DNA from: Flavobacteriales bacterium
Lineage (GTDB): Bacteria; Bacteroidota; Bacteroidia; JANQJC01
DNA length: 51,202 bases
Assembly: GCA_028281825.1 (NCBI GenBank)
Contig: JANQJC010000051.1
Span: 1 to 51,202, forward strand
Direction of reading: 5' to 3'
Of this stretch, positions 1 through 51,202 are shown in pieces. The translations under genes and the position numbers were made by a program. The notes beneath the pieces are model-generated. The model saw only the letters and a program-made list of their open reading frames with translations. It was not told where the DNA came from and did not search any database. The stretch's first letter is position 1. The number at the start of each line of letters is the position of its first letter.

Positions 1-1
1 G

Positions 2-754
2 AACAAATCCAGGCTCGATGTTTATAACCTCCTATATGTGGCATTGACTCGCCCCTCACACAGGTTATATGTACTATCGGAACAAATAAAACCTAGTTAT
101 AATAATGCGGATAGTACCGCCTGTCTATTGAGAGAGTTTCTTAAAACCAAAAGTCTCTATAATGAAGGTGAAGAAGTTTATTCATTCGGTCAACCTTTAT
201 CTTACCACTCAGCTGTAGAGCAACAACAGAATTCTTACAGTCTTGAGACAGCACAATCCAGAGACTGGAGAGATAAGGTATACATAAGCAGACAAAGTGA
301 ATTAGCATGGGATACTGATAAGGAATATCAAAAACGCGTTGATTACGGAAATCTAATGCATACAACCCTATCAAGAATTATTACTTATGAAGATGTTGAG
401 AAAGCTATCGTATCGTTAAAAGATGAAGGTTTGATTAAGGAAAGTGAAGCTCTGGAGTTAACAGGTAAAATCAGGAGTTTAATCAATAACCCCTCCATTA
501 AGCCACTATTTGAAAAGGGAAAAAAACTAAGACTTGAAGCAGATATCTTAACTGAAGATGGTAAATGGTTACGCCCAGATAGACTTATAATTGACGGCAA
601 TAAAATTCAGATTGTGGAGTTTAAAACAGGTAGCGAGCAAGAAGTTCACAAGCAACAAATTATAAAATACGAATCTTTGCTGGAAGACATGGGTTATGAT
701 AAAATTGAAAAGTATTTAATTTATACTGAAGAAGAAAAATTGATTAAATTATGA
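2..754 (+). CDS. UvrD/RecB-like helicase-nuclease, C-terminal part only
   Basis: This is the C-terminal 250 residues of a superfamily 1 DNA helicase fused to a PD-(D/E)XK nuclease, cut off by the window edge. The frame is open from base 2, and a GTG at 38 is only an internal codon. The first residues, LLYVALTRPSHRLYV, match SF1 helicase motif VI. Numbering from that GTG, the nuclease domain shows the GxxxH motif (GNLMH, His108), LEAD (Glu168/Asp170), RPDRL (Asp181), VEFKTG (Glu194, Lys196) and the QxxxY motif (Gln207-Tyr211), so all catalytic positions of the RecB/AddAB type are present. By family, it should process double-strand breaks together with an AddB-like partner, probably encoded to the left. 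Most of the helicase lies outside the window. The family call is firm, but AddA versus another Bacteroidota UvrD-type enzyme cannot be settled here. Confidence 0.88.
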   Translation, partial: NKSRLDVYNLLYVALTRPSHRLYVLSEQIKPSYNNADSTACLLREFLKTKSLYNEGEEVYSFGQPLSYHSAVEQQQNSYSLETAQSRDWRDKVYISRQSELAWDTDKEYQKRVDYGNLMHTTLSRIITYEDVEKAIVSLKDEGLIKESEALELTGKIRSLINNPSIKPLFEKGKKLRLEADILTEDGKWLRPDRLIIDGNKIQIVEFKTGSEQEVHKQQIIKYESLLEDMGYDKIEKYLIYTEEEKLIKL

Positions 755-772
755 ACTTCTTCTGTTGAATTT

Positions 773-802
773 TTGTTGAAGTATAGAAGTATAATAGATT
801 TG
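773..802 (+). promoter_or_regulatory. Bacteroidota-type promoter for the TPR gene
   Basis: An exact -7 box TAGATTTG (consensus TAnnTTTG) lies at 795-802. A TTG at 773-775 sits 19 bases upstream, the expected place for the -33 element. The predicted transcript starts near 809, just before the GTG at 820, and this supports that start. Confidence 0.6.
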
Positions 803-819
803 TAGTGACTGACTGAAAA

Positions 820-1521
820 GTGAAAACAACCGAAAACATACATTTTAAGAGAGGGCTTGAGTTATTAAACGCAAATCAAGTAGATAAGGCCCTGGCATCA
901 TTTGAGCGCGGACTTGAGCTTGATCCCAGCCATACTTTGTGCAGATACAATCGTGGAGTGTGCCTAATGAAACTTGAAAAGTATGCATTAGCTATGATTG
1001 ATCTCAACCTTGTGGTTGAAAAGGAACCAAAAAATGCTACTTTTATATGTGAACGGGCCTTAGTAAGGTACTTTACAGGAGATGGCAAAGGCGCGATGAA
1101 GGATCTTGATTTGGCAGTAAAGCTAGATCCTGATTATGCTTACAGGTATGCAATACGTGGCTTTATAAAGGATAAGCTTGGAGATACTGAAGGTGGAATT
1201 AAGGACTATTACAAGGCAGTTGAACTAGACCCAGAAGATGCTGTAGCATTCAACAATCTAGGGCTTTTAGAAGAAAAAATGGGCTACAAACAACACGCGC
1301 AGAAAAAGTTTAAGATTGCGGATAGTTTAGCTGTAAAGCAGGAAAGTGCATCAGAATTTACCACCATTACCACTTTCGAAGAACTTTTTACTGAAACACC
1401 AGTTGAACAACCACAAAGAAAGGCCACTTGGAAGGACTATCTTAAAGTGATAAGCAATGTGTTTACCACCAAAAAAGGACTCTCTGAGTTTTGGGGGTTT
1501 ATTAAGTCTGTATTCAAATAA
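820..1521 (+). CDS. TPR-repeat protein
   Basis: A 233-residue soluble protein made largely of tetratricopeptide repeats, which are helical-hairpin scaffolds for protein-protein contacts. Roughly four to five units are visible in residues 5-170: each carries the spaced A/G, Y and ALA.DL..A..L.P pattern, for example VDKALASFERGLELDP and GGIKDYYKAVELDPEDA. The last 60 residues are not repeat-like and end in a basic, aromatic segment (TWKDYLKVISNVFTTKKG). There is no signal peptide or clear transmembrane helix, so it is probably cytoplasmic. The start is GTG at 820, and a well-formed promoter ends 18 bases upstream. It stands between the nuclease gene and the two-component pair and seems to be its own unit. 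The partner is unknown. Confidence 0.85.
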   Translation: MKTTENIHFKRGLELLNANQVDKALASFERGLELDPSHTLCRYNRGVCLMKLEKYALAMIDLNLVVEKEPKNATFICERALVRYFTGDGKGAMKDLDLAVKLDPDYAYRYAIRGFIKDKLGDTEGGIKDYYKAVELDPEDAVAFNNLGLLEEKMGYKQHAQKKFKIADSLAVKQESASEFTTITTFEELFTETPVEQPQRKATWKDYLKVISNVFTTKKGLSEFWGFIKSVFK

Positions 1522-1592
1522 TCACGGGCTTGCCCTGTTAATGAAAAGTTAAACAGCTTTTCAGAAGGAAAAATTCAATTTATTTTAGCGGT

Positions 1593-2861
1593 ATGGACAG
1601 GCAAAGCATAAGGATGGTGATACTATTAGCCACTATCTCTATTCTTGGCATTATAGTTACGCAACTTTTTTGGATAAATAAGGCCTTTGACCTTAAGGAA
1701 AAGGAGTTTAATGAAAGAGTTAATAGTGCCTTACGTTCTGTAACCAAACAGATACAGACTGTTTACAAAGACTCCAGCGAAACGCCCACCATCAAGCAAC
1801 TTACCTCAAATTATTTTGTGGTGAGTATGAATGATACACTCCACCCTTATTTGCTTGAGTCCTTCCTTATCAATGAATTCGAAAAAAGAGACATTGATGT
1901 AAACTTTGAGTACATGATTTACGATTGCTATAATGATAGCATGGTGTATGGCAACCTTGTTCAATTGAATGAAGAAACCAAAGCAATCGAAGAAAATCAT
2001 GATGAACCTCCAAGGTGGCAAGAAGACGGGCATTACTTCGGGGTTTATTTTCCCGCTAAACAGGCTTACATTGTAAACAGGATGGGGATTTGGGTATTCT
2101 CTTCGGTTATATTGCTTTTTGTAATCATATTCTTTGGCTACACCATGACCATTATTCTTAAACAAAAAAAGTTATCAGAGATAAAAAATGATTTTATTAA
2201 CAATATGACTCACGAATTTAGAACACCAATCTCAACCATCTCAGTAAGCAGCGAAATGTTAATGAAAGATGATATTGGTGTACAAACTGAAAGAAGGCAG
2301 ATGTATTCAAAAATGATACATGATGAAAGTATAAGATTGAAAACATTGGTTGAAAAAGTCCTTCAGATGGCTGATATCAACTCAAATAACGTTAAGCTCA
2401 ACAGAGAAAGCCTTGATTTGCATGAAGTAATAGGAAAAACGGTTGATAACATGAAGTTGATGATTACTGAAAAAGGAGGTGATATAAAAACCAATCTGGA
2501 GGCTAGCAGTAAAACCATTTTTGGTGATAAGGTTCATTTGACTAACATCATCTACAACCTTCTCGACAATGCTATAAAATACTCCGATAAAAAACCTGAA
2601 ATAGAAATAAGTACTAAAGATGCAGAAAGTGGCGTTATCCTGAGTATTAAAGACAATGGCATAGGTATGAACAAAGATGTTCAGAAACATATCTTCTCAA
2701 AATTTTATCGTGTACCTACCGGTAATATCCATAACGTGAAAGGATTTGGATTGGGCTTATATTATGTAAAAACCATGATTTCGGCACATAAAGGAAATAT
2801 AAAATTAACCAGTGAACCTGGCCTAGGTAGCCAGTTTGATATATATCTGCCTCGCAAATGA
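1593..2861 (+). CDS. Sensor histidine kinase, RprX-like
   Basis: A 422-residue membrane histidine kinase. Helix 1 is about residues 8-28 and helix 2 about 165-189, enclosing a roughly 135-residue extracytoplasmic sensor region with no recognised domain. The dimerisation/phosphoacceptor motif NNMTHEFRTP places the phosphorylated His at 207. The ATPase domain follows, with an N box (IIYNLLDNAIKYS), G1 (IKDNGIGM), F box (FSKFYRVPTG) and G2 (GFGLGLYYV), so the kinase looks intact. There is no HAMP domain between helix 2 and the His motif. The stop overlaps the start of the response regulator by four bases (ATGA), so the pair is translationally coupled. Order and architecture resemble RprX/RprY of Bacteroides. 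The signal sensed cannot be read from the sequence. Confidence 0.93.
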   Translation: MDRQSIRMVILLATISILGIIVTQLFWINKAFDLKEKEFNERVNSALRSVTKQIQTVYKDSSETPTIKQLTSNYFVVSMNDTLHPYLLESFLINEFEKRDIDVNFEYMIYDCYNDSMVYGNLVQLNEETKAIEENHDEPPRWQEDGHYFGVYFPAKQAYIVNRMGIWVFSSVILLFVIIFFGYTMTIILKQKKLSEIKNDFINNMTHEFRTPISTISVSSEMLMKDDIGVQTERRQMYSKMIHDESIRLKTLVEKVLQMADINSNNVKLNRESLDLHEVIGKTVDNMKLMITEKGGDIKTNLEASSKTIFGDKVHLTNIIYNLLDNAIKYSDKKPEIEISTKDAESGVILSIKDNGIGMNKDVQKHIFSKFYRVPTGNIHNVKGFGLGLYYVKTMISAHKGNIKLTSEPGLGSQFDIYLPRK

Positions 2862-3556
2862 GCAAAACAAAAGCAAGCATATTATTAGTAGAAGATGACC
2901 AAAATTTAGGCTTTGTGGTTAGGGATGTGTTGCAGCTAAAAGGCTATGAGGTTGATTGGCAAAAAGATGGCACTATGGGCATCAAATCCTTTTTTGAGAA
3001 AGGGTTTGATTTATGCATATTGGATGTTATGCTTCCGAATAAGGATGGATTTACCGTGGCAACAGAACTGCGGGAATTAGATAAGGATATTCCTATTATT
3101 TTTCTCACTGCCAAAACCATGCAAGATGACCGGATAAAAGGATACAAAGCAGGTGCTGATGATTATATAACCAAACCATTCAGTACCGAAGAGTTTTTAT
3201 TGAGAGTAGAAGCTGTACTTAAAAGGTGTTTTGATAATGGACTGCCAACTGGAAGAAAAGATGTCTTTAATATCGGTAAGTATGTTTTTGATTACACCAA
3301 TCAAACTTTAAAAATCGAAAAGAATGAACGCACACTGACTAAACGAGAAGCTGATGTACTTAAACTCTTATTCATCAACAGAAATGAAGTGCTTGCAAGA
3401 GAGACTGCACTGCGTTTAATTTGGGGTAGCGATGACTACTTCACTGGCAGAAGTATGGATGTTTTTATAACTCGCCTTAGGAAATACCTTAAGGATGACC
3501 CTGAAGTTACTATTGACAACGTACATGGCGTAGGTTTTAAAATGGTTGTAAGGTAG
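2858..3556 (+). CDS. OmpR-family response regulator, RprY-like
   Basis: A 232-residue two-domain response regulator. The receiver domain (residues 5-120) has the acidic pair Asp13/Asp14, phosphoacceptor Asp56 (ILDVMLP), Thr84 (FLTAKT) and Lys106 (YITKPF), so it should be phosphorylated by the kinase encoded immediately upstream. The C-terminal winged-helix DNA-binding domain (about 135-232) shows the OmpR/PhoB pattern LTKREADVLKLLF, the recognition-helix region FTGRSMDVFITRLRKYL and the closing VHGVGFKM. The start ATG overlaps the kinase stop codon. By analogy with Bacteroides RprY it would be a transcription factor. Its target sites are not identifiable here, though the neighbouring PepSY-like gene is a plausible one because PepSY-like proteins often sit next to two-component systems. 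Confidence 0.94.
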   Translation: MSKTKASILLVEDDQNLGFVVRDVLQLKGYEVDWQKDGTMGIKSFFEKGFDLCILDVMLPNKDGFTVATELRELDKDIPIIFLTAKTMQDDRIKGYKAGADDYITKPFSTEEFLLRVEAVLKRCFDNGLPTGRKDVFNIGKYVFDYTNQTLKIEKNERTLTKREADVLKLLFINRNEVLARETALRLIWGSDDYFTGRSMDVFITRLRKYLKDDPEVTIDNVHGVGFKMVVR

Positions 3557-3662
3557 ATAAAACAAGAAATCCGGTTTCGAAAAATTATTTTTCAACACTT
3601 AAATTTTCAATTGAATCTTTTGCTAATTTGCATCAAATCATAATGCACTCTTTTGAGATAAA

Positions 3663-4098
3663 ATGAAACTCTCATTTTTGGCCTTAGTCTTGCTATCAGG
3701 CTCTCTGCTATTTGCTCAAGACATTCCCACTGCGATTAATCAAGCGTTTAATGAACAGTTTCCAGAAGCAGTTGAAATCGAATGGCAACTTTCTGATAAT
3801 GGTGACTACACTACAGTATTTTTACCAAGCAGATGTTTACAAAGAGGCAAAATATGACTCTACGGGAAACTGGTTATCAACTAAAACGGTATTGTATGAT
3901 ACTCAATTACCTGAGAGCATCAATAAGGTCATAACCTCAAAACACCCAGACGGTATTATTACTGAAGTTAATCAAATAGAAAGTGGTAAAAACTTTTTTT
4001 ACCATATCTACGTTGAAAATGATGAAGATTTTTGGTATTTTAAGCTTGATAAAACAGGTGAAGTACTTAAATCAGAAAAAATATTGGATGATTATTAG
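3663..4098 (+). pseudogene. PepSY-like secreted protein, frameshifted
   Basis: A small secreted protein of the Bacteroidota PepSY-like family (putative beta-lactamase-inhibitor-like fold), split by a one-base frameshift. The first frame begins at 3663 with a signal peptide (MKLSFLALVLLSGSLLFAQ) and runs through the family-typical AINQAFNEQFPEAVEIEW segment. At the T5 run 3819-3823 the family reading would continue GDYTTVF-YQADVYKEAKYD, but the second half lies in the +1 frame and continues to 4098. Removing one T gives a continuous protein of about 144 residues with a normal second repeat and the C-terminus FWYFKLDKTGEVLKSEKIL. The sequence therefore shows either a sequencing error in a homopolymer, a recent inactivation, or, less likely, programmed slippage. 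The absence of any other damage favours an error or a very recent mutation. Confidence 0.82.
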
Positions 4099-4117
4099 TA
4101 ACCTCATTAAGTAAGAG

Positions 4118-4318
4118 ATGAAAACTAAAAATTCAGGTTTTTCAGATAGAAACCGAGACGAAGAAAAAAGCCCTCATAACAAAAAGAAAATGAAACCACA
4201 AACCAAAGGTGATAAGTATCCTTTGAAGAATCGGTTTTATGAGGATGAAGAAGATGATGACTTGGAAAATTACAAGTATGACGAAGACGATGATTTTCCT
4301 GAAGATGATGATGACTAA
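4118..4318 (+). CDS. Small, highly acidic C-terminal-tail protein
   Basis: A 66-residue hydrophilic protein without a recognised domain. The first half is basic and polar, with Lys clusters around residues 22-35. The second half is almost entirely acidic (FYEDEEDDDLENYKYDED, then EDDDD at the end). There is no signal peptide or membrane helix, and the protein is probably disordered. It sits 19 bases after the broken PepSY-like gene and 29 bases before the SET-domain gene, all on the same strand, so it is likely co-transcribed with one or both. Such charge-split mini-proteins can act as binding partners of basic proteins or nucleic-acid proteins, but that is only a guess. Codon use looks like that of neighbouring genes, and the start has no competing upstream ATG. 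Confidence 0.6.
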   Translation: MKTKNSGFSDRNRDEEKSPHNKKKMKPQTKGDKYPLKNRFYEDEEDDDLENYKYDEDDDFPEDDDD

Positions 4319-4347
4319 TAGTAGCGCTGCTCTAAAGCGTTATACAC

Positions 4348-4968
4348 ATGCTACACCCACATACTGAGGTTAAATTTATTGACACACTCAAGGGTTATGG
4401 AGTTGTTGCCACAGCCTTTATCCCAAAGGGGACCATAACTTGGGTAATGGATCCATTAGATAGAAGCATTACTCCCGAGGAAGCTGATAAAATAACAGGC
4501 CCAATGCGAGAAGTACTTGAAAAATATAGTTACAGAAACGCACAGGGTAACCATATTTTATGTTGGGACCATACTAAGTACATGAACCATAGCTTCACCC
4601 CAAATTGTATGCTGACTCCGCTTAATTTTGAAATTGCTGTGCGCGATATCAATATTGGTGAAGAACTGACCAATGATTATGGCTTTCTCAATTTACCTGA
4701 GTCTTTTAATGTTTCAAGAGAAAAAGGTGACAAACGTACCACTGTTGGCCCTGAAGATATTCTTCTGCAGTATAAGGTTTGGGATAGAAAAATTAAAGCG
4801 TCATCAAGACTTATCAGTTCGGTTAAACAGCCACTCCAACCTTACTTTAATGAAGAACAATGGGAGAAGACAATAAAAGTTGCAATTGGAGCTGAAAAAA
4901 TGCCATCAATCATGCATTTGTACTACGACCCTGCAAGACCTACAAATGTGGTACTTAGAATTGCTTAG
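4348..4968 (+). CDS. SET-domain protein (probable lysine methyltransferase)
   Basis: A 206-residue protein whose N-terminal ~115 residues form a SET domain, the fold of protein-lysine methyltransferases that use S-adenosylmethionine. Visible motifs are the opening GYGVVATAFIPKGTI (residues 17-30), the cofactor-binding MNHSFTPNCML (Asn80-His81) and ELTNDYGF with the catalytic-type Tyr111. There is no cysteine-rich post-SET region of the chromatin type. The C-terminal 85 residues are unassigned. No signal peptide is seen, so it is cytoplasmic. The substrate is unknown. Bacterial SET proteins have been linked to modification of ribosomal or DNA-associated proteins, but nothing here decides this. 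The stop codon is directly followed by the stop codon of the convergent SCO gene (4968/4969). Confidence 0.86.
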   Translation: MLHPHTEVKFIDTLKGYGVVATAFIPKGTITWVMDPLDRSITPEEADKITGPMREVLEKYSYRNAQGNHILCWDHTKYMNHSFTPNCMLTPLNFEIAVRDINIGEELTNDYGFLNLPESFNVSREKGDKRTTVGPEDILLQYKVWDRKIKASSRLISSVKQPLQPYFNEEQWEKTIKVAIGAEKMPSIMHLYYDPARPTNVVLRIA

Positions 4969-5634
4969 TTAAGGGAATTCTTGTTTGAGAATCTTTATCT
5001 CTTTAATTAGCCTGTTAACGTCTTCAAGAGAAGTTCCATCATAAAAACCACGTATACGCTTATTTGGGTCAATCAAAACAAAATTCTCAGTATGGATAAA
5101 ATCATGTTCATCTCCATTACCTCCCTCATCAATAATTGCGAAATAAGATTTACGCGCTAAGTCGTAAATCTCTTTTTTGTCGCCCGTTACTAATAGCCAC
5201 TTATTAGCTTCCACGCCGTATTCTTCTGCATATGCAGCCAATACAGGCACTGAGTCTATCTCAGGGAAAACGGTATGCGACAATATCATTACTTTATCAT
5301 CGTCTTTAAAAGCTTCTTGCACCCTAACCATTTGAGTGCTCATTTTCGGACAAATCGAAGGGCATGTAGTAAAGAAGAAATCAGTAACATATATCTTACC
5401 GTCAAATTGCTTTTGAGTGATTGTATCACCTAACTGACTTACCAACTTAAAGCCTCTAATTTTATGATGTGCATATATATCTTTCACATCTGGCGATACT
5501 AATTTTGGGTTGATATCTGTAGGATTAAAAATTTTGAGCCTTTCAGGCTTGTCTATCATTTTATAGCCGACATAAATACCTACAAAAGCTATCAATACCA
5601 CTAAACCTATTACTAATATCCCTGACTTGTTCAT
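4969..5634 (-). CDS. SCO1/SenC-family copper/thiol protein
   Basis: A 221-residue membrane-anchored thioredoxin-fold protein of the SCO1/SenC family, which delivers copper or reduces thiols for the CuA site of cytochrome c oxidase. One N-terminal membrane helix (about residues 4-25) anchors the domain outside the cytoplasmic membrane. The copper ligands are present: CPSIC (Cys91, Cys95) after the family-typical FFFTTCP, and His181 in [11 protein letters not shown]. The start overlaps the stop of prfC by four bases, so the two are one transcript despite unrelated jobs. No oxidase genes are in the window. The gene ends base-to-base against the SET-domain gene on the other strand, leaving no room for a terminator. 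Confidence 0.93.
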
Positions 5635-7214
5635 TCAAATTCTGATGTAGTATGAAACTTCACTTTTGGGTATTGTTCTTCAGCCATTTGCAATGCCCAC
5701 GCAGATTCAGCCATAAAAACAGGCTTCTCGTCTTTGTCCACAGTTACATAATCCTGCTTTCTTTCGATGAACTTCTTCAACTCGCTTTTGTCTTCACTAT
5801 CAATCCAACAAACTTTGTGAAGGTTAACCGGTGAGTATTTGCATAAAGCCCCATATTCATGCTGCAAGCGATGTTGAATCACGTCAAATTGAAGTGGACC
5901 GACAGTACCCAATATCTTTCTTCCACTCCATTGGCTAGTGAACAACTGTGCTACCCCCTCATCAGTTAATTGGTCAAGTCCTTTTGCAAGTTGCTTTGAC
6001 TTCATTGGGTCTGCATTGTCAACGTATTTAAAAATCTCGGGCGAGAAACTGGGAATACCCTTAAAGTGTAGCTTCTCTCCTTCAGTAACTGCATCACCAA
6101 TTTTGAAATTACCACTATCTGGTATACCTATAATATCACCTGGGTATGCTTCATCAACAATTTCTCTTTTTTCAGCCATGAACTCGGTGGGTGAAGAAAT
6201 ACGAAGAGCCTTATCTAGCCTAACATGGTGATACTGCTTACCTCTGGTAAATTTTCCAGAACAAATGCGAATAAAGGCGATTCTATTCCTGTGATTGGGA
6301 TCAATGTTGGCATGTATTTTAAAACAGAAGCCCGAGAAAATATCTTCATTAGGCTCCACCACTCTTTCTTCGGTCTCTCTTGAAACCGGCGGTGGAGCTA
6401 TATCAACAAAACAGTCTAAAAGTTCCTTTACACCAAAGTTGTTAATTGCGCTGCCAAAGAATACAGGAGAGATTTCTCCATTTAAGTAATCCTCTACTTT
6501 AAACTCCGGATAAACTGCCTCGATTAACTCTATTTCTTCGCGTAGCTTTTCTGCAGCACTACCCCCAACATGTTTATCCAAAACAGGATCATTTACATCC
6601 TTTACGCTTATCACATCGTGTTGTTCCTGCTTTCCGTGAGGGCTAAATAGGTTTAAATCTTGTTGATACAAATTGTAAACGCCCTTAAAGCCCGGCCCCA
6701 TGCCTATAGGCCAGCTCAATGGCCTTACCTTGATGTTTAGCTTCTGTTCTACTTCATCCAACAGCTCAAAACCATCCTTACCAATCCTATCCAGCTTATT
6801 GATAAACACCATAATAGGCGTGTTGCGCATACGCGCTACTTCACAGAGCTTTTCTGTTTGCTCTTCTACACCTTTGGCAACGTCAATTACTATGATAACG
6901 CTATCCACGGCACTTAACGTACGGTAGGTATCTTCAGCAAAATCCTTGTGACCAGGAGTATCCAGAATATTGATTTTCTTATCCCTATAATCAAAGCCCA
7001 TCACAGAAGTAGCAACAGAAATACCTCTCTGTTTCTCAATCTCCATGAAGTCAGAAGTAGCAGTCTTCTTGATTTTATTGCTTTTAACCGCTCCAGCCAC
7101 CTGAATTGCTCCACCAAACAGCAACAATTTTTCCGTTAATGTTGTCTTACCTGCATCGGGGTGACTCACAATTGCAAAAGTACGCCTTCTCTTAATCTCG
7201 TCCTTGAAACCCAT
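5631..7214 (-). CDS. prfC: Peptide chain release factor 3
   Basis: A 527-residue translational GTPase that recycles RF1/RF2 from the ribosome after termination. The G domain has G1 [13 protein letters not shown] (residues 17-29), a switch region [14 protein letters not shown]3 DTPGHKDF and G4 NKLDR. The middle and C-terminal regions carry RF3-typical blocks such as [11 protein letters not shown] and the closing [15 protein letters not shown]. Length and ending match RF3 rather than EF-G or LepA. The downstream SCO gene overlaps its stop by four bases. An exact -7 box (TATCTTTG on this strand) lies 18 bases before the start codon, so the mRNA leader is very short. Confidence 0.97.
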
Positions 7215-7231
7215 TTCTATGATTTGGGCTG

Positions 7232-7239
7232 CAAAGATA
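7232..7239 (-). promoter_or_regulatory. Promoter -7 box for prfC-SCO operon
   Basis: Read on the minus strand this is TATCTTTG, an exact match to the Bacteroidota -7 consensus TAnnTTTG. It lies 18 bases before the prfC start. No convincing -33 TTG is visible. Confidence 0.5.
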
Positions 7240-7278
7240 GGTATTGAAAAGGGAAGATATGATAACTGAAATAAAATA

Positions 7279-8265
7279 CTACTTCACTTCCAATGTCTTC
7301 ACATCACCATTGCTATTGATAATTTTGTAATGGTTTTGTGTTTTAATCTGAACCGGACGCTTACGATGGTATTGTACCTTGATTTGGTAAGTGTATTGTA
7401 CCACAGGTTCTAATACAATTGGATTAACGATAATGTCAAAATTGTGATAGCTCAACTTATCATAGAACATGATAGTTGGCTTTCTAACAGCCGTTACACC
7501 TGACTTTCTACCCAAAGCTTCCACAGATGAGCTACTCGCAGGAGTGTATTTTGAATACCTATCAATAGGAAAGGTCATGGCTTTATTCTCCTGTATGCTG
7601 GTATATGCAGTGTCTAACTTCTCACCTAGTAGTTTATTGTACGATTTAACCCTTTCATTCACTAATAATAATAGGCTATCTCTTAATTGCGAAAATACCT
7701 TGTCTCCATCCTCTATGTAGTAATCAACTTTGATTAAGTCATAAATTTCATGCTTAGCTGCAGCCTCCAATATCCTATCTAAATCAGCACCTTTTTTGTA
7801 AAGTACATGAATATTCTTCTGCAATTCAAAACCCTTTGGCACTTCATTATAGGTTTTACTGAATAACTTCTGTGTTACTTCTACTTCATATATAGGCACC
7901 TGTGATACCATATCAAGATATACGTCTTCCTTTTTTACATAAGAAGCTATCTCAGTAAGGAAAGCCTCATAGCGTTGATTAACCAGTTCATTGGCCTTTG
8001 TAGCTGTTTCTCCCACTTGAGTTATATTAAATATAGCAGTGTATGCATCGGCCTTTATGTTGGCTAAGCCTCTAAGATTAAATATAACTGCATTGGGATC
8101 TTGAATGTTAGTATTGTCCCATTGCATGGTACTTTGCATCGTATTAATTGCCTCATTTCTAAATTTGTAACGATTATCCTGACCATAAAGCGAGTTGCCT
8201 GAAACTTGAGCTAGAAGGATATATGGAGTGCCAATAATCAATAGTATTAGAATTTCTTTTTTCAT
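7279..8265 (-). CDS. Secreted SIMPL (DUF541)-like protein
   Basis: A 328-residue exported protein. I chose the ATG at 8265 rather than an in-frame ATG 54 bases further upstream because it begins a proper signal peptide ([20 protein letters not shown], cleavage after Ala19 likely). Residues about 45-230 have the alternating pattern of a SIMPL/DUF541 domain: an early strand [19 protein letters not shown], a helix with [18 protein letters not shown], and a later helix pair [24 protein letters not shown]. The C-terminal ~100 residues form a beta-rich region found in Bacteroidota relatives. SIMPL proteins are periplasmic or outer-membrane proteins of poorly known role, linked to stress and signalling. 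The domain call rests on pattern alone. The gene stands alone between prfC and rpsT. Confidence 0.62.
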
Positions 8266-8391
8266 GTCACAGAGTTTAAGAATTGTTTTTGTTGGCTTTG
8301 CAAGGTATAACATCAACATTTACTAACACCCTCTTAACAAGAAATATTTAAATATTTGGAAGAGAATTATTCGAAAAATCCATAAAAGCTG

Positions 8392-8399
8392 TATATTTG
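8392..8399 (+). promoter_or_regulatory. Promoter -7 box for rpsT
   Basis: TATATTTG, exact for TAnnTTTG, followed by GC. It predicts a start near 8406 and a leader of about 66 bases before the rpsT ATG. No strong -33 element is seen. Confidence 0.55.
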
Positions 8400-8441
8400 C
8401 AGCCCGATAAACGGAAAACAAAAGAGTAAAAGATTATAGAA

Positions 8442-8455
8442 AGCCTGAAAAGGCT
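8442..8455 (+). promoter_or_regulatory. Leader hairpin with GAAA tetraloop before rpsT
   Basis: AGCCT-GAAA-AGGCT forms a five-base-pair stem closed by a GNRA tetraloop, 16 bases before the rpsT ATG and inside the predicted mRNA leader. S20 is known to regulate its own translation in other bacteria, so this may be the control element. That role is inference. Confidence 0.4.
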
Positions 8456-8471
8456 GGGAAATTTATAAGAA

Positions 8472-8726
8472 ATGGCAAATCATAAGTCGTCAATAAAAAG
8501 AATTAGGTCTAACGAAACTAAGCGTGTTCGTAATCGCTACGCAGCCGTTACTACCCGTAATGCAATAAAAAACCTCAGAAATGCGTCAAGCAAAAAAGAA
8601 GGTGAAGAGCTTTATGGTAAAGTGCAAGGTATGTTAGACAAGCTTGTTAAGAGAAACATTATCCACAAAAACAAGGCTGCAAACATTAAATCAAAACTGA
8701 GCCATCACGTTGCTGGCTTGAAATAG
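8472..8726 (+). CDS. rpsT: 30S ribosomal protein S20
   Basis: An 84-residue basic protein of the small ribosomal subunit that binds the 5' domain of 16S rRNA. The start MANHKSSIKRIRSNETKRVR and the helical, Lys/Arg-rich body with KRNIIHKNKAANIKSKLSHHV are diagnostic for S20, and the length is normal for the family. It is a single-gene unit: a -7 box lies 73 bases upstream of the coding region, a small GNRA hairpin lies in the leader, and a strong intrinsic terminator follows 22 bases after the stop. Confidence 0.98.
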   Translation: MANHKSSIKRIRSNETKRVRNRYAAVTTRNAIKNLRNASSKKEGEELYGKVQGMLDKLVKRNIIHKNKAANIKSKLSHHVAGLK

Positions 8727-8748
8727 TACAACACATTCAATTGTGCTT

Positions 8749-8780
8749 AAAAGCCGCAAGCAGATGCTTGCGGCTTTTTG
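8749..8780 (+). terminator. Intrinsic terminator of rpsT
   Basis: A perfect nine-base-pair stem GCCGCAAGC / GCTTGCGGC (8753-8761, 8766-8774) with loop AGAT. It is flanked by AAAA on the left and a T-run on the right, and a second T5 follows after one G. Confidence 0.93.
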
Positions 8781-8856
8781 TTTTTAAATATCACTTATCA
8801 ACATTTTTTTGTATCTAAAATTGCGATATTTAGTCCGCCAATAAACCAATAGGAGA

Positions 8857-9384
8857 ATGGATACCTTTCTGGAGATTATTAAAATTGTTGTACCTGTATC
8901 TATCGTTTGTCTTACCTTCTACTTTCTTACCAAAGAATTTTTTGAAGGCGAAAGAGAGAAACGCAAATTAGAACAAAAGAAAGAATTGGAAAAAAGCCTG
9001 CTACCGCTTAAGCTACAGGCTTATGAGCGAGCCGTAATATTCCTTGAAAGAATATCTCCTGAAAACATGATACTGCGTGTTCATAAAGCAGGAATGAGTG
9101 CTAAACTTTTTCATTCAGAAATATCCAAATCAATTAGGACAGAATATGAGCACAATCTATCTCAGCAAATCTACATTTCAGATACTGCTTGGGAACTGGT
9201 AAAGAACGCAAAGGAGGAAATGCAGAAACTTTACAACCTTGCATCTAGCAAAATGGAAGAAACTGCCACGGGTATTGACCTGAGCCACATCATATTTCAA
9301 ATGGGTGCACAACTTGATAAAATGCCTAACCAAGTAGCAATAGACTATCTAAAAAAAGAGATAAAGAAAAGTTACGGCTTATAA
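8857..9384 (+). CDS. Single-pass membrane protein of unknown function
   Basis: A 175-residue protein with one N-terminal membrane helix (about residues 6-25, IIKIVVPVSIVCLTFYFLTK). A charged linker rich in Glu/Lys follows (residues 28-47), then a helical cytoplasmic domain containing LKLQAYERAVIFLERISPENMILRV. Relatives with this layout are common in Bacteroidota and are listed as a family of unknown function, possibly DUF7935 from memory. It is separate from rpsT because of the terminator between them, and it converges with the MeaB gene with one base between the stop codons. No catalytic motif is visible. Confidence 0.72.
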   Translation: MDTFLEIIKIVVPVSIVCLTFYFLTKEFFEGEREKRKLEQKKELEKSLLPLKLQAYERAVIFLERISPENMILRVHKAGMSAKLFHSEISKSIRTEYEHNLSQQIYISDTAWELVKNAKEEMQKLYNLASSKMEETATGIDLSHIIFQMGAQLDKMPNQVAIDYLKKEIKKSYGL

Positions 9385-9385
9385 C

Positions 9386-10357
9386 TTAAACAAGCTCCAG
9401 CATACACTTTGCCCCTTCAAACGAGCTCATCTTGCCTGAAGAAACTGCCGCTTTAACCCTTTCCAGTTCTTGAACTACTTGGGGTCTCGAGAAAAACTTT
9501 TGCTTCAGGCTGCTTTCAATTGTTTGAAGCATCCAATACAATTCTTGTTCTTTGCGTCTTTTATCAAAATATCCACTTTCAGAGGTTTTTTCTTTGAACT
9601 CCCTAACAATTTCCCAGATATCTTCTAACCCTTCGCCCGTCAATGAAGAGCAGGTTTTTACATAGGGTACCCACCCATTTTCATTTGGTGGAAACAAATG
9701 CAATGCATTTTTGTAGTCAGCCACTACCTTTTTAGCTATCGGCAAATTATCACCATCGGCTTTGTTAATCGCAATAATATCAGCTAATTCCATTATCCCT
9801 CGCTTGATACCCTGAAGCTCATCGCCAGCTCCCGCAAGCACCAAAAGCAAGAAAAAATCCACCATTTTACTCACTGCTGTCTCACTTTGCCCAACGCCAA
9901 CCGTTTCTACAAATATCACATCAAAACCAGCAGCTTCACATAATATGATGGCTTCTTTAGTTTTGCGAGCCACACCACCCAAAGTACCACCCGAAGGGGA
10001 AGGACGAATAAATGCGTTAGGCTCACTCGCCAGTTCATTCATTCTGGTTTTATCTCCAAGTATGCTCCCTCCTGAACGTTCACTGGTAGGGTCAACAGCT
10101 AAAACGGCAACCTTATGCCCCTCCTTTATCAACTTTATTCCCAAGGTATTTATAAAAGTACTTTTACCAACACCAGGAACACCAGTCACTCCTACCCTAA
10201 TCGAATTACCTGAATGAGGCAAACATAGTGTTAAAAGTCTGGCAGACTGGTCTTCATCGCCATCTAATGTACTTTCTATTAATGTAATAGCCTTAGCAAG
10301 CACAGACCTATCTCCGCCTATTATCGCCTTATGGTATTTATCCAAATTTTCCAGCAT
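9386..10357 (-). CDS. meaB: Methylmalonyl-CoA mutase-associated GTPase MeaB
   Basis: A 323-residue G3E-family GTPase that protects and loads coenzyme-B12-dependent acyl-CoA mutases. The motifs are clear: Walker A GVTGVPGVGKST, DPTSERSGGSILGDKTRM, FIRPSPSGGTLGGVARKT, the switch FVETVGVGQSE and base-recognition NKAD. The C-terminal dimerisation arm is present. I chose the ATG at 10357 (MLENLDKYHKAI) because it matches the usual beginning of the family; an ATG 39 bases upstream would add a non-conserved stretch. No mutase gene lies in the window, so its client is encoded elsewhere. The gene is alone on the minus strand between two plus-strand genes. Confidence 0.95.
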   Translation of the reverse strand: MLENLDKYHKAIIGGDRSVLAKAITLIESTLDGDEDQSARLLTLCLPHSGNSIRVGVTGVPGVGKSTFINTLGIKLIKEGHKVAVLAVDPTSERSGGSILGDKTRMNELASEPNAFIRPSPSGGTLGGVARKTKEAIILCEAAGFDVIFVETVGVGQSETAVSKMVDFFLLLVLAGAGDELQGIKRGIMELADIIAINKADGDNLPIAKKVVADYKNALHLFPPNENGWVPYVKTCSSLTGEGLEDIWEIVREFKEKTSESGYFDKRRKEQELYWMLQTIESSLKQKFFSRPQVVQELERVKAAVSSGKMSSFEGAKCMLELV

Positions 10358-10457
10358 AATGCAAATTAACTTATTTTCACACTTTATTCTCTCCAAGCCT
10401 TTAAACTTTTATCCACCATAGCAGTCAAACCTGCAAATCAATTAAAACTTAAATAGC

Positions 10458-10919
10458 ATGAAAAGGATAACTTTTTTAATAGTTGCCGTGATAGTGATTT
10501 CAGCAGCAGCTATTGCACAAGACAAAGGTGAGATGGATGGGAAAAAGAAAATGGAGATGGCTCAATATCACCCAAAGCAAGAAATGATACCAGACCTTAC
10601 AGACGAACAACGCGAAGCTATTAAAACGATAAGAACAAATGGCAGAAAGCAAACCTTACCTATTCATAACCAATTAGAAGAGAAAAAAGCCAAAATGAAG
10701 ACCTTGGCTACAGTTGACAGTCCAGATATGACCCAAATTGATGCCTTAATAGATGAAATGAGCGGTTTGCAAGCTGAATTAATGAAAACAAAATCAAGAC
10801 AGATACAGGAAATCAGAAGTCTACTGACGGATGAGCAACAACTCGCTTTTGATGCAAAAAAACATAAGATGAAAGAGAAATTTAGGCATCATCAACAACA
10901 CAAAGATTGTAAGTTTTAA
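10458..10919 (+). CDS. Spy/CpxP-like periplasmic protein
   Basis: A 153-residue exported helical protein. A signal peptide (MKRITFLIVAVIVISAAAIA) precedes a charged mature part rich in Met, Lys, Gln and His. Two LTxxQ-type motifs typical of the Spy/CpxP family are present: LTDEQREAIKTIR near residue 47 and LLTDEQQLAFDAKK near residue 122. The C-terminus is His-rich (RHHQQHKDCK). Family members are periplasmic chaperones or sensors of envelope and metal stress, and the His/Met content suggests metal contact, which is inference. It is a single-gene unit ending in a good terminator. Confidence 0.8.
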   Translation: MKRITFLIVAVIVISAAAIAQDKGEMDGKKKMEMAQYHPKQEMIPDLTDEQREAIKTIRTNGRKQTLPIHNQLEEKKAKMKTLATVDSPDMTQIDALIDEMSGLQAELMKTKSRQIQEIRSLLTDEQQLAFDAKKHKMKEKFRHHQQHKDCKF

Positions 10920-10943
10920 ATGATTTGGTGTTTAGTTTTGAAG

Positions 10944-10972
10944 AAGCCCTGTGTACAAAACAGGGCTTTTTT
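10944..10972 (+). terminator. Intrinsic terminator after the Spy-like gene
   Basis: Stem AAGCCCTG / CAGGGCTT (10944-10951, 10961-10968), nine-base loop, then a T-run to 10972. Confidence 0.9.
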
Positions 10973-11002
10973 ATTTATCATTGCTGAAAGAATTATCAGC
11001 TA

Positions 11003-12424
11003 ATGGCAGAAGAACAAGGTAAAGAACAGGAAGAAAAGGCGCCCGAGTCAGAAAACAGACAGGGCACTGAAGTAAACCAGGCTTTTACTACTATCCGAAA
11101 CTTTATATCCACTATTTTGTCCATTAGAGAAGGGACAGATATAGATGGCACTATTGCTGGTATTAAACGAGACATAGATTTTAAAGGTCCCAATGTTTGG
11201 ATTCTTATTTGTTCTATTTTCATTGCATCTATCGGGCTGAATGTAAATTCTACAGCGGCTATTATTGGCGCAATGCTTATCTCGCCATTAATGGGTCCAA
11301 TATTGGGTATTGGATTATCAGTTGGCACTAATGATTGGCAAACTTTAGTTCGCTCGCTAAAGAGCTTTGGGGTAGCTGTAGGTGTAAGTTTACTCACTTC
11401 TTTCATATACTTTTCTGTAACCCCGCTGGTTGACGTGCAAAGTGAGTTGTTGGCAAGAACCACACCCACTTTTTTAGATGCCCTTATAGCCATCTTTGGA
11501 GGCTTTGCTGGTATAATAGCTGGTTCCAGAAAAGAGAAAAGTAACGTAATACCTGGTGTTGCGATTGCTACTGCACTTATGCCACCGTTATGCACTGCGG
11601 GCTTTGGGCTTGCTACTGGCAATATAAAGTTCGTGCTTGGGGCATTCTATCTCTTTTTCCTCAATTCACTTTTCATTTCAATTTCCACCTTGGTTGTTGT
11701 TAGATATCTTCGTTTTCCATTGCGTGATTTTGTTGACCCCATTAAAGAGAAAAAGGCAAGGAGTTATATTATTCTATTTACCGTTATCATACTCGTGCCA
11801 AGTGGTTTCATCTTCTTCAATGTGATACAGGAGTCTATTTTCGCAAGAAAAGCCAATCAATTTATCACTGAAAACATTCAATTTGAGGGAACGGAAATAT
11901 TTAGCCAAAAAATAGAGTACAATGATACCTTGTCCAAAATTGATTTGTTTGTAATGGGAGAGCCAATCCCCTTGGAGATAGAAGAAGATTTAAACAGAAG
12001 ATTAGCAAATTATGACTTGAAGAAAACTGTACTTAGGATTCATCAGGCTAATGACCCCGAACACGGCAATCTGATGGGTAATTCTGCTTTTATGGAGCAA
12101 CTATACATAAAGACTGAAGAACAATTAAGGGACAAAGATCAGGAAATACAGGACTTGAAACGTGAAATATCAAACCTAAAACTCAGTGTACCTTTTGACA
12201 GTTTGAAAAAAGAAGTTGGAATTAATTACGATAATCTGGAAAGGATATCATATGCCAATGCTTTTGAAAGTGACTTTAAGAAGCCTACTGATACCATTCC
12301 CCTATTCTTAGTGAGATGGGATGAGAAACTATCTAAGGCAAAACGCAAGCGAGAAGAAGAAAAGCTAGAAGCTTGGCTGAAAGTGAGACTTAACCTTGAT
12401 ACGCTCAAGATAATCAACTACTGA
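11003..12424 (+). CDS. DUF389 membrane protein
   Basis: A 473-residue integral membrane protein of the DUF389 family. After a charged cytoplasmic N-terminus (about 55 residues) come five to six helices. They include the family-typical GLNVNSTAAIIGAMLISPLMGPI segment (in pieces: GLNVNSTAAIIGAML and ISPLMGPILGIG) and a GVAIATALMPPLCTAGFG block near residue 190. The C-terminal ~200 residues are extramembrane, with a coiled coil around residues 370-395 (EEQLRDKDQEIQDLKREI). The function of the family is not established; small-molecule transport is often supposed. The 3' end overlaps the end of the convergent DUF3137 gene by 11 bases, so the two mRNAs are complementary at their tails. Confidence 0.9.
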   Translation: MAEEQGKEQEEKAPESENRQGTEVNQAFTTIRNFISTILSIREGTDIDGTIAGIKRDIDFKGPNVWILICSIFIASIGLNVNSTAAIIGAMLISPLMGPILGIGLSVGTNDWQTLVRSLKSFGVAVGVSLLTSFIYFSVTPLVDVQSELLARTTPTFLDALIAIFGGFAGIIAGSRKEKSNVIPGVAIATALMPPLCTAGFGLATGNIKFVLGAFYLFFLNSLFISISTLVVVRYLRFPLRDFVDPIKEKKARSYIILFTVIILVPSGFIFFNVIQESIFARKANQFITENIQFEGTEIFSQKIEYNDTLSKIDLFVMGEPIPLEIEEDLNRRLANYDLKKTVLRIHQANDPEHGNLMGNSAFMEQLYIKTEEQLRDKDQEIQDLKREISNLKLSVPFDSLKKEVGINYDNLERISYANAFESDFKKPTDTIPLFLVRWDEKLSKAKRKREEEKLEAWLKVRLNLDTLKIINY

Positions 12425-13604
12425 AGCAATCCTTAAGAGATAAGGGCACATTTACCAAATCTTCGATTTGAATCAAATGTTCCTCTAGTTTTTGATAATC
12501 ATCAAAATTACCACCTCCAGGCCATAAGTAGTCTTTTTCCATTGGTATTGTGACGTAAACATTATCTTCGGCATAGGAAAGGGAAACATCGCTATTGAAT
12601 TTACCTTTTATCGTTTCAAGCTTATCCAATAATTCAGGGCCAAATATTTTTTTAGCTTCATCAGGGTGAGTGGAATATACATTTGTATTCTCGTTAATCC
12701 CTACTTGGCTATATGTGATGTCAGTTCGAGTGAGTAAACTGTTCAAGACATCAACCATTCCTTCACCTACTTCGTTCTTAAGCTCTTCTGATGGAATAAG
12801 GCCTTGGCCGTCAAAATGACCTTTAGTTTCAAATCGATAAAAAAGCCCTTTGTATCTGGGGATTATTCTAATTCTATTTCCAACTTTTTTATGGTGAGAC
12901 ACATCCAGCTGACAAAGCTCAAAACGCAAATCATCACTTCGGCCAACAAACTTATCACTTGAACCATAATGAGCAATCTCTCCACAAGGGTATAGCTTGC
13001 TCTTCACAAAACTAGAGGACGGTATTCTATCAACAGTATTATACTCCAAGTTAAGCTCCAATAACGGTAATAGCTTGGTTATTACTAAGGATTTATATTG
13101 GTTCTTGAATTTCTCCTGATATTTGTTAAATGCGAAATATGGAAGTACCAGCACTACTGCTGTACTAATCAATATGCCCATCCTGGTCATCAGTTGATTG
13201 TTCAATTCACTACCCAGATAATTATTACCAATGTACCACGCAATTAAGAATATGATAATGGCAAAAAGAAGCGAAAGAAAGAATGTCAAAAGCTTACTAT
13301 TCCTTAAAATTTCCACTCTTAACGATACATAGTTGGAAAGCCTTTCCCAACATATACCCCAGATACCAATATAGGTAACTGCATACATCATTTTTACTTG
13401 GGTCTCTCTATCATAAGCAATGCCTAAATCTATGTCAGGAATAAAACCCAGGATAAGGCTAAAAACTATAGAAGTAGCTAGTATTAAATATAGTGTTGTA
13501 TAAAACCATGAAAAAGGAACCAACCACTTTAACAGGTTCAATCTTTTTAACGGCTTTTTTAACTCACGTTGGTAGATACGTTCAAGACCTTGAAGTGCTG
13601 GCAT
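12414..13604 (-). CDS. DUF3137 membrane protein
   Basis: A 396-residue protein with two pairs of membrane helices (about residues 27-55, 70-85, 105-130 and 145-160 from the chosen start), followed by a soluble C-terminal half. That half carries the DUF3137 signature YKGLFYRFETKGHFDGQGL and a closing VSLSYAEDNVYVTIP block. I chose the ATG at 13604 (MPALQGLERIYQREL) because the alternative 60 bases upstream adds an unconserved segment that would reach into the ndk terminator. Function is unknown; in other genomes the family accompanies LemA proteins, but no LemA gene is seen here. It shares an 11-base convergent overlap with the DUF389 gene. Confidence 0.85.
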   Translation of the reverse strand: MPALQGLERIYQRELKKPLKRLNLLKWLVPFSWFYTTLYLILATSIVFSLILGFIPDIDLGIAYDRETQVKMMYAVTYIGIWGICWERLSNYVSLRVEILRNSKLLTFFLSLLFAIIIFLIAWYIGNNYLGSELNNQLMTRMGILISTAVVLVLPYFAFNKYQEKFKNQYKSLVITKLLPLLELNLEYNTVDRIPSSSFVKSKLYPCGEIAHYGSSDKFVGRSDDLRFELCQLDVSHHKKVGNRIRIIPRYKGLFYRFETKGHFDGQGLIPSEELKNEVGEGMVDVLNSLLTRTDITYSQVGINENTNVYSTHPDEAKKIFGPELLDKLETIKGKFNSDVSLSYAEDNVYVTIPMEKDYLWPGGGNFDDYQKLEEHLIQIEDLVNVPLSLKDCFSS

Positions 13605-13653
13605 GAATGATGATTTGTGTAAAAATAGAAAAAGGAATCTTCTAAATTTCAAC

Positions 13654-13688
13654 AAAAAAGCCACCTACTCAGTGAGTAGGTGGCTTTT
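13654..13688 (-). terminator. Intrinsic terminator of ndk (symmetrical)
   Basis: A 15-base-pair perfect stem: 13656-13670 pairs with 13674-13688 around a three-base loop (AGT). On the minus strand it ends in a T-run, so it stops ndk transcription before the DUF3137 gene. It also has T-residues on the plus side. Confidence 0.93.
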
Positions 13689-13709
13689 AATAAACTTCAC
13701 CGTTAGTCC

Positions 13710-14129
13710 TTAGAACCTCTCCAATTGAGAGAAAAAGAAACTACCTTCAATTTCTGCATTCTCATCGCTATCAGAGCCGTGAACAGCATTGGCAGCAATT
13801 GATTTTGCATATATCTTACGAATTGTTCCTTCCTCAGCCTCTTCAGGATTGGTAGCACCAATCAGCTTCCTAAAGTCTTCAACAGCGTTATCTTTCTCCA
13901 AGATAGCCGCAACAATTGGGCCGCCTGACATGTACTCAACCAATTCGCCATAGAAAGGTCTTTCTTTATGCACTGCATAAAAAGCTCCTGCGGCTTCTTT
14001 GGTTAGGCGAGTAAATTTCATCGCCTTAATACGAAAACCCGCTTCATTAATCATTTTCAAAATACCACCGATGTAGTTATTTTCAACTGCATCTGGTTTA
14101 ATCATTGTAAAAGTTCTGTTACCTGACAT
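13710..14129 (-). CDS. ndk: Nucleoside diphosphate kinase
   Basis: A 139-residue enzyme that equalises nucleoside triphosphate pools by passing the gamma-phosphate of ATP to other NDPs through a phosphohistidine. The start [18 protein letters not shown] and the active-site block [15 protein letters not shown] with His117 are diagnostic, and the length is normal. It is a single-gene unit with a near-consensus -7 box upstream (TATTTTCG on this strand at 14162-14155) and a strong terminator downstream. Confidence 0.98.
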
Positions 14130-14154
14130 TATTTTCCTTTATTTTTTACGGACG

Positions 14155-14162
14155 CGAAAATA
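14155..14162 (-). promoter_or_regulatory. Probable -7 box of ndk
   Basis: TATTTTCG on the minus strand matches TAnnTTTG at five of six fixed positions. The spacing to the ndk ATG is 25 bases. Confidence 0.35.
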
Positions 14163-14187
14163 GAAAAAATCTTTCGGTGGAATAGAT

Positions 14188-14195
14188 TAACTTTG
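14188..14195 (+). promoter_or_regulatory. -7 box for the DHH phosphoesterase-FKBP operon
   Basis: TAACTTTG, exact for TAnnTTTG. It predicts a start near 14202 and about a 20-base leader to the TTG start at 14222, which supports that unusual start codon. Confidence 0.55.
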
Positions 14196-14221
14196 TATTC
14201 CCTTCTAAAAAAAGACCTGAT

Positions 14222-15238
14222 TTGATAAGGAAAATTGAGCCTGAACTGAGAGAACTGCTAAAAGCACCGAAGAAAATCGTTATCACAACGCACAAAAATC
14301 CTGATGGCGATGCTATAGGCTCCTCACTTGGATTAAGTAATTGGTTGAAAAAATATGGACATGATGTAACTGTTGTTACGCCTAACCCCTACCCTGAGTT
14401 TTTGCAATGGATGAGTGGCAATGAGAATGTGCTAAAGTTTACCCAGAACCAAGATGAAGCAGCAAAACAAATTGAAAAGGCTGAGTTGATTTTTTGCCTT
14501 GACTTTAATACGCTCAGCCGCATTGCAGAACTTGGTGCTCTGGTAGAACAGGCAAATGCTTATCGGGTACTTATAGACCATCATCCACAACCGGACGACT
14601 TTTCAAATAGTATATATTGGGATACTTCTGCAAGCTCAACCGCCGAGCTTATTTATGACTTCATTGAAGAAATGGGAGGGTTTGATAAGTTGGATGTGGA
14701 TGCCGCTGAATGCATTTACAGCGGTATTTTGACTGATTCTGGCTCTTTTCGGTTTTCCAGCACCAGTTCAAGGACTCATCATATCGCAGCTGCATTAATC
14801 GACATAGGTATTGACCATACTGCAATATTTGACCGAATTAACAGTTCATCATCTGAAAACAGATTGAAACTACTAGGATATGCCCTTTATGAAAAAATGA
14901 AAGTTTTTCCAGGGATTGGCGCAGCTTATATTGCCTTATCACAGGAGGAGTTGAAACGTTTTAATTTCCAAAAAGGTGATACAGAAGGTATAGTAAACTA
15001 TCCTCTATCAATTGGAAAAGTTAAGTTCTCCATACTTATTACAGAACAAGACAATGAAGTAAAACTATCATTTCGTTCCGTTGGTTCTTACTCCGTTAAT
15101 AAATTCGCCAGGGCTTATTTTAATGGAGGCGGGCACGAAAATGCCGCTGGTGGGCGTTCTGATGTTTCACTTGAAGAAACCATTGAAAAACTGGAGGCAC
15201 TGATAATAGAGAATAAACAAGCTATTAAAAATGGTTGA
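14222..15238 (+). CDS. DHH/DHHA1 phosphoesterase, NrnA-like
   Basis: A 338-residue phosphoesterase of the NrnA type, which degrades short oligoribonucleotides and/or 3'-phosphoadenosine 5'-phosphate. The DHH domain shows THKNPDGDAIGSSLG (metal-binding Asp residues near 28-30), FCLDFNTLSR and the DHH motif LIDHHPQP. The C-terminal DHHA1 domain has SFRSVGSYSVNKFA and the nucleic-acid-binding GGGHENAAGG. The start is taken as TTG at 14222: no ATG occurs before the conserved N-terminus, an in-frame stop lies at 14183, and a perfect -7 box sits 27 bases upstream. The stop overlaps the downstream FKBP gene by eight bases, so the three genes form one operon. Confidence 0.92.
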   Translation: MIRKIEPELRELLKAPKKIVITTHKNPDGDAIGSSLGLSNWLKKYGHDVTVVTPNPYPEFLQWMSGNENVLKFTQNQDEAAKQIEKAELIFCLDFNTLSRIAELGALVEQANAYRVLIDHHPQPDDFSNSIYWDTSASSTAELIYDFIEEMGGFDKLDVDAAECIYSGILTDSGSFRFSSTSSRTHHIAAALIDIGIDHTAIFDRINSSSSENRLKLLGYALYEKMKVFPGIGAAYIALSQEELKRFNFQKGDTEGIVNYPLSIGKVKFSILITEQDNEVKLSFRSVGSYSVNKFARAYFNGGGHENAAGGRSDVSLEETIEKLEALIIENKQAIKNG

Positions 15239-15794
15239 TTTGAAAAAAAAAGGTTATCGGTCATTATCAGCCATAGTAATGTTGCTGCCTATACTTGGGT
15301 TACTTTCTTGCTGCAAGCATCATGATAATAATACAAGTTCGCAAACCACGAACCCTAATCAATATAAAGAAGACATGGTGCGAGTGAACAAATTACTGAA
15401 TGAGCAAGAAAGACAAGACATTGATAATTATATCGAACGCCATCAACTGGATATGCAATCAACTGGAACCGGATTGCGATATATGATAAACCATAGCGGC
15501 TCAGGACCATTAGCCGTAGCTGAAAAAGTGGCCGTAATTAATTACACTGTTTCATTACTTGATGGTAGGCAAGTATACTCATCAGATGAGTTGGGGCAGA
15601 AAAAATTCTTAATTGGTAAAGGTGGTGTTGAAGCTGGCCTTGAAGAAGGAATTTTGCTCATGAGAGTGGGAGATAAAGCCAAATTCATATTACCTTCGCA
15701 CCTGGCATATGGTTTGGCTGGTGATGATAATAAAATACCATCTCGGGCTCCGCTATTATACGCTGTTGAACTTGTTGAATTGAAAAGCCAATGA
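15231..15794 (+). CDS. gldI: GldI-like FKBP-type peptidyl-prolyl isomerase lipoprotein
   Basis: A 187-residue FKBP-type prolyl isomerase anchored as a lipoprotein. The N-terminal hydrophobic segment ends in LGLLSC with the lipidated Cys at 27. A helical linker follows, then the FKBP domain from about residue 80, with the family-typical GLEEGILLMRVGDKAKFILP and the flap SHLAYGLAGDDNKIPSRAPLLY. This extended FKBP layout resembles GldI, the gliding-motility-associated isomerase that helps fold outer-membrane or secretion components in Bacteroidota. No other gld gene is near, so the name is a likely match and not proven. It overlaps its upstream neighbour by eight bases and its downstream neighbour by four. 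Confidence 0.75.
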   Translation: MVDLKKKGYRSLSAIVMLLPILGLLSCCKHHDNNTSSQTTNPNQYKEDMVRVNKLLNEQERQDIDNYIERHQLDMQSTGTGLRYMINHSGSGPLAVAEKVAVINYTVSLLDGRQVYSSDELGQKKFLIGKGGVEAGLEEGILLMRVGDKAKFILPSHLAYGLAGDDNKIPSRAPLLYAVELVELKSQ

Positions 15795-16240
15795 AACATT
15801 TTACCCTAATTATTGCCATCACAACTTTACTAGTAGCTTCCTGTGGCAGCACAAAAAACCAAACAACAACCAAAATTGAAAATAAGGTGGAACTAAACAA
15901 GACATACACTACGGATTCTGGATTGCAGTATGAATACACAAAGCTTGGTGAGGGACGTAAACCACAGGCGGGCGATAAGGTTCATGTACATTATATAGGC
16001 AAACTAACTGACGGTACCAAATTCGATAGCTCTAGAGATCGAGGACAACCTTTTGCCTTTACACTAGGGCGCGGACAAGTTATTGCAGGATGGGATGAAG
16101 GAATTGCGCTTTTAGGAGAGGGCGATCAAGCAACGCTTACAGTGCCTCCAGCTTTGGGCTATGGAAGTCAAGATTTAGGAATAATACCACCAAATAGCAC
16201 GTTAATATTTGAAGTAGAATTGATTGAAATTGGCAATTAA
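15791..16240 (+). CDS. FKBP-type peptidyl-prolyl isomerase lipoprotein
   Basis: A 149-residue lipoprotein prolyl isomerase. The signal sequence ends in VASC with the lipidated Cys at 18, followed by a Thr/Asn-rich tether. The canonical FKBP domain covers residues 37-149: GDKVHVHYIGKLTDGTKFDSS, the active-site strand PFAFTLGRGQVIAGWDEG (Trp included) and GYGSQDLGIIPPNSTLIFEV. All common aromatic active-site residues are present, so it should be an active isomerase, presumably in the periplasm. Its ATG overlaps the stop of the GldI-like gene (ATGA), which makes two different envelope foldases translationally coupled. Confidence 0.93.
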   Translation: MKHFTLIIAITTLLVASCGSTKNQTTTKIENKVELNKTYTTDSGLQYEYTKLGEGRKPQAGDKVHVHYIGKLTDGTKFDSSRDRGQPFAFTLGRGQVIAGWDEGIALLGEGDQATLTVPPALGYGSQDLGIIPPNSTLIFEVELIEIGN

Positions 16241-16252
16241 CTAAACGAAAAA

Positions 16253-16274
16253 ATAAGTAGACTTATCTTTTTTT
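16253..16274 (+). terminator. Weak intrinsic terminator of the FKBP operon
   Basis: Stem ATAAG / CTTAT around loop TAGA, followed by C and a seven-base T-run. The stem is short and AT-rich, but the T-run is good. Confidence 0.5.
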
Positions 16275-16300
16275 AATCAATGATTTATCGAAAAGCTTCT

Positions 16301-16308
16301 TATATTAG
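16301..16308 (+). promoter_or_regulatory. Probable -7 box of the mini-protein gene
   Basis: TATATTAG differs from TAnnTTTG at one fixed position. It lies 18 bases before the ATG at 16327. Confidence 0.35.
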
Positions 16309-16326
16309 CAACACTGAATCAGAATT

Positions 16327-16527
16327 ATGAAGAAATTAATCGTAGTTTTTTTCTTACTACTGGTAGGTGTGCAAAATAGTTTAGCACAAGCGCCACCCCC
16401 TAGTGGTGGCTCAACTGTTGGTGCGCCAATTGATGACCATATCTGGTTCCTTTCAATCATTACTATTTTATATGGCACCTATTCCATATACAAGAATAGA
16501 AAGCAACTAATACTAAAGAAGGCATAG
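16327..16527 (+). CDS. Small exported protein with a PID-CTERM-like sorting tail
   Basis: A 66-residue protein: signal peptide MKKLIVVFFLLLVGVQNSLAQ, a short Pro/Gly-rich mature segment (APPPSGGSTVG), then APID followed by a hydrophobic helix (about residues 41-56) and a basic end (KNRKQLILKKA). Only about a dozen residues separate cleavage site and tail. A P-I-D motif followed by a helix and basic residues resembles the short PID-CTERM type of sorting tail known in Bacteroidota; this identification is from memory of the pattern. Its role is unknown. It has its own probable -7 box and a clear terminator, so it is a real independent transcript. Confidence 0.65.
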   Translation: MKKLIVVFFLLLVGVQNSLAQAPPPSGGSTVGAPIDDHIWFLSIITILYGTYSIYKNRKQLILKKA

Positions 16528-16547
16528 GAGAAATACTCAACCTGAGG

Positions 16548-16574
16548 AGCCTCTTACTTTGTAAGGGGCTTTTT
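16548..16574 (+). terminator. Intrinsic terminator after the mini-protein gene
   Basis: Stem AGCCTCTTAC / GTAAGGGGCT (16548-16557, 16561-16570) with one G-T pair and a three-base loop, followed by a T-run. Confidence 0.88.
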
Positions 16575-16687
16575 CATTGGTTGAAAAAATGCAACTGTTT
16601 GTTGAAGCCTCTTGACAACAAGGTATTTATGAATTAAATTTAAAGTGTTGTTTACAGTATCTCTGTTAATCATTCAATTTACTGCCC

Positions 16688-17920
16688 ATGAATCCTAATT
16701 TCATTCTTCTTGCAATCCCATTTTTTATCTTGACCATTCTTGCTGAATACGTCTATGGACGCGTGAAGAAGAAGGATTATTACAATTTTGAGGATTTTAT
16801 AACCAACATGAATATTGGTATTGGCCAGCAGGCATTCAACGCGTTAATCAAGGCGATTATATTAATGGTTTATGACTATGTAGTTAGAAACTTCGCTTTC
16901 TTCACTATCGAAACTTCAATTTTAAGCTTTATAACTTGTGTAACACTGTATGATTTTATATTCTATTGGGCGCACAGGTGGGGACATGAATGGAATCTAT
17001 ATTGGGGAGCACATATCGTGCACCATCAAAGTGAAGAATACAATTTATCGGTTGCCTTGAGACAATCATGGTTTCACAATTTAATTGCAATGATAATGTT
17101 TATCCCCATCCCCCTTTTAGGCTTTGATATTATCACTTTTGGCGCTGCTGCCGCTTTTCAAACACTTTATCAGTATTGGATACATACACGCCATGTAGGT
17201 AAACTTGGACCTTTAGAGTTGGTTTTAAATACTCCATCACATCATAGAGTGCACCATGCTACCAATGAAAAATACCTTGATAAAAACTATGGGGGAGTAT
17301 TAATTGTTTGGGACAGGATGTTTGGAACGTTTAAAGAAGAAGAAGAAGAGCCAACCTATGGTATTACTATACCCTTAAGGAGCTGGAACCCTGTTTGGGC
17401 CAATTATCACTTTTACGTTGACTTGTGGAAAGGAATGAAAATGTTACCCAAGTGGAAAGACAAATTCATGTTACTATTTAAGGGTCCTGAGCACTTAGGC
17501 AATATGCTAGGACAAAAAAGCCTTGATAAGACTAAAGGTGTGATTGAAAAATACCGTACGAAGGTGCCATTGAACATGCAGATATATGTATTGTTCCAAT
17601 TCACAATGTTAATCGCAGGACTTATTTTCTACATGAGTTACTTTGAAGAAATTACCTGGTTCTATCGCAGTGTATTTTTAGCATTGATAATTCTCACCAC
17701 ACTTAATTGTGGTGCTATTCTTGAAAATAAGAAGTGGACCAATGTTGTAGAAATTGTACGCTTGCTCGCATTTCTACCGGTTTATAACATTTGGTATTGG
17801 AGCTATGCACCCAGTTGGTTAGCATATACTTTTCCTATTACTTTAGTTTTGGTTGTCGGATTTCTTATATGGCTCACCATTAACTGGTGGTATTATAACA
17901 TCAGAACAGTAAAAGCCTAA
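16688..17920 (+). CDS. Fatty-acid hydroxylase/sterol desaturase family membrane protein (AGMO-like)
   Basis: A 410-residue integral membrane di-iron hydroxylase. The histidine clusters of the family are complete: HRWGH near residue 97, HIVHHQSEEYN near 108, a further His in the IHTRHVG helix near 165, and HRVHHATNEKYLDKNYGG near 190. An EEEEE-containing loop and a set of C-terminal helices follow. The spacing and the long C-terminal membrane part resemble alkylglycerol monooxygenase (AGMO/TMEM195) rather than the short sterol C4 oxidases. It probably oxidises a lipid in the cytoplasmic membrane; the substrate is not deducible. The 3' end overlaps the convergent methyltransferase gene by four bases. 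Confidence 0.9.
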   Translation: MNPNFILLAIPFFILTILAEYVYGRVKKKDYYNFEDFITNMNIGIGQQAFNALIKAIILMVYDYVVRNFAFFTIETSILSFITCVTLYDFIFYWAHRWGHEWNLYWGAHIVHHQSEEYNLSVALRQSWFHNLIAMIMFIPIPLLGFDIITFGAAAAFQTLYQYWIHTRHVGKLGPLELVLNTPSHHRVHHATNEKYLDKNYGGVLIVWDRMFGTFKEEEEEPTYGITIPLRSWNPVWANYHFYVDLWKGMKMLPKWKDKFMLLFKGPEHLGNMLGQKSLDKTKGVIEKYRTKVPLNMQIYVLFQFTMLIAGLIFYMSYFEEITWFYRSVFLALIILTTLNCGAILENKKWTNVVEIVRLLAFLPVYNIWYWSYAPSWLAYTFPITLVLVVGFLIWLTINWWYYNIRTVKA

Positions 17921-18630
17921 CTATAAAGCAAGAATATACTAGGCCTTTTATGCAGACTAGGCCCATTCCCCTTTTTCCATTGAAAAATAGATTGCGTGCG
18001 AATATATTCGGTTGGTAAAGTAATATCGCAGGCTATGCATAGTTGTGTTTTATCAGAACAGTTTCGCAATACTTCGTCCAGTAGCTTATCATTGCGATAT
18101 GGCGCTTCCATGAATATTTGTGTTTGCTGCAGGCGTATTGCTGCATTTTCAATTTCTTTCAACTTTTGCCCCAACTTGCCTTTATCATAGGGAAGGTAGC
18201 CATGAAATACAAAGCTCTGCCCGCTGAAGCCAGAGGCCATCAAAGCTAACAATATAGAGGAAGGGCCTACCAAAGGCTCCGCCCTTACCCCTTCCTCGTG
18301 GGCCAATTTCACAATCATAGAGCCAGGATCTGCCACTCCAGGGCAACCTGCTTCCGAGAGAACACCAACGTTTCTCCCTTCTTCAATAGGCTGCAAATAG
18401 CATACAACTTCAGCATGTTTTGTGCGCTTGTTCAGTTCTACAAACTGCAAGTCATCGATAGCTTTCTCAATACCGACTTTCACTAGAAAGCGTCTTGCAC
18501 TCCTTAAGTTCTCGACTACAAAAAAGTCAATAGTGTTTAGTATGTCAAGATTGTATTGTGGCAGAGAGCGAGAAATTTCTCCATCGCCCAGTAAAACTGG
18601 AATAAGGTATAGTTTTCCTTTTTCAGCCAT
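17917..18630 (-). CDS. RsmI-like SAM-dependent methyltransferase (tetrapyrrole methylase family)
   Basis: A 237-residue methyltransferase of the tetrapyrrole-methylase fold. Motifs are the N-terminal GKLYLIPVLLGD, LSEAGCPGVADPGSMIVKLA (a SAM-pocket signature shared with RsmI) and VGPSSILLALMASGFSGQSF, followed by MEAPYRNDKL. These are all RsmI hallmarks. It is shorter than E. coli RsmI and lacks the extra C-terminal domain, as is usual for the second Bacteroidota paralogue, so 16S rRNA C1402 2'-O-methylation is possible but not certain. It is the last gene of the dnaA operon: its ATG overlaps the phosphatase stop by one base. Confidence 0.85.
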   Translation of the reverse strand: MAEKGKLYLIPVLLGDGEISRSLPQYNLDILNTIDFFVVENLRSARRFLVKVGIEKAIDDLQFVELNKRTKHAEVVCYLQPIEEGRNVGVLSEAGCPGVADPGSMIVKLAHEEGVRAEPLVGPSSILLALMASGFSGQSFVFHGYLPYDKGKLGQKLKEIENAAIRLQQTQIFMEAPYRNDKLLDEVLRNCSDKTQLCIACDITLPTEYIRTQSIFQWKKGNGPSLHKRPSIFLLYS

Positions 18631-19085
18631 TACTTTGCTGAATTGATGATTTCATCACAGGCTGTACTCAAAAGTTTGAATACATTATTAAAGCCCTCGT
18701 CACCGCCGTAATATGGGTCAGGTACTGGCATATCTTTACCTGGCTGAGCCATATTCAATATCATTTCCACTTTCTTCGAATCTTCTTCACTTCTGGCTTG
18801 TGCAAGCACATCAGCATAGTTGCTTCTGTCCATTACATATATCCAGTCAAACTTATCAAAGTCATCAATCCTGAATTGACGTGCTCGTTGATAGGATATA
18901 TCTATACCGAATTTATTAGCAGTGAATATGGCCCTAGAATCAGGTTTTTCACCAATATGCCATGCTCCAGTACCGGCAGAATCTATCTCTATATCCATAC
19001 CAGCTTCTTCAGCCTTATGACGCAAAATACCTTCTGCCATAGGTGAGCGACAGATATTCCCCAAACAAACCATGAGGACTTTCAT
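18630..19085 (-). CDS. Low-molecular-weight protein-tyrosine phosphatase
   Basis: A 151-residue phosphatase with the P-loop VCLGNICRSP (nucleophile Cys7, Arg13) at the N-terminus, the SAGTGAWHIGEKPD block and the acid loop PDPYYGG carrying the catalytic Asp. All catalytic residues are present and length is standard. It removes phosphate from tyrosine in proteins, in bacteria often from capsule or stress-response kinases, but no tyrosine kinase is nearby. It starts nine bases after the dnaA stop codon and overlaps the methyltransferase by one base, so it is in the dnaA operon. Confidence 0.95.
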   Translation of the reverse strand: MKVLMVCLGNICRSPMAEGILRHKAEEAGMDIEIDSAGTGAWHIGEKPDSRAIFTANKFGIDISYQRARQFRIDDFDKFDWIYVMDRSNYADVLAQARSEEDSKKVEMILNMAQPGKDMPVPDPYYGGDEGFNNVFKLLSTACDEIINSAK

Positions 19086-19094
19086 AATAAAAGC

Positions 19095-20525
19095 TTATTG
19101 GATGCTTATCTTCTTGTCCAACTCGTGGATATAGCCACGGAATTGCTTATCAGTATCTATCAGGTTGTTCACAGTGCGGCAAGCATGCAATACAGTAGCG
19201 TGGTCTTTGCCCCCGCATTGAGCACCAATACTAGCTAGTGACGACTTGGTCATACTCTTCGCGAAATACATCACAATTTGCCTGGCCTGAACAACTTCGC
19301 GCTTACGTGTCTTAGATTTCAACAACTCAATTGGCAAATCGAAGTAATCACAAACTACCTTTTGTATATAATCGATAGATACTTCTCTCGCGGTATTCTT
19401 TACAAACTTGTCAATCATACTCTTAGCAAGCTCGAGTGTGATAGTTTTCTTATTTAAAGAAGCCTGGGCAAGCAATGATATCAAGGCACCTTCTAACTCA
19501 CGGACGTTGGTATTGATACTATATGCAAGGTATTCCACTACCTCCATTGGCATATCAATACCATCGGCATAAAGCTTTTTGTGCAGGATAGCAATTCTTG
19601 TTTCCAATTCAGGCACCTGTAAATCAGCTGACAATCCCCACTTGAAACGAGACAATAACCTTTGTTCCATGCCTTGCATTTCAACAGGTGGTTTATCTGC
19701 TGTTAATACAATCTGTTTGCGAGATTGGTGTAGTTGATTAAATATATGGAAGAATACATCTTGAGTTTTCTCTTTACCCGCAAAAAACTGGACATCATCC
19801 ATTATAAGTACATCTATCATTTGATAGAAGTGCACAAAGTCATTTTGGTTGTTGTTTTTCACTGAGTCAATAAACTGTTGAGTAAATTGCTCTGCTGAAA
19901 CGTATAATACGGTTTTGTTTGGGAAGTTATTCTTTACTTCTATGCCAATAGCATGTGCCAAGTGAGTTTTACCCAAACCAACACCACCATATATTAATAG
20001 AGGATTGAAAGATGTATTACCTGGATTTTGCCCTACAGCATATCCTGCAGACCTTGCCAACCTGTTGCAGTCACCTTCTACAAAATTATCAAAGGAGTAA
20101 TTAGGGTTAAGACGAGAGTCAACGTTCAATTTTTTAAGCCCAGGAATTATGAATGGATTCTTAATAGTATTAGCATTCAAATCTAAAGGCATTGCTACCG
20201 GTGGGTTTTTAGTAGCGCCAGTATTAACGCCAGGATAACGCACGGCATAAGGCTTAGAGGTTTGCATACCATTATCCATAATGATACTATATTCCAACCT
20301 GCCTTCAGTTCCTAATTCTTTACGGATGGTTTTTCTAAGTAGTGAGATGTAATGTTCTTCTAGCCATTCATAGAAAAACTGACTCGGAACTTGTATCGTA
20401 AGGACTGTGCCTTCAAGCTTCAGTGGTTTGATTGGCTCAAACCATGTTTTGAAGCTTTGGTAAGTAACATTATCCTTTATGATATCGAGACAGTTATTCC
20501 ATACTTCTTCAAAAGTCTTTGCCAT
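19095..20525 (-). CDS. dnaA: Chromosomal replication initiator protein DnaA
   Basis: A 476-residue replication initiator. Domain I (residues 1-90) has the conserved WFEPIKP. A linker follows, and the AAA+ domain from about 145 carries Walker A GGVGLGKTHLAHAIG, Walker B VLIMDDVQFFAGKEKTQ and the arginine-containing sensor MEQRLLSRFKWGL. The C-terminal DNA-binding domain ends with SLASIGAQCGGKDHATVLHAC, the DnaA-box-reading helix. It leads an operon with the phosphatase and the RsmI-like gene. The 722-base region upstream holds a long inverted repeat that may control it, but no consensus DnaA boxes, so autoregulation through such boxes is not evident. Confidence 0.98.
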   Translation of the reverse strand: MAKTFEEVWNNCLDIIKDNVTYQSFKTWFEPIKPLKLEGTVLTIQVPSQFFYEWLEEHYISLLRKTIRKELGTEGRLEYSIIMDNGMQTSKPYAVRYPGVNTGATKNPPVAMPLDLNANTIKNPFIIPGLKKLNVDSRLNPNYSFDNFVEGDCNRLARSAGYAVGQNPGNTSFNPLLIYGGVGLGKTHLAHAIGIEVKNNFPNKTVLYVSAEQFTQQFIDSVKNNNQNDFVHFYQMIDVLIMDDVQFFAGKEKTQDVFFHIFNQLHQSRKQIVLTADKPPVEMQGMEQRLLSRFKWGLSADLQVPELETRIAILHKKLYADGIDMPMEVVEYLAYSINTNVRELEGALISLLAQASLNKKTITLELAKSMIDKFVKNTAREVSIDYIQKVVCDYFDLPIELLKSKTRKREVVQARQIVMYFAKSMTKSSLASIGAQCGGKDHATVLHACRTVNNLIDTDKQFRGYIHELDKKISIQ

Positions 20526-20625
20526 TATAAATTAAAAAATCTAAAAAGGTTTGTTGAAAAACTTGGTCAGTTTTTCGCTTTCGTAATCATCTCAACCCCG
20601 CAGAAGTTGACATCGAACCGAGGGC

Positions 20626-20686
20626 AAAAGTTTTAAAAAAAAAGTTAAAAAAAAAATGATTCGCACCTTGATTTTTTAAAACTTTT
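20626..20686. repeat. Perfect 15-bp inverted repeat upstream of dnaA
   Basis: Arm 1 AAAAGTTTTAAAAAA (20626-20640) and arm 2 TTTTTTAAAACTTTT (20672-20686) are exact reverse complements, with a 31-base spacer. Arm 1 overlaps a near-consensus -7 box for dnaA on the minus strand (AACTTTTG, 20632-20625), so the structure could control dnaA transcription or melt as an AT-rich element. The role is inference. Confidence 0.6.
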
Positions 20687-21022
20687 TTGTAGCGATTATC
20701 CCTTCAAATTTTTCATAGTTTTTCATCGAAAAAACAATTCTCACAAATAATTATTCTACTCAAAATTCTTACCTATCTGATTTGCAAAACATTAGTTATC
20801 AATATTTAAAGCAAAAGTTAACTGAGTGTGAATTGTTATTTTCAATCGTCGATAATTTCGGTAAATCATATTTCAAAAACAAGCCTTTTTATAATTAATT
20901 TTTAGATATTTTTTTGGTATACTTTGCGGCTTATCATATGAATGAAACTTGTTTTTCAAATTCTCCATACCGCTAACACAACTTCCTTGTTTCAAATTTA
21001 ACTTTTTTAATGCTAAAGCGCC

Positions 21023-21049
21023 AACAAGTTAAAGTCAATTTAACTTGTT
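21023..21049. repeat. Perfect 11-bp inverted repeat, operator-like
   Basis: AACAAGTTAAA (21023-21033) and TTTAACTTGTT (21039-21049) are exact reverse complements with the five-base spacer GTCAA. The dyad length and spacing suit a dimeric DNA-binding protein. It lies about 200 bases before the FIST gene, and no T-run follows that would make it a terminator. Confidence 0.55.
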
Positions 21050-21247
21050 TTAACACCATGGTGAACCTAACAAAATACTTTACACAAAAAAGAAAAAAAC
21101 CGTATAAACTGGAACAACAGATTTATTAGGGATAACAATACAAACCACTGAAAATCAGCTACATAATTCACACCAAAAAGAAACCTTTGGAGATTTTGAT
21201 TCGTTAAAGGCGCTATAATAAACTCTTAATCAAGTTATTTTTCAAGC

Positions 21248-22384
21248 ATGAAAGTAGAACAACGTAACTGGAAATCTGATAACGGCTGGCAAACCATTTC
21301 AGAAGCTACCGTAAGCAACCCTCAATTTATATTAGTATTTGGCTCACGCGAACAATTAAGCAATGCCGAGAGATACAACGAGTTGAAAAATCTTTATCCC
21401 AACTCTGATATTGTATTAGGTACAACATCTGGAGAAATAATTGATGTTAATGTATTTGACGACAGCGTGGTTGCTTCAGCAGTAGAGTTTGAAAAGACAA
21501 CAACAAAAGCTGTTTCAGTTAATATAGAAAACTTCAACGATAGTTATGAAGCTGGTGCCGAACTAGTCAAACAATTAAGGGCTGAAGAAGGTTTGGCCCA
21601 TGTTTTTGTACTTTCTGAAGGTGTAAAAGTAAACGGAAGTGAGCTTACCCGTGGGATGAGTGAAAATTTACCCGAAGGAGTAAGTGTCACTGGCGGTTTG
21701 GCTGGTGATGCGGCAAGATTTGAAAAAACTTTGGTAGGCCTTAATGGTGCCCCTAGCCCAGGAAACATAGTAGCAGTTGGTTTTTATGGTAATAGCCTTA
21801 AAATAGGTTATGGGTCAGTTGGAGGATGGGATTACTTTGGTGCCGACAGACTTGTAACCAAATCAGATAGTAATGTATTATATGAGTTAGACGGCCAGTC
21901 GGCTCTTGAGTTATATAAGATGTATTTGGGAGAAAAGGCCAAAGAGTTACCAGGTTCTGCCCTGCTCTTCCCACTAGGTATGAAGTACAACGAAGAGTCA
22001 GATTCAGTAGTAAGAACTGTGCTTGGAATTGATGAAGATGCAAATAGTATGACGTTTGCTGGTGATATACCTGAAGGCTCGTACGTTAGGTTGATGAAAG
22101 CCAACTTTGAGAAATTGATAGATGGAGCTGGTGCGGCAGCTACTAATAGTAGTTCAGCTATTGGTAGCAACTGTGACTTTGCGATATTAATTAGCTGTGT
22201 TGGCAGAAAGCTGGTTTTAGATAGCAGAATTCAAGAAGAAGTTGAAGCTGTGCGCGATATACTTGGCTCACAACCATCTTTGACAGGTTTTTACTCCTAT
22301 GGTGAGATATCACCTATAGTTGCTAATGCCAAATGTGAATTGCATAATCAAACGATGACTATCACTACTTTCTCTGAAGAATAA
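21248..22384 (+). CDS. Stand-alone FIST-domain protein
   Basis: A 378-residue protein with an N-terminal FIST domain (about residues 25-215; conserved NSDIVLGTTSGEI, VTGGLAGDAARF and VAVGFYG) and a C-terminal FIST_C domain (about 220-365; DGQSALELYKMYLG and LTGFYSYGEISP). FIST modules are proposed intracellular sensors of small ligands such as amino acids, usually fused to or next to signalling enzymes. Here the protein contains nothing else, and no kinase or diguanylate cyclase gene is beside it. There is no signal peptide, so it is cytoplasmic. It follows the large intergenic region and ends in a strong terminator, so it is a one-gene unit. Confidence 0.9.
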   Translation: MKVEQRNWKSDNGWQTISEATVSNPQFILVFGSREQLSNAERYNELKNLYPNSDIVLGTTSGEIIDVNVFDDSVVASAVEFEKTTTKAVSVNIENFNDSYEAGAELVKQLRAEEGLAHVFVLSEGVKVNGSELTRGMSENLPEGVSVTGGLAGDAARFEKTLVGLNGAPSPGNIVAVGFYGNSLKIGYGSVGGWDYFGADRLVTKSDSNVLYELDGQSALELYKMYLGEKAKELPGSALLFPLGMKYNEESDSVVRTVLGIDEDANSMTFAGDIPEGSYVRLMKANFEKLIDGAGAAATNSSSAIGSNCDFAILISCVGRKLVLDSRIQEEVEAVRDILGSQPSLTGFYSYGEISPIVANAKCELHNQTMTITTFSEE

Positions 22385-22411
22385 AGAACACTGGTTAAAC
22401 AATAGCAAGAA

Positions 22412-22436
22412 GGGGGCTTTTTAGCCCCCCTTTTTT
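22412..22436 (+). terminator. Intrinsic terminator after the FIST gene
   Basis: Stem GGGGGCT / AGCCCCC (22412-22418, 22423-22429) with a TTTT loop, then a T6 run to 22436. It runs into the last codons of the convergent DgkA-like gene. Confidence 0.92.
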
Positions 22437-22824
22437 ATGAATTAATCCAAGCTGCTATGTAAGGGTAGAATATTATCACTCCAATTAGGGCAGAAAACCC
22501 AGATGCGACTAACACGGCTGCAGCTGCTAAATCCTTAACGGCTCCGGCTTTTGGATGGAACTCAGGAGTGACATGGTCAACTAAATACTCTATGGCCGTG
22601 TTGATAATTTCAGCAGTAAAAACAAGTCCAAAGCACAGCAGGCATATTGACCATTCCATAATAGTGATGCTAAAATAAAAGCCAGCACTAACTACCACTA
22701 TTACTGCCAGTATATGAATCCAAGCATTAGGTTGGGTAATTAGAAAAAGACGTAAACCCTTGAAAGCGTAGCCAAAGCTCTTTATTCTTCTTACCAAAAT
22801 ATTCTTAAATGTATTATTGGTCAT
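22435..22824 (-). CDS. DgkA-like diacylglycerol/undecaprenol kinase
   Basis: A 129-residue small integral membrane kinase. It has three helices and the DgkA-family signature AEIINTAIEYLVDH, followed by HPKAGAVKDLAAAAVL, in which the Glu, Asn, Lys and Asp residues build the ATP/Mg site. It phosphorylates a membrane lipid: diacylglycerol in Proteobacteria, undecaprenol in many Gram-positive relatives. In Bacteroidota the substrate is not settled. It is the last gene of a pair, with its ATG overlapping the stop of the DUF1361 gene by four bases. Confidence 0.93.
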   Translation of the reverse strand: MTNNTFKNILVRRIKSFGYAFKGLRLFLITQPNAWIHILAVIVVVSAGFYFSITIMEWSICLLCFGLVFTAEIINTAIEYLVDHVTPEFHPKAGAVKDLAAAAVLVASGFSALIGVIIFYPYIAAWINS

Positions 22825-23498
22825 AGGTTTATGCCTTTGGCTTGTTCAAACTTGGGTTTTGCCAGCACGAAGATAAAAAGGTAAGACAAAAGCAAAAATA
22901 CTGTAAAACAGATTGTGAACTTGTAAATCCCCTTATTAGCATAAGGATTAGAGATGACATCCAAGAAATAGTTAAAAAGGTTAAATGGGTCTGCAATTAT
23001 ATCCCAACTATTAAAGCGAAGATACCTACCCGTATATATTCCAAAGCTCTCAAGCCCAAATAAGCATACAATACTTATCCATGTGACAGCCCTTGAAAAG
23101 TATCGCCTTAAGACATGGTGAACCTCAAGTAAAGACAGAAAGCCTAACATAGCTCCCGTCCATGAGGAAAGTAGGAGCACCAGTAAGTCATACCAGAGTG
23201 GGATTCCATGCCGCGCTTTCAAGTGAAATATATCCGTGAGGATATAATGACTATTTGGAAAAAACAGCAACCATGCCAAAAAAGCTCCCGTTGCTATCCA
23301 CTTGCTTTTGCTTTGACTACCATAAAGTGCGAAACCCAAGGGTATCCATGCCAGAAATATGTTCCAAACTAAGAATAAGTACATAGGGTGGCCTGTATAT
23401 AATATCCTATACATCACCATGAGGGAGCTCACGGCAGATGCCAGGAATAGCAACACTATAGCCGGGAAATACTTATTTTGAATGAGTTTGAGGAACAT
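22821..23498 (-). CDS. DUF1361 membrane protein
   Basis: A 225-residue protein with about six membrane helices and the DUF1361 signature: LVWNIFLAWIPLGFALY near residue 42, FPNSHYILTDIFHL near 80 and the LLEVHHVLRRY and GRYLRFNSWD segments later. The family is uncharacterised; its conserved Asn, Asp and His residues near the membrane surface suggest an enzyme or transporter, but this is a guess. It is translationally coupled to the DgkA-like kinase downstream (four-base overlap) and begins 18 bases after the next upstream gene. Confidence 0.87.
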   Translation of the reverse strand: MFLKLIQNKYFPAIVLLFLASAVSSLMVMYRILYTGHPMYLFLVWNIFLAWIPLGFALYGSQSKSKWIATGAFLAWLLFFPNSHYILTDIFHLKARHGIPLWYDLLVLLLSSWTGAMLGFLSLLEVHHVLRRYFSRAVTWISIVCLFGLESFGIYTGRYLRFNSWDIIADPFNLFNYFLDVISNPYANKGIYKFTICFTVFLLLSYLFIFVLAKPKFEQAKGINL

Positions 23499-23516
23499 TT
23501 CTTTATGCTATAAAGG

Positions 23517-24065
23517 TTAATTTTTAATTGTTTCAAGACTTCTGGCCAAGTATTCCAGTTTCGAAGTTTCTTCCTTTAATTTTTCTTTTTGGATTGATTC
23601 AAGCCTATTGATGTGCCTATATATTATGGTAAGAGGAATTAGACCGATTATACCAAATCCACAATCAATTACTTGCCAATACCATGGTATACCTCTGAGC
23701 GGTCCACAAATAAAGGCCAAGGGAAACACCATCAAACAGGCTATCCTACCGAATTGTATCACCCATTTGTTTCTGACTGGATACAAATAGGGACCAATGA
23801 AAGCTGTAGCAATAACTATGTGTGCAAATGCCAACCAATCTGTTCCATAAGCCATGAAAGGATAGTTTTCATTGGTGTAAACAATTGCCCAGTATACTTT
23901 CTCCGTCCATAATTGAAGTGTGGTTGGAAGAACCTGTGCTTCAACCAGCCATTTTAATTCTACCTCCAATGGGAATGCAGTAACTCCGCTAAGGATTAAC
24001 CCAACCATGAAGAAAATCAACCATTTTCTGATTTTGCGTGTGATTAATTCTGTTTCTGTATTCAT
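23517..24065 (-). CDS. Four-helix membrane protein of unknown function
   Basis: A 182-residue integral membrane protein with four predicted helices (about residues 14-30, 76-95, 105-121 and 130-148) and a charged coiled-coil-like C-terminus (NRLESIQKEKLKEETSKLE). Conserved-looking polar motifs sit at helix ends: FPLEVELKW, GTDWLAFAH and GPLRGIPWYWQVIDCGFG. Similar sequences are, as far as I recall, scattered in Bacteroidota and other bacteria without a function. The region just before the ATG consists of four heptanucleotide repeats (24072-24099), a potential source of variable leader length. No catalytic signature is recognised. Confidence 0.7.
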   Translation of the reverse strand: MNTETELITRKIRKWLIFFMVGLILSGVTAFPLEVELKWLVEAQVLPTTLQLWTEKVYWAIVYTNENYPFMAYGTDWLAFAHIVIATAFIGPYLYPVRNKWVIQFGRIACLMVFPLAFICGPLRGIPWYWQVIDCGFGIIGLIPLTIIYRHINRLESIQKEKLKEETSKLEYLARSLETIKN

Positions 24066-24071
24066 TTTACC

Positions 24072-24105
24072 AGTATTAAGTATCAGGTACTAAGCATTAA
24101 CATTA
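24072..24105 (-). repeat. Heptanucleotide tandem array upstream of a membrane-protein gene
   Basis: Read on the minus strand the units are ATGCTTA, GTACCTG, ATACTTA and ATACTGG, with a partial unit before them. The consensus is ATRCTTA. The array ends seven bases before the ATG at 24065. The same 7-base period and a related core (NNGCTWA) occur at 43635 and 49297, always in gene orientation. Confidence 0.6.
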
Positions 24106-24120
24106 CGTTCTTCCGAGTAT

Positions 24121-24537
24121 TCATTTAGTCTTTAACAGATATGGCTCTGCCAGCAAGGCGAGTTTGCTGAAAAGAAACACTCCACAATAGTTAGCAAAGG
24201 CATCAGCCAAAGAAAAAGTACGACCATCAAGAAATAGTTGGCTAAACTCCTCAAGCGTGAAAATGGCTGATGCAATTAACCCGCCTTTCATTAGGTCTAT
24301 ATTTCCAAACTTTATCACTCGATTCTTCAGGTATACATTCAGCACAAATGCAAGAAGACCAACTAACATGAAGTGTATCATCTTGTCCCCTTCTGGTATA
24401 GTTTTTACCCACTTGAATATTGGTCTGCCTATACCAGTATTTACTGAGAATACCACTAAACCCAGAAAGGCCATATAGACGGCTGCCATCCATTTAATGG
24501 ATGACAACCTTGTATTGAAAAAGCCCAGTTTTATCAT
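24121..24537 (-). CDS. VanZ-family membrane protein
   Basis: A 138-residue protein with four membrane helices and the VanZ-family pattern GDKMIHFMLVGLLAFVLN in the second helix, followed by FTLEEFSQLFLDGRTFSL and DAFANYCGVFLF. VanZ in enterococci gives low-level teicoplanin resistance; most relatives, including those in Bacteroidota, have no known role. I place the start at ATG 24537, one base after the creD stop. An ATG at 24564 would add nine residues and overlap creD. It is probably the last gene of the DUF4173-creD transcript. Confidence 0.85.
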   Translation of the reverse strand: MIKLGFFNTRLSSIKWMAAVYMAFLGLVVFSVNTGIGRPIFKWVKTIPEGDKMIHFMLVGLLAFVLNVYLKNRVIKFGNIDLMKGGLIASAIFTLEEFSQLFLDGRTFSLADAFANYCGVFLFSKLALLAEPYLLKTK

Positions 24538-24538
24538 T

Positions 24539-25873
24539 TTATTCTTGAATTGAATTTGGTTCATCGTCAGTGTACCATTTGATGCGCTTACTGAAATACA
24601 TCACCAAACCAAGTATGATGAATAAGCCCACACTGCCCATCAATAGGGCGTAATCTTGCTCTTGCAGCAGTATGAATACAAAGAAATAGAGTGCTGCAAG
24701 AGTCCCCCCAGTGAAAAGGGTAACCTTGGCTTTTTTAACAACCGCACTAGTATAAAGGGTAACCATAGTTACAGTAGCCAAACTTGCTATTGCGTATGCA
24801 AGAGTAAATCCAAGATGCTCGCTAATGGATACTAGTAATGTATAGAAAACGCATAAAGCTATCCCAACCAATAAGTATTGTACTGCATGTATTCTTTTCT
24901 TGTGAAGTATTTCGGTGAAGAAATAGGTGAGAAAAGTGAGTACAATAATTAATATGGCATATTTGGCACTTCTGGTACTCTTTTGGTATTGATCTACGCC
25001 TGTTAAAAGACTCAAACCAAATGCAGAGCTATTTAAATCTTGGTCTCCCTTCCATTGTTGCGGGAAATTTCTGTTCACATGCAAGATTTTCCACTCTGCG
25101 TTAAAACTACTGTCGGAAACTTCACGAGTTTCAGGTAGAAAAGCCCCATCAAAACTTGGATTAGGCCACTTAGATTTTAGGTTAACTGCCGTTTGTTTAC
25201 CTACCGGAACAAAATGAAGTTGTTGACTCCCATTTAGGTTTATTTTGAATGAGAACTCGTAATTAGTATTGGAAGAATCGACAAATACAGGAGAACTCAC
25301 TCCACTTTCAATCACTCCGTCTGCTATGGTGCCAGGTTCAAAGTCATGTTCTGCATCCTGCCAATTGAGTTTAATATTCTCCCTTATCCCACGCATGTCG
25401 GTTACCCCGATATTGAGAGTGGCAGAACTCCAATCCACATATTCTTCAGCAATTCCCAAGGCAGCAAAGTCTGGTTTGGGAAATATACCCTTTATATCAA
25501 GCTGAGAATTATAAACAGTTACGTCATATATACCCCGATGCAGATTTTGAGTAAACAACTCTCCGTTAATGGACAAATCATCTGGAAGAAAGTGTGCGTA
25601 GTAAGGCGTCTTATATGTCTTTCCGTCTTCCTCATAGTACACAAAGTACTGTACAGATAAAACGGGCCCTGTAATGGTTTGATATCCACCCCATTTACTA
25701 TGTACATCCCTTACTGCTGAATATTGGGATTGGCGCCTTTCACGAATAAGATCTTCCACCATTGCACTTGGTATTAGTAACAGAAGTGTGATAATGCCAA
25801 TAGTGAAAAACTTAAGGGATATTGAGTTTTTGAACCATCTGTTGATACGAGATAAGATGTCATTGCTTACCAT
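24539..25873 (-). CDS. creD: CreD-family inner membrane protein
   Basis: A 444-residue membrane protein of the CreD family. One N-terminal helix (about 20-38) precedes the family-typical LIRERRQSQYSAVRDVHSKW, then a large extracytoplasmic domain of about 270 residues (with GPVLSVQYFVYY early on and LLTGVDQYQKSTRSAKYAIL at its end), and five or six C-terminal helices. In Enterobacteriaceae CreD is the effector of CreBC and affects envelope integrity and beta-lactam response. No creBC genes are here; instead it follows a DUF4173 gene and a winged-helix regulator. This neighbourhood suggests control by that regulator. Its biochemical activity is unknown. Confidence 0.93.
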   Translation of the reverse strand: MVSNDILSRINRWFKNSISLKFFTIGIITLLLLIPSAMVEDLIRERRQSQYSAVRDVHSKWGGYQTITGPVLSVQYFVYYEEDGKTYKTPYYAHFLPDDLSINGELFTQNLHRGIYDVTVYNSQLDIKGIFPKPDFAALGIAEEYVDWSSATLNIGVTDMRGIRENIKLNWQDAEHDFEPGTIADGVIESGVSSPVFVDSSNTNYEFSFKINLNGSQQLHFVPVGKQTAVNLKSKWPNPSFDGAFLPETREVSDSSFNAEWKILHVNRNFPQQWKGDQDLNSSAFGLSLLTGVDQYQKSTRSAKYAILIIVLTFLTYFFTEILHKKRIHAVQYLLVGIALCVFYTLLVSISEHLGFTLAYAIASLATVTMVTLYTSAVVKKAKVTLFTGGTLAALYFFVFILLQEQDYALLMGSVGLFIILGLVMYFSKRIKWYTDDEPNSIQE

Positions 25874-26009
25874 TAGTGTGTGTTTTATTGGTTTTTGATC
25901 ATTGACAATTTTATGCTGTCTTTCCTATATATATTGCAGCCATTAATTATTCGTAACACAACCTTTATTATCCGCACTGCACTAAGGATTATATGATTCT
26001 GGCTATCCA

Positions 26010-27626
26010 CTAATCTACCCTTGTTTCTTGCCTGCTGCCTTCATCCCATTGTAGGAGTGTGAATTCATGCCCATCCGTTTCTTTCAACATATTGTAAGCC
26101 CTGGCATCTGCATGATTCCATGAGGGCCAATCATATCTCTCCTGCTTTTCTAAGTAGGCCGCAGCCCTGTACTCCATATAATTCTTAAAGCGCTTGAAAT
26201 CGGTATAAAAAATCCACTTCACATTATTCTTATTGTGTGCCTCTATTTGGGCTTCCACTTTATCTAGATTCTTCATGATATCTGGAATTACACGATCAGA
26301 CATAGTAATGTAGAAGTCTACATCAATTTGCCCTTTATTCCAATGGTTTAGGTTGTAGTTGACGATAATACGCTCCCAATTAATGCAGCAGGTGATTACC
26401 ATCACAGCATAGGCTGCCCAGCTTGTTTTTCTGAATAAGAAATAGAAAGAGCGGGTTTGCTTGATTTTCAAGAACATGAAAACGATACCAATGGCTGTTA
26501 TGATTAGAAACACTACCACCCCAATACGCTTGAACGCCAAACCATGATATGCTATGTAATGGTAGTTGCGCAGAAATACAGATATGGCTAACACCATATT
26601 CTGAGCCATCCATACATAAGCTAGTGGCCTTAGTAAGTTCTTGCCGGGATAAAAGTTTTGATTTCTCCTGAATAGATAGAGAATTATGCCTATCGAAAGC
26701 AGAATGCTTATAATGAGCAAAGTGGTGCCCTGATGTACAAACTGTTTGAGGCTAAAGTCATCTGGAACAGTAAACCCGAACCATAGCCATTGTATGTCTA
26801 ACACATTAACCACCAATAGCATCAGGTTGACCATAACTATTAGCAGTAAACCTACCCTATGTTCGTTTTTAAGCGCCAGCGTTTTGAAATGGGCCATATT
26901 CGCCGGTGTAGCTCCTATATGCATCGCCCTTTTCTTTCTTTTCTTCCTCACCCTGAACAACGCATCAGTAAATGAAAGGTCTTTGTCCAGGAACATTTTA
27001 ATTTCCCTGTTAAAAATGATGCCTGCTATCACCATTAAGCCCAGCAGGATGAATAGTATCCAGGAAAGAGAGAAATACTCCTTAATGTGGACCAAAAGCT
27101 GATTGAGTTTCTCTATGAATATTTCTGTTAACTCAGCGAACCTTGGGCTGGCGCCTTTATATAGAAAATAGAATACCAGAAATACAATAGTTGGAATGAT
27201 GGCCAACTTAAGGTAATGCCTTATCCTGCTATATTTACCGTCAGCCTTCTCCCCTTCTTTTCTGATGCCCGCTAACGATAATGGAGCCCGCAAAAAGTTA
27301 TTCAGGGTATTAAGCAATGAATAGTAAATGGAGCGCATTTCACTATGGTGGATAAAACCCAGCATGGTTGAGAAAGAAAGGATATGCATTATCTTACTCA
27401 GGCTAGTATTGTAGATTACCACACAAACTCCCGTAATGACAGTAGCTACTGCACTTACCCATGCATTTCGTGAATACAAACTCTTAGGGTTGAGATAAAA
27501 AGCAAAAGCAGCCAATAAAGAACTGAATACCATGAGGTTAATTCCCAGCTTTTGGTGCCAGAACAAGAAGTTGTAGGCTACGATGCCAATCAAAAGAAAC
27601 AGATTTGCTGTTTGTCGGTTAGTCAT
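26010..27626 (-). CDS. DUF4173 (DUF4153-like) polytopic membrane protein
   Basis: A 538-residue protein with about twelve membrane helices and a C-terminal soluble tail of ~100 residues. Signatures of the DUF4173 family are NAWVSAVATVITGVCVVIYN, the YLFRRNQNFYPGKNLLRPLA segment and VWMAQNMVLAISVFLRNYHY. The function is unknown. It is 136 bases upstream of creD on the same strand, and its own upstream region contains the palindrome TACTTTG-N5-CAAAGTA, also found ahead of the regulator/membrane-protein unit. This links DUF4173 and CreD to the winged-helix regulator. Confidence 0.82.
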   Translation of the reverse strand: MTNRQTANLFLLIGIVAYNFLFWHQKLGINLMVFSSLLAAFAFYLNPKSLYSRNAWVSAVATVITGVCVVIYNTSLSKIMHILSFSTMLGFIHHSEMRSIYYSLLNTLNNFLRAPLSLAGIRKEGEKADGKYSRIRHYLKLAIIPTIVFLVFYFLYKGASPRFAELTEIFIEKLNQLLVHIKEYFSLSWILFILLGLMVIAGIIFNREIKMFLDKDLSFTDALFRVRKKRKKRAMHIGATPANMAHFKTLALKNEHRVGLLLIVMVNLMLLVVNVLDIQWLWFGFTVPDDFSLKQFVHQGTTLLIISILLSIGIILYLFRRNQNFYPGKNLLRPLAYVWMAQNMVLAISVFLRNYHYIAYHGLAFKRIGVVVFLIITAIGIVFMFLKIKQTRSFYFLFRKTSWAAYAVMVITCCINWERIIVNYNLNHWNKGQIDVDFYITMSDRVIPDIMKNLDKVEAQIEAHNKNNVKWIFYTDFKRFKNYMEYRAAAYLEKQERYDWPSWNHADARAYNMLKETDGHEFTLLQWDEGSRQETRVD

Positions 27627-27700
27627 GATTTTCGATTTTTGGTTTGTGGGTAAACGCTTATAATCATATTTTCTTGCCTTAGTTTAACATTTTTTAAAAG

Positions 27701-27719
27701 TACTTTGTATTTCAAAGTA
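27701..27719. promoter_or_regulatory. Putative operator copy 1 (ACTTTG-N5-CAAAGT)
   Basis: TACTTTG (27701-27707), spacer TATTT, CAAAGTA (27713-27719): a perfect seven-base dyad. It sits between the winged-helix gene and DUF4173, 75 bases ahead of the latter's ATG. The second copy lies at 28736-28752. The likely ligand is the adjacent winged-helix regulator (inference). Confidence 0.6.
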
Positions 27720-27742
27720 TAAATATAAAAAATATATGCCTT

Positions 27743-28039
27743 CTATTTGCTTGATTTTAACAGGGCCTCCAGTGCATTCAAATGTGCTTGAAACGCTTTT
27801 TTTCCCGCTGTTGTGATCAGGTATGATGTATTTGGTTTTTTGCCTATAAATTGTTTTTTCACTTTTAAATAGTTTAGTTTTTCCAACGCTGTGATATGAC
27901 TTGCAAGGTTTCCATCTGTCACGTCAAGTGTTTCTTTAAGGGTGTTGAAATCTACGCTGTCGTTTACTATAAGTACCGACATTATGCCCAGCCTTATGCG
28001 GCTGTCAAACGCTTTATTCAATCCATCTATAACGCTCAT
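27743..28039 (-). CDS. Winged-helix transcriptional regulator (HTH_34 type)
   Basis: A 98-residue protein that is a single winged-helix DNA-binding domain of the kind annotated as MarR-like or HTH_34. The helix-turn-helix is at about residues 30-55 (FNTLKETLDVTDGNLASHIT) and the wing at 58-75 (YLKVKKQFIGKKPNTSYLITTAGK). It lacks a separate ligand domain. Relatives in Bacteroidota are usually paired with a membrane protein and act as repressors. Here the partner gene lies 21 bases upstream on the same transcript. The two palindromic sites flanking this unit are good candidates for its binding sites. Confidence 0.9.
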   Translation of the reverse strand: MSVIDGLNKAFDSRIRLGIMSVLIVNDSVDFNTLKETLDVTDGNLASHITALEKLNYLKVKKQFIGKKPNTSYLITTAGKKAFQAHLNALEALLKSSK

Positions 28040-28060
28040 CGCCCTTTCATACTCACTCTT

Positions 28061-28717
28061 TTATTCGCTTACCGCTTTTCTATCATATTTATTGTACATC
28101 AACAGTCCATATATTATATGTAATATTCCGAAGCCTAGCGCCCATGCAATTAGGCCATATCCAGGAAACACTGAAGCCAGTAAGCCCAACACTATTTCCA
28201 ACACCCCGAGATACTTTATTTCATCCAAAGTGTACTTACCAGCACTTATTAACGCCAATCCATAAAATATTAAGGTGGCTGGCGCTATCAGACCTACTTT
28301 TCCATGCATGAATAGTATACCACAGTAAAGGCCACCAGCAACCAATGGTATGGAAAGGCTTGCCAACATTCTCTTTGACGCTGCATTCCACATTTTGTGG
28401 TTGCTTTTATAGGTCTTCTTTCTTGTGAAGTAATAGCCAGTTACCAAAGACAAAACCAGAACTATCAGTGCATCAAGAATACAAAAGGTCAACACATCCA
28501 TATTGATTTGCCCGGTCAAGTCTCTCACCCTATCATAATAATTCAAGCTCATGTGCCCACTGCCCATCAAATAGAAGTGAGCCGCCCCTGCCCCTATCAA
28601 AGCATATATACCAGCAAATACACCTGATAGGCCACTTAACGTAAGGAAGCGTGAAGAGCGTTCCATCATCAGCCTTATCTCGGCCAGGTCGTTTAATCTA
28701 TCTTTATGTTCAGTCAT
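28061..28717 (-). CDS. Membrane partner of the winged-helix regulator
   Basis: A 218-residue integral membrane protein with about six helices after a charged 22-residue N-terminus (DRLNDLAEIRLMMERSSRF). The C-terminal half has LVAGGLYCGILFMHGKVG and a Gly/Tyr-rich last helix pair (GYGLIAWALGFGILHIIYGL). Proteins of this type often precede HTH_34 regulators in Bacteroidota, which suggests the membrane protein senses something and the regulator responds; this is inference from context. The start is 19 bases downstream of the palindrome at 28736-28752, and the minus-strand TTACTTTG at that site could serve as the -7 box. Confidence 0.75.
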   Translation of the reverse strand: MTEHKDRLNDLAEIRLMMERSSRFLTLSGLSGVFAGIYALIGAGAAHFYLMGSGHMSLNYYDRVRDLTGQINMDVLTFCILDALIVLVLSLVTGYYFTRKKTYKSNHKMWNAASKRMLASLSIPLVAGGLYCGILFMHGKVGLIAPATLIFYGLALISAGKYTLDEIKYLGVLEIVLGLLASVFPGYGLIAWALGFGILHIIYGLLMYNKYDRKAVSE

Positions 28718-28735
28718 AACTATATAGCTAAAAGA

Positions 28736-28752
28736 ACTTTGCGATTCAAAGT
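28736..28752. promoter_or_regulatory. Putative operator copy 2 (ACTTTG-N5-CAAAGT)
   Basis: ACTTTG (28736-28741), spacer CGATT, CAAAGT (28747-28752). It has the same half-sites and spacing as copy 1. On the minus strand TTACTTTG (28754-28747) is close to the -7 consensus TAnnTTTG, so a protein bound here would cover the promoter of the membrane-protein/regulator unit and repress it. Confidence 0.6.
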
Positions 28753-28853
28753 AAAAAAGAAAAAATCAATCCTGCAAGTATTCCGTTGATGTGTTTAACA
28801 TTTTTTGTGATTAAGCTTTTATGAAACAATCCGTTTTTAAGCTATATTATGCA

Positions 28854-28886
28854 AGGGATTATTAAAAATAATATATCTTCATCCCT
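28854..28886 (+). promoter_or_regulatory. Nested inverted repeat ahead of the six-gene operon
   Basis: Outer arms AGGGAT (28854-28859) and ATCCCT (28881-28886) enclose ATTATT-AAA-AATAAT (28858-28872). It ends 33 bases before the first ATG of the AAA+ operon. It could be an RNA structure in the leader or an operator. No T-run follows. Confidence 0.35.
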
Positions 28887-28919
28887 GAACTTATTACATA
28901 ACTTAATACCATAACTAAA

Positions 28920-30305
28920 ATGTCGGGTACAGATTCATTTGACCTTCTTGACCAATTAGGAGACAAATCAAAAGTTGATAGGCTAAAAGCCAAAATAGAG
29001 AAGCGTAAAGACGCTGATATACTCAGCCAATTGGACAGTATAGAATCAAGCATTGAGCAGGCTGCATCAGAAAATCGCTCTGCTGAAGATATCGTAAAGA
29101 ACATCGTAAATGCCAATTTCGACACACTTAATGGTGATGTAGAAGAAACAGAAAAGGACCTTCAGGAGTTGATGCTTCACCTACGTGCCATGCTAGATAG
29201 CTGTGGGGGTGAATTTGCTAAACTGCAAGAACTTAACCCAGAGGAAGAGCAGTTGATAGAAAACGCCAAAACTGCACTAGCAAAGGCTGAAACAGACCTG
29301 AAGGATGCCGAAGGCATGTCAAATGCATGGAACATTCTTTTCGGACTGAAGAACAGGCGTGTTGCGAGCGGCAAAGACAAGCACGCACAAGCAGAAGCGA
29401 CGGTAAAGCAGTCTGAAGAAGAAGCCAATCGCCGTTACAGGGAGAGGTTGAAGAATGCCGATATCGATAGCTCACTAAATCGTATTATAAGCCAGGTTCA
29501 AGGAATGGTGGGTATTGTAGAAGATATGATTGGTGAAGTTGAAGTGCAAATTGAGGCTTTGAAAAATCGTAAAGAGTTGGCTTTTGAGACCAAGCAAAAA
29601 GCAGCTAAAGTGATGGAAGACCGCCAAAGCGAGTTGGAAGAAATTGAGGCTAAATTAAAACTAGCTGAGCAAGAGCTGGACGAAATGGAGAATGGCTCAC
29701 CTGAGCATACCGCTCACCAAAAGAAAATAGCTGACATCCGTGAATTGAGGGCAGAAGTTAAAGGTAAGTACAATGTGGCCTTGGGTATCTTCCAATCAAA
29801 AGAAAGGTTTGTAGACCAAATTGTAGTGCACCTTGAAGCCCAAACAACCACCAAGAACAACTTGAAGCAGTTGATTGGTCAGCTTAGAAGCGATACCGAA
29901 GAAAGGGTAACTACTTATGAGTCTGGTTTGCAATTGATACAATCTGCTACTGCACAGGAGGCTGCTTCTATTTATGAGGATGCAGGCACCAAGACAGACC
30001 AGTTGATTACTGAGATTGCCGCTAAAGTGTTTGTGTCATCTGAACAGGATAGGATTGACAGGATTAAGAAGCACCCTAAACGTATGAGCGAGTTGCACAA
30101 GGTATTGGTGGCAATGGCTCAAGCCACAGCTGCTTATAAGGAGAAGGATGCTGAATTGATGAAGCAACACCAGGAGAAGTATGGAATTGATGTGACTCGT
30201 GAGTTTTCTCACATTTATGAGAAGGGTGAGAATAATGAGCCTATTACAGCACCTCAGCCAGAGAAGAAAAAAGGTGGTGATGGAGTGAATGACTTGATGA
30301 ACTAA
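28920..30305 (+). CDS. Long coiled-coil protein, first gene of the AAA+ operon
   Basis: A 461-residue soluble, highly charged, almost entirely helical protein. Coiled-coil stretches are evident at residues 15-60, 105-155 and especially 195-260 (KAAKVMEDRQSELEEIEAKL). The C-terminal third has ASIYEDAGTKTDQLITEIAAK and ends in a Lys/Pro/Gly tail (PQPEKKKGGDGV). There is no signal peptide or membrane helix. I do not recognise the family. The coiled-coil character is loosely like TelA-type toxic-anion proteins or generic filament-forming proteins, but no defining motif is present. The stop codon is directly followed by the ATG of the next gene (zero gap), so it is certainly part of the operon; it may be a structural or adaptor subunit. 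Confidence 0.72.
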   Translation: MSGTDSFDLLDQLGDKSKVDRLKAKIEKRKDADILSQLDSIESSIEQAASENRSAEDIVKNIVNANFDTLNGDVEETEKDLQELMLHLRAMLDSCGGEFAKLQELNPEEEQLIENAKTALAKAETDLKDAEGMSNAWNILFGLKNRRVASGKDKHAQAEATVKQSEEEANRRYRERLKNADIDSSLNRIISQVQGMVGIVEDMIGEVEVQIEALKNRKELAFETKQKAAKVMEDRQSELEEIEAKLKLAEQELDEMENGSPEHTAHQKKIADIRELRAEVKGKYNVALGIFQSKERFVDQIVVHLEAQTTTKNNLKQLIGQLRSDTEERVTTYESGLQLIQSATAQEAASIYEDAGTKTDQLITEIAAKVFVSSEQDRIDRIKKHPKRMSELHKVLVAMAQATAAYKEKDAELMKQHQEKYGIDVTREFSHIYEKGENNEPITAPQPEKKKGGDGVNDLMN

Positions 30306-31403
30306 ATGAAAACCATTGATGTATTAGACCAATTCACGGAGCTTGATCGAAGTATATTAAAATACCACGATCAGTATGTGGATTACTTTGACTACCTGCG
30401 TAAGATTTTTGGGGCGCTCATCAATTCTTTTAATGAGCGGGCAAGTGAAGACCCACAGGAGATAGTTATCATCAAAACTTTTATCCAGCGTTTTCTCAAT
30501 ACAGTGGAAGCATTTAGGATGAAGTATGTTTTTGATGAAGAAAATGCCATGAGCATTGACCTGACGGACTCCAGCTTTCCCAATCACATGGAGTTTAGAA
30601 AGTTACTGCACGATATTGAGAACAGAGACCAAATGCTGGCCTCCCTCCCATCGGCAGAGACTTTGAAACAGGCCTTGCTCGACAAACTTTTTACTAATAA
30701 TAAAAAGCCCTCCAAGTTGATGATGCAATTGGCCAAAAGGACTTACCTGAGCCAACTGAATACCAATCGTTTGTTTATCCCGTTCACACCAGGAGAACTA
30801 GTGAGTGTGAGTAGAGATGATAAAGAGGAAACACGCAGGTATTTGTATTCATGGGGGTCTTATGACAGTGTTACCAACAGACCTTTTGTTTACATCATGA
30901 TATTCGACCAGCCTCAATCTGAGCCAGCCTTGTATTCTGACAAGGCCAAACTGGATGAATTGGTGAGCGCAATTTGGAAGATAAAAAGGGATACTTCACC
31001 ACTAAAAGTGATAGTGACTGAGATAGACGAAAAGTTCCCTCATATCTATCCAAAAGTGCTTAAAAGAATTGATTTAGGCCCTTTGTATGGCAAGTATTCA
31101 AAAGATGATAGTGCCTTAACAAGAATTATAAAGACCTACTTTGATGAAGATGATTTCATATTTGTTTTCACCACAGAGGTTATCTTTTCTGTAGGTTCTA
31201 AAAAATCGGGAAGCATATTTTCACAAGGGGAAATGAGGCAAATCTTTTTTGTGGATGAGTCCAATAAGGATTGCATGGAAAGAAATGTATCACAAGTACA
31301 TAAGTACATGATGGCCCCTCATGATGTTGTTCAGCATATGAGGGATTACCATAAAGAAATGGTGGAAGGCCTGGCCATGCCACCTATTACAGTAACTCAA
31401 TAA
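30306..31403 (+). CDS. Unrecognised soluble protein, second gene of the AAA+ operon
   Basis: A 365-residue cytoplasmic protein without a recognised domain. The N-terminal third is helical (ILKYHDQYVDYFDYLRKIFG and a following helix). The middle is beta-rich (RRYLYSWGSYDSVTNRPFVY, then IMIFDQP). Near the end come DDFIFVFTTEVIFSVGSKKS and a His-containing helix (MAPHDVVQHMRDYHKEM). No catalytic signature is clear. It begins at the base after the coiled-coil gene's stop and is 11 bases upstream of the ATPase gene. The conserved-looking mixed alpha/beta centre suggests a stand-alone adaptor or substrate-binding partner of the ATPase, but that is inference from position only. Confidence 0.65.
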   Translation: MKTIDVLDQFTELDRSILKYHDQYVDYFDYLRKIFGALINSFNERASEDPQEIVIIKTFIQRFLNTVEAFRMKYVFDEENAMSIDLTDSSFPNHMEFRKLLHDIENRDQMLASLPSAETLKQALLDKLFTNNKKPSKLMMQLAKRTYLSQLNTNRLFIPFTPGELVSVSRDDKEETRRYLYSWGSYDSVTNRPFVYIMIFDQPQSEPALYSDKAKLDELVSAIWKIKRDTSPLKVIVTEIDEKFPHIYPKVLKRIDLGPLYGKYSKDDSALTRIIKTYFDEDDFIFVFTTEVIFSVGSKKSGSIFSQGEMRQIFFVDESNKDCMERNVSQVHKYMMAPHDVVQHMRDYHKEMVEGLAMPPITVTQ

Positions 31404-31414
31404 AAAATTACCCA

Positions 31415-33382
31415 ATGGAAAGAGGCGAAACAGCTTTACTACCCATTAAGGAAGATGACATAAAGGAATATCGCGAAGAAATAACCGCCTATTTAAAGTC
31501 GGTATCTTGGACACCTGACCAACAGAAAAGAAAAACCAATGAGCAGATAGACCTAAGCTTCCTTATACAAAACAAGACCTTAAGTGTTAACCAAAGTGAT
31601 GAGCTTTCTGTGCTCAAAAATGCCATCAGGATTAGTGATGACAGGATATTGCTTTCAAATACTGTCAACTTCACCATCAATACTATTAGAGAGGGCTTTT
31701 GTGTAGGGAGATATTTGGCTGCTTTATATGAGAAAGCTTCAGGATTAGAAACCTTGCTCTTTCGCAATAAGGATGGTAGCATGCACCAAAGTGAGCAGCC
31801 TGAGTTTCACGATAAAATGGAGGCACAAAGCGCGGTAATGCTGTTTACTGCCGCTTACTATATAGTATGGAAGCTTTCAAAGCATCGCCCTGAAGAAGTG
31901 AGTTCTATTAATATTGAGTTTGGTGGCATACCCGAAGTAAAACTCTCCCGCCCTACCCGTGCAGCAAACTGTGTACTCTATTATTACTGCGCTTACCTTG
32001 AGCGCTCAAATACTGTTCGCACAGAATTGGAGATGGTAAAGATGACCTTGCTTTATTTTGAACGGCTGATTGAGGAAATCCAAATGCGTAAGGACTCCAT
32101 TAAATACCTGGATTTCTTTACTAATAACCATTACAAGTTAGAACATTCCGATTTTGTAGTACAAGGGTTTGAGCCAAGCTTTACTGGAACCGTTCATAGT
32201 ATCACCTTCAATAAAATCAAAATGGAGGAGATTGTGGCCAACCGCGAAGCCAAACATATGTTTAAGCGTTTTGCAGAAAGGTTAGTATGCCATGACTTCG
32301 AAACGGGAAAAAATCCAATGCTAGAATTAGGTGGCCTACCATCTATTACTATGGCGGATGGTAAACCTGGCACAGGTAAAAGTATGCTGATTGCTGCCAC
32401 AGCTACCTTATTGCAAGAAAAATGCGAATGGCTGGGTATTCCTTTTCTTTTCTGGCCTTTACCTGAGAATATTATTTCCACTTACCAGGGTGGTTCAGCT
32501 GAGAGGGCCCTGGAATGGTTCCGCCCTATGGCAGACCCTAATAAAATTATTTTTGCACCGATTGATGATGCTGAAAACAATTTGGAAGAGAGAACCAGAC
32601 AAAATGTATCAGCCGGTGTACGTGAGTTTATTGGTGTTTTCTTGAGAAATACTGAGGGTGCTTATGCAGTAAACAATGGCAATCGCTTGATTAGCCTGTT
32701 CACCAACATTCCTGACCAGATTGATAAAGCTGTTCTTTCAAGAATCCAAGTTCGTGTTTCCATTGATGGTGCTGAAAACAAAATGGACTTTATGGACCAG
32801 GACCATCTATGGTGGAGAAAGTACGAAAAGCTTTCACCCGGGTTTGTGAATATGACTACTCCTAATGGCTACGAATATATGGCAGGGCAAAAGGACTTAA
32901 ACTCATTGAAAGAGGTTTATAGTACGGATTATCAATTTCAACAAGATAGTGTGAAGGAGATATATGAAGACACCCTGAAGCAAGGTGACCCAACTTCGCA
33001 TGAATTCTTTGGGATATTTTATTCCAATATTCAAAAGAAATATCCATTCTTCTCCTCACGGGATTTGAGGAATATTCAAAAGGCCATTGATGCAAGAGTT
33101 ATTGACTTCGACTTACCAGAAGATTGGTGGGAAACCCCAGAAGCATTCTTTAAACAAGAATACGATACTAAATTGGGCATGCTGCGTGAACTGATGAAAG
33201 CCAATATTGGTGACTTATCGTTTGCGGAAATCAGGCTGAGAGAAGCCCAATTCTATATTGACACCGCGGTACGTATCAACCAAACGGGTATTGAAAGGGA
33301 AATAAAAGAAAACGCAAAAAGGCTGCATATTCAGCATGAGGCATCGAAGAGAATGCAAAATGGCGAAGCGATAGAAGCATAG
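31415..33382 (+). CDS. Classical AAA+ ATPase with a large unassigned N-terminal region
   Basis: A 655-residue protein with one AAA+ module at about residues 295-455. Walker A is GKPGTGKS (316-323), the following pore-loop/second-region signature is YQGGSAERALEWF (357-369), Walker B is IIFAPIDDAE (378-387), sensor 1 is Asn431 in TNIPDQIDKAV, and the arginine finger is Arg443 (LSRIQVRV). The pattern is that of the classical AAA clade (FtsH/p97/ClpX-like remodelers), though the Walker B ends D-D-A-E rather than D-E. The N-terminal ~290 residues and the C-terminal ~200 residues are unassigned; there are no membrane helices or protease motif. Likely a remodelling motor acting on the partner membrane or coiled-coil proteins. 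It lies centrally in the operon (11-base and 3-base gaps). Confidence 0.88.
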   Translation: MERGETALLPIKEDDIKEYREEITAYLKSVSWTPDQQKRKTNEQIDLSFLIQNKTLSVNQSDELSVLKNAIRISDDRILLSNTVNFTINTIREGFCVGRYLAALYEKASGLETLLFRNKDGSMHQSEQPEFHDKMEAQSAVMLFTAAYYIVWKLSKHRPEEVSSINIEFGGIPEVKLSRPTRAANCVLYYYCAYLERSNTVRTELEMVKMTLLYFERLIEEIQMRKDSIKYLDFFTNNHYKLEHSDFVVQGFEPSFTGTVHSITFNKIKMEEIVANREAKHMFKRFAERLVCHDFETGKNPMLELGGLPSITMADGKPGTGKSMLIAATATLLQEKCEWLGIPFLFWPLPENIISTYQGGSAERALEWFRPMADPNKIIFAPIDDAENNLEERTRQNVSAGVREFIGVFLRNTEGAYAVNNGNRLISLFTNIPDQIDKAVLSRIQVRVSIDGAENKMDFMDQDHLWWRKYEKLSPGFVNMTTPNGYEYMAGQKDLNSLKEVYSTDYQFQQDSVKEIYEDTLKQGDPTSHEFFGIFYSNIQKKYPFFSSRDLRNIQKAIDARVIDFDLPEDWWETPEAFFKQEYDTKLGMLRELMKANIGDLSFAEIRLREAQFYIDTAVRINQTGIEREIKENAKRLHIQHEASKRMQNGEAIEA

Positions 33383-33385
33383 TAA

Positions 33386-34672
33386 ATGAAGAAGTTAATA
33401 GACACGGGTTTATTTGGTGAAGGCTTGATAGAATTGGTAAAACCATCAATGATAGCCAGGTATAATGCCTGCCTGAAAGATATTGGCTTGAAACCAACCA
33501 GGTTGAAAAAATTTTCAATAGATGGTTGGGGCTGGAGCCCTGAAATAGCTGAAGAAAGAAAAGACCCGTTTTATCTTTCGCATAATGGGCCCACTAGTCC
33601 ATTTGCTATTATTATCACTCCTGAACAAGAAGATAAGCCAATCTACTTCCCTTATCATTCATACGATAGGGATTTGATGCGCATTGTATTCCACACCTCA
33701 CGCAGGCAAATTACTGACTTAACCACTGAGACTGGTGTTTGGATAGATGTAGATAAGGAAATAACTACTTTTCTTTCTCCTCAGGATTTATTAATGATTG
33801 ACTCGATACAACTTCGCTTCAATACTCCCCATAAGCTGATGCGAGCAGCCAGGGAGCAACGCAAGTTGGTTCGGGAGTTTTATGACGACACCTTCGCTTG
33901 GGGTGATTTTGAGTTACACAAAAAGATACTCGCTTCAAGCAAGAAGTATGGAGACTTACGCTTCCGCAGTCTAGATATTCCCGATACACCATATACCCAT
34001 GTTCGCTCTTTTTATAGCAGGGCTTTTGGTGGCATTTTTGTTTTTAGGGATTTACCCAATGGCAAGCCACTGCTAATACTGGAAAAAGAAGAAAGCAAAG
34101 TATCAGGAGAATTGACGCACAGGCATATGGAGTTCAACCTTAATGGTGAAGGCCTGATGGATATCCTGATAGAAGAACAATTGCTTGAAACTGATATGAC
34201 CTATTATCAGAACAACCTGGAGAGATTACAACGCTTGATGGATTGCCTTTTTGTGCAGGCTTGTTGCATTGAATATCCTGACATTGAGCTAAATGGTTTA
34301 GCTAGCGGTAAAAAGAAAGGACTAGTGGTAGATTTATTAAAGGCTGAAAAATTAGAAAGACTGTACATAGAACTGGAAAGGTTTATTAAACAACTGGGAA
34401 GTGTTACCAGGCCCGAGTTACACGAAATATCACCAGAGTTGCAAAGTCTAATAGCTGTGCCTAATAGTTATCTCCCCAAAAACATGAAAGGTGTTGTTTG
34501 GAAACTCTTAATGAAGCTCTCTCCTGTTGATGTCATGAAGTTATACCAGTATGATAAAGAGGGTTTCTTTAATGTATATAAAACCTGGCCTGAGAACCAC
34601 CAAAAGTGGGCTGCTCAATACCTGAAAGAAAACTATATAGGTAAACCTGAAGTTGAACCTGTAAACCAATAG
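33386..34672 (+). CDS. Unrecognised soluble protein, fourth gene of the AAA+ operon
   Basis: A 428-residue cytoplasmic protein with no recognised domain. Notable stretches are GWGWSPEIAEERKDPFYLSH near residue 48, YSRAFGGIFVFRDLPNGKPL near 210, the His-containing ELTHRHMEFNLNGEG near 242 and a helical C-terminal half with a Lys-rich loop (LASGKKKGLV). It may be a metal- or nucleotide-binding fold, but no complete motif supports that. There is no signal peptide or membrane helix. It begins three bases after the ATPase stop and ends two bases before the next start, so coupling with the ATPase is very likely. Confidence 0.65.
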   Translation: MKKLIDTGLFGEGLIELVKPSMIARYNACLKDIGLKPTRLKKFSIDGWGWSPEIAEERKDPFYLSHNGPTSPFAIIITPEQEDKPIYFPYHSYDRDLMRIVFHTSRRQITDLTTETGVWIDVDKEITTFLSPQDLLMIDSIQLRFNTPHKLMRAAREQRKLVREFYDDTFAWGDFELHKKILASSKKYGDLRFRSLDIPDTPYTHVRSFYSRAFGGIFVFRDLPNGKPLLILEKEESKVSGELTHRHMEFNLNGEGLMDILIEEQLLETDMTYYQNNLERLQRLMDCLFVQACCIEYPDIELNGLASGKKKGLVVDLLKAEKLERLYIELERFIKQLGSVTRPELHEISPELQSLIAVPNSYLPKNMKGVVWKLLMKLSPVDVMKLYQYDKEGFFNVYKTWPENHQKWAAQYLKENYIGKPEVEPVNQ

Positions 34673-34674
34673 CC

Positions 34675-35304
34675 ATGATATTCGCATTTCACGCTTTAGT
34701 ATTTTTCATTCTTGGTATCCTATTGTTCTACATCGATACCAAAAGGGGTATCATATGGTATCGTGGATGGCATAACCTTACGCATAAAGACCCTATGCCT
34801 GATGGTGTAATAAAAGGTTTTATTGTCAATAACGATTTCCGTTCAAAACTCACCATAGGCTTGATACTGGTTTTAGCTGAAATAGCTGTTTCATTTTTTT
34901 GGGGAATGGCTTCTCCGCTTGAAGATTTGTTTTACGGAATTGGTGAATTAGTAGGTGTTATAGCAGGTTTTTACTTGGCACCAAAAATGATAAAAACAGT
35001 ACCCGGTGGTATCAAAGATACTATCGAATACATACAAAAAGTAGAATCTGGTGAAGCTGATGTTAAGAAAGATTTCATCAAAGGTGCCGTAAAAGCTGGA
35101 ACTGAAGTGAAAAATATAATCACTGCTGAAGATAGTGAAGAAATAAAGACTTCGCCCCCAAGCCAAGCCCCAGAACCTGAACCTGCTAAACCCAAAGAGA
35201 CCGAAGAAACAAAAGCGGAAGAACCAAATCAAGTACAGCCGAAAAACGACGACGACAAGGATGATGACTGGCGCAAAGGCGTAAAGAAATTTATGGATAA
35301 ATAA
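34675..35304 (+). CDS. Three-helix membrane protein with an acidic, Pro-rich tail
   Basis: A 209-residue protein with membrane helices at about residues 3-20, 58-78 and 86-104, then a cytoplasmic or periplasmic tail. From residue 150 the tail is low-complexity (PSQAPEPEPAKPKETEETKA) and ends in a stretch of Asp/Lys (NDDDKDDDWRKGVKKFMDK). The Pro/Glu tail resembles a flexible tether, for example for a bound soluble subunit. The stop TAA overlaps the next ATG by one base. It is a membrane component of the operon and could anchor the ATPase complex (inference). Confidence 0.72.
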   Translation: MIFAFHALVFFILGILLFYIDTKRGIIWYRGWHNLTHKDPMPDGVIKGFIVNNDFRSKLTIGLILVLAEIAVSFFWGMASPLEDLFYGIGELVGVIAGFYLAPKMIKTVPGGIKDTIEYIQKVESGEADVKKDFIKGAVKAGTEVKNIITAEDSEEIKTSPPSQAPEPEPAKPKETEETKAEEPNQVQPKNDDDKDDDWRKGVKKFMDK

Positions 35305-36926
35305 TGGAGCAGGAAACCAATACGCCACAGGAGGCAGGAGAAAAAAGCAGACTCTATTGGTTCTTTAGAAACATGAAAACTAGAGTTGGTGGTGGCTTAA
35401 GTTCTTGGGCGCGTAAACACTGGATATTAGCCACCATACTGGTACTAGTGCTGCTTGACGTTATCATTACCGGACGCGGAAGTTTCCAAGTTGTTTTCCT
35501 GAATATCCGTAAGTACTTCCTACTAGTGATAGTTCTTTCTTTATTAGCTTGGTTGTGTATCAGATTGATATCAAAAGCCAAAGTGATCGGCAAAATAGTG
35601 ATTAGCCTAATATTTGTGGGCTTACTGGTAACCTCATGGTTTTACGGCCCTCAAGTTTATGAATATGTAGGGCTTTACTATCATTACCAAAACCTCAATA
35701 AACTGGAACTTAATAAGTTACCCACTACAGGGCATGAAAGAATACAACCCCTCAACTCTATAAAGACATTGGTAAGGCAAGACGCCTTATCTGAAACTGA
35801 AGATGCCTCTCCTCCTCGATTTATAAAGAGAAAGGATGGAAGTTATGATTTTGCTATGTGTGTCGGGCCATCGCCAGAGTATATGGCTCAGCTTCTCAGT
35901 AAAAACATGTACGAAATTATCAGCGTCTCAGCTACTTCACCCGCACCAGACTTTTCAGCAAGAAATAGATATGAAGTAAATTTCGATGTTGGGGAACACT
36001 TGTTATTCAGTAAAAAACTCAGTAATGCTGTTATCAAGCGCTTTGGGCCACTACAGTACTTTAGTTATGAACCCTCAGAACCTATCTTCATTGAAGACAA
36101 TGCTGGCAATTGGGTTCAGGTAGTTCCACTCGTCAGGTGGAAAGGCTGGTTGATACCAAGACCGGTTTTTGGTGGGGTAATGGTAATCAACCAAACAGAA
36201 AATGGTCTTAACAGTTGGCTTAGGCGAGTGTTTTTGGGAGAAGGCCAGTGGATAAGCCCAGAAGAGATATATAAAAACGAATTCTTAAAAGGGCAAAACC
36301 TGATACCCGAGAGAGTTGCACGTTTCACCGCCGAGAGTTTCCGTTTTCAAGAAGGATTTCTTGCACCATTTCCTGGATACCATGAGGGTGACATTAGAAT
36401 ACCCAACTTACCTAACGACCAAAATCAACAGCCATTTGTCACATTTTTTAATTTTGATGGTACTGGAATAGAAAGCAGCAGCAAGCTTTGTAGTTATTTT
36501 GGATTAGAACCCTACCAGGAATCGAAGAAAGCATTGAACACCAGTTTATTCATACCAGGCGATAGTGATGCTGTAGTGTATTATATAGACCACGCCAAAC
36601 GTAAAGATGCCTTGACAGGCTCCAGTGCAATGCCATCACGCATTATAGAAAGCCGTAAGCAGTACGACTGGGAGAAAAACTACCCGGCAGAATCAAGGCC
36701 ATTCATTAAAGATATTGAAGGTGAAAGACGCTTCTTTTGGTTGAGTACAGTAGTTACCAAAACCGACACCACAGGTGAGTTTATTGGTGGTAGTGCTCCA
36801 GACGTTACCATCACAGATGCCCACTACAGCCAGGTAATTTGGATTGACAAATCCATTATTGGGAACACCAAAAAATGGGAGGCCCAAATTCAGCAAGAAT
36901 TAAAGGATTTTTGGAGCGAAAATTAG
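35304..36926 (+). CDS. Three-helix membrane protein with a large extracytoplasmic domain, last gene of the operon
   Basis: A 540-residue protein. The N-terminal cytoplasmic part is charged; three helices lie at about 40-56, 70-90 and 96-113; the remaining ~425 residues form one large soluble domain that should lie outside the cytoplasmic membrane if the N-terminus is inside. That domain has no recognised family. It contains FAMCVGPSPEYMAQLLSKNM, a WVQVVPLVRWKGWLIPRPVF stretch and YYIDHAKRKDALTGSSAMPS. A Pro/Trp-rich, beta-strand-like pattern suggests a globular receptor or enzyme. It closes the operon, and the plus-strand transcript then meets the minus-strand M16 gene at 37014. Function unknown. 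Confidence 0.75.
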   Translation: MEQETNTPQEAGEKSRLYWFFRNMKTRVGGGLSSWARKHWILATILVLVLLDVIITGRGSFQVVFLNIRKYFLLVIVLSLLAWLCIRLISKAKVIGKIVISLIFVGLLVTSWFYGPQVYEYVGLYYHYQNLNKLELNKLPTTGHERIQPLNSIKTLVRQDALSETEDASPPRFIKRKDGSYDFAMCVGPSPEYMAQLLSKNMYEIISVSATSPAPDFSARNRYEVNFDVGEHLLFSKKLSNAVIKRFGPLQYFSYEPSEPIFIEDNAGNWVQVVPLVRWKGWLIPRPVFGGVMVINQTENGLNSWLRRVFLGEGQWISPEEIYKNEFLKGQNLIPERVARFTAESFRFQEGFLAPFPGYHEGDIRIPNLPNDQNQQPFVTFFNFDGTGIESSSKLCSYFGLEPYQESKKALNTSLFIPGDSDAVVYYIDHAKRKDALTGSSAMPSRIIESRKQYDWEKNYPAESRPFIKDIEGERRFFWLSTVVTKTDTTGEFIGGSAPDVTITDAHYSQVIWIDKSIIGNTKKWEAQIQQELKDFWSEN

Positions 36927-37013
36927 CTTGTTATCCGACGACTAAGATTTTCCGTGAGTCCCTCGGGGGTTTCGATAAAACTTTGTTAAGCACCCACCTT
37001 AATAACGTGCACA

Positions 37014-38300
37014 CTACCTCTTCCCCACTACCAACTCAATCAAATCCTCTTTTCTAAGATACTTCTGGGCCATGGTACGTATATCCTCTGGAGTTATATC
37101 TTTCACGGTTTTAAAGAAATCCCGATAGTAACCATAGTCAAGTCCATGCTTATTGATGGCGGTAAATGCATCTGCCCAGGCAAATGGCCCATCAGTATTG
37201 CTTTGGAAGCGACCAATCATATAGTTCTTCACGATATCCAACTCTTCTTGCCCAACCAGTTCATTCTGCAATATCTCCAACTCCTTGTATATCTCAGTCA
37301 GGGAAGCACTGCATACTTCAGCACCCACCTCGGTTGATATCACAAAATAACCACTGTGCAAAAAGCTAGCTAGTCCTGACCCAATGCCATAAGTATAACC
37401 TTTATCCTCCCTTATGTTAGCCATCAAACGAGAACCGAAATACCCACCAAGTAGGGTATTCACTACACTCAGCTTGTGGTAGTCTTCATGGTCTTTAGTA
37501 AATATAGGTCTGCCAATCTTTATAGCTGATTGAATAGCATCGTCTTTAGAAATAAAATGCTCCCTCTCGCTAGTGCGCCTACTCTCAAAACCCTGAACTT
37601 CAGTATTTCCTCTCTCTACATCCTCTCCGCCAAAATACTGATTAACCAACTGAAGTTGCTTCTCTCCTATCTTACCTGAAAGAACAATTTGGCAATCTAA
37701 CAGTTGGTAATTTTTCTGATAAAACTCAAGAATATCAATACGTCTTAAACTATTGTAATTCTCAACTGAAGCCTTTCTCCCGTAGGGGTGTTTTTCACCA
37801 AATAGTAGTTGTACAAAATTGCTGGATGCCAGGTAACTTACCTTTTTTTGATTGGTGATAAGTGCTTGTTTCTCCCTGCTGATATATGTCTTTAACTCAT
37901 TCTCAGGATAAACGGCATCAGTTAGTATTTCTTTGAGTACTGGGAGTGTCTCTCCCAAATGCTTGTTAAGGGTATACAAGTTTACTGATGCAAAATCCCT
38001 ATCGGCTTTGGATTGCAAAAATGCTCCGTAAAAGTCCATCTTTGAAGCTAATGCCTCTGCACTGCGGTTGCTAGTGCCTTCAGCCAACAGCTTAGATGCT
38101 GAGCCTGCAACTAATGCTTTTTGTTGATACCAGCTTCCAGCATTAAACAATAGTTCTATTCTAAATACATCCTGGGCTCCTGCATTGATATAGTAAACCG
38201 TATTACCATTATCCAACTGAAAACTTTCAGCCTCCAGTAAATTAACGCTCTCCATCACCTTAAACTCAGGCGCCTTAGTTCTATCCAGTTCTCCTATCAT
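37014..38300 (-). CDS. M16 peptidase-like protein without the zinc motif
   Basis: A 428-residue member of the M16 (pitrilysin/processing-peptidase) fold. The N-terminal half lacks HxxEH: the matching place reads ASKLLAEGTSNRSA, so it cannot bind zinc. The C-terminal half keeps the substrate-binding Arg/Tyr motif IREDKGYTYGIGS. This is the pattern of the non-catalytic partner of two-subunit M16 enzymes. The start is taken at ATG 38300 (four-base overlap with the active subunit's stop), not at the ATG 30 bases upstream. No signal peptide is seen, so the heterodimer is probably cytoplasmic. It would form the clamshell with the active subunit encoded just upstream. Confidence 0.9.
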   Translation of the reverse strand: MIGELDRTKAPEFKVMESVNLLEAESFQLDNGNTVYYINAGAQDVFRIELLFNAGSWYQQKALVAGSASKLLAEGTSNRSAEALASKMDFYGAFLQSKADRDFASVNLYTLNKHLGETLPVLKEILTDAVYPENELKTYISREKQALITNQKKVSYLASSNFVQLLFGEKHPYGRKASVENYNSLRRIDILEFYQKNYQLLDCQIVLSGKIGEKQLQLVNQYFGGEDVERGNTEVQGFESRRTSEREHFISKDDAIQSAIKIGRPIFTKDHEDYHKLSVVNTLLGGYFGSRLMANIREDKGYTYGIGSGLASFLHSGYFVISTEVGAEVCSASLTEIYKELEILQNELVGQEELDIVKNYMIGRFQSNTDGPFAWADAFTAINKHGLDYGYYRDFFKTVKDITPEDIRTMAQKYLRKEDLIELVVGKR

Positions 38301-39535
38301 TTTTTGCTTTTGTAATAAATTACTGAACAATTCTGCTCAACTAAGGCCGTATTGGCTAGCCTTTTAATTTGGTCAGCCGTAACGGCCTGGTATTTCTCAA
38401 CTTCAGTATTCACCATCGAAGCATCACCCAACAGTTCAAAATAAGCAAGATTATAAGCAACATTCAGCGCCTCCATTTCTGAGAAAACGTGAGAAGCTTC
38501 TGCTTTATTCTTCACTTTCTGTAATTCGTTAAAGTCTAGTGGTGTACTCTTCAATCTATCCAGTTGCTCCCAGATAGATACTTCAGCTTGTTCAAAACTC
38601 ACTCCGTCTATCAATTTACCAGTAACGATAATCATTCCTGGGTCTGCATCTCCGGAGATGAAGGCATTAGCATCTGAAAATAGCCCTCGCTTCTTAACCA
38701 ATTCATTAAGTAATCGTGCCGACTTTCCCCTGGAAAGTATATCCGTAATCAAGTCCCAAGCATGATAATCTTCCCCCATCCTATTTCCAATATGAAAAGC
38801 CATGTATATCATGTCAAACGGTACATCGCGCTCTACTTCCAATGTGCGCTTTTCAGTTTGCTCAGGTTCCTGCGGCAACATCCTCTTATTAGCCTCACCA
38901 GCGGGAATAGGACCAAACCACTTCTCGGCAAGTTGTTTTACCTCATCAAACTGAACATTGCCAGCCACTACCATAACGGCATTATTCGGCCTGTAAAAGC
39001 GGTAAAAAAAATCCTTCACATCCCGCATGCTGGCATCCTCGATGTGCCTTACCTCCTTACCAATGGTAGCCCATTGGTAAGGGTGCACCTTATAAACCAA
39101 TGGTCGCAATAACAGCCACACATCTCCATAAGGTTGATTGAGATAGCGTTGCCTGAACTCCTCTATCACCACTTGTCTCTGCACTTCCAGGCTTTTATCA
39201 GAAAAAGCCAAACTCAACATACGGTCACTTTCCAACCAAAACCCGGTTTCCAGGTTCTCTGCTGGCACAGTAAGATAATAGTTGGTTACATCATTATTGG
39301 TAAAGGCATTATTCTCCCCACCCACTCGCTGCAACGGCCCATCAAAATTGGGCACATTCACCGAGCCACCAAACATCAAATGCTCAAACAAGTGCGCAAA
39401 ACCCGTCTTATCTGGGTCTTCGTCCCTCGCTCCTACATCGTATAATATATTTACCACCGCTAAAGGTGTTGAGCTATCTTCATGCACCAGCACCCGCAAG
39501 CCATTATCCAGGGTAAACTTCTTGTATTCTATCAT
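38297..39535 (-). CDS. M16 zinc metallopeptidase, active subunit
   Basis: A 412-residue M16 peptidase. The inverted zinc motif HLFEHLMFGG (His51, Glu54, His55) is present, with the downstream zinc-binding Glu in VVIEEFRQRYLNQPYG. It also shows the usual opening FTLDNGLRVLVHEDSSTPL. The C-terminal Arg/Tyr motif is poorly matched, complementary to the partner that has it but lacks zinc. I place the start at ATG 39535, one base overlapping the stop of the flavoprotein gene (TAATG). There is no signal peptide, unlike many secreted Bacteroidota M16 proteins. It degrades or trims peptides; the target is unknown. Confidence 0.93.
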   Translation of the reverse strand: MIEYKKFTLDNGLRVLVHEDSSTPLAVVNILYDVGARDEDPDKTGFAHLFEHLMFGGSVNVPNFDGPLQRVGGENNAFTNNDVTNYYLTVPAENLETGFWLESDRMLSLAFSDKSLEVQRQVVIEEFRQRYLNQPYGDVWLLLRPLVYKVHPYQWATIGKEVRHIEDASMRDVKDFFYRFYRPNNAVMVVAGNVQFDEVKQLAEKWFGPIPAGEANKRMLPQEPEQTEKRTLEVERDVPFDMIYMAFHIGNRMGEDYHAWDLITDILSRGKSARLLNELVKKRGLFSDANAFISGDADPGMIIVTGKLIDGVSFEQAEVSIWEQLDRLKSTPLDFNELQKVKNKAEASHVFSEMEALNVAYNLAYFELLGDASMVNTEVEKYQAVTADQIKRLANTALVEQNCSVIYYKSKK

Positions 39536-40482
39536 TATAATTTCCAACCAGCAGTCTCTTTGCAAGCTGCATTAAATTCCTCAACAATTTCAGCTACTAT
39601 TTGTTTCACAGGCTTCACTTCATGAATGTAGCCAGCTATTTGACCAATTTCAAGCTCACCTTCATCCATATCTCCCTCAAACATTCCTTTCTTCGCCCTT
39701 GCCCTGCCAAGCAACTGCACCATCTCGTCTATGCTTGCTGCACGGTCTTCCGCCTCTTGCACCTCTTGATAAAACTTATTCTTAATCAATCTAACAGGTA
39801 CTAACTTCTTCATAGTAAGTATAGTATCACCCTCCTTGGCTTCTACTATCTTTTGCTTAAAATTTGGGTGTGATGACGACTCTTCTGAAGCTGCAAACAG
39901 GCTTCCAATTTGCACCGCATCAGCACCAAGGTTCATAGCTGCCAGCATGGCCCTTCCTGAAGCAATACCCCCAGCGGCTATCACAGGTATATCAACTGCC
40001 TCACGCACCATAGGTATCAGGCACATGGTAGTTGTTTCTTCACGACCATTATGCCCACCGGCCTCAAAGCCTTCAGCCACAATAGCATCCACTCCCGCTT
40101 CTTGACTCTTTTGTGCAAATTTCACACTAGCAGTAACATGCACCACAGTAATCCCTTTATCCTTTAAGAATGGGGTCCAGGTTTTAGGGTTTCCAGCACT
40201 GGTAAATACCACCTTCACCTCTTCTTCTGCTATAATGTTCATTATCTGCTCTATATCAGGATAAAGCAACGGCACATTCACACCAAATGGCTTATCAGTA
40301 GCAGCTTTACACTTTTGTACGTGTTCCCTCAGTACATCAGGATACATAGAGCCAGCACCAATAAGCCCCAAACAACCATTATTGGCAGCAGCAGCAGCCA
40401 ACCTCCAGCCACTGGCCCATATCATTCCGGCTTGAATGATTGGATATTGAATACCAAAAAGTTCTGTGATTTTATTATTCAT
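39535..40482 (-). CDS. Nitronate monooxygenase-like FMN oxidoreductase
   Basis: A 315-residue TIM-barrel flavoprotein of the nitronate monooxygenase / FabK / 2-nitropropane dioxygenase family. Diagnostic parts are PIIQAGMIWASGWRLAAA at the N-terminus, a catalytic-type His in EGFEAGGHNG, the FMN-phosphate site VIAAGGIASGRAMLAA and LGADAVQIGSLFAASEES. The active substrate could be nitronates, an enoyl group or something else; the family name is safe but the reaction is not. It is the first of a three-gene unit with the two M16 genes and possibly part of a longer run with the M19-like gene 51 bases upstream. A TACATTCG (-7-like) lies before the start. Confidence 0.93.
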   Translation of the reverse strand: MNNKITELFGIQYPIIQAGMIWASGWRLAAAAANNGCLGLIGAGSMYPDVLREHVQKCKAATDKPFGVNVPLLYPDIEQIMNIIAEEEVKVVFTSAGNPKTWTPFLKDKGITVVHVTASVKFAQKSQEAGVDAIVAEGFEAGGHNGREETTTMCLIPMVREAVDIPVIAAGGIASGRAMLAAMNLGADAVQIGSLFAASEESSSHPNFKQKIVEAKEGDTILTMKKLVPVRLIKNKFYQEVQEAEDRAASIDEMVQLLGRARAKKGMFEGDMDEGELEIGQIAGYIHEVKPVKQIVAEIVEEFNAACKETAGWKL

Positions 40483-40503
40483 AAGCAGACATAGCTTTGC
40501 CTG

Positions 40504-40511
40504 CGAATGTA
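40504..40511 (-). promoter_or_regulatory. Probable -7 box of the flavoprotein-M16 unit
   Basis: TACATTCG on the minus strand differs from TAnnTTTG at one fixed position and is 21 bases before the ATG. This suggests a promoter between the M19-like gene and this unit. Confidence 0.3.
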
Positions 40512-40533
40512 AGTATTTTGGGAGATAAACTTA

Positions 40534-42111
40534 TTACCCTAACAAGTAATCATCATGATAGTATTTCTCAAGAAAATTCCTCACATTGCCAAAAGTGATT
40601 TTGTCTATAATCTCATCAGTTGTCAATCCAAACTTTAGTATGTGAGTATCAGTGCCTCTGATTACAATTGCGGCATCACCCTGCTTCACAGGATTCCTGA
40701 TGTCATCAGGATTATTCAGGTAATTCCTTATTTCTTCTATTAAGTCAGGTAGCTCCGCTGAAGTTTGAAAATCTTTTAGAGCATTGACCAAACCATCATT
40801 ATCAGAACCAATACACACTATATCCCATGCCCTGTGCTTGTCTTCCTCGTTTGGAATAACACCTGATGCATACTTAACCATGGTAAGAATATTGGCAACC
40901 ACAATCTTCACTGAAAGTGCCTTTTCTTCAGCCATTTTTTCTGGTGAACGGTTTTTGGTATATGCCTTCTTAGCAACCTTTTTACCACATAATCTTTTAA
41001 AATCCATCTGCAAACCAATCAAACCTCCTGACTTGTATATTTCATGGACATCTTCAGCGCATAAATTGATTGACCACTCATGCAAAAAAGAAGTCTTATC
41101 CACATTTTTGTAAGCATCATTTTCTTCAGCAGTAATTTGGTCATCAAGTGTCAAATAACTACTTACACCTGTGTGGCTGCACATTATAGGTACATTATCC
41201 CCGCTTGCAGCATAATTTGCATTCATGTGTTGGTAAAAAGCCTTCCTGCTTTTGGCGCTAAAGTGCTTGATATCAATCAATATTCGCCTTTCGTTTTCTT
41301 TCTTTTCAAGCAGGGCATCAATCACTTCATACCCCTGTGCATTGATACTTTCGCTTCGCCCATAATTCTGATTAAAAACACCAGCCATTTCCAACTCATC
41401 TTTTATACTCTCAGCATGACCTGCTAAACCGTTCCAAAAATGATGGCAAAAAGTGATAAATAAAGGCGGTGGTGCCCAGTTTTGCTTAATAAAAGTAATG
41501 TTCTGCTTGATTTGTGCTAGATCAACCTGCTGCCCGTGCACCGGCACAGGACACAATGATTGCACTCCTTCAATAGTGAGCACTACCCCAATTCTCTTTG
41601 AATTGGCAAGGTTGCTTTCTATCTCTTGCCAGTTATCTGCAAAATATACCTTATATAGGTCGTCGGTACCTGCAACAAAAGAGCCTTGACCATCTAGTTT
41701 CTTAAATTGCTCATATTCTTTCTGTAATAACCACATGTAGTCATCCACGTCCTCTAAATCATCTGCTAGGTGCCTATTTATACCAATCAGGCATTGCAGT
41801 ATTTTCAGGGCATCATCAGGCCCTATTGCGGCATATTGGTTAGTGTCTATAAATGGTTTTTCTATTGGGAATAATGATGCAAACACAAGTTTATGGCCAC
41901 TTCTGCACAAGCGGTCAAAATTGCATTGACTATGCTTTACCACCTCTTTCGCAAATGCATTGGCCAAGGTGTTGGTAAGTTGTCCCTCACACTCGTTGTG
42001 TATCTCACCCCAAAATTTTTGTACCGAAAATGTTGGTTCTCCCGCGTTGGTCCAAGTATCCCTATAAAATGGTTTAAATGTAAGGTGACAATGAATATCT
42101 GCTAGTTTCAT
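40534..42111 (-). CDS. M19 dipeptidase-like metal-dependent hydrolase
   Basis: A 525-residue TIM-barrel hydrolase. Metal-binding motifs resemble membrane dipeptidase (M19): an N-terminal metal site ADIHCHLTF, an acidic ligand in VVLTIEGVQSL, CSHTGVSS and the final IVCIGSDNDGL. The first motif is HxH (His7, His9), as in general amidohydrolases, rather than the HxD of classical M19 enzymes, and the protein is longer than usual. Start: ATG 42111 (MKLADIHCH), because an exact -7 box (TATATTTG on the minus strand at 42145-42138) lies just upstream and would leave an ATG at 42174 outside the transcript. No signal peptide is present. The substrate may be a dipeptide or another amide; unknown. Confidence 0.78.
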   Translation of the reverse strand: MKLADIHCHLTFKPFYRDTWTNAGEPTFSVQKFWGEIHNECEGQLTNTLANAFAKEVVKHSQCNFDRLCRSGHKLVFASLFPIEKPFIDTNQYAAIGPDDALKILQCLIGINRHLADDLEDVDDYMWLLQKEYEQFKKLDGQGSFVAGTDDLYKVYFADNWQEIESNLANSKRIGVVLTIEGVQSLCPVPVHGQQVDLAQIKQNITFIKQNWAPPPLFITFCHHFWNGLAGHAESIKDELEMAGVFNQNYGRSESINAQGYEVIDALLEKKENERRILIDIKHFSAKSRKAFYQHMNANYAASGDNVPIMCSHTGVSSYLTLDDQITAEENDAYKNVDKTSFLHEWSINLCAEDVHEIYKSGGLIGLQMDFKRLCGKKVAKKAYTKNRSPEKMAEEKALSVKIVVANILTMVKYASGVIPNEEDKHRAWDIVCIGSDNDGLVNALKDFQTSAELPDLIEEIRNYLNNPDDIRNPVKQGDAAIVIRGTDTHILKFGLTTDEIIDKITFGNVRNFLEKYYHDDYLLG

Positions 42112-42137
42112 GGTAGATAGATGGGTTTGGTTTACAG

Positions 42138-42145
42138 CAAATATA
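42138..42145 (-). promoter_or_regulatory. Promoter -7 box of the M19-like gene
   Basis: TATATTTG on the minus strand, exact for TAnnTTTG. A TTTCG about 21 bases further upstream is a weak -33. Transcription would start near 42131, which fixes the coding start at 42111. Confidence 0.55.
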
Positions 42146-42262
42146 TAATTTAGTTTTACATTGTTGCGAAACACCTCATTTAATTTTATGTTAAAAGCTC
42201 ACATGTTCACAACCTGTTAGTTTTATTCCGTTTAATCGCTTTAATCTTATAGTTTTGAATGA

Positions 42263-42270
42263 TACCTTTG
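42263..42270 (+). promoter_or_regulatory. Promoter -7 box of glyA
   Basis: TACCTTTG, exact for TAnnTTTG, followed by CC. The transcript should start near 42277, 17 bases before ATG 42294. An in-frame ATG at 42255 lies before the promoter and is not usable. Confidence 0.6.
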
Positions 42271-42293
42271 CCGCCGTAGCAAAACCAAGAGTT

Positions 42294-43577
42294 ATGAAAC
42301 ACGACAAAACCATCTTCGACCTTATCGAGAAAGAACGTCACCGCCAAACCGAAGGCATTGAATTGATAGCTTCAGAAAATTACGTGAGCGACCAGGTAAT
42401 GGAAGCCATGGGCAGTGTACTAACCAATAAATATGCTGAAGGCCTGCCCAGAAAAAGGTACTACGGCGGTTGCGAGGTAGTTGATGAAATAGAACAATTG
42501 GCTATAGACAGGTTAAAGGAGCTGTTCAATGCTGAGTTTGCTAATGTTCAGCCACACTCGGGTGCCCAAGCCAATGCCGCTGTAATGCTCGCGGTATTAA
42601 AGCCTGGTGATAAAATCTTAGGCTTTGACCTCTCTCATGGTGGTCACTTAACACATGGTTCACCAGTTAACTTCTCTGGTTTGCTTTATCAACCTGTTTT
42701 TTATGGTGTGGGAAAAGAAACTGGCATGGTTGACTATGACGCAATGGAAGCCACCGCCAAAAAGGAAAAACCCAAAATGATTATAGCTGGCGCTTCAGCC
42801 TACTCCCGTGATTGGGACTTCGAGCGTATGCGTGCTATCGCCGATTCAGTAGGTGCACTCTTAATGGCAGATATCGCCCATCCGGCTGGCTTAATTGCCA
42901 AAGGCATCCTTAACGACCCAATGCCACATTGCCATATAGTGACTTCAACCACTCATAAAACCCTGCGTGGTCCAAGAGGTGGTGTAATTATGATGGGCAA
43001 GGATTTTGATAACCCCTGGGGCAAAAAAACGCCTAAAGGAAACATCAAACCAATGTCTGCACTACTTAACTCTGGGGTATTCCCTGGCACGCAAGGTGGC
43101 CCTTTAGAACACGTGATAGCTGCCAAAGCCGTCGCCTTTCAGGAAGCCTTGTCTGATAGCTATATGGAATACTGCGTTCAGGTAGTAAAGAATGCAAAAG
43201 TAATGGCGCAAGAATTTGTTGACCGTGGTTACAAAGTAATCTCTGATGGAACAGATAATCACTCTATGTTGATTGATATGCGCTCCAAAGACATGACAGG
43301 TAAGGCCGCTGAAGAAGCATTGGTACAGGCTGATATCACCCTTAATAAAAACATGGTACCATTTGATGACCAATCACCTTTTGTGACGTCGGGTATCAGA
43401 GTGGGTACACCTGCGATAACAACAAGAGGTGTTAATGAAAAGCAAATCCCTAAAATCGTGGATTTAATCGACAGGGTTTTAATGAATAGAGAAGACGAAA
43501 AGACAATTAAGAAAGTGAGAAAAGAGGTGAACGACTTAATGAGCGAATACCCTCTTTTTGAGAAACAACCTAAATAG
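42294..43577 (+). CDS. glyA: Serine hydroxymethyltransferase
   Basis: A 427-residue PLP enzyme that converts serine and tetrahydrofolate to glycine and methylene-tetrahydrofolate, the main one-carbon source. Clear motifs: [58 protein letters not shown] and the PLP-lysine site [12 protein letters not shown]. Full length. The start is ATG 42294, because an exact -7 box lies between it and an upstream in-frame ATG (42255). It has no recognisable riboswitch. Downstream, a GC-rich hairpin and a heptad repeat array precede the thioesterase gene. Confidence 0.97.
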
Positions 43578-43598
43578 GGAGACGGAAGTCAGAATGTT

Positions 43599-43616
43599 CG
43601 CGGGCGAAAACCCGCG
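43599..43616 (+). other. GC-rich hairpin after glyA, no T-run
   Basis: CGCGGG (43599-43604) pairs with CCCGCG (43611-43616) around CGAAAA. Without a T-run it is not a classical terminator. It may stabilise the glyA mRNA end or slow polymerase. Confidence 0.4.
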
Positions 43617-43634
43617 CGATATTAACTATAAAGA

Positions 43635-43669
43635 ATGCTAATAGCTAAATGCTAACGGCCAAGAGCTAA
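43635..43669 (+). repeat. Five-unit heptanucleotide tandem array upstream of the thioesterase gene
   Basis: Units are ATGCTAA, TAGCTAA, ATGCTAA, CGGCCAA and GAGCTAA: consensus NNGCTAA, period seven. It ends four bases before the thioesterase ATG at 43674, where a ribosome would bind. The same consensus occurs inside the signal-peptide codons at 49297-49331. Confidence 0.7.
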
Positions 43670-43673
43670 AGAA

Positions 43674-44102
43674 ATGGACGGATTTAAATCAAAAACAAAA
43701 ATTCAAATAAGGTTTGGTGATACAGACGCTTTGGGGCATGTGAATAACGCATTTTACCTGAGCTATATGGAGTTAGCCCGTATCGAGTATTTTGATAACG
43801 CGTTAAAGAACATTAAAATAGACTGGACTCAGGATGGTGTGATACTGGCCCGAGCCGAACTGGATTTCCGACAAATGACTTTCTTAACTGACGATGCTTG
43901 GATGCACATTCGCACTTCGAGAATTGGCACCAAGAGTTTTGACCTGGAATACGCCTTGACAGCAGTGCGCAATGGAAAAGAGGAAGTACTGCTCACTGGA
44001 AAGACGGTAATGGTAGGTTTCAACTTTTCTAGCAATCAAACCATTGCCATACTCCCTGAGTGGAGAGAAGCCATCGAGAAGTTTGAAGAAAGGACTTACT
44101 AA
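43674..44102 (+). CDS. Acyl-CoA thioesterase (hotdog fold, 4HBT)
   Basis: A 142-residue single-domain hotdog thioesterase. The conserved 4HBT start is present: IQIRFGDTDALGHVNNAFYL with the catalytic-type Asp17, followed by SYMELARIEYFD. It hydrolyses an acyl-CoA thioester in the cytoplasm; chain length and physiology are not deducible. The immediate upstream region is a heptad array ending four bases before the ATG, so array length would change the spacing of any upstream signal. No operon partner is certain. Confidence 0.9.
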   Translation: MDGFKSKTKIQIRFGDTDALGHVNNAFYLSYMELARIEYFDNALKNIKIDWTQDGVILARAELDFRQMTFLTDDAWMHIRTSRIGTKSFDLEYALTAVRNGKEEVLLTGKTVMVGFNFSSNQTIAILPEWREAIEKFEERTY

Positions 44103-44175
44103 CCACACTTTCCTATTTTTCTCGGCCAAAAAGTTTTCATTATACTTACACGACTGAAAACTTAAACCATAACTA

Positions 44176-44664
44176 ATGTCTGAGCAAGAGAAAAAACCCG
44201 AAGCTAGTGAACACAAAAAGTTAGGTGTAGAATACTTCAACAAGACCTGGACTTTACTAGATAAAGAAGACCGTAAGGAAAGCGAAAAAGAAATGATGAT
44301 ACACCTTTGTCATGCTTCTATGTGGCACTGGATGAACGCACCTGAGTGCACCACCACTAACTTATCTATTGGCTACTGGCAGCTATCAAGAGTATATGCG
44401 GTGGCCGGTGAGCCTGCCAATGCAATCAAATATGGTAATATATGTTTGCAAATCTCACAACACGACTCTGTAGGACCCTTCTTTAAGGCATACGCACACG
44501 AAGCCATTGCCCGCGCTGCTGTTCTAGGAGGCGATAATGAGCAAGCATTGAACCATCTGCAAAAAGCTAATGAGCTTATGCCACAAGTAGATGAGCAAAA
44601 TGGAGCATTACTGATTAAAGATTTAGAGCAATTGATTGAAGCTGTTAATGATAGCGCTTCATAA
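44176..44664 (+). CDS. Small helical, TPR-like protein of unknown function
   Basis: A 162-residue soluble protein. Charged residues dominate the first 40 positions. Residues 60-160 show TPR-like hairpins: LSIGYWQLSRVYAVAGEPAN, then AYAHEAIARAAVLGGDNEQA, then LNHLQKANELMPQ. The two Trp-containing helices (ASMWHWMNAPEC) between them are distinctive. It has no signal peptide. It lies 73 bases after the thioesterase and 14 before the mini cytochrome gene, so it may be co-transcribed with the latter. The function is unknown. Confidence 0.72.
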   Translation: MSEQEKKPEASEHKKLGVEYFNKTWTLLDKEDRKESEKEMMIHLCHASMWHWMNAPECTTTNLSIGYWQLSRVYAVAGEPANAIKYGNICLQISQHDSVGPFFKAYAHEAIARAAVLGGDNEQALNHLQKANELMPQVDEQNGALLIKDLEQLIEAVNDSAS

Positions 44665-44678
44665 CAATTGATACCTTC

Positions 44679-44996
44679 ATGAAAAGCAAAGTACTTACCG
44701 TACTTACTACTCTAATTGTAGGTTGTGCCACCCCAATGCCTATGGTTAAGCCAACCCAAGCTGATGTCGACAGGGCTAAAACCAAATGGGAAAATGCCGA
44801 CTTAGCTTCCCTTCAACTTGGATATACAATTTATTCAGAAAAATGTGGCAACTGCCATAAGTTATATAGGCCAGCTCAGTTTTCAGAGAAAAAGTGGTTG
44901 AACGTAATACCCAAAATGGCTGCAAAGGCTAATATCACTGACAATGAACAGCAACTGATAAGGGAATACTTATTGACTATGCGCGAAAACAAATAG
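44679..44996 (+). CDS. Small c-type cytochrome lipoprotein
   Basis: A 105-residue exported protein: a signal sequence with lipobox LIVGC (lipidated Cys16), then one heme-c site CGNCH (Cys56, Cys59, His60) and a likely distal ligand Met80 in PKMAAKANIT. The helical part is just over 50 residues, so it is a minimal single-heme cytochrome of the mono-heme type. It is anchored in the inner or outer membrane facing the periplasm and may carry electrons. No oxidase or reductase genes are adjacent. The gene immediately upstream is a helical unknown only 14 bases away. The hairpin after the stop belongs to the other strand. Confidence 0.88.
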   Translation: MKSKVLTVLTTLIVGCATPMPMVKPTQADVDRAKTKWENADLASLQLGYTIYSEKCGNCHKLYRPAQFSEKKWLNVIPKMAAKANITDNEQQLIREYLLTMRENK

Positions 44997-45003
44997 CAAA
45001 AAA

Positions 45004-45033
45004 ATAGCCCTGGATGGGAATTTCCAAGGCTAT
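45004..45033 (-). terminator. Terminator of the sigma/anti-sigma unit
   Basis: Arms ATAGCCCTGG (45004-45013) and CCAAGGCTAT (45024-45033) pair with one mismatch; the minus-strand reading is followed by a long T-run (the A-run at 44998-45004). It stops the sigma/anti-sigma transcript. Confidence 0.75.
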
Positions 45034-45102
45034 CTTCAAAAAAACTGAAAGAATGGTTAAGAGGGTCTGTGATAACTCAACCAGCCTTCCTTTTATTCGT
45101 TA

Positions 45103-45738
45103 CTAATTACTCGCTTGTTGAGATAAATCACCATTTGCACGCACTGAATCTCCTTGCTCGGCACCAGGGTGATCAAACTCTGCTACTGGAACAAACTCCC
45201 CATCTACTAGCATATAATACTTTGCTGTCACTTCTTTTTCTTTGCTTGCTCTCATTGGCTCTTCTTTTGTTGTTGTCTCATCTACTATTGGTTGAGTAGT
45301 TTCTTTTTCTTCCTTGGCAGTTGCTACTTCTGTATTCTCTTTCACAACTGGTTTTTCAACAGGTTCTGTTTTCTGCTCCGTCACCATAAAACTCACTTGT
45401 TCAGTTGTTTGGGGCTCCACTTGATTTGGTGTAGCCGCCTGAATAACCACCTCTTCCACTTGTTGAGATTTTTTCAACTCCTCTACTTCATGGCTCAAGG
45501 TGCTGATAGCCATCCTTCCTTCATACGTCTGCCAGGCAGCAAAACCACTGATAGCCACCATGATTATCATAGCTGCGTATTGAGCCAAGTTGATTAATGG
45601 TAGTTGATTCACCTTCGGTACTATGCCATTAAGCCTTTCTTCCATTTTAGACCAATTAGCCTCATCAAACTTATCGTAGTCTGGCTCCAGGTCGTTGCGG
45701 AAAAATTCATCTAAATGTTGATCATCCAAATTTCTCAT
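45103..45738 (-). CDS. Probable anti-sigma factor (single-pass, Thr/Glu-rich periplasmic part)
   Basis: A 211-residue single-pass membrane protein encoded right after an ECF sigma gene, with a 17-base overlap. The cytoplasmic N-terminus (1-50) contains a short helix ANWSKMEERLNGI, the place expected for sigma binding. One membrane helix lies at about 52-70 (LAQYAAMIIMVAISGFAAW). The outer part (75-211) is a low-complexity Glu/Thr/Val/Lys stretch followed by KYYMLVDGEFVPVAEFDHPG. No zinc-binding anti-sigma signature is present. The call as anti-sigma is by operon position and topology. Confidence 0.7.
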   Translation of the reverse strand: MRNLDDQHLDEFFRNDLEPDYDKFDEANWSKMEERLNGIVPKVNQLPLINLAQYAAMIIMVAISGFAAWQTYEGRMAISTLSHEVEELKKSQQVEEVVIQAATPNQVEPQTTEQVSFMVTEQKTEPVEKPVVKENTEVATAKEEKETTQPIVDETTTKEEPMRASKEKEVTAKYYMLVDGEFVPVAEFDHPGAEQGDSVRANGDLSQQASN

Positions 45739-46291
45739 TGTAGTGATTATTTTCTGATTGTAACATACCTCTTAGTTTCTCTCTTGCTTTTGAAAGGTTT
45801 GACTTTGACGCACCAATACTGATATCCAACATCTCGGCAATCTCATGGTGCTTATACCCCTCAACTATATACAGCGTGAACACTAAACGATATGATGGTG
45901 GAAGTTGTTGCACCATTTTTAATATGTCCTCTCTCTCAAGATTTTCAGGAGCAGCCACACTCACCATTGAAACAGGTGCTTCAGCAATGTCTATCACATT
46001 AGAATATTTGTGGTTTTTCCTGTAGTAATCTATGGATGCATTGATAAAAACGCGCCGCGCCCAGCTTTTAAAAGAGTGACCGCTATCGTATAAATTCAGC
46101 TTTGTAAATATCTTCATGAAACCGTCGTTCACTATTTCTTTTGCTTCTTCCTCGTTTTTAGAAAATTTAAGGCAAATACTCATTCCATATCTGAAAAGCA
46201 CTTTATACAACTCTTTTTGTGCTGACCCTTCACCTCGCTTGCACCCTTTAAGTATAGGGCTTAATTGTCTTTTGTCTTCTAAATCCATCAT
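45722..46291 (-). CDS. ECF-type RNA polymerase sigma factor
   Basis: A 189-residue ECF sigma factor with region 2 (about 20-90; core-binding and -10-melting residues in EEAKEIVNDGFMKIFTKL and SFKSWARRVFINASIDYYRK) and region 4 (about 125-180; LPPSYRLVFTLYIVEGYKHHEIAEML and the recognition helix GASKSNLSKAREKLR, here shown in two pieces: LPPSYRLVFTLYI and HHEIAEMLDIS). It overlaps the anti-sigma-like gene by 17 bases. A 6-bp inverted repeat lies 29 bases upstream (46320-46334), which could be its autoregulatory site. The promoter it reads is not identified. Confidence 0.93.
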   Translation of the reverse strand: MMDLEDKRQLSPILKGCKRGEGSAQKELYKVLFRYGMSICLKFSKNEEEAKEIVNDGFMKIFTKLNLYDSGHSFKSWARRVFINASIDYYRKNHKYSNVIDIAEAPVSMVSVAAPENLEREDILKMVQQLPPSYRLVFTLYIVEGYKHHEIAEMLDISIGASKSNLSKAREKLRGMLQSENNHYNEKFG

Positions 46292-46319
46292 AATCTTCTC
46301 CTCCAGTTTTGCTTATCAA

Positions 46320-46334
46320 TACGCAGATTGCGTA
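46320..46334. repeat. Short inverted repeat upstream of the ECF sigma gene
   Basis: TACGCA-GAT-TGCGTA: a perfect six-base dyad, 29 bases before the sigma start. It could be an operator or chance. Confidence 0.35.
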
Positions 46335-46510
46335 CCCATGGATGTCTGATTAACAGCAAAAACGTGTCGTTGGTCGATACTTGTTAAGTTTTCACACTTT
46401 TGGCAGCAAACTATTTTTTAATAAATAGTTAAATATTCACCTTGCCAGCTTCGCAGGAACACCCGTTTTAACTACCTTTAGACCCTCTTTCAATAAAAAC
46501 ACAGTTTTTC

Positions 46511-48595
46511 ATGCTTAATAAAGTTCTCCCTACCCTGTTCGTCCTGTTGATGAGCATACTCCCTTCATTTTCTCAATCCGTAAGTATTAATCCTGAGAAT
46601 ATCCAAATAGTTCGTGATAAATGGGGAGTGCCACACATTTTTGCTAAAACCGATGAAGAAGGTTCTTATGGCCTGGCATGGGCTACCTGTGAGGACAGGT
46701 TTGTAGATTTACAACACACCATGCTTTCAGTAAACTTCAGGCTAGGAGCCTATGAAGGTAAAGATGGAGTGATAAGAGACATTGTAGCCTATCTGGCTGA
46801 TGTAGAAGGTATGGTGGAAAAACGGTACGAGAAAGACCTATCTCCAAAGTTCAGAAATATGGTATCAGCATATGTACAAGCCGTAAATAAGTATGCTGAA
46901 ACCCACCCAAAAGAAATAGTGAGTAAAAAACTATTTCCTATAACTGAGAAGGATATCATAAAAGGATATTCTTTGACTCTCATTTTTATGACGGCAGTTC
47001 ATTATGACCTGGTCAAAATATTCAAAAACTATATTGACCAATATGAGAAGAATACTCCAAAAGGGTCTAATGCAATAGCTATAAGCAAAAGAAATACAAA
47101 AGATGGGAAAACCTACCTGGCTCTTAACTCTCATCAACCACTAAAGGGACCATTTGCCTGGTACGAAGCCCATGTAAACACAGAAGAAGGCTGGAACATT
47201 ACTGGTGGCACTTTCCCCGGAGGAGTTACACTCCATACAGGAAACAATTACGATTTGGGATGGGCACACACTCTCAATTACCCCGACCTTACCGACGTAT
47301 ACAAGCTAGAGATGAACCCTGATAATAAACTACAATACAAATATGACGGTGAGTGGAAAACCCTCAAAGTACGCAAGGGAAAGTTTAAGGTGAAAGTACT
47401 GGGTTTCTTAAAAATACCTATCAAGCGTAAGTTTTATTGGAGTGTGTATGGCCCAACCATCAAAAATAAAACAGGTTTCTATTCAATGCGTTTCCCTGCT
47501 GGATTAAACTGTAAAGCTGGTGAGCAATGGTACCGCATGAATAAGTCACATAGTTATGAAGAGTTTATGGAAGCATTGCACCTGCAAGGCATACCTGGCA
47601 CCAACATAGTCTATGCGGATAAAGAAGATAATATCTACTACCTATGCAATGGACAATTCCCTTACCGAGATGACAGCTACGATTGGAAAATGGTTTTACC
47701 GGGCAATACCTCCAAAACACTTTGGGAAGCAAATAAATATTACCCTCTAGATAGCTTAGTCTTTAAACTAAACCCTGAATGTGGTTTCGTTTTCAATACC
47801 AATAACCCTCCTACCCAAAACTCTTGTACTGACGAAAATCAAATTAATTGCAACCCCACTTTCGGCTATCAGCAAAAGAGCAACAATCGCGGCTTGAGAT
47901 TACAGGAATTGTTGGAATCAAAGTCAATGATGAGCTATGAGGAATTTAAAGAAATCAAATATGATAAAACCTACCGTAAGCCAATGTATAATTTTGCGGC
48001 CGAAAACATCGAATTGATGTTCAATTTGGATGAAAACAAATATCCTGAGATTGCTGAAAGCATCAAAATATTGAAGAATTGGGACCGTGTTGCAGACATA
48101 AATCGCGAAGGTGCCCCACTTATGGCAATGGCTATTCAATACATCAAAAAGCGTTTGTTTAAAGAAGGTAAACTACCAGGAAGCAATACGTTGGATGAAA
48201 GCTATTATGTGGATGCTTTAACTTATGCTCACAAATACATTAAAAAGCATTTCGGCACTGTGCATGTTAAGCTAGGTGAAGTGCAGCGCCATATTCGTGG
48301 TGATGTGAACCTTCCAGCCTATGGAGCTTATGATGTGCTAACCGCAGCAGAAGCCAAGCCACAAAAAAACGGACAGATAAAAGTTACTTCAGGTGAGTCA
48401 CACATTCAATTAGTGCGCTTCTCTAAAGATGGTGTGGAGATAGAGTCAGTGGTACCTTATGGTGCATCTGATAATCCAAATAGCCCCCACTATACAGACC
48501 AAATGGAAATGTACGCCAAAGGTCAACTAAAACATATGACATTGGATAGAGAAGAACTTTTCAAAAACGCAGAGAAGATTTATCACCCGAAGTAA
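46511..48595 (+). CDS. Penicillin acylase-family Ntn hydrolase (secreted)
   Basis: A 694-residue exported N-terminal-nucleophile hydrolase of the penicillin acylase / acyl-homoserine-lactone acylase family. Signal peptide MLNKVLPTLFVLLMSILPS, then the alpha subunit with IVRDKWGVPHIFAKTDEEG and GLAWATCEDRF. The autocatalytic nucleophile is Ser186 in PKGSNAIAISKR; it starts the beta chain, with GGTFPGGVTLHTGNNYDLGW (in pieces: GGTFPGGVTLH and GNNYDLGWAH) following. It cleaves an amide after self-processing; whether the substrate is an acyl-homoserine lactone, an antibiotic or another amide is not known. It may use the near -7 box TACCTTTA at 46473-46480. It stands alone. Confidence 0.92.
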   Translation: MLNKVLPTLFVLLMSILPSFSQSVSINPENIQIVRDKWGVPHIFAKTDEEGSYGLAWATCEDRFVDLQHTMLSVNFRLGAYEGKDGVIRDIVAYLADVEGMVEKRYEKDLSPKFRNMVSAYVQAVNKYAETHPKEIVSKKLFPITEKDIIKGYSLTLIFMTAVHYDLVKIFKNYIDQYEKNTPKGSNAIAISKRNTKDGKTYLALNSHQPLKGPFAWYEAHVNTEEGWNITGGTFPGGVTLHTGNNYDLGWAHTLNYPDLTDVYKLEMNPDNKLQYKYDGEWKTLKVRKGKFKVKVLGFLKIPIKRKFYWSVYGPTIKNKTGFYSMRFPAGLNCKAGEQWYRMNKSHSYEEFMEALHLQGIPGTNIVYADKEDNIYYLCNGQFPYRDDSYDWKMVLPGNTSKTLWEANKYYPLDSLVFKLNPECGFVFNTNNPPTQNSCTDENQINCNPTFGYQQKSNNRGLRLQELLESKSMMSYEEFKEIKYDKTYRKPMYNFAAENIELMFNLDENKYPEIAESIKILKNWDRVADINREGAPLMAMAIQYIKKRLFKEGKLPGSNTLDESYYVDALTYAHKYIKKHFGTVHVKLGEVQRHIRGDVNLPAYGAYDVLTAAEAKPQKNGQIKVTSGESHIQLVRFSKDGVEIESVVPYGASDNPNSPHYTDQMEMYAKGQLKHMTLDREELFKNAEKIYHPK

Positions 48596-48601
48596 GGCTT
48601 A

Positions 48602-49192
48602 TTATTTAGACATTACTATGAAATCATAGGCATGTTCTGTGAAATACAGAGGAATTTCTCCCCATTTGTAGTTTTTGTCCTTTGCAACCAAATGTGTTGT
48701 TCTTATTAGTTGCATAAAACGAGTAATAATTATTTGTTCACACCAATCTCTTGCCTCCTCACTCCCTGTTGGGTAATCAACAAATGCTTCTTGAATTTTT
48801 TCTAATCCTTGAAAAACATATACAGAATTTATCTCATCTCTAGTATTTGTTTCAAAGTCACTCAACCAATCCATCTCTTCTAAATCCAAACCACCATCTT
48901 CTGAATATCCAAAACCATCTATAAACCATAAGTCAGTATTGATATCAAACTCATTCATTTCAAAATACATAGCTTTCAATGCTGTCTTCTTTGCAGCGCT
49001 TGTGTAAAAGGATTCAATCCATTCAGTCAAATCTTCAGCTTCATCAATAAGTGATATCTCTAGTATTCCGTGAAAATCAGTTTCAGGTAGTTTCCTTAAC
49101 TCTTCTTCTGCAATTTTCAAGGCTTCTCCAAAGTCTAACTTTTCGAGAAATGGATTAATTCTCTCAGCAAACTCAAAATTCATATTCTTCAA
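48602..49192 (-). CDS. Acidic protein of unknown function
   Basis: A 196-residue soluble, strongly acidic protein without a recognised family. Features are the helix FLEKLDFGEALKIAEEELRK near residue 14, the aromatic-acidic DINTDLWFIDGFGYSEDGGL near 83, and the C-terminal LVAKDKNYKWGEIPLYFTEH. There is no signal peptide. It converges with the penicillin-acylase gene with six bases between stop codons. It could be an immunity- or SUKH-like protein by general character, but no motif supports this. Confidence 0.6.
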   Translation of the reverse strand: MKNMNFEFAERINPFLEKLDFGEALKIAEEELRKLPETDFHGILEISLIDEAEDLTEWIESFYTSAAKKTALKAMYFEMNEFDINTDLWFIDGFGYSEDGGLDLEEMDWLSDFETNTRDEINSVYVFQGLEKIQEAFVDYPTGSEEARDWCEQIIITRFMQLIRTTHLVAKDKNYKWGEIPLYFTEHAYDFIVMSK

Positions 49193-49272
49193 TTAAGTAC
49201 TCAAAAATAACATTTCATCCATTCCAAATCCCATCATTTCCCTACCTTCACGCTTCAATTTTTCAAATAGAA

Positions 49273-51202
49273 ATGAGACTACTTCTACATTTTATATTGC
49301 TTACTGCTAATAGCTTATTGCTAATAGCTAATTCAATCGCTCAAGGTCCCAACACCGCTCTTCAACTTGATGGTTCTGATGATTATATAGCTGTTTCTAA
49401 CCACAGCTCATTAGAAATTAATAGTGATTTCACATTTGAGGGATGGGTAAAACCTACAAGCGATGCACAACCCCTGCAAACCTTGTTCGAATACTATGGT
49501 GGTGGCAATGGCCCACAAGTTTTTTTAACCGGAAGTACAAGCCCCGCGGGTGTTAATTGGCCTACCAATGCCTTGGTGGTCAATCTTGCTGATGCAAGCG
49601 GCAACCATATCTACCACACCCAAAACAGTAACCTCTGGAGTGCCGACACATGGAACCACATAGCGGTGACCCGCATGGGCAACACTATTGAATTGTATCT
49701 GAATGGCATTTACCAAACCCCTATCCATGATGGAACTGATACTGCATCCACCCCCATTGGTGGTACTGATGTTTTAAACACTTCTAGTCTGGATGTATAC
49801 ATCGGGGCACACGAGACCAACAATCATCATTTAGAAGGAAGTATTGATGAGTTCCGATTGTGGGCTACTGCTCTTGACTCTACAACCATTCGAAATTGGA
49901 TGTGCAAGAAAATTGCAGGCACTCATCCACAATACGCTAACCTCCGCGCCTACTGGAAAATGGATAACGGAAGTGGCATCAGTTCAAATGATGCCTCACC
50001 CAACTCAAACGTGGGTACACTCACCAATGTGAATACTGGCGCAGCATGGCAGCTTTCAGGAGCTCCTGTTGGTGATGCCAGTATTAATGATTACACCAAT
50101 GCCCCCAACCTAACCCTCATCCACCCTGATGGGGATATGTTTTCAATCTATACCATCACTGGCTCACCTGTAGGTTTTCATATCTACCGGGTTGACCAAG
50201 CCCCCAACACCGATAATGGCATCGTCTCTCTCTGCAGTAACGATAGGTATTTTGGAGTTTTCATGGCTGGTGGCAGCAACCCCAGTTATACAGCAGAATA
50301 CAACTACACTTCTCACCCGCTCATCACCACCCTCAATGAAAAGCAATTGGAGCTTTATGGTCGCGATGACAACGCCATACAAACTTGGAGTGACTTATCA
50401 GCAACTACCGATACAAATACCGACAATGTCACTGCCATGGGAAATACGGGTCAGGGTGAGTTCATTCTTGGTAGAAATACCCACTCAACAATCGTCTCCA
50501 TAACAGACGATGACGGTTGTGGCTCACTGAGAAAAGCAGTTGAGTTAGCCTATTCAAACGATACTATCCGTTTTGAACCTACCATCAATGGTAGCATCAT
50601 AAGCCTCACTAGCGGACAAATATTAATTGACAAAACCATAACTATTCAGGGTAATGGTTTCATTTTCACCAAAATAGATGGCACTACCAACAGTAGGATA
50701 TTCTCCATAGGGCAAAACAATACCGTAAACATAAATGGGGTTAACCTCCAGAATGGTATAGCTACATTGGGTGGTGCTGTATATTCCAGAGGCACTACCA
50801 CCATAAACAACAGCTACTTGAATACCAACTCAGCTACACACGGTGGCGCCATATATGCTGATAAAGGCACACTAAATTTAAACAACTCAGTTATCTCAGT
50901 TAATAATGCCGATACAGGCGGTGCTGTTGTTGTCTTAAGCCCGTGCACACTTAACAGTAGTAATGCCGCTTATAATGAAAATACCGCTATGACAGCTGGT
51001 GCCTTAAGATTGGGTACAGGCACTGTTGCCACCCTATCCAATTGCCAAATAAGAGGCAATTATGCCGATATCGGTTCGGGTATTTATCAAGAGGGCTTGC
51101 TAAGCATTCAAGGTAGTGAAATCAACAAAAATACTTCTCCTGGTATTGGAGGAGGCGTTTTGGTGTTGAATACGGGAACACTTGGTATGAACCAATGCAC
51201 GC
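49273..51202 (+). CDS. Giant secreted adhesin-like protein, N-terminal part (LamG plus Pmp-like beta-helix)
   Basis: An open frame of 643 codons that starts with ATG 49273 and runs off the window without a stop. The start MRLLLHFILLTANSLLLIAN looks like a signal peptide, with SIAQ as a likely cleavage region; its codons come from a heptad array (49297-49331). Residues 28-235 form a LamG/ConA-like domain (ALQLDGSDDYIAVSNHSSLE, WNHIAVTRMGNTIELYLNG, IDEFRLWATAL). After a linker, from about residue 410 comes a CSLREA-like motif (DDDGCGSLRKAVELA) and a right-handed beta-helix with Pmp-type GGAIY turns (GGAVYSRG, GGAIYADKG, GSGIYQEG). In Bacteroidota such proteins are usually exported by the type IX system with a C-terminal sorting domain, which is outside the window. 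Confidence 0.88.
   Translation, partial: MRLLLHFILLTANSLLLIANSIAQGPNTALQLDGSDDYIAVSNHSSLEINSDFTFEGWVKPTSDAQPLQTLFEYYGGGNGPQVFLTGSTSPAGVNWPTNALVVNLADASGNHIYHTQNSNLWSADTWNHIAVTRMGNTIELYLNGIYQTPIHDGTDTASTPIGGTDVLNTSSLDVYIGAHETNNHHLEGSIDEFRLWATALDSTTIRNWMCKKIAGTHPQYANLRAYWKMDNGSGISSNDASPNSNVGTLTNVNTGAAWQLSGAPVGDASINDYTNAPNLTLIHPDGDMFSIYTITGSPVGFHIYRVDQAPNTDNGIVSLCSNDRYFGVFMAGGSNPSYTAEYNYTSHPLITTLNEKQLELYGRDDNAIQTWSDLSATTDTNTDNVTAMGNTGQGEFILGRNTHSTIVSITDDDGCGSLRKAVELAYSNDTIRFEPTINGSIISLTSGQILIDKTITIQGNGFIFTKIDGTTNSRIFSIGQNNTVNINGVNLQNGIATLGGAVYSRGTTTINNSYLNTNSATHGGAIYADKGTLNLNNSVISVNNADTGGAVVVLSPCTLNSSNAAYNENTAMTAGALRLGTGTVATLSNCQIRGNYADIGSGIYQEGLLSIQGSEINKNTSPGIGGGVLVLNTGTLGMNQCT
49297..49331 (+). 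repeat. Five-unit heptanucleotide array inside signal-peptide codons
   Basis: Units are TTGCTTA, CTGCTAA, TAGCTTA, TTGCTAA and TAGCTAA: consensus NNGCTWA. They encode the repeated residues LLTANSL and LLIANSI. Gain or loss of one unit (7 bases) would shift the frame of the whole downstream protein. Confidence 0.75.

Follow-up and report, generated by a model that had tools for sequence, protein, structure and literature searches.

Six plus-strand open reading frames occupy positions 28920-36926 of the window, which is the whole stretch of 51,202 nucleotides that was analyzed, and the list of open reading frames of the window gives gaps of 0, 11, 3, 2, and -1 bases between them. The first gene, p1 (28920-30305), encodes a soluble, helical coiled-coil protein of 461 amino acids and is followed by p2 (30306-31403), which encodes a soluble protein of 365 amino acids that matches no known family. 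p3 (31415-33382; 655 amino acids) encodes a classical AAA+ ATPase, and the product of p4 (33386-34672; 428 amino acids) belongs to the Pfam family DUF6638. The last two genes encode membrane proteins: p5 (34675-35304; 209 amino acids), with three predicted membrane segments and an acidic, proline-rich tail, and p6 (35304-36926; 540 amino acids), with three membrane segments and a beta-rich domain. The coordinates and spacing were exactly as claimed in the first-pass annotation, and its view of the six genes as one unit was backed by the synteny, co-occurrence, and codivergence described below.

Ordinary chromosomal genes surround the operon within the window. M16 peptidase genes lie downstream on the minus strand, and a DUF308-like protein, a winged-helix regulator, and a DUF4153 membrane protein are encoded upstream, also on the minus strand. 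With CreD, these upstream genes make up an envelope-related cluster (24539-28717) that is divergent from the operon; relatives of this cluster were not found adjoining the operon in the relative loci L022 to L030. Elsewhere in the window are genes for an alkylglycerol-monooxygenase-like fatty acid hydroxylase (16688-17920) and a penicillin amidase (46511-48595). Scans for promoters and terminators gave site counts no higher than those in shuffled sequences, and in pairwise comparisons among p1 to p6 and DUF2333, a membrane protein family considered below, no homology exceeded that of decoys.

Conservation and inheritance of the operon

In a scan of genome contigs, 565 of the 590 matched stretches encoded p3 relatives, and 80 loci were retained. 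p3 was recognized in 79 loci, 67 of which also carry the other five genes; the remaining p3 loci were mostly cut by contig ends or had one gene that was not recognizable. A check of gene order in relatives had been proposed with the first-pass annotation, and the outcome was clear: the order p1-p2-p3-p4-p5-p6 and the strand are identical in all 67 complete loci, so the arrangement is not due to chance. Separate searches for p3, p4, and p6 recovered exactly the same 5 genomes from a sample of 395 from the phylum, and in a plasmid collection p3 and p4 were found in exactly the same 10 records. The pairwise divergences of the six proteins across 70 loci were correlated (r, 0.83 to 0.97), with shared ancestry contributing to the correlation; this is expected of coinherited genes and by itself is no proof of contact. 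The six genes are a real, widely conserved system that is inherited together across many marine bacteria.

p3 was present in 73 of 240 Flavobacteriaceae genomes, as a single copy in each, so that about 30% of the sampled genomes of this family carry the vertically inherited operon. In the p3 tree, genera were grouped with the minimum possible number of changes (9, compared to a mean of 28.8 after shuffling, with 0 of 200 shuffles as low). Genes for an EttA-like ABC protein, MarR, pirin, and arginase, names that were assigned by sequence inspection, recur in the flanks of 32 to 45 loci. The operon is a stable, vertically inherited chromosomal unit and not an island.

A multigene set with an AAA protein and membrane proteins and a patchy distribution among genera might be expected of an anti-phage defense system. 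However, the absence of any recognized defense family, noted in the first-pass annotation, was borne out by PADLOC, which assigned no family; there was a weak IetA match over the AAA domain (E value, 0.011) and another match with an E value of 0.18. The operon is also single copy in all carriers among the 240 genomes, its p3 tree follows the genera, its flanks are common to dozens of Flavobacteriaceae loci, and its neighbors in the window are ordinary chromosomal genes. Thus, given the fixed chromosomal position, the vertical inheritance, and the lack of a defense-family match, a role in defense seems very unlikely.

The closest relatives of the window's operon are in uncultured Bacteroidota (p3 identity, 68%). 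A copy 68% identical to that of the window is found in a MAG titled Saccharospirillaceae (Pseudomonadota; L023/G412), whose phylum sample consists of the same Bacteroidota genomes; that title is probably wrong. Additional genes interrupt the operon in some relatives. A NUDIX-type gene, absent from the window, lies between p3 and p4 in 38 loci, many of them from Flavobacteriaceae (e.g., L010 8902-9489 and L013 8388-8981), and accounts for the median spacing of 595 bases between p3 and p4. A NUDIX gene also adjoins a DUF2333 gene in a study of the Pseudomonas T6SS (PMC5256989). In 15 loci a gene of about 120 codons is inserted between p2 and p3 (e.g., L013 11136-11498), and by eye its product resembles the four-helix family of 23S rRNA intervening sequences. 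A small gene inserted in the operon at L013 6650-6952 was judged by eye to be GIY-YIG-like.

The AAA+ ATPase and its soluble partners

p3 matched PF00004 above the family cutoff (E value, 9e-10). Its Walker A motif (GKPGTGKS, residues 316 to 323; G-x-PGTGK[ST] across the family), the aromatic-Q-G motif of pore loop 1 (F/Y357-Q358-G359), the sensor asparagine of the SRH (T/S430-N431), and two arginine fingers (R443 and R447) are each found in 85 of 85 relatives. The intact Walker A, sensor Asn, and Arg finger that had been described for p3 are therefore not only present but invariant. The second Walker B acid is Asp and not Glu: the motif is IDD (D384-D385) in every one of the 85 relatives, with the Asp aligned to the catalytic Glu of IDE in VCP-like ATPases, and relative to the latter, there is a two-residue insertion ahead of Walker B. 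The invariance of this Asp marks it as a family trait rather than a sign of decay. p3 lacks the hhhhDE form of Walker B, a variation in one motif, and since PF00004 was still passed above its cutoff, membership of p3 in the wider AAA superfamily stands at the sequence level despite the IDD motif. The Glu-to-Asp change might result in slow or no hydrolysis and was counted against the interpretation of the operon as a remodeling machine that is developed below.

The best p3 matches in a profile search of the PDB were an archaeal VCP-like ATPase, Cdc48, Rpt4/Rpt, and Vps4, all of which are threading machines. An aromatic pore loop is used by the threading members of the classical AAA clade, and p3 shares with such ATPases (archaeal VCP-like, Cdc48, Rpt, Vps4, and katanin/spastin) the Walker A motif, aromatic pore loop 1, the SRH Asn, and two arginines. 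It differs from them in the Walker B Asp, in the two-residue insertion, in its own six-gene context, and in its N-terminal ∼300 residues and C-terminal part. The PDB matches were confined to the AAA region (about residues 264 to 467, mostly 313 to 457), and no solved protein matched the flanking parts in the PDB sequence searches, in agreement with the 290 N-terminal residues that had been left without an assignment in the first-pass annotation. No MIT domain was found at the p3 N terminus in PDB sequence searches and Pfam, both of which work at the level of sequence.

The AF2 model of p1 is helical throughout, as anticipated for the 461-residue coiled-coil protein, and is of modest confidence (pLDDT, 69.6; pTM, 0.48). 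Short motifs mark both ends of the protein. FDLL is found near the N terminus in 75 of 82 members, and an acidic dileucine-type motif (DLM/DDLL) stands at the extreme C terminus in 72 of 82, preceded by a variable linker of 24 to 38 amino acids. Such motifs on flexible ends would be typical docking or grip sites. The FDLL/DDLL ends were absent from both of the proteobacterial p1 proteins inspected. A membrane-binding helix at the aromatic stretch around residues 134 to 144 of p1 was considered and was not singled out by a hydrophobicity scan.

The pairing of a helical protein with a classical AAA protein and membrane proteins is also seen in ESCRT-III/Vps4 and in the bacterial PspA/Snf7-AAA operons that have been described (PMC11237479). 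The operon could accordingly be read as a strict ESCRT-III/Vps4-like or Psp-like membrane repair system with p1 as a divergent Snf7, PspA, or Vipp1. Vps4 is among the AAA matches of p3, and F-BAR and Vipp1 are among the fold matches of p1. However, the Vps4 match (E value, 0.003 and weaker) is no closer than those to VCP-like ATPases, Cdc48, and Rpt, and the p1 fold matches are insignificant (best E value, 0.004; TM of <0.3 for F-BAR and Vipp1), with Vipp1 at an E value of 0.29 and a TM of ≤0.25 against a model with the modest pLDDT given above. Neither PspA (PF04012) nor Snf7 was among the matches listed for 49 p1 members (25 of 61 families, E values up to 10), and p2, p4, p5, and p6 have no recognized counterpart in the PspA/Snf7-AAA operons. 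This explanation is improbable. MIM motifs of ESCRT-III are Vps4-binding motifs, and the flexible tail and short end motif of p1 recall them; by analogy, the operon may operate in the manner of ESCRT-III/Vps4 and yet not belong to that system.

The TelA/KlaB toxic-anion resistance operons likewise combine a coiled-coil soluble protein with soluble partners, and by eye p1 shows a TelA-like order of an aromatic short helix and a long helical hairpin. We therefore considered whether the operon is a stress system of the TelA type (KlaABC/TelAB, YceGH) that has gained an AAA motor, with p1 as a divergent TelA (PF05816). The profile comparison of p1 with 10 diverse TelA proteins gave an hhalign probability of 0.6%, no better than reversed decoys (decoys, 0.1 to 0.2%; same-direction reversed pair, 1.7%), whereas the positive control gave 100%. 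Furthermore, p2 and p4 matched no TelA-operon partners, and no AAA gene was annotated in the two TelA neighborhoods inspected. This derivation of the operon is very improbable indeed.

p2 matched no known family in profile and sequence searches and is conserved into Vibrio and the Rhizobiaceae. p4, which had been described as an unknown soluble protein, is indeed uncharacterized but belongs to a named family: its match to DUF6638 (PF20343) has an E value of 8e-39 and a score of 134 bits compared to a gathering cutoff of 27. No paper on DUF6638 was found in a literature search beyond whose reach most subscription-journal papers lay. We propose that p2 and p4 act as adaptors or regulators. Overall, the profile searches that had been suggested for the six proteins left p1, p2, p5, and p6 without a family, whereas p3 (AAA) and p4 (DUF6638) matched families.

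Membrane proteins and the reduced core

The description of p5 as a three-helix membrane protein with an acidic Pro/Glu tether agrees with the three segments of the window's p5 and the acidic, proline-rich tail of about 105 residues that follows them and ends in WRKGVKKFMDK. Three membrane segments were found in 59 of 77 family members and two in the other 18. The tail combines a variable acidic sequence with a conserved terminus, which in the Flavobacteriaceae is mostly of the SARERLKDKGLL type (66 of 77 members) and in the clade of the window is of the DWRKGV..F.DK type. Charge distribution suggests that the tail is cytoplasmic.

p6 has three membrane segments in 73 of 73 members, and its strongly conserved, beta-rich soluble domain of about 428 residues is predicted to lie outside the inner membrane, close to the 425-residue outer domain expected from the first reading. 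The AF2 model is of high confidence (pLDDT, 89.1; pTM, 0.87). Its comparison with the PDB gave no match with an E value of <1e-3. Over its full length, the model matched a predicted viral protein, A0A6G5YLZ4 (E value, 5.4e-16; TM, 0.54/0.50; 12% identity). A phage or viral origin was rejected, as neither p3 nor p6 has sequence relatives in phage records or viral contigs.

The order p1-p2-p3-p4 was also detected by tblastn in Vibrio vulnificus, V. parahaemolyticus, Sinorhizobium meliloti, Shinella, and Rhizobium leguminosarum. Each of these proteobacterial core genes was aligned by tblastn to the window or a rhizobial query, which recovered genes that are masked by longer antisense open reading frames in the GC-rich rhizobial loci. 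p5 and p6 were not recognizable in these Vibrio and rhizobial loci. Where the Bacteroidota have p5-p6, S. meliloti and Shinella have a DUF2333 membrane protein in the same slot after p4. It is not detectably homologous to p6 (hhalign probability, 0.5% for p6 against one DUF2333 [PF10095] sequence), and p6 has no Pfam match. Like DUF6638, DUF2333 is an uncharacterized family, on which one incidental paper was found. Because p1 to p4 are present without recognizable p5 or p6 in Vibrio and the rhizobia, we infer a core made up of p1 to p4, surrounded by a shell of membrane parts that can be exchanged. In Shinella, p4 immediately follows p3; in S. meliloti Ak57, a gene with an endonuclease domain and an ISRm16 transposase separate the two (L020 10911-12656).

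A possible remodeling machine at the inner membrane

The first-pass annotation had suggested that the set may be an ATP-driven machine for remodeling or building an envelope-spanning complex. The anatomy fits this suggestion, with a threading-type AAA protein, a coiled coil, two membrane proteins, and an outer domain; substrate and activity are what we infer. The established gene set, gene order, coinheritance, AAA motifs, terminal motifs, membrane segments, and confidence of the p6 fold leave a tentative interpretation, held at somewhat less than an even chance, in which the operon encodes an ATP-driven remodeling machine at the inner membrane, with p3 acting on p1 and anchored by p5 and p6. 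p3 would form a ring with an aromatic pore loop, as do classical AAA hexamers, and p1 would assemble as a polymer or scaffold. Gripping short motifs at the flexible ends of p1, p3 would pull p1 apart or reshape it, and p2 and p4 could serve as adaptors or regulators within the core. In the Bacteroidota, p5 and p6 would anchor the machine to the inner membrane, the flexible and presumably cytoplasmic tail of p5 bearing a terminal docking motif and p6 transmitting the state of the machine through the membrane to its large outer domain. Counted against this interpretation were the modest confidence of the p1 model, the membrane parts that are not universal, and the p1 end motifs that are missing in the inspected proteobacteria.

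The chief rival is a chaperone for an envelope enzyme. In this explanation the operon is an activating set in which p3 assembles or activates the outer domain of p6, or another envelope enzyme, in the manner of MoxR or SpoVK, with p1 serving as a scaffold instead of a substrate. p6 ranks with the better conserved proteins of the operon, and its outer domain is large and highly conserved; SpoVK, moreover, provides a precedent for an AAA chaperone that acts on an enzyme of the envelope (PMC10659427). However, loci that lack p5 and p6 still keep p1, p2, and p4. p6 thus cannot be a universal client, which weakens the chaperone explanation, and we consider it unlikely.

A further step from the remodeling interpretation is possible but doubtful: the operon could represent an unrecognized class of ATP-driven, membrane-anchored machine in which a classical AAA ring whose Walker B carries Asp reshapes or disassembles a dedicated polymer of coiled-coil subunits and transmits the work through the inner membrane to a periplasmic domain with a new fold, with p1 to p4 common to Bacteroidota and Pseudomonadota and the membrane output module differing. 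No description of such an operon was found in the literature search, whose reach excluded most subscription-journal papers. The proposal that the locus is a candidate new system is well supported by the synteny, co-occurrence, and codivergence of its genes, by the failed family searches, and by the lack of a description in the literature found.

The retention of four to six proteins together across two phyla points to a standing cellular function. Should the operon prove to encode an AAA machine that remodels a coiled coil at the envelope, it would be a functional analogue of ESCRT/Vps4 built from other components. Culturable carriers include Winogradskyella, Polaribacter, Dokdonia, Tenacibaculum, and Vibrio, in which deletion and testing are feasible. 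In S. meliloti 1021, a ChvI DNA-binding fragment lies inside SMc02733 (PMC3687685), and according to a locus-tag match guessed from gene order, this fragment may be in or near the operon.
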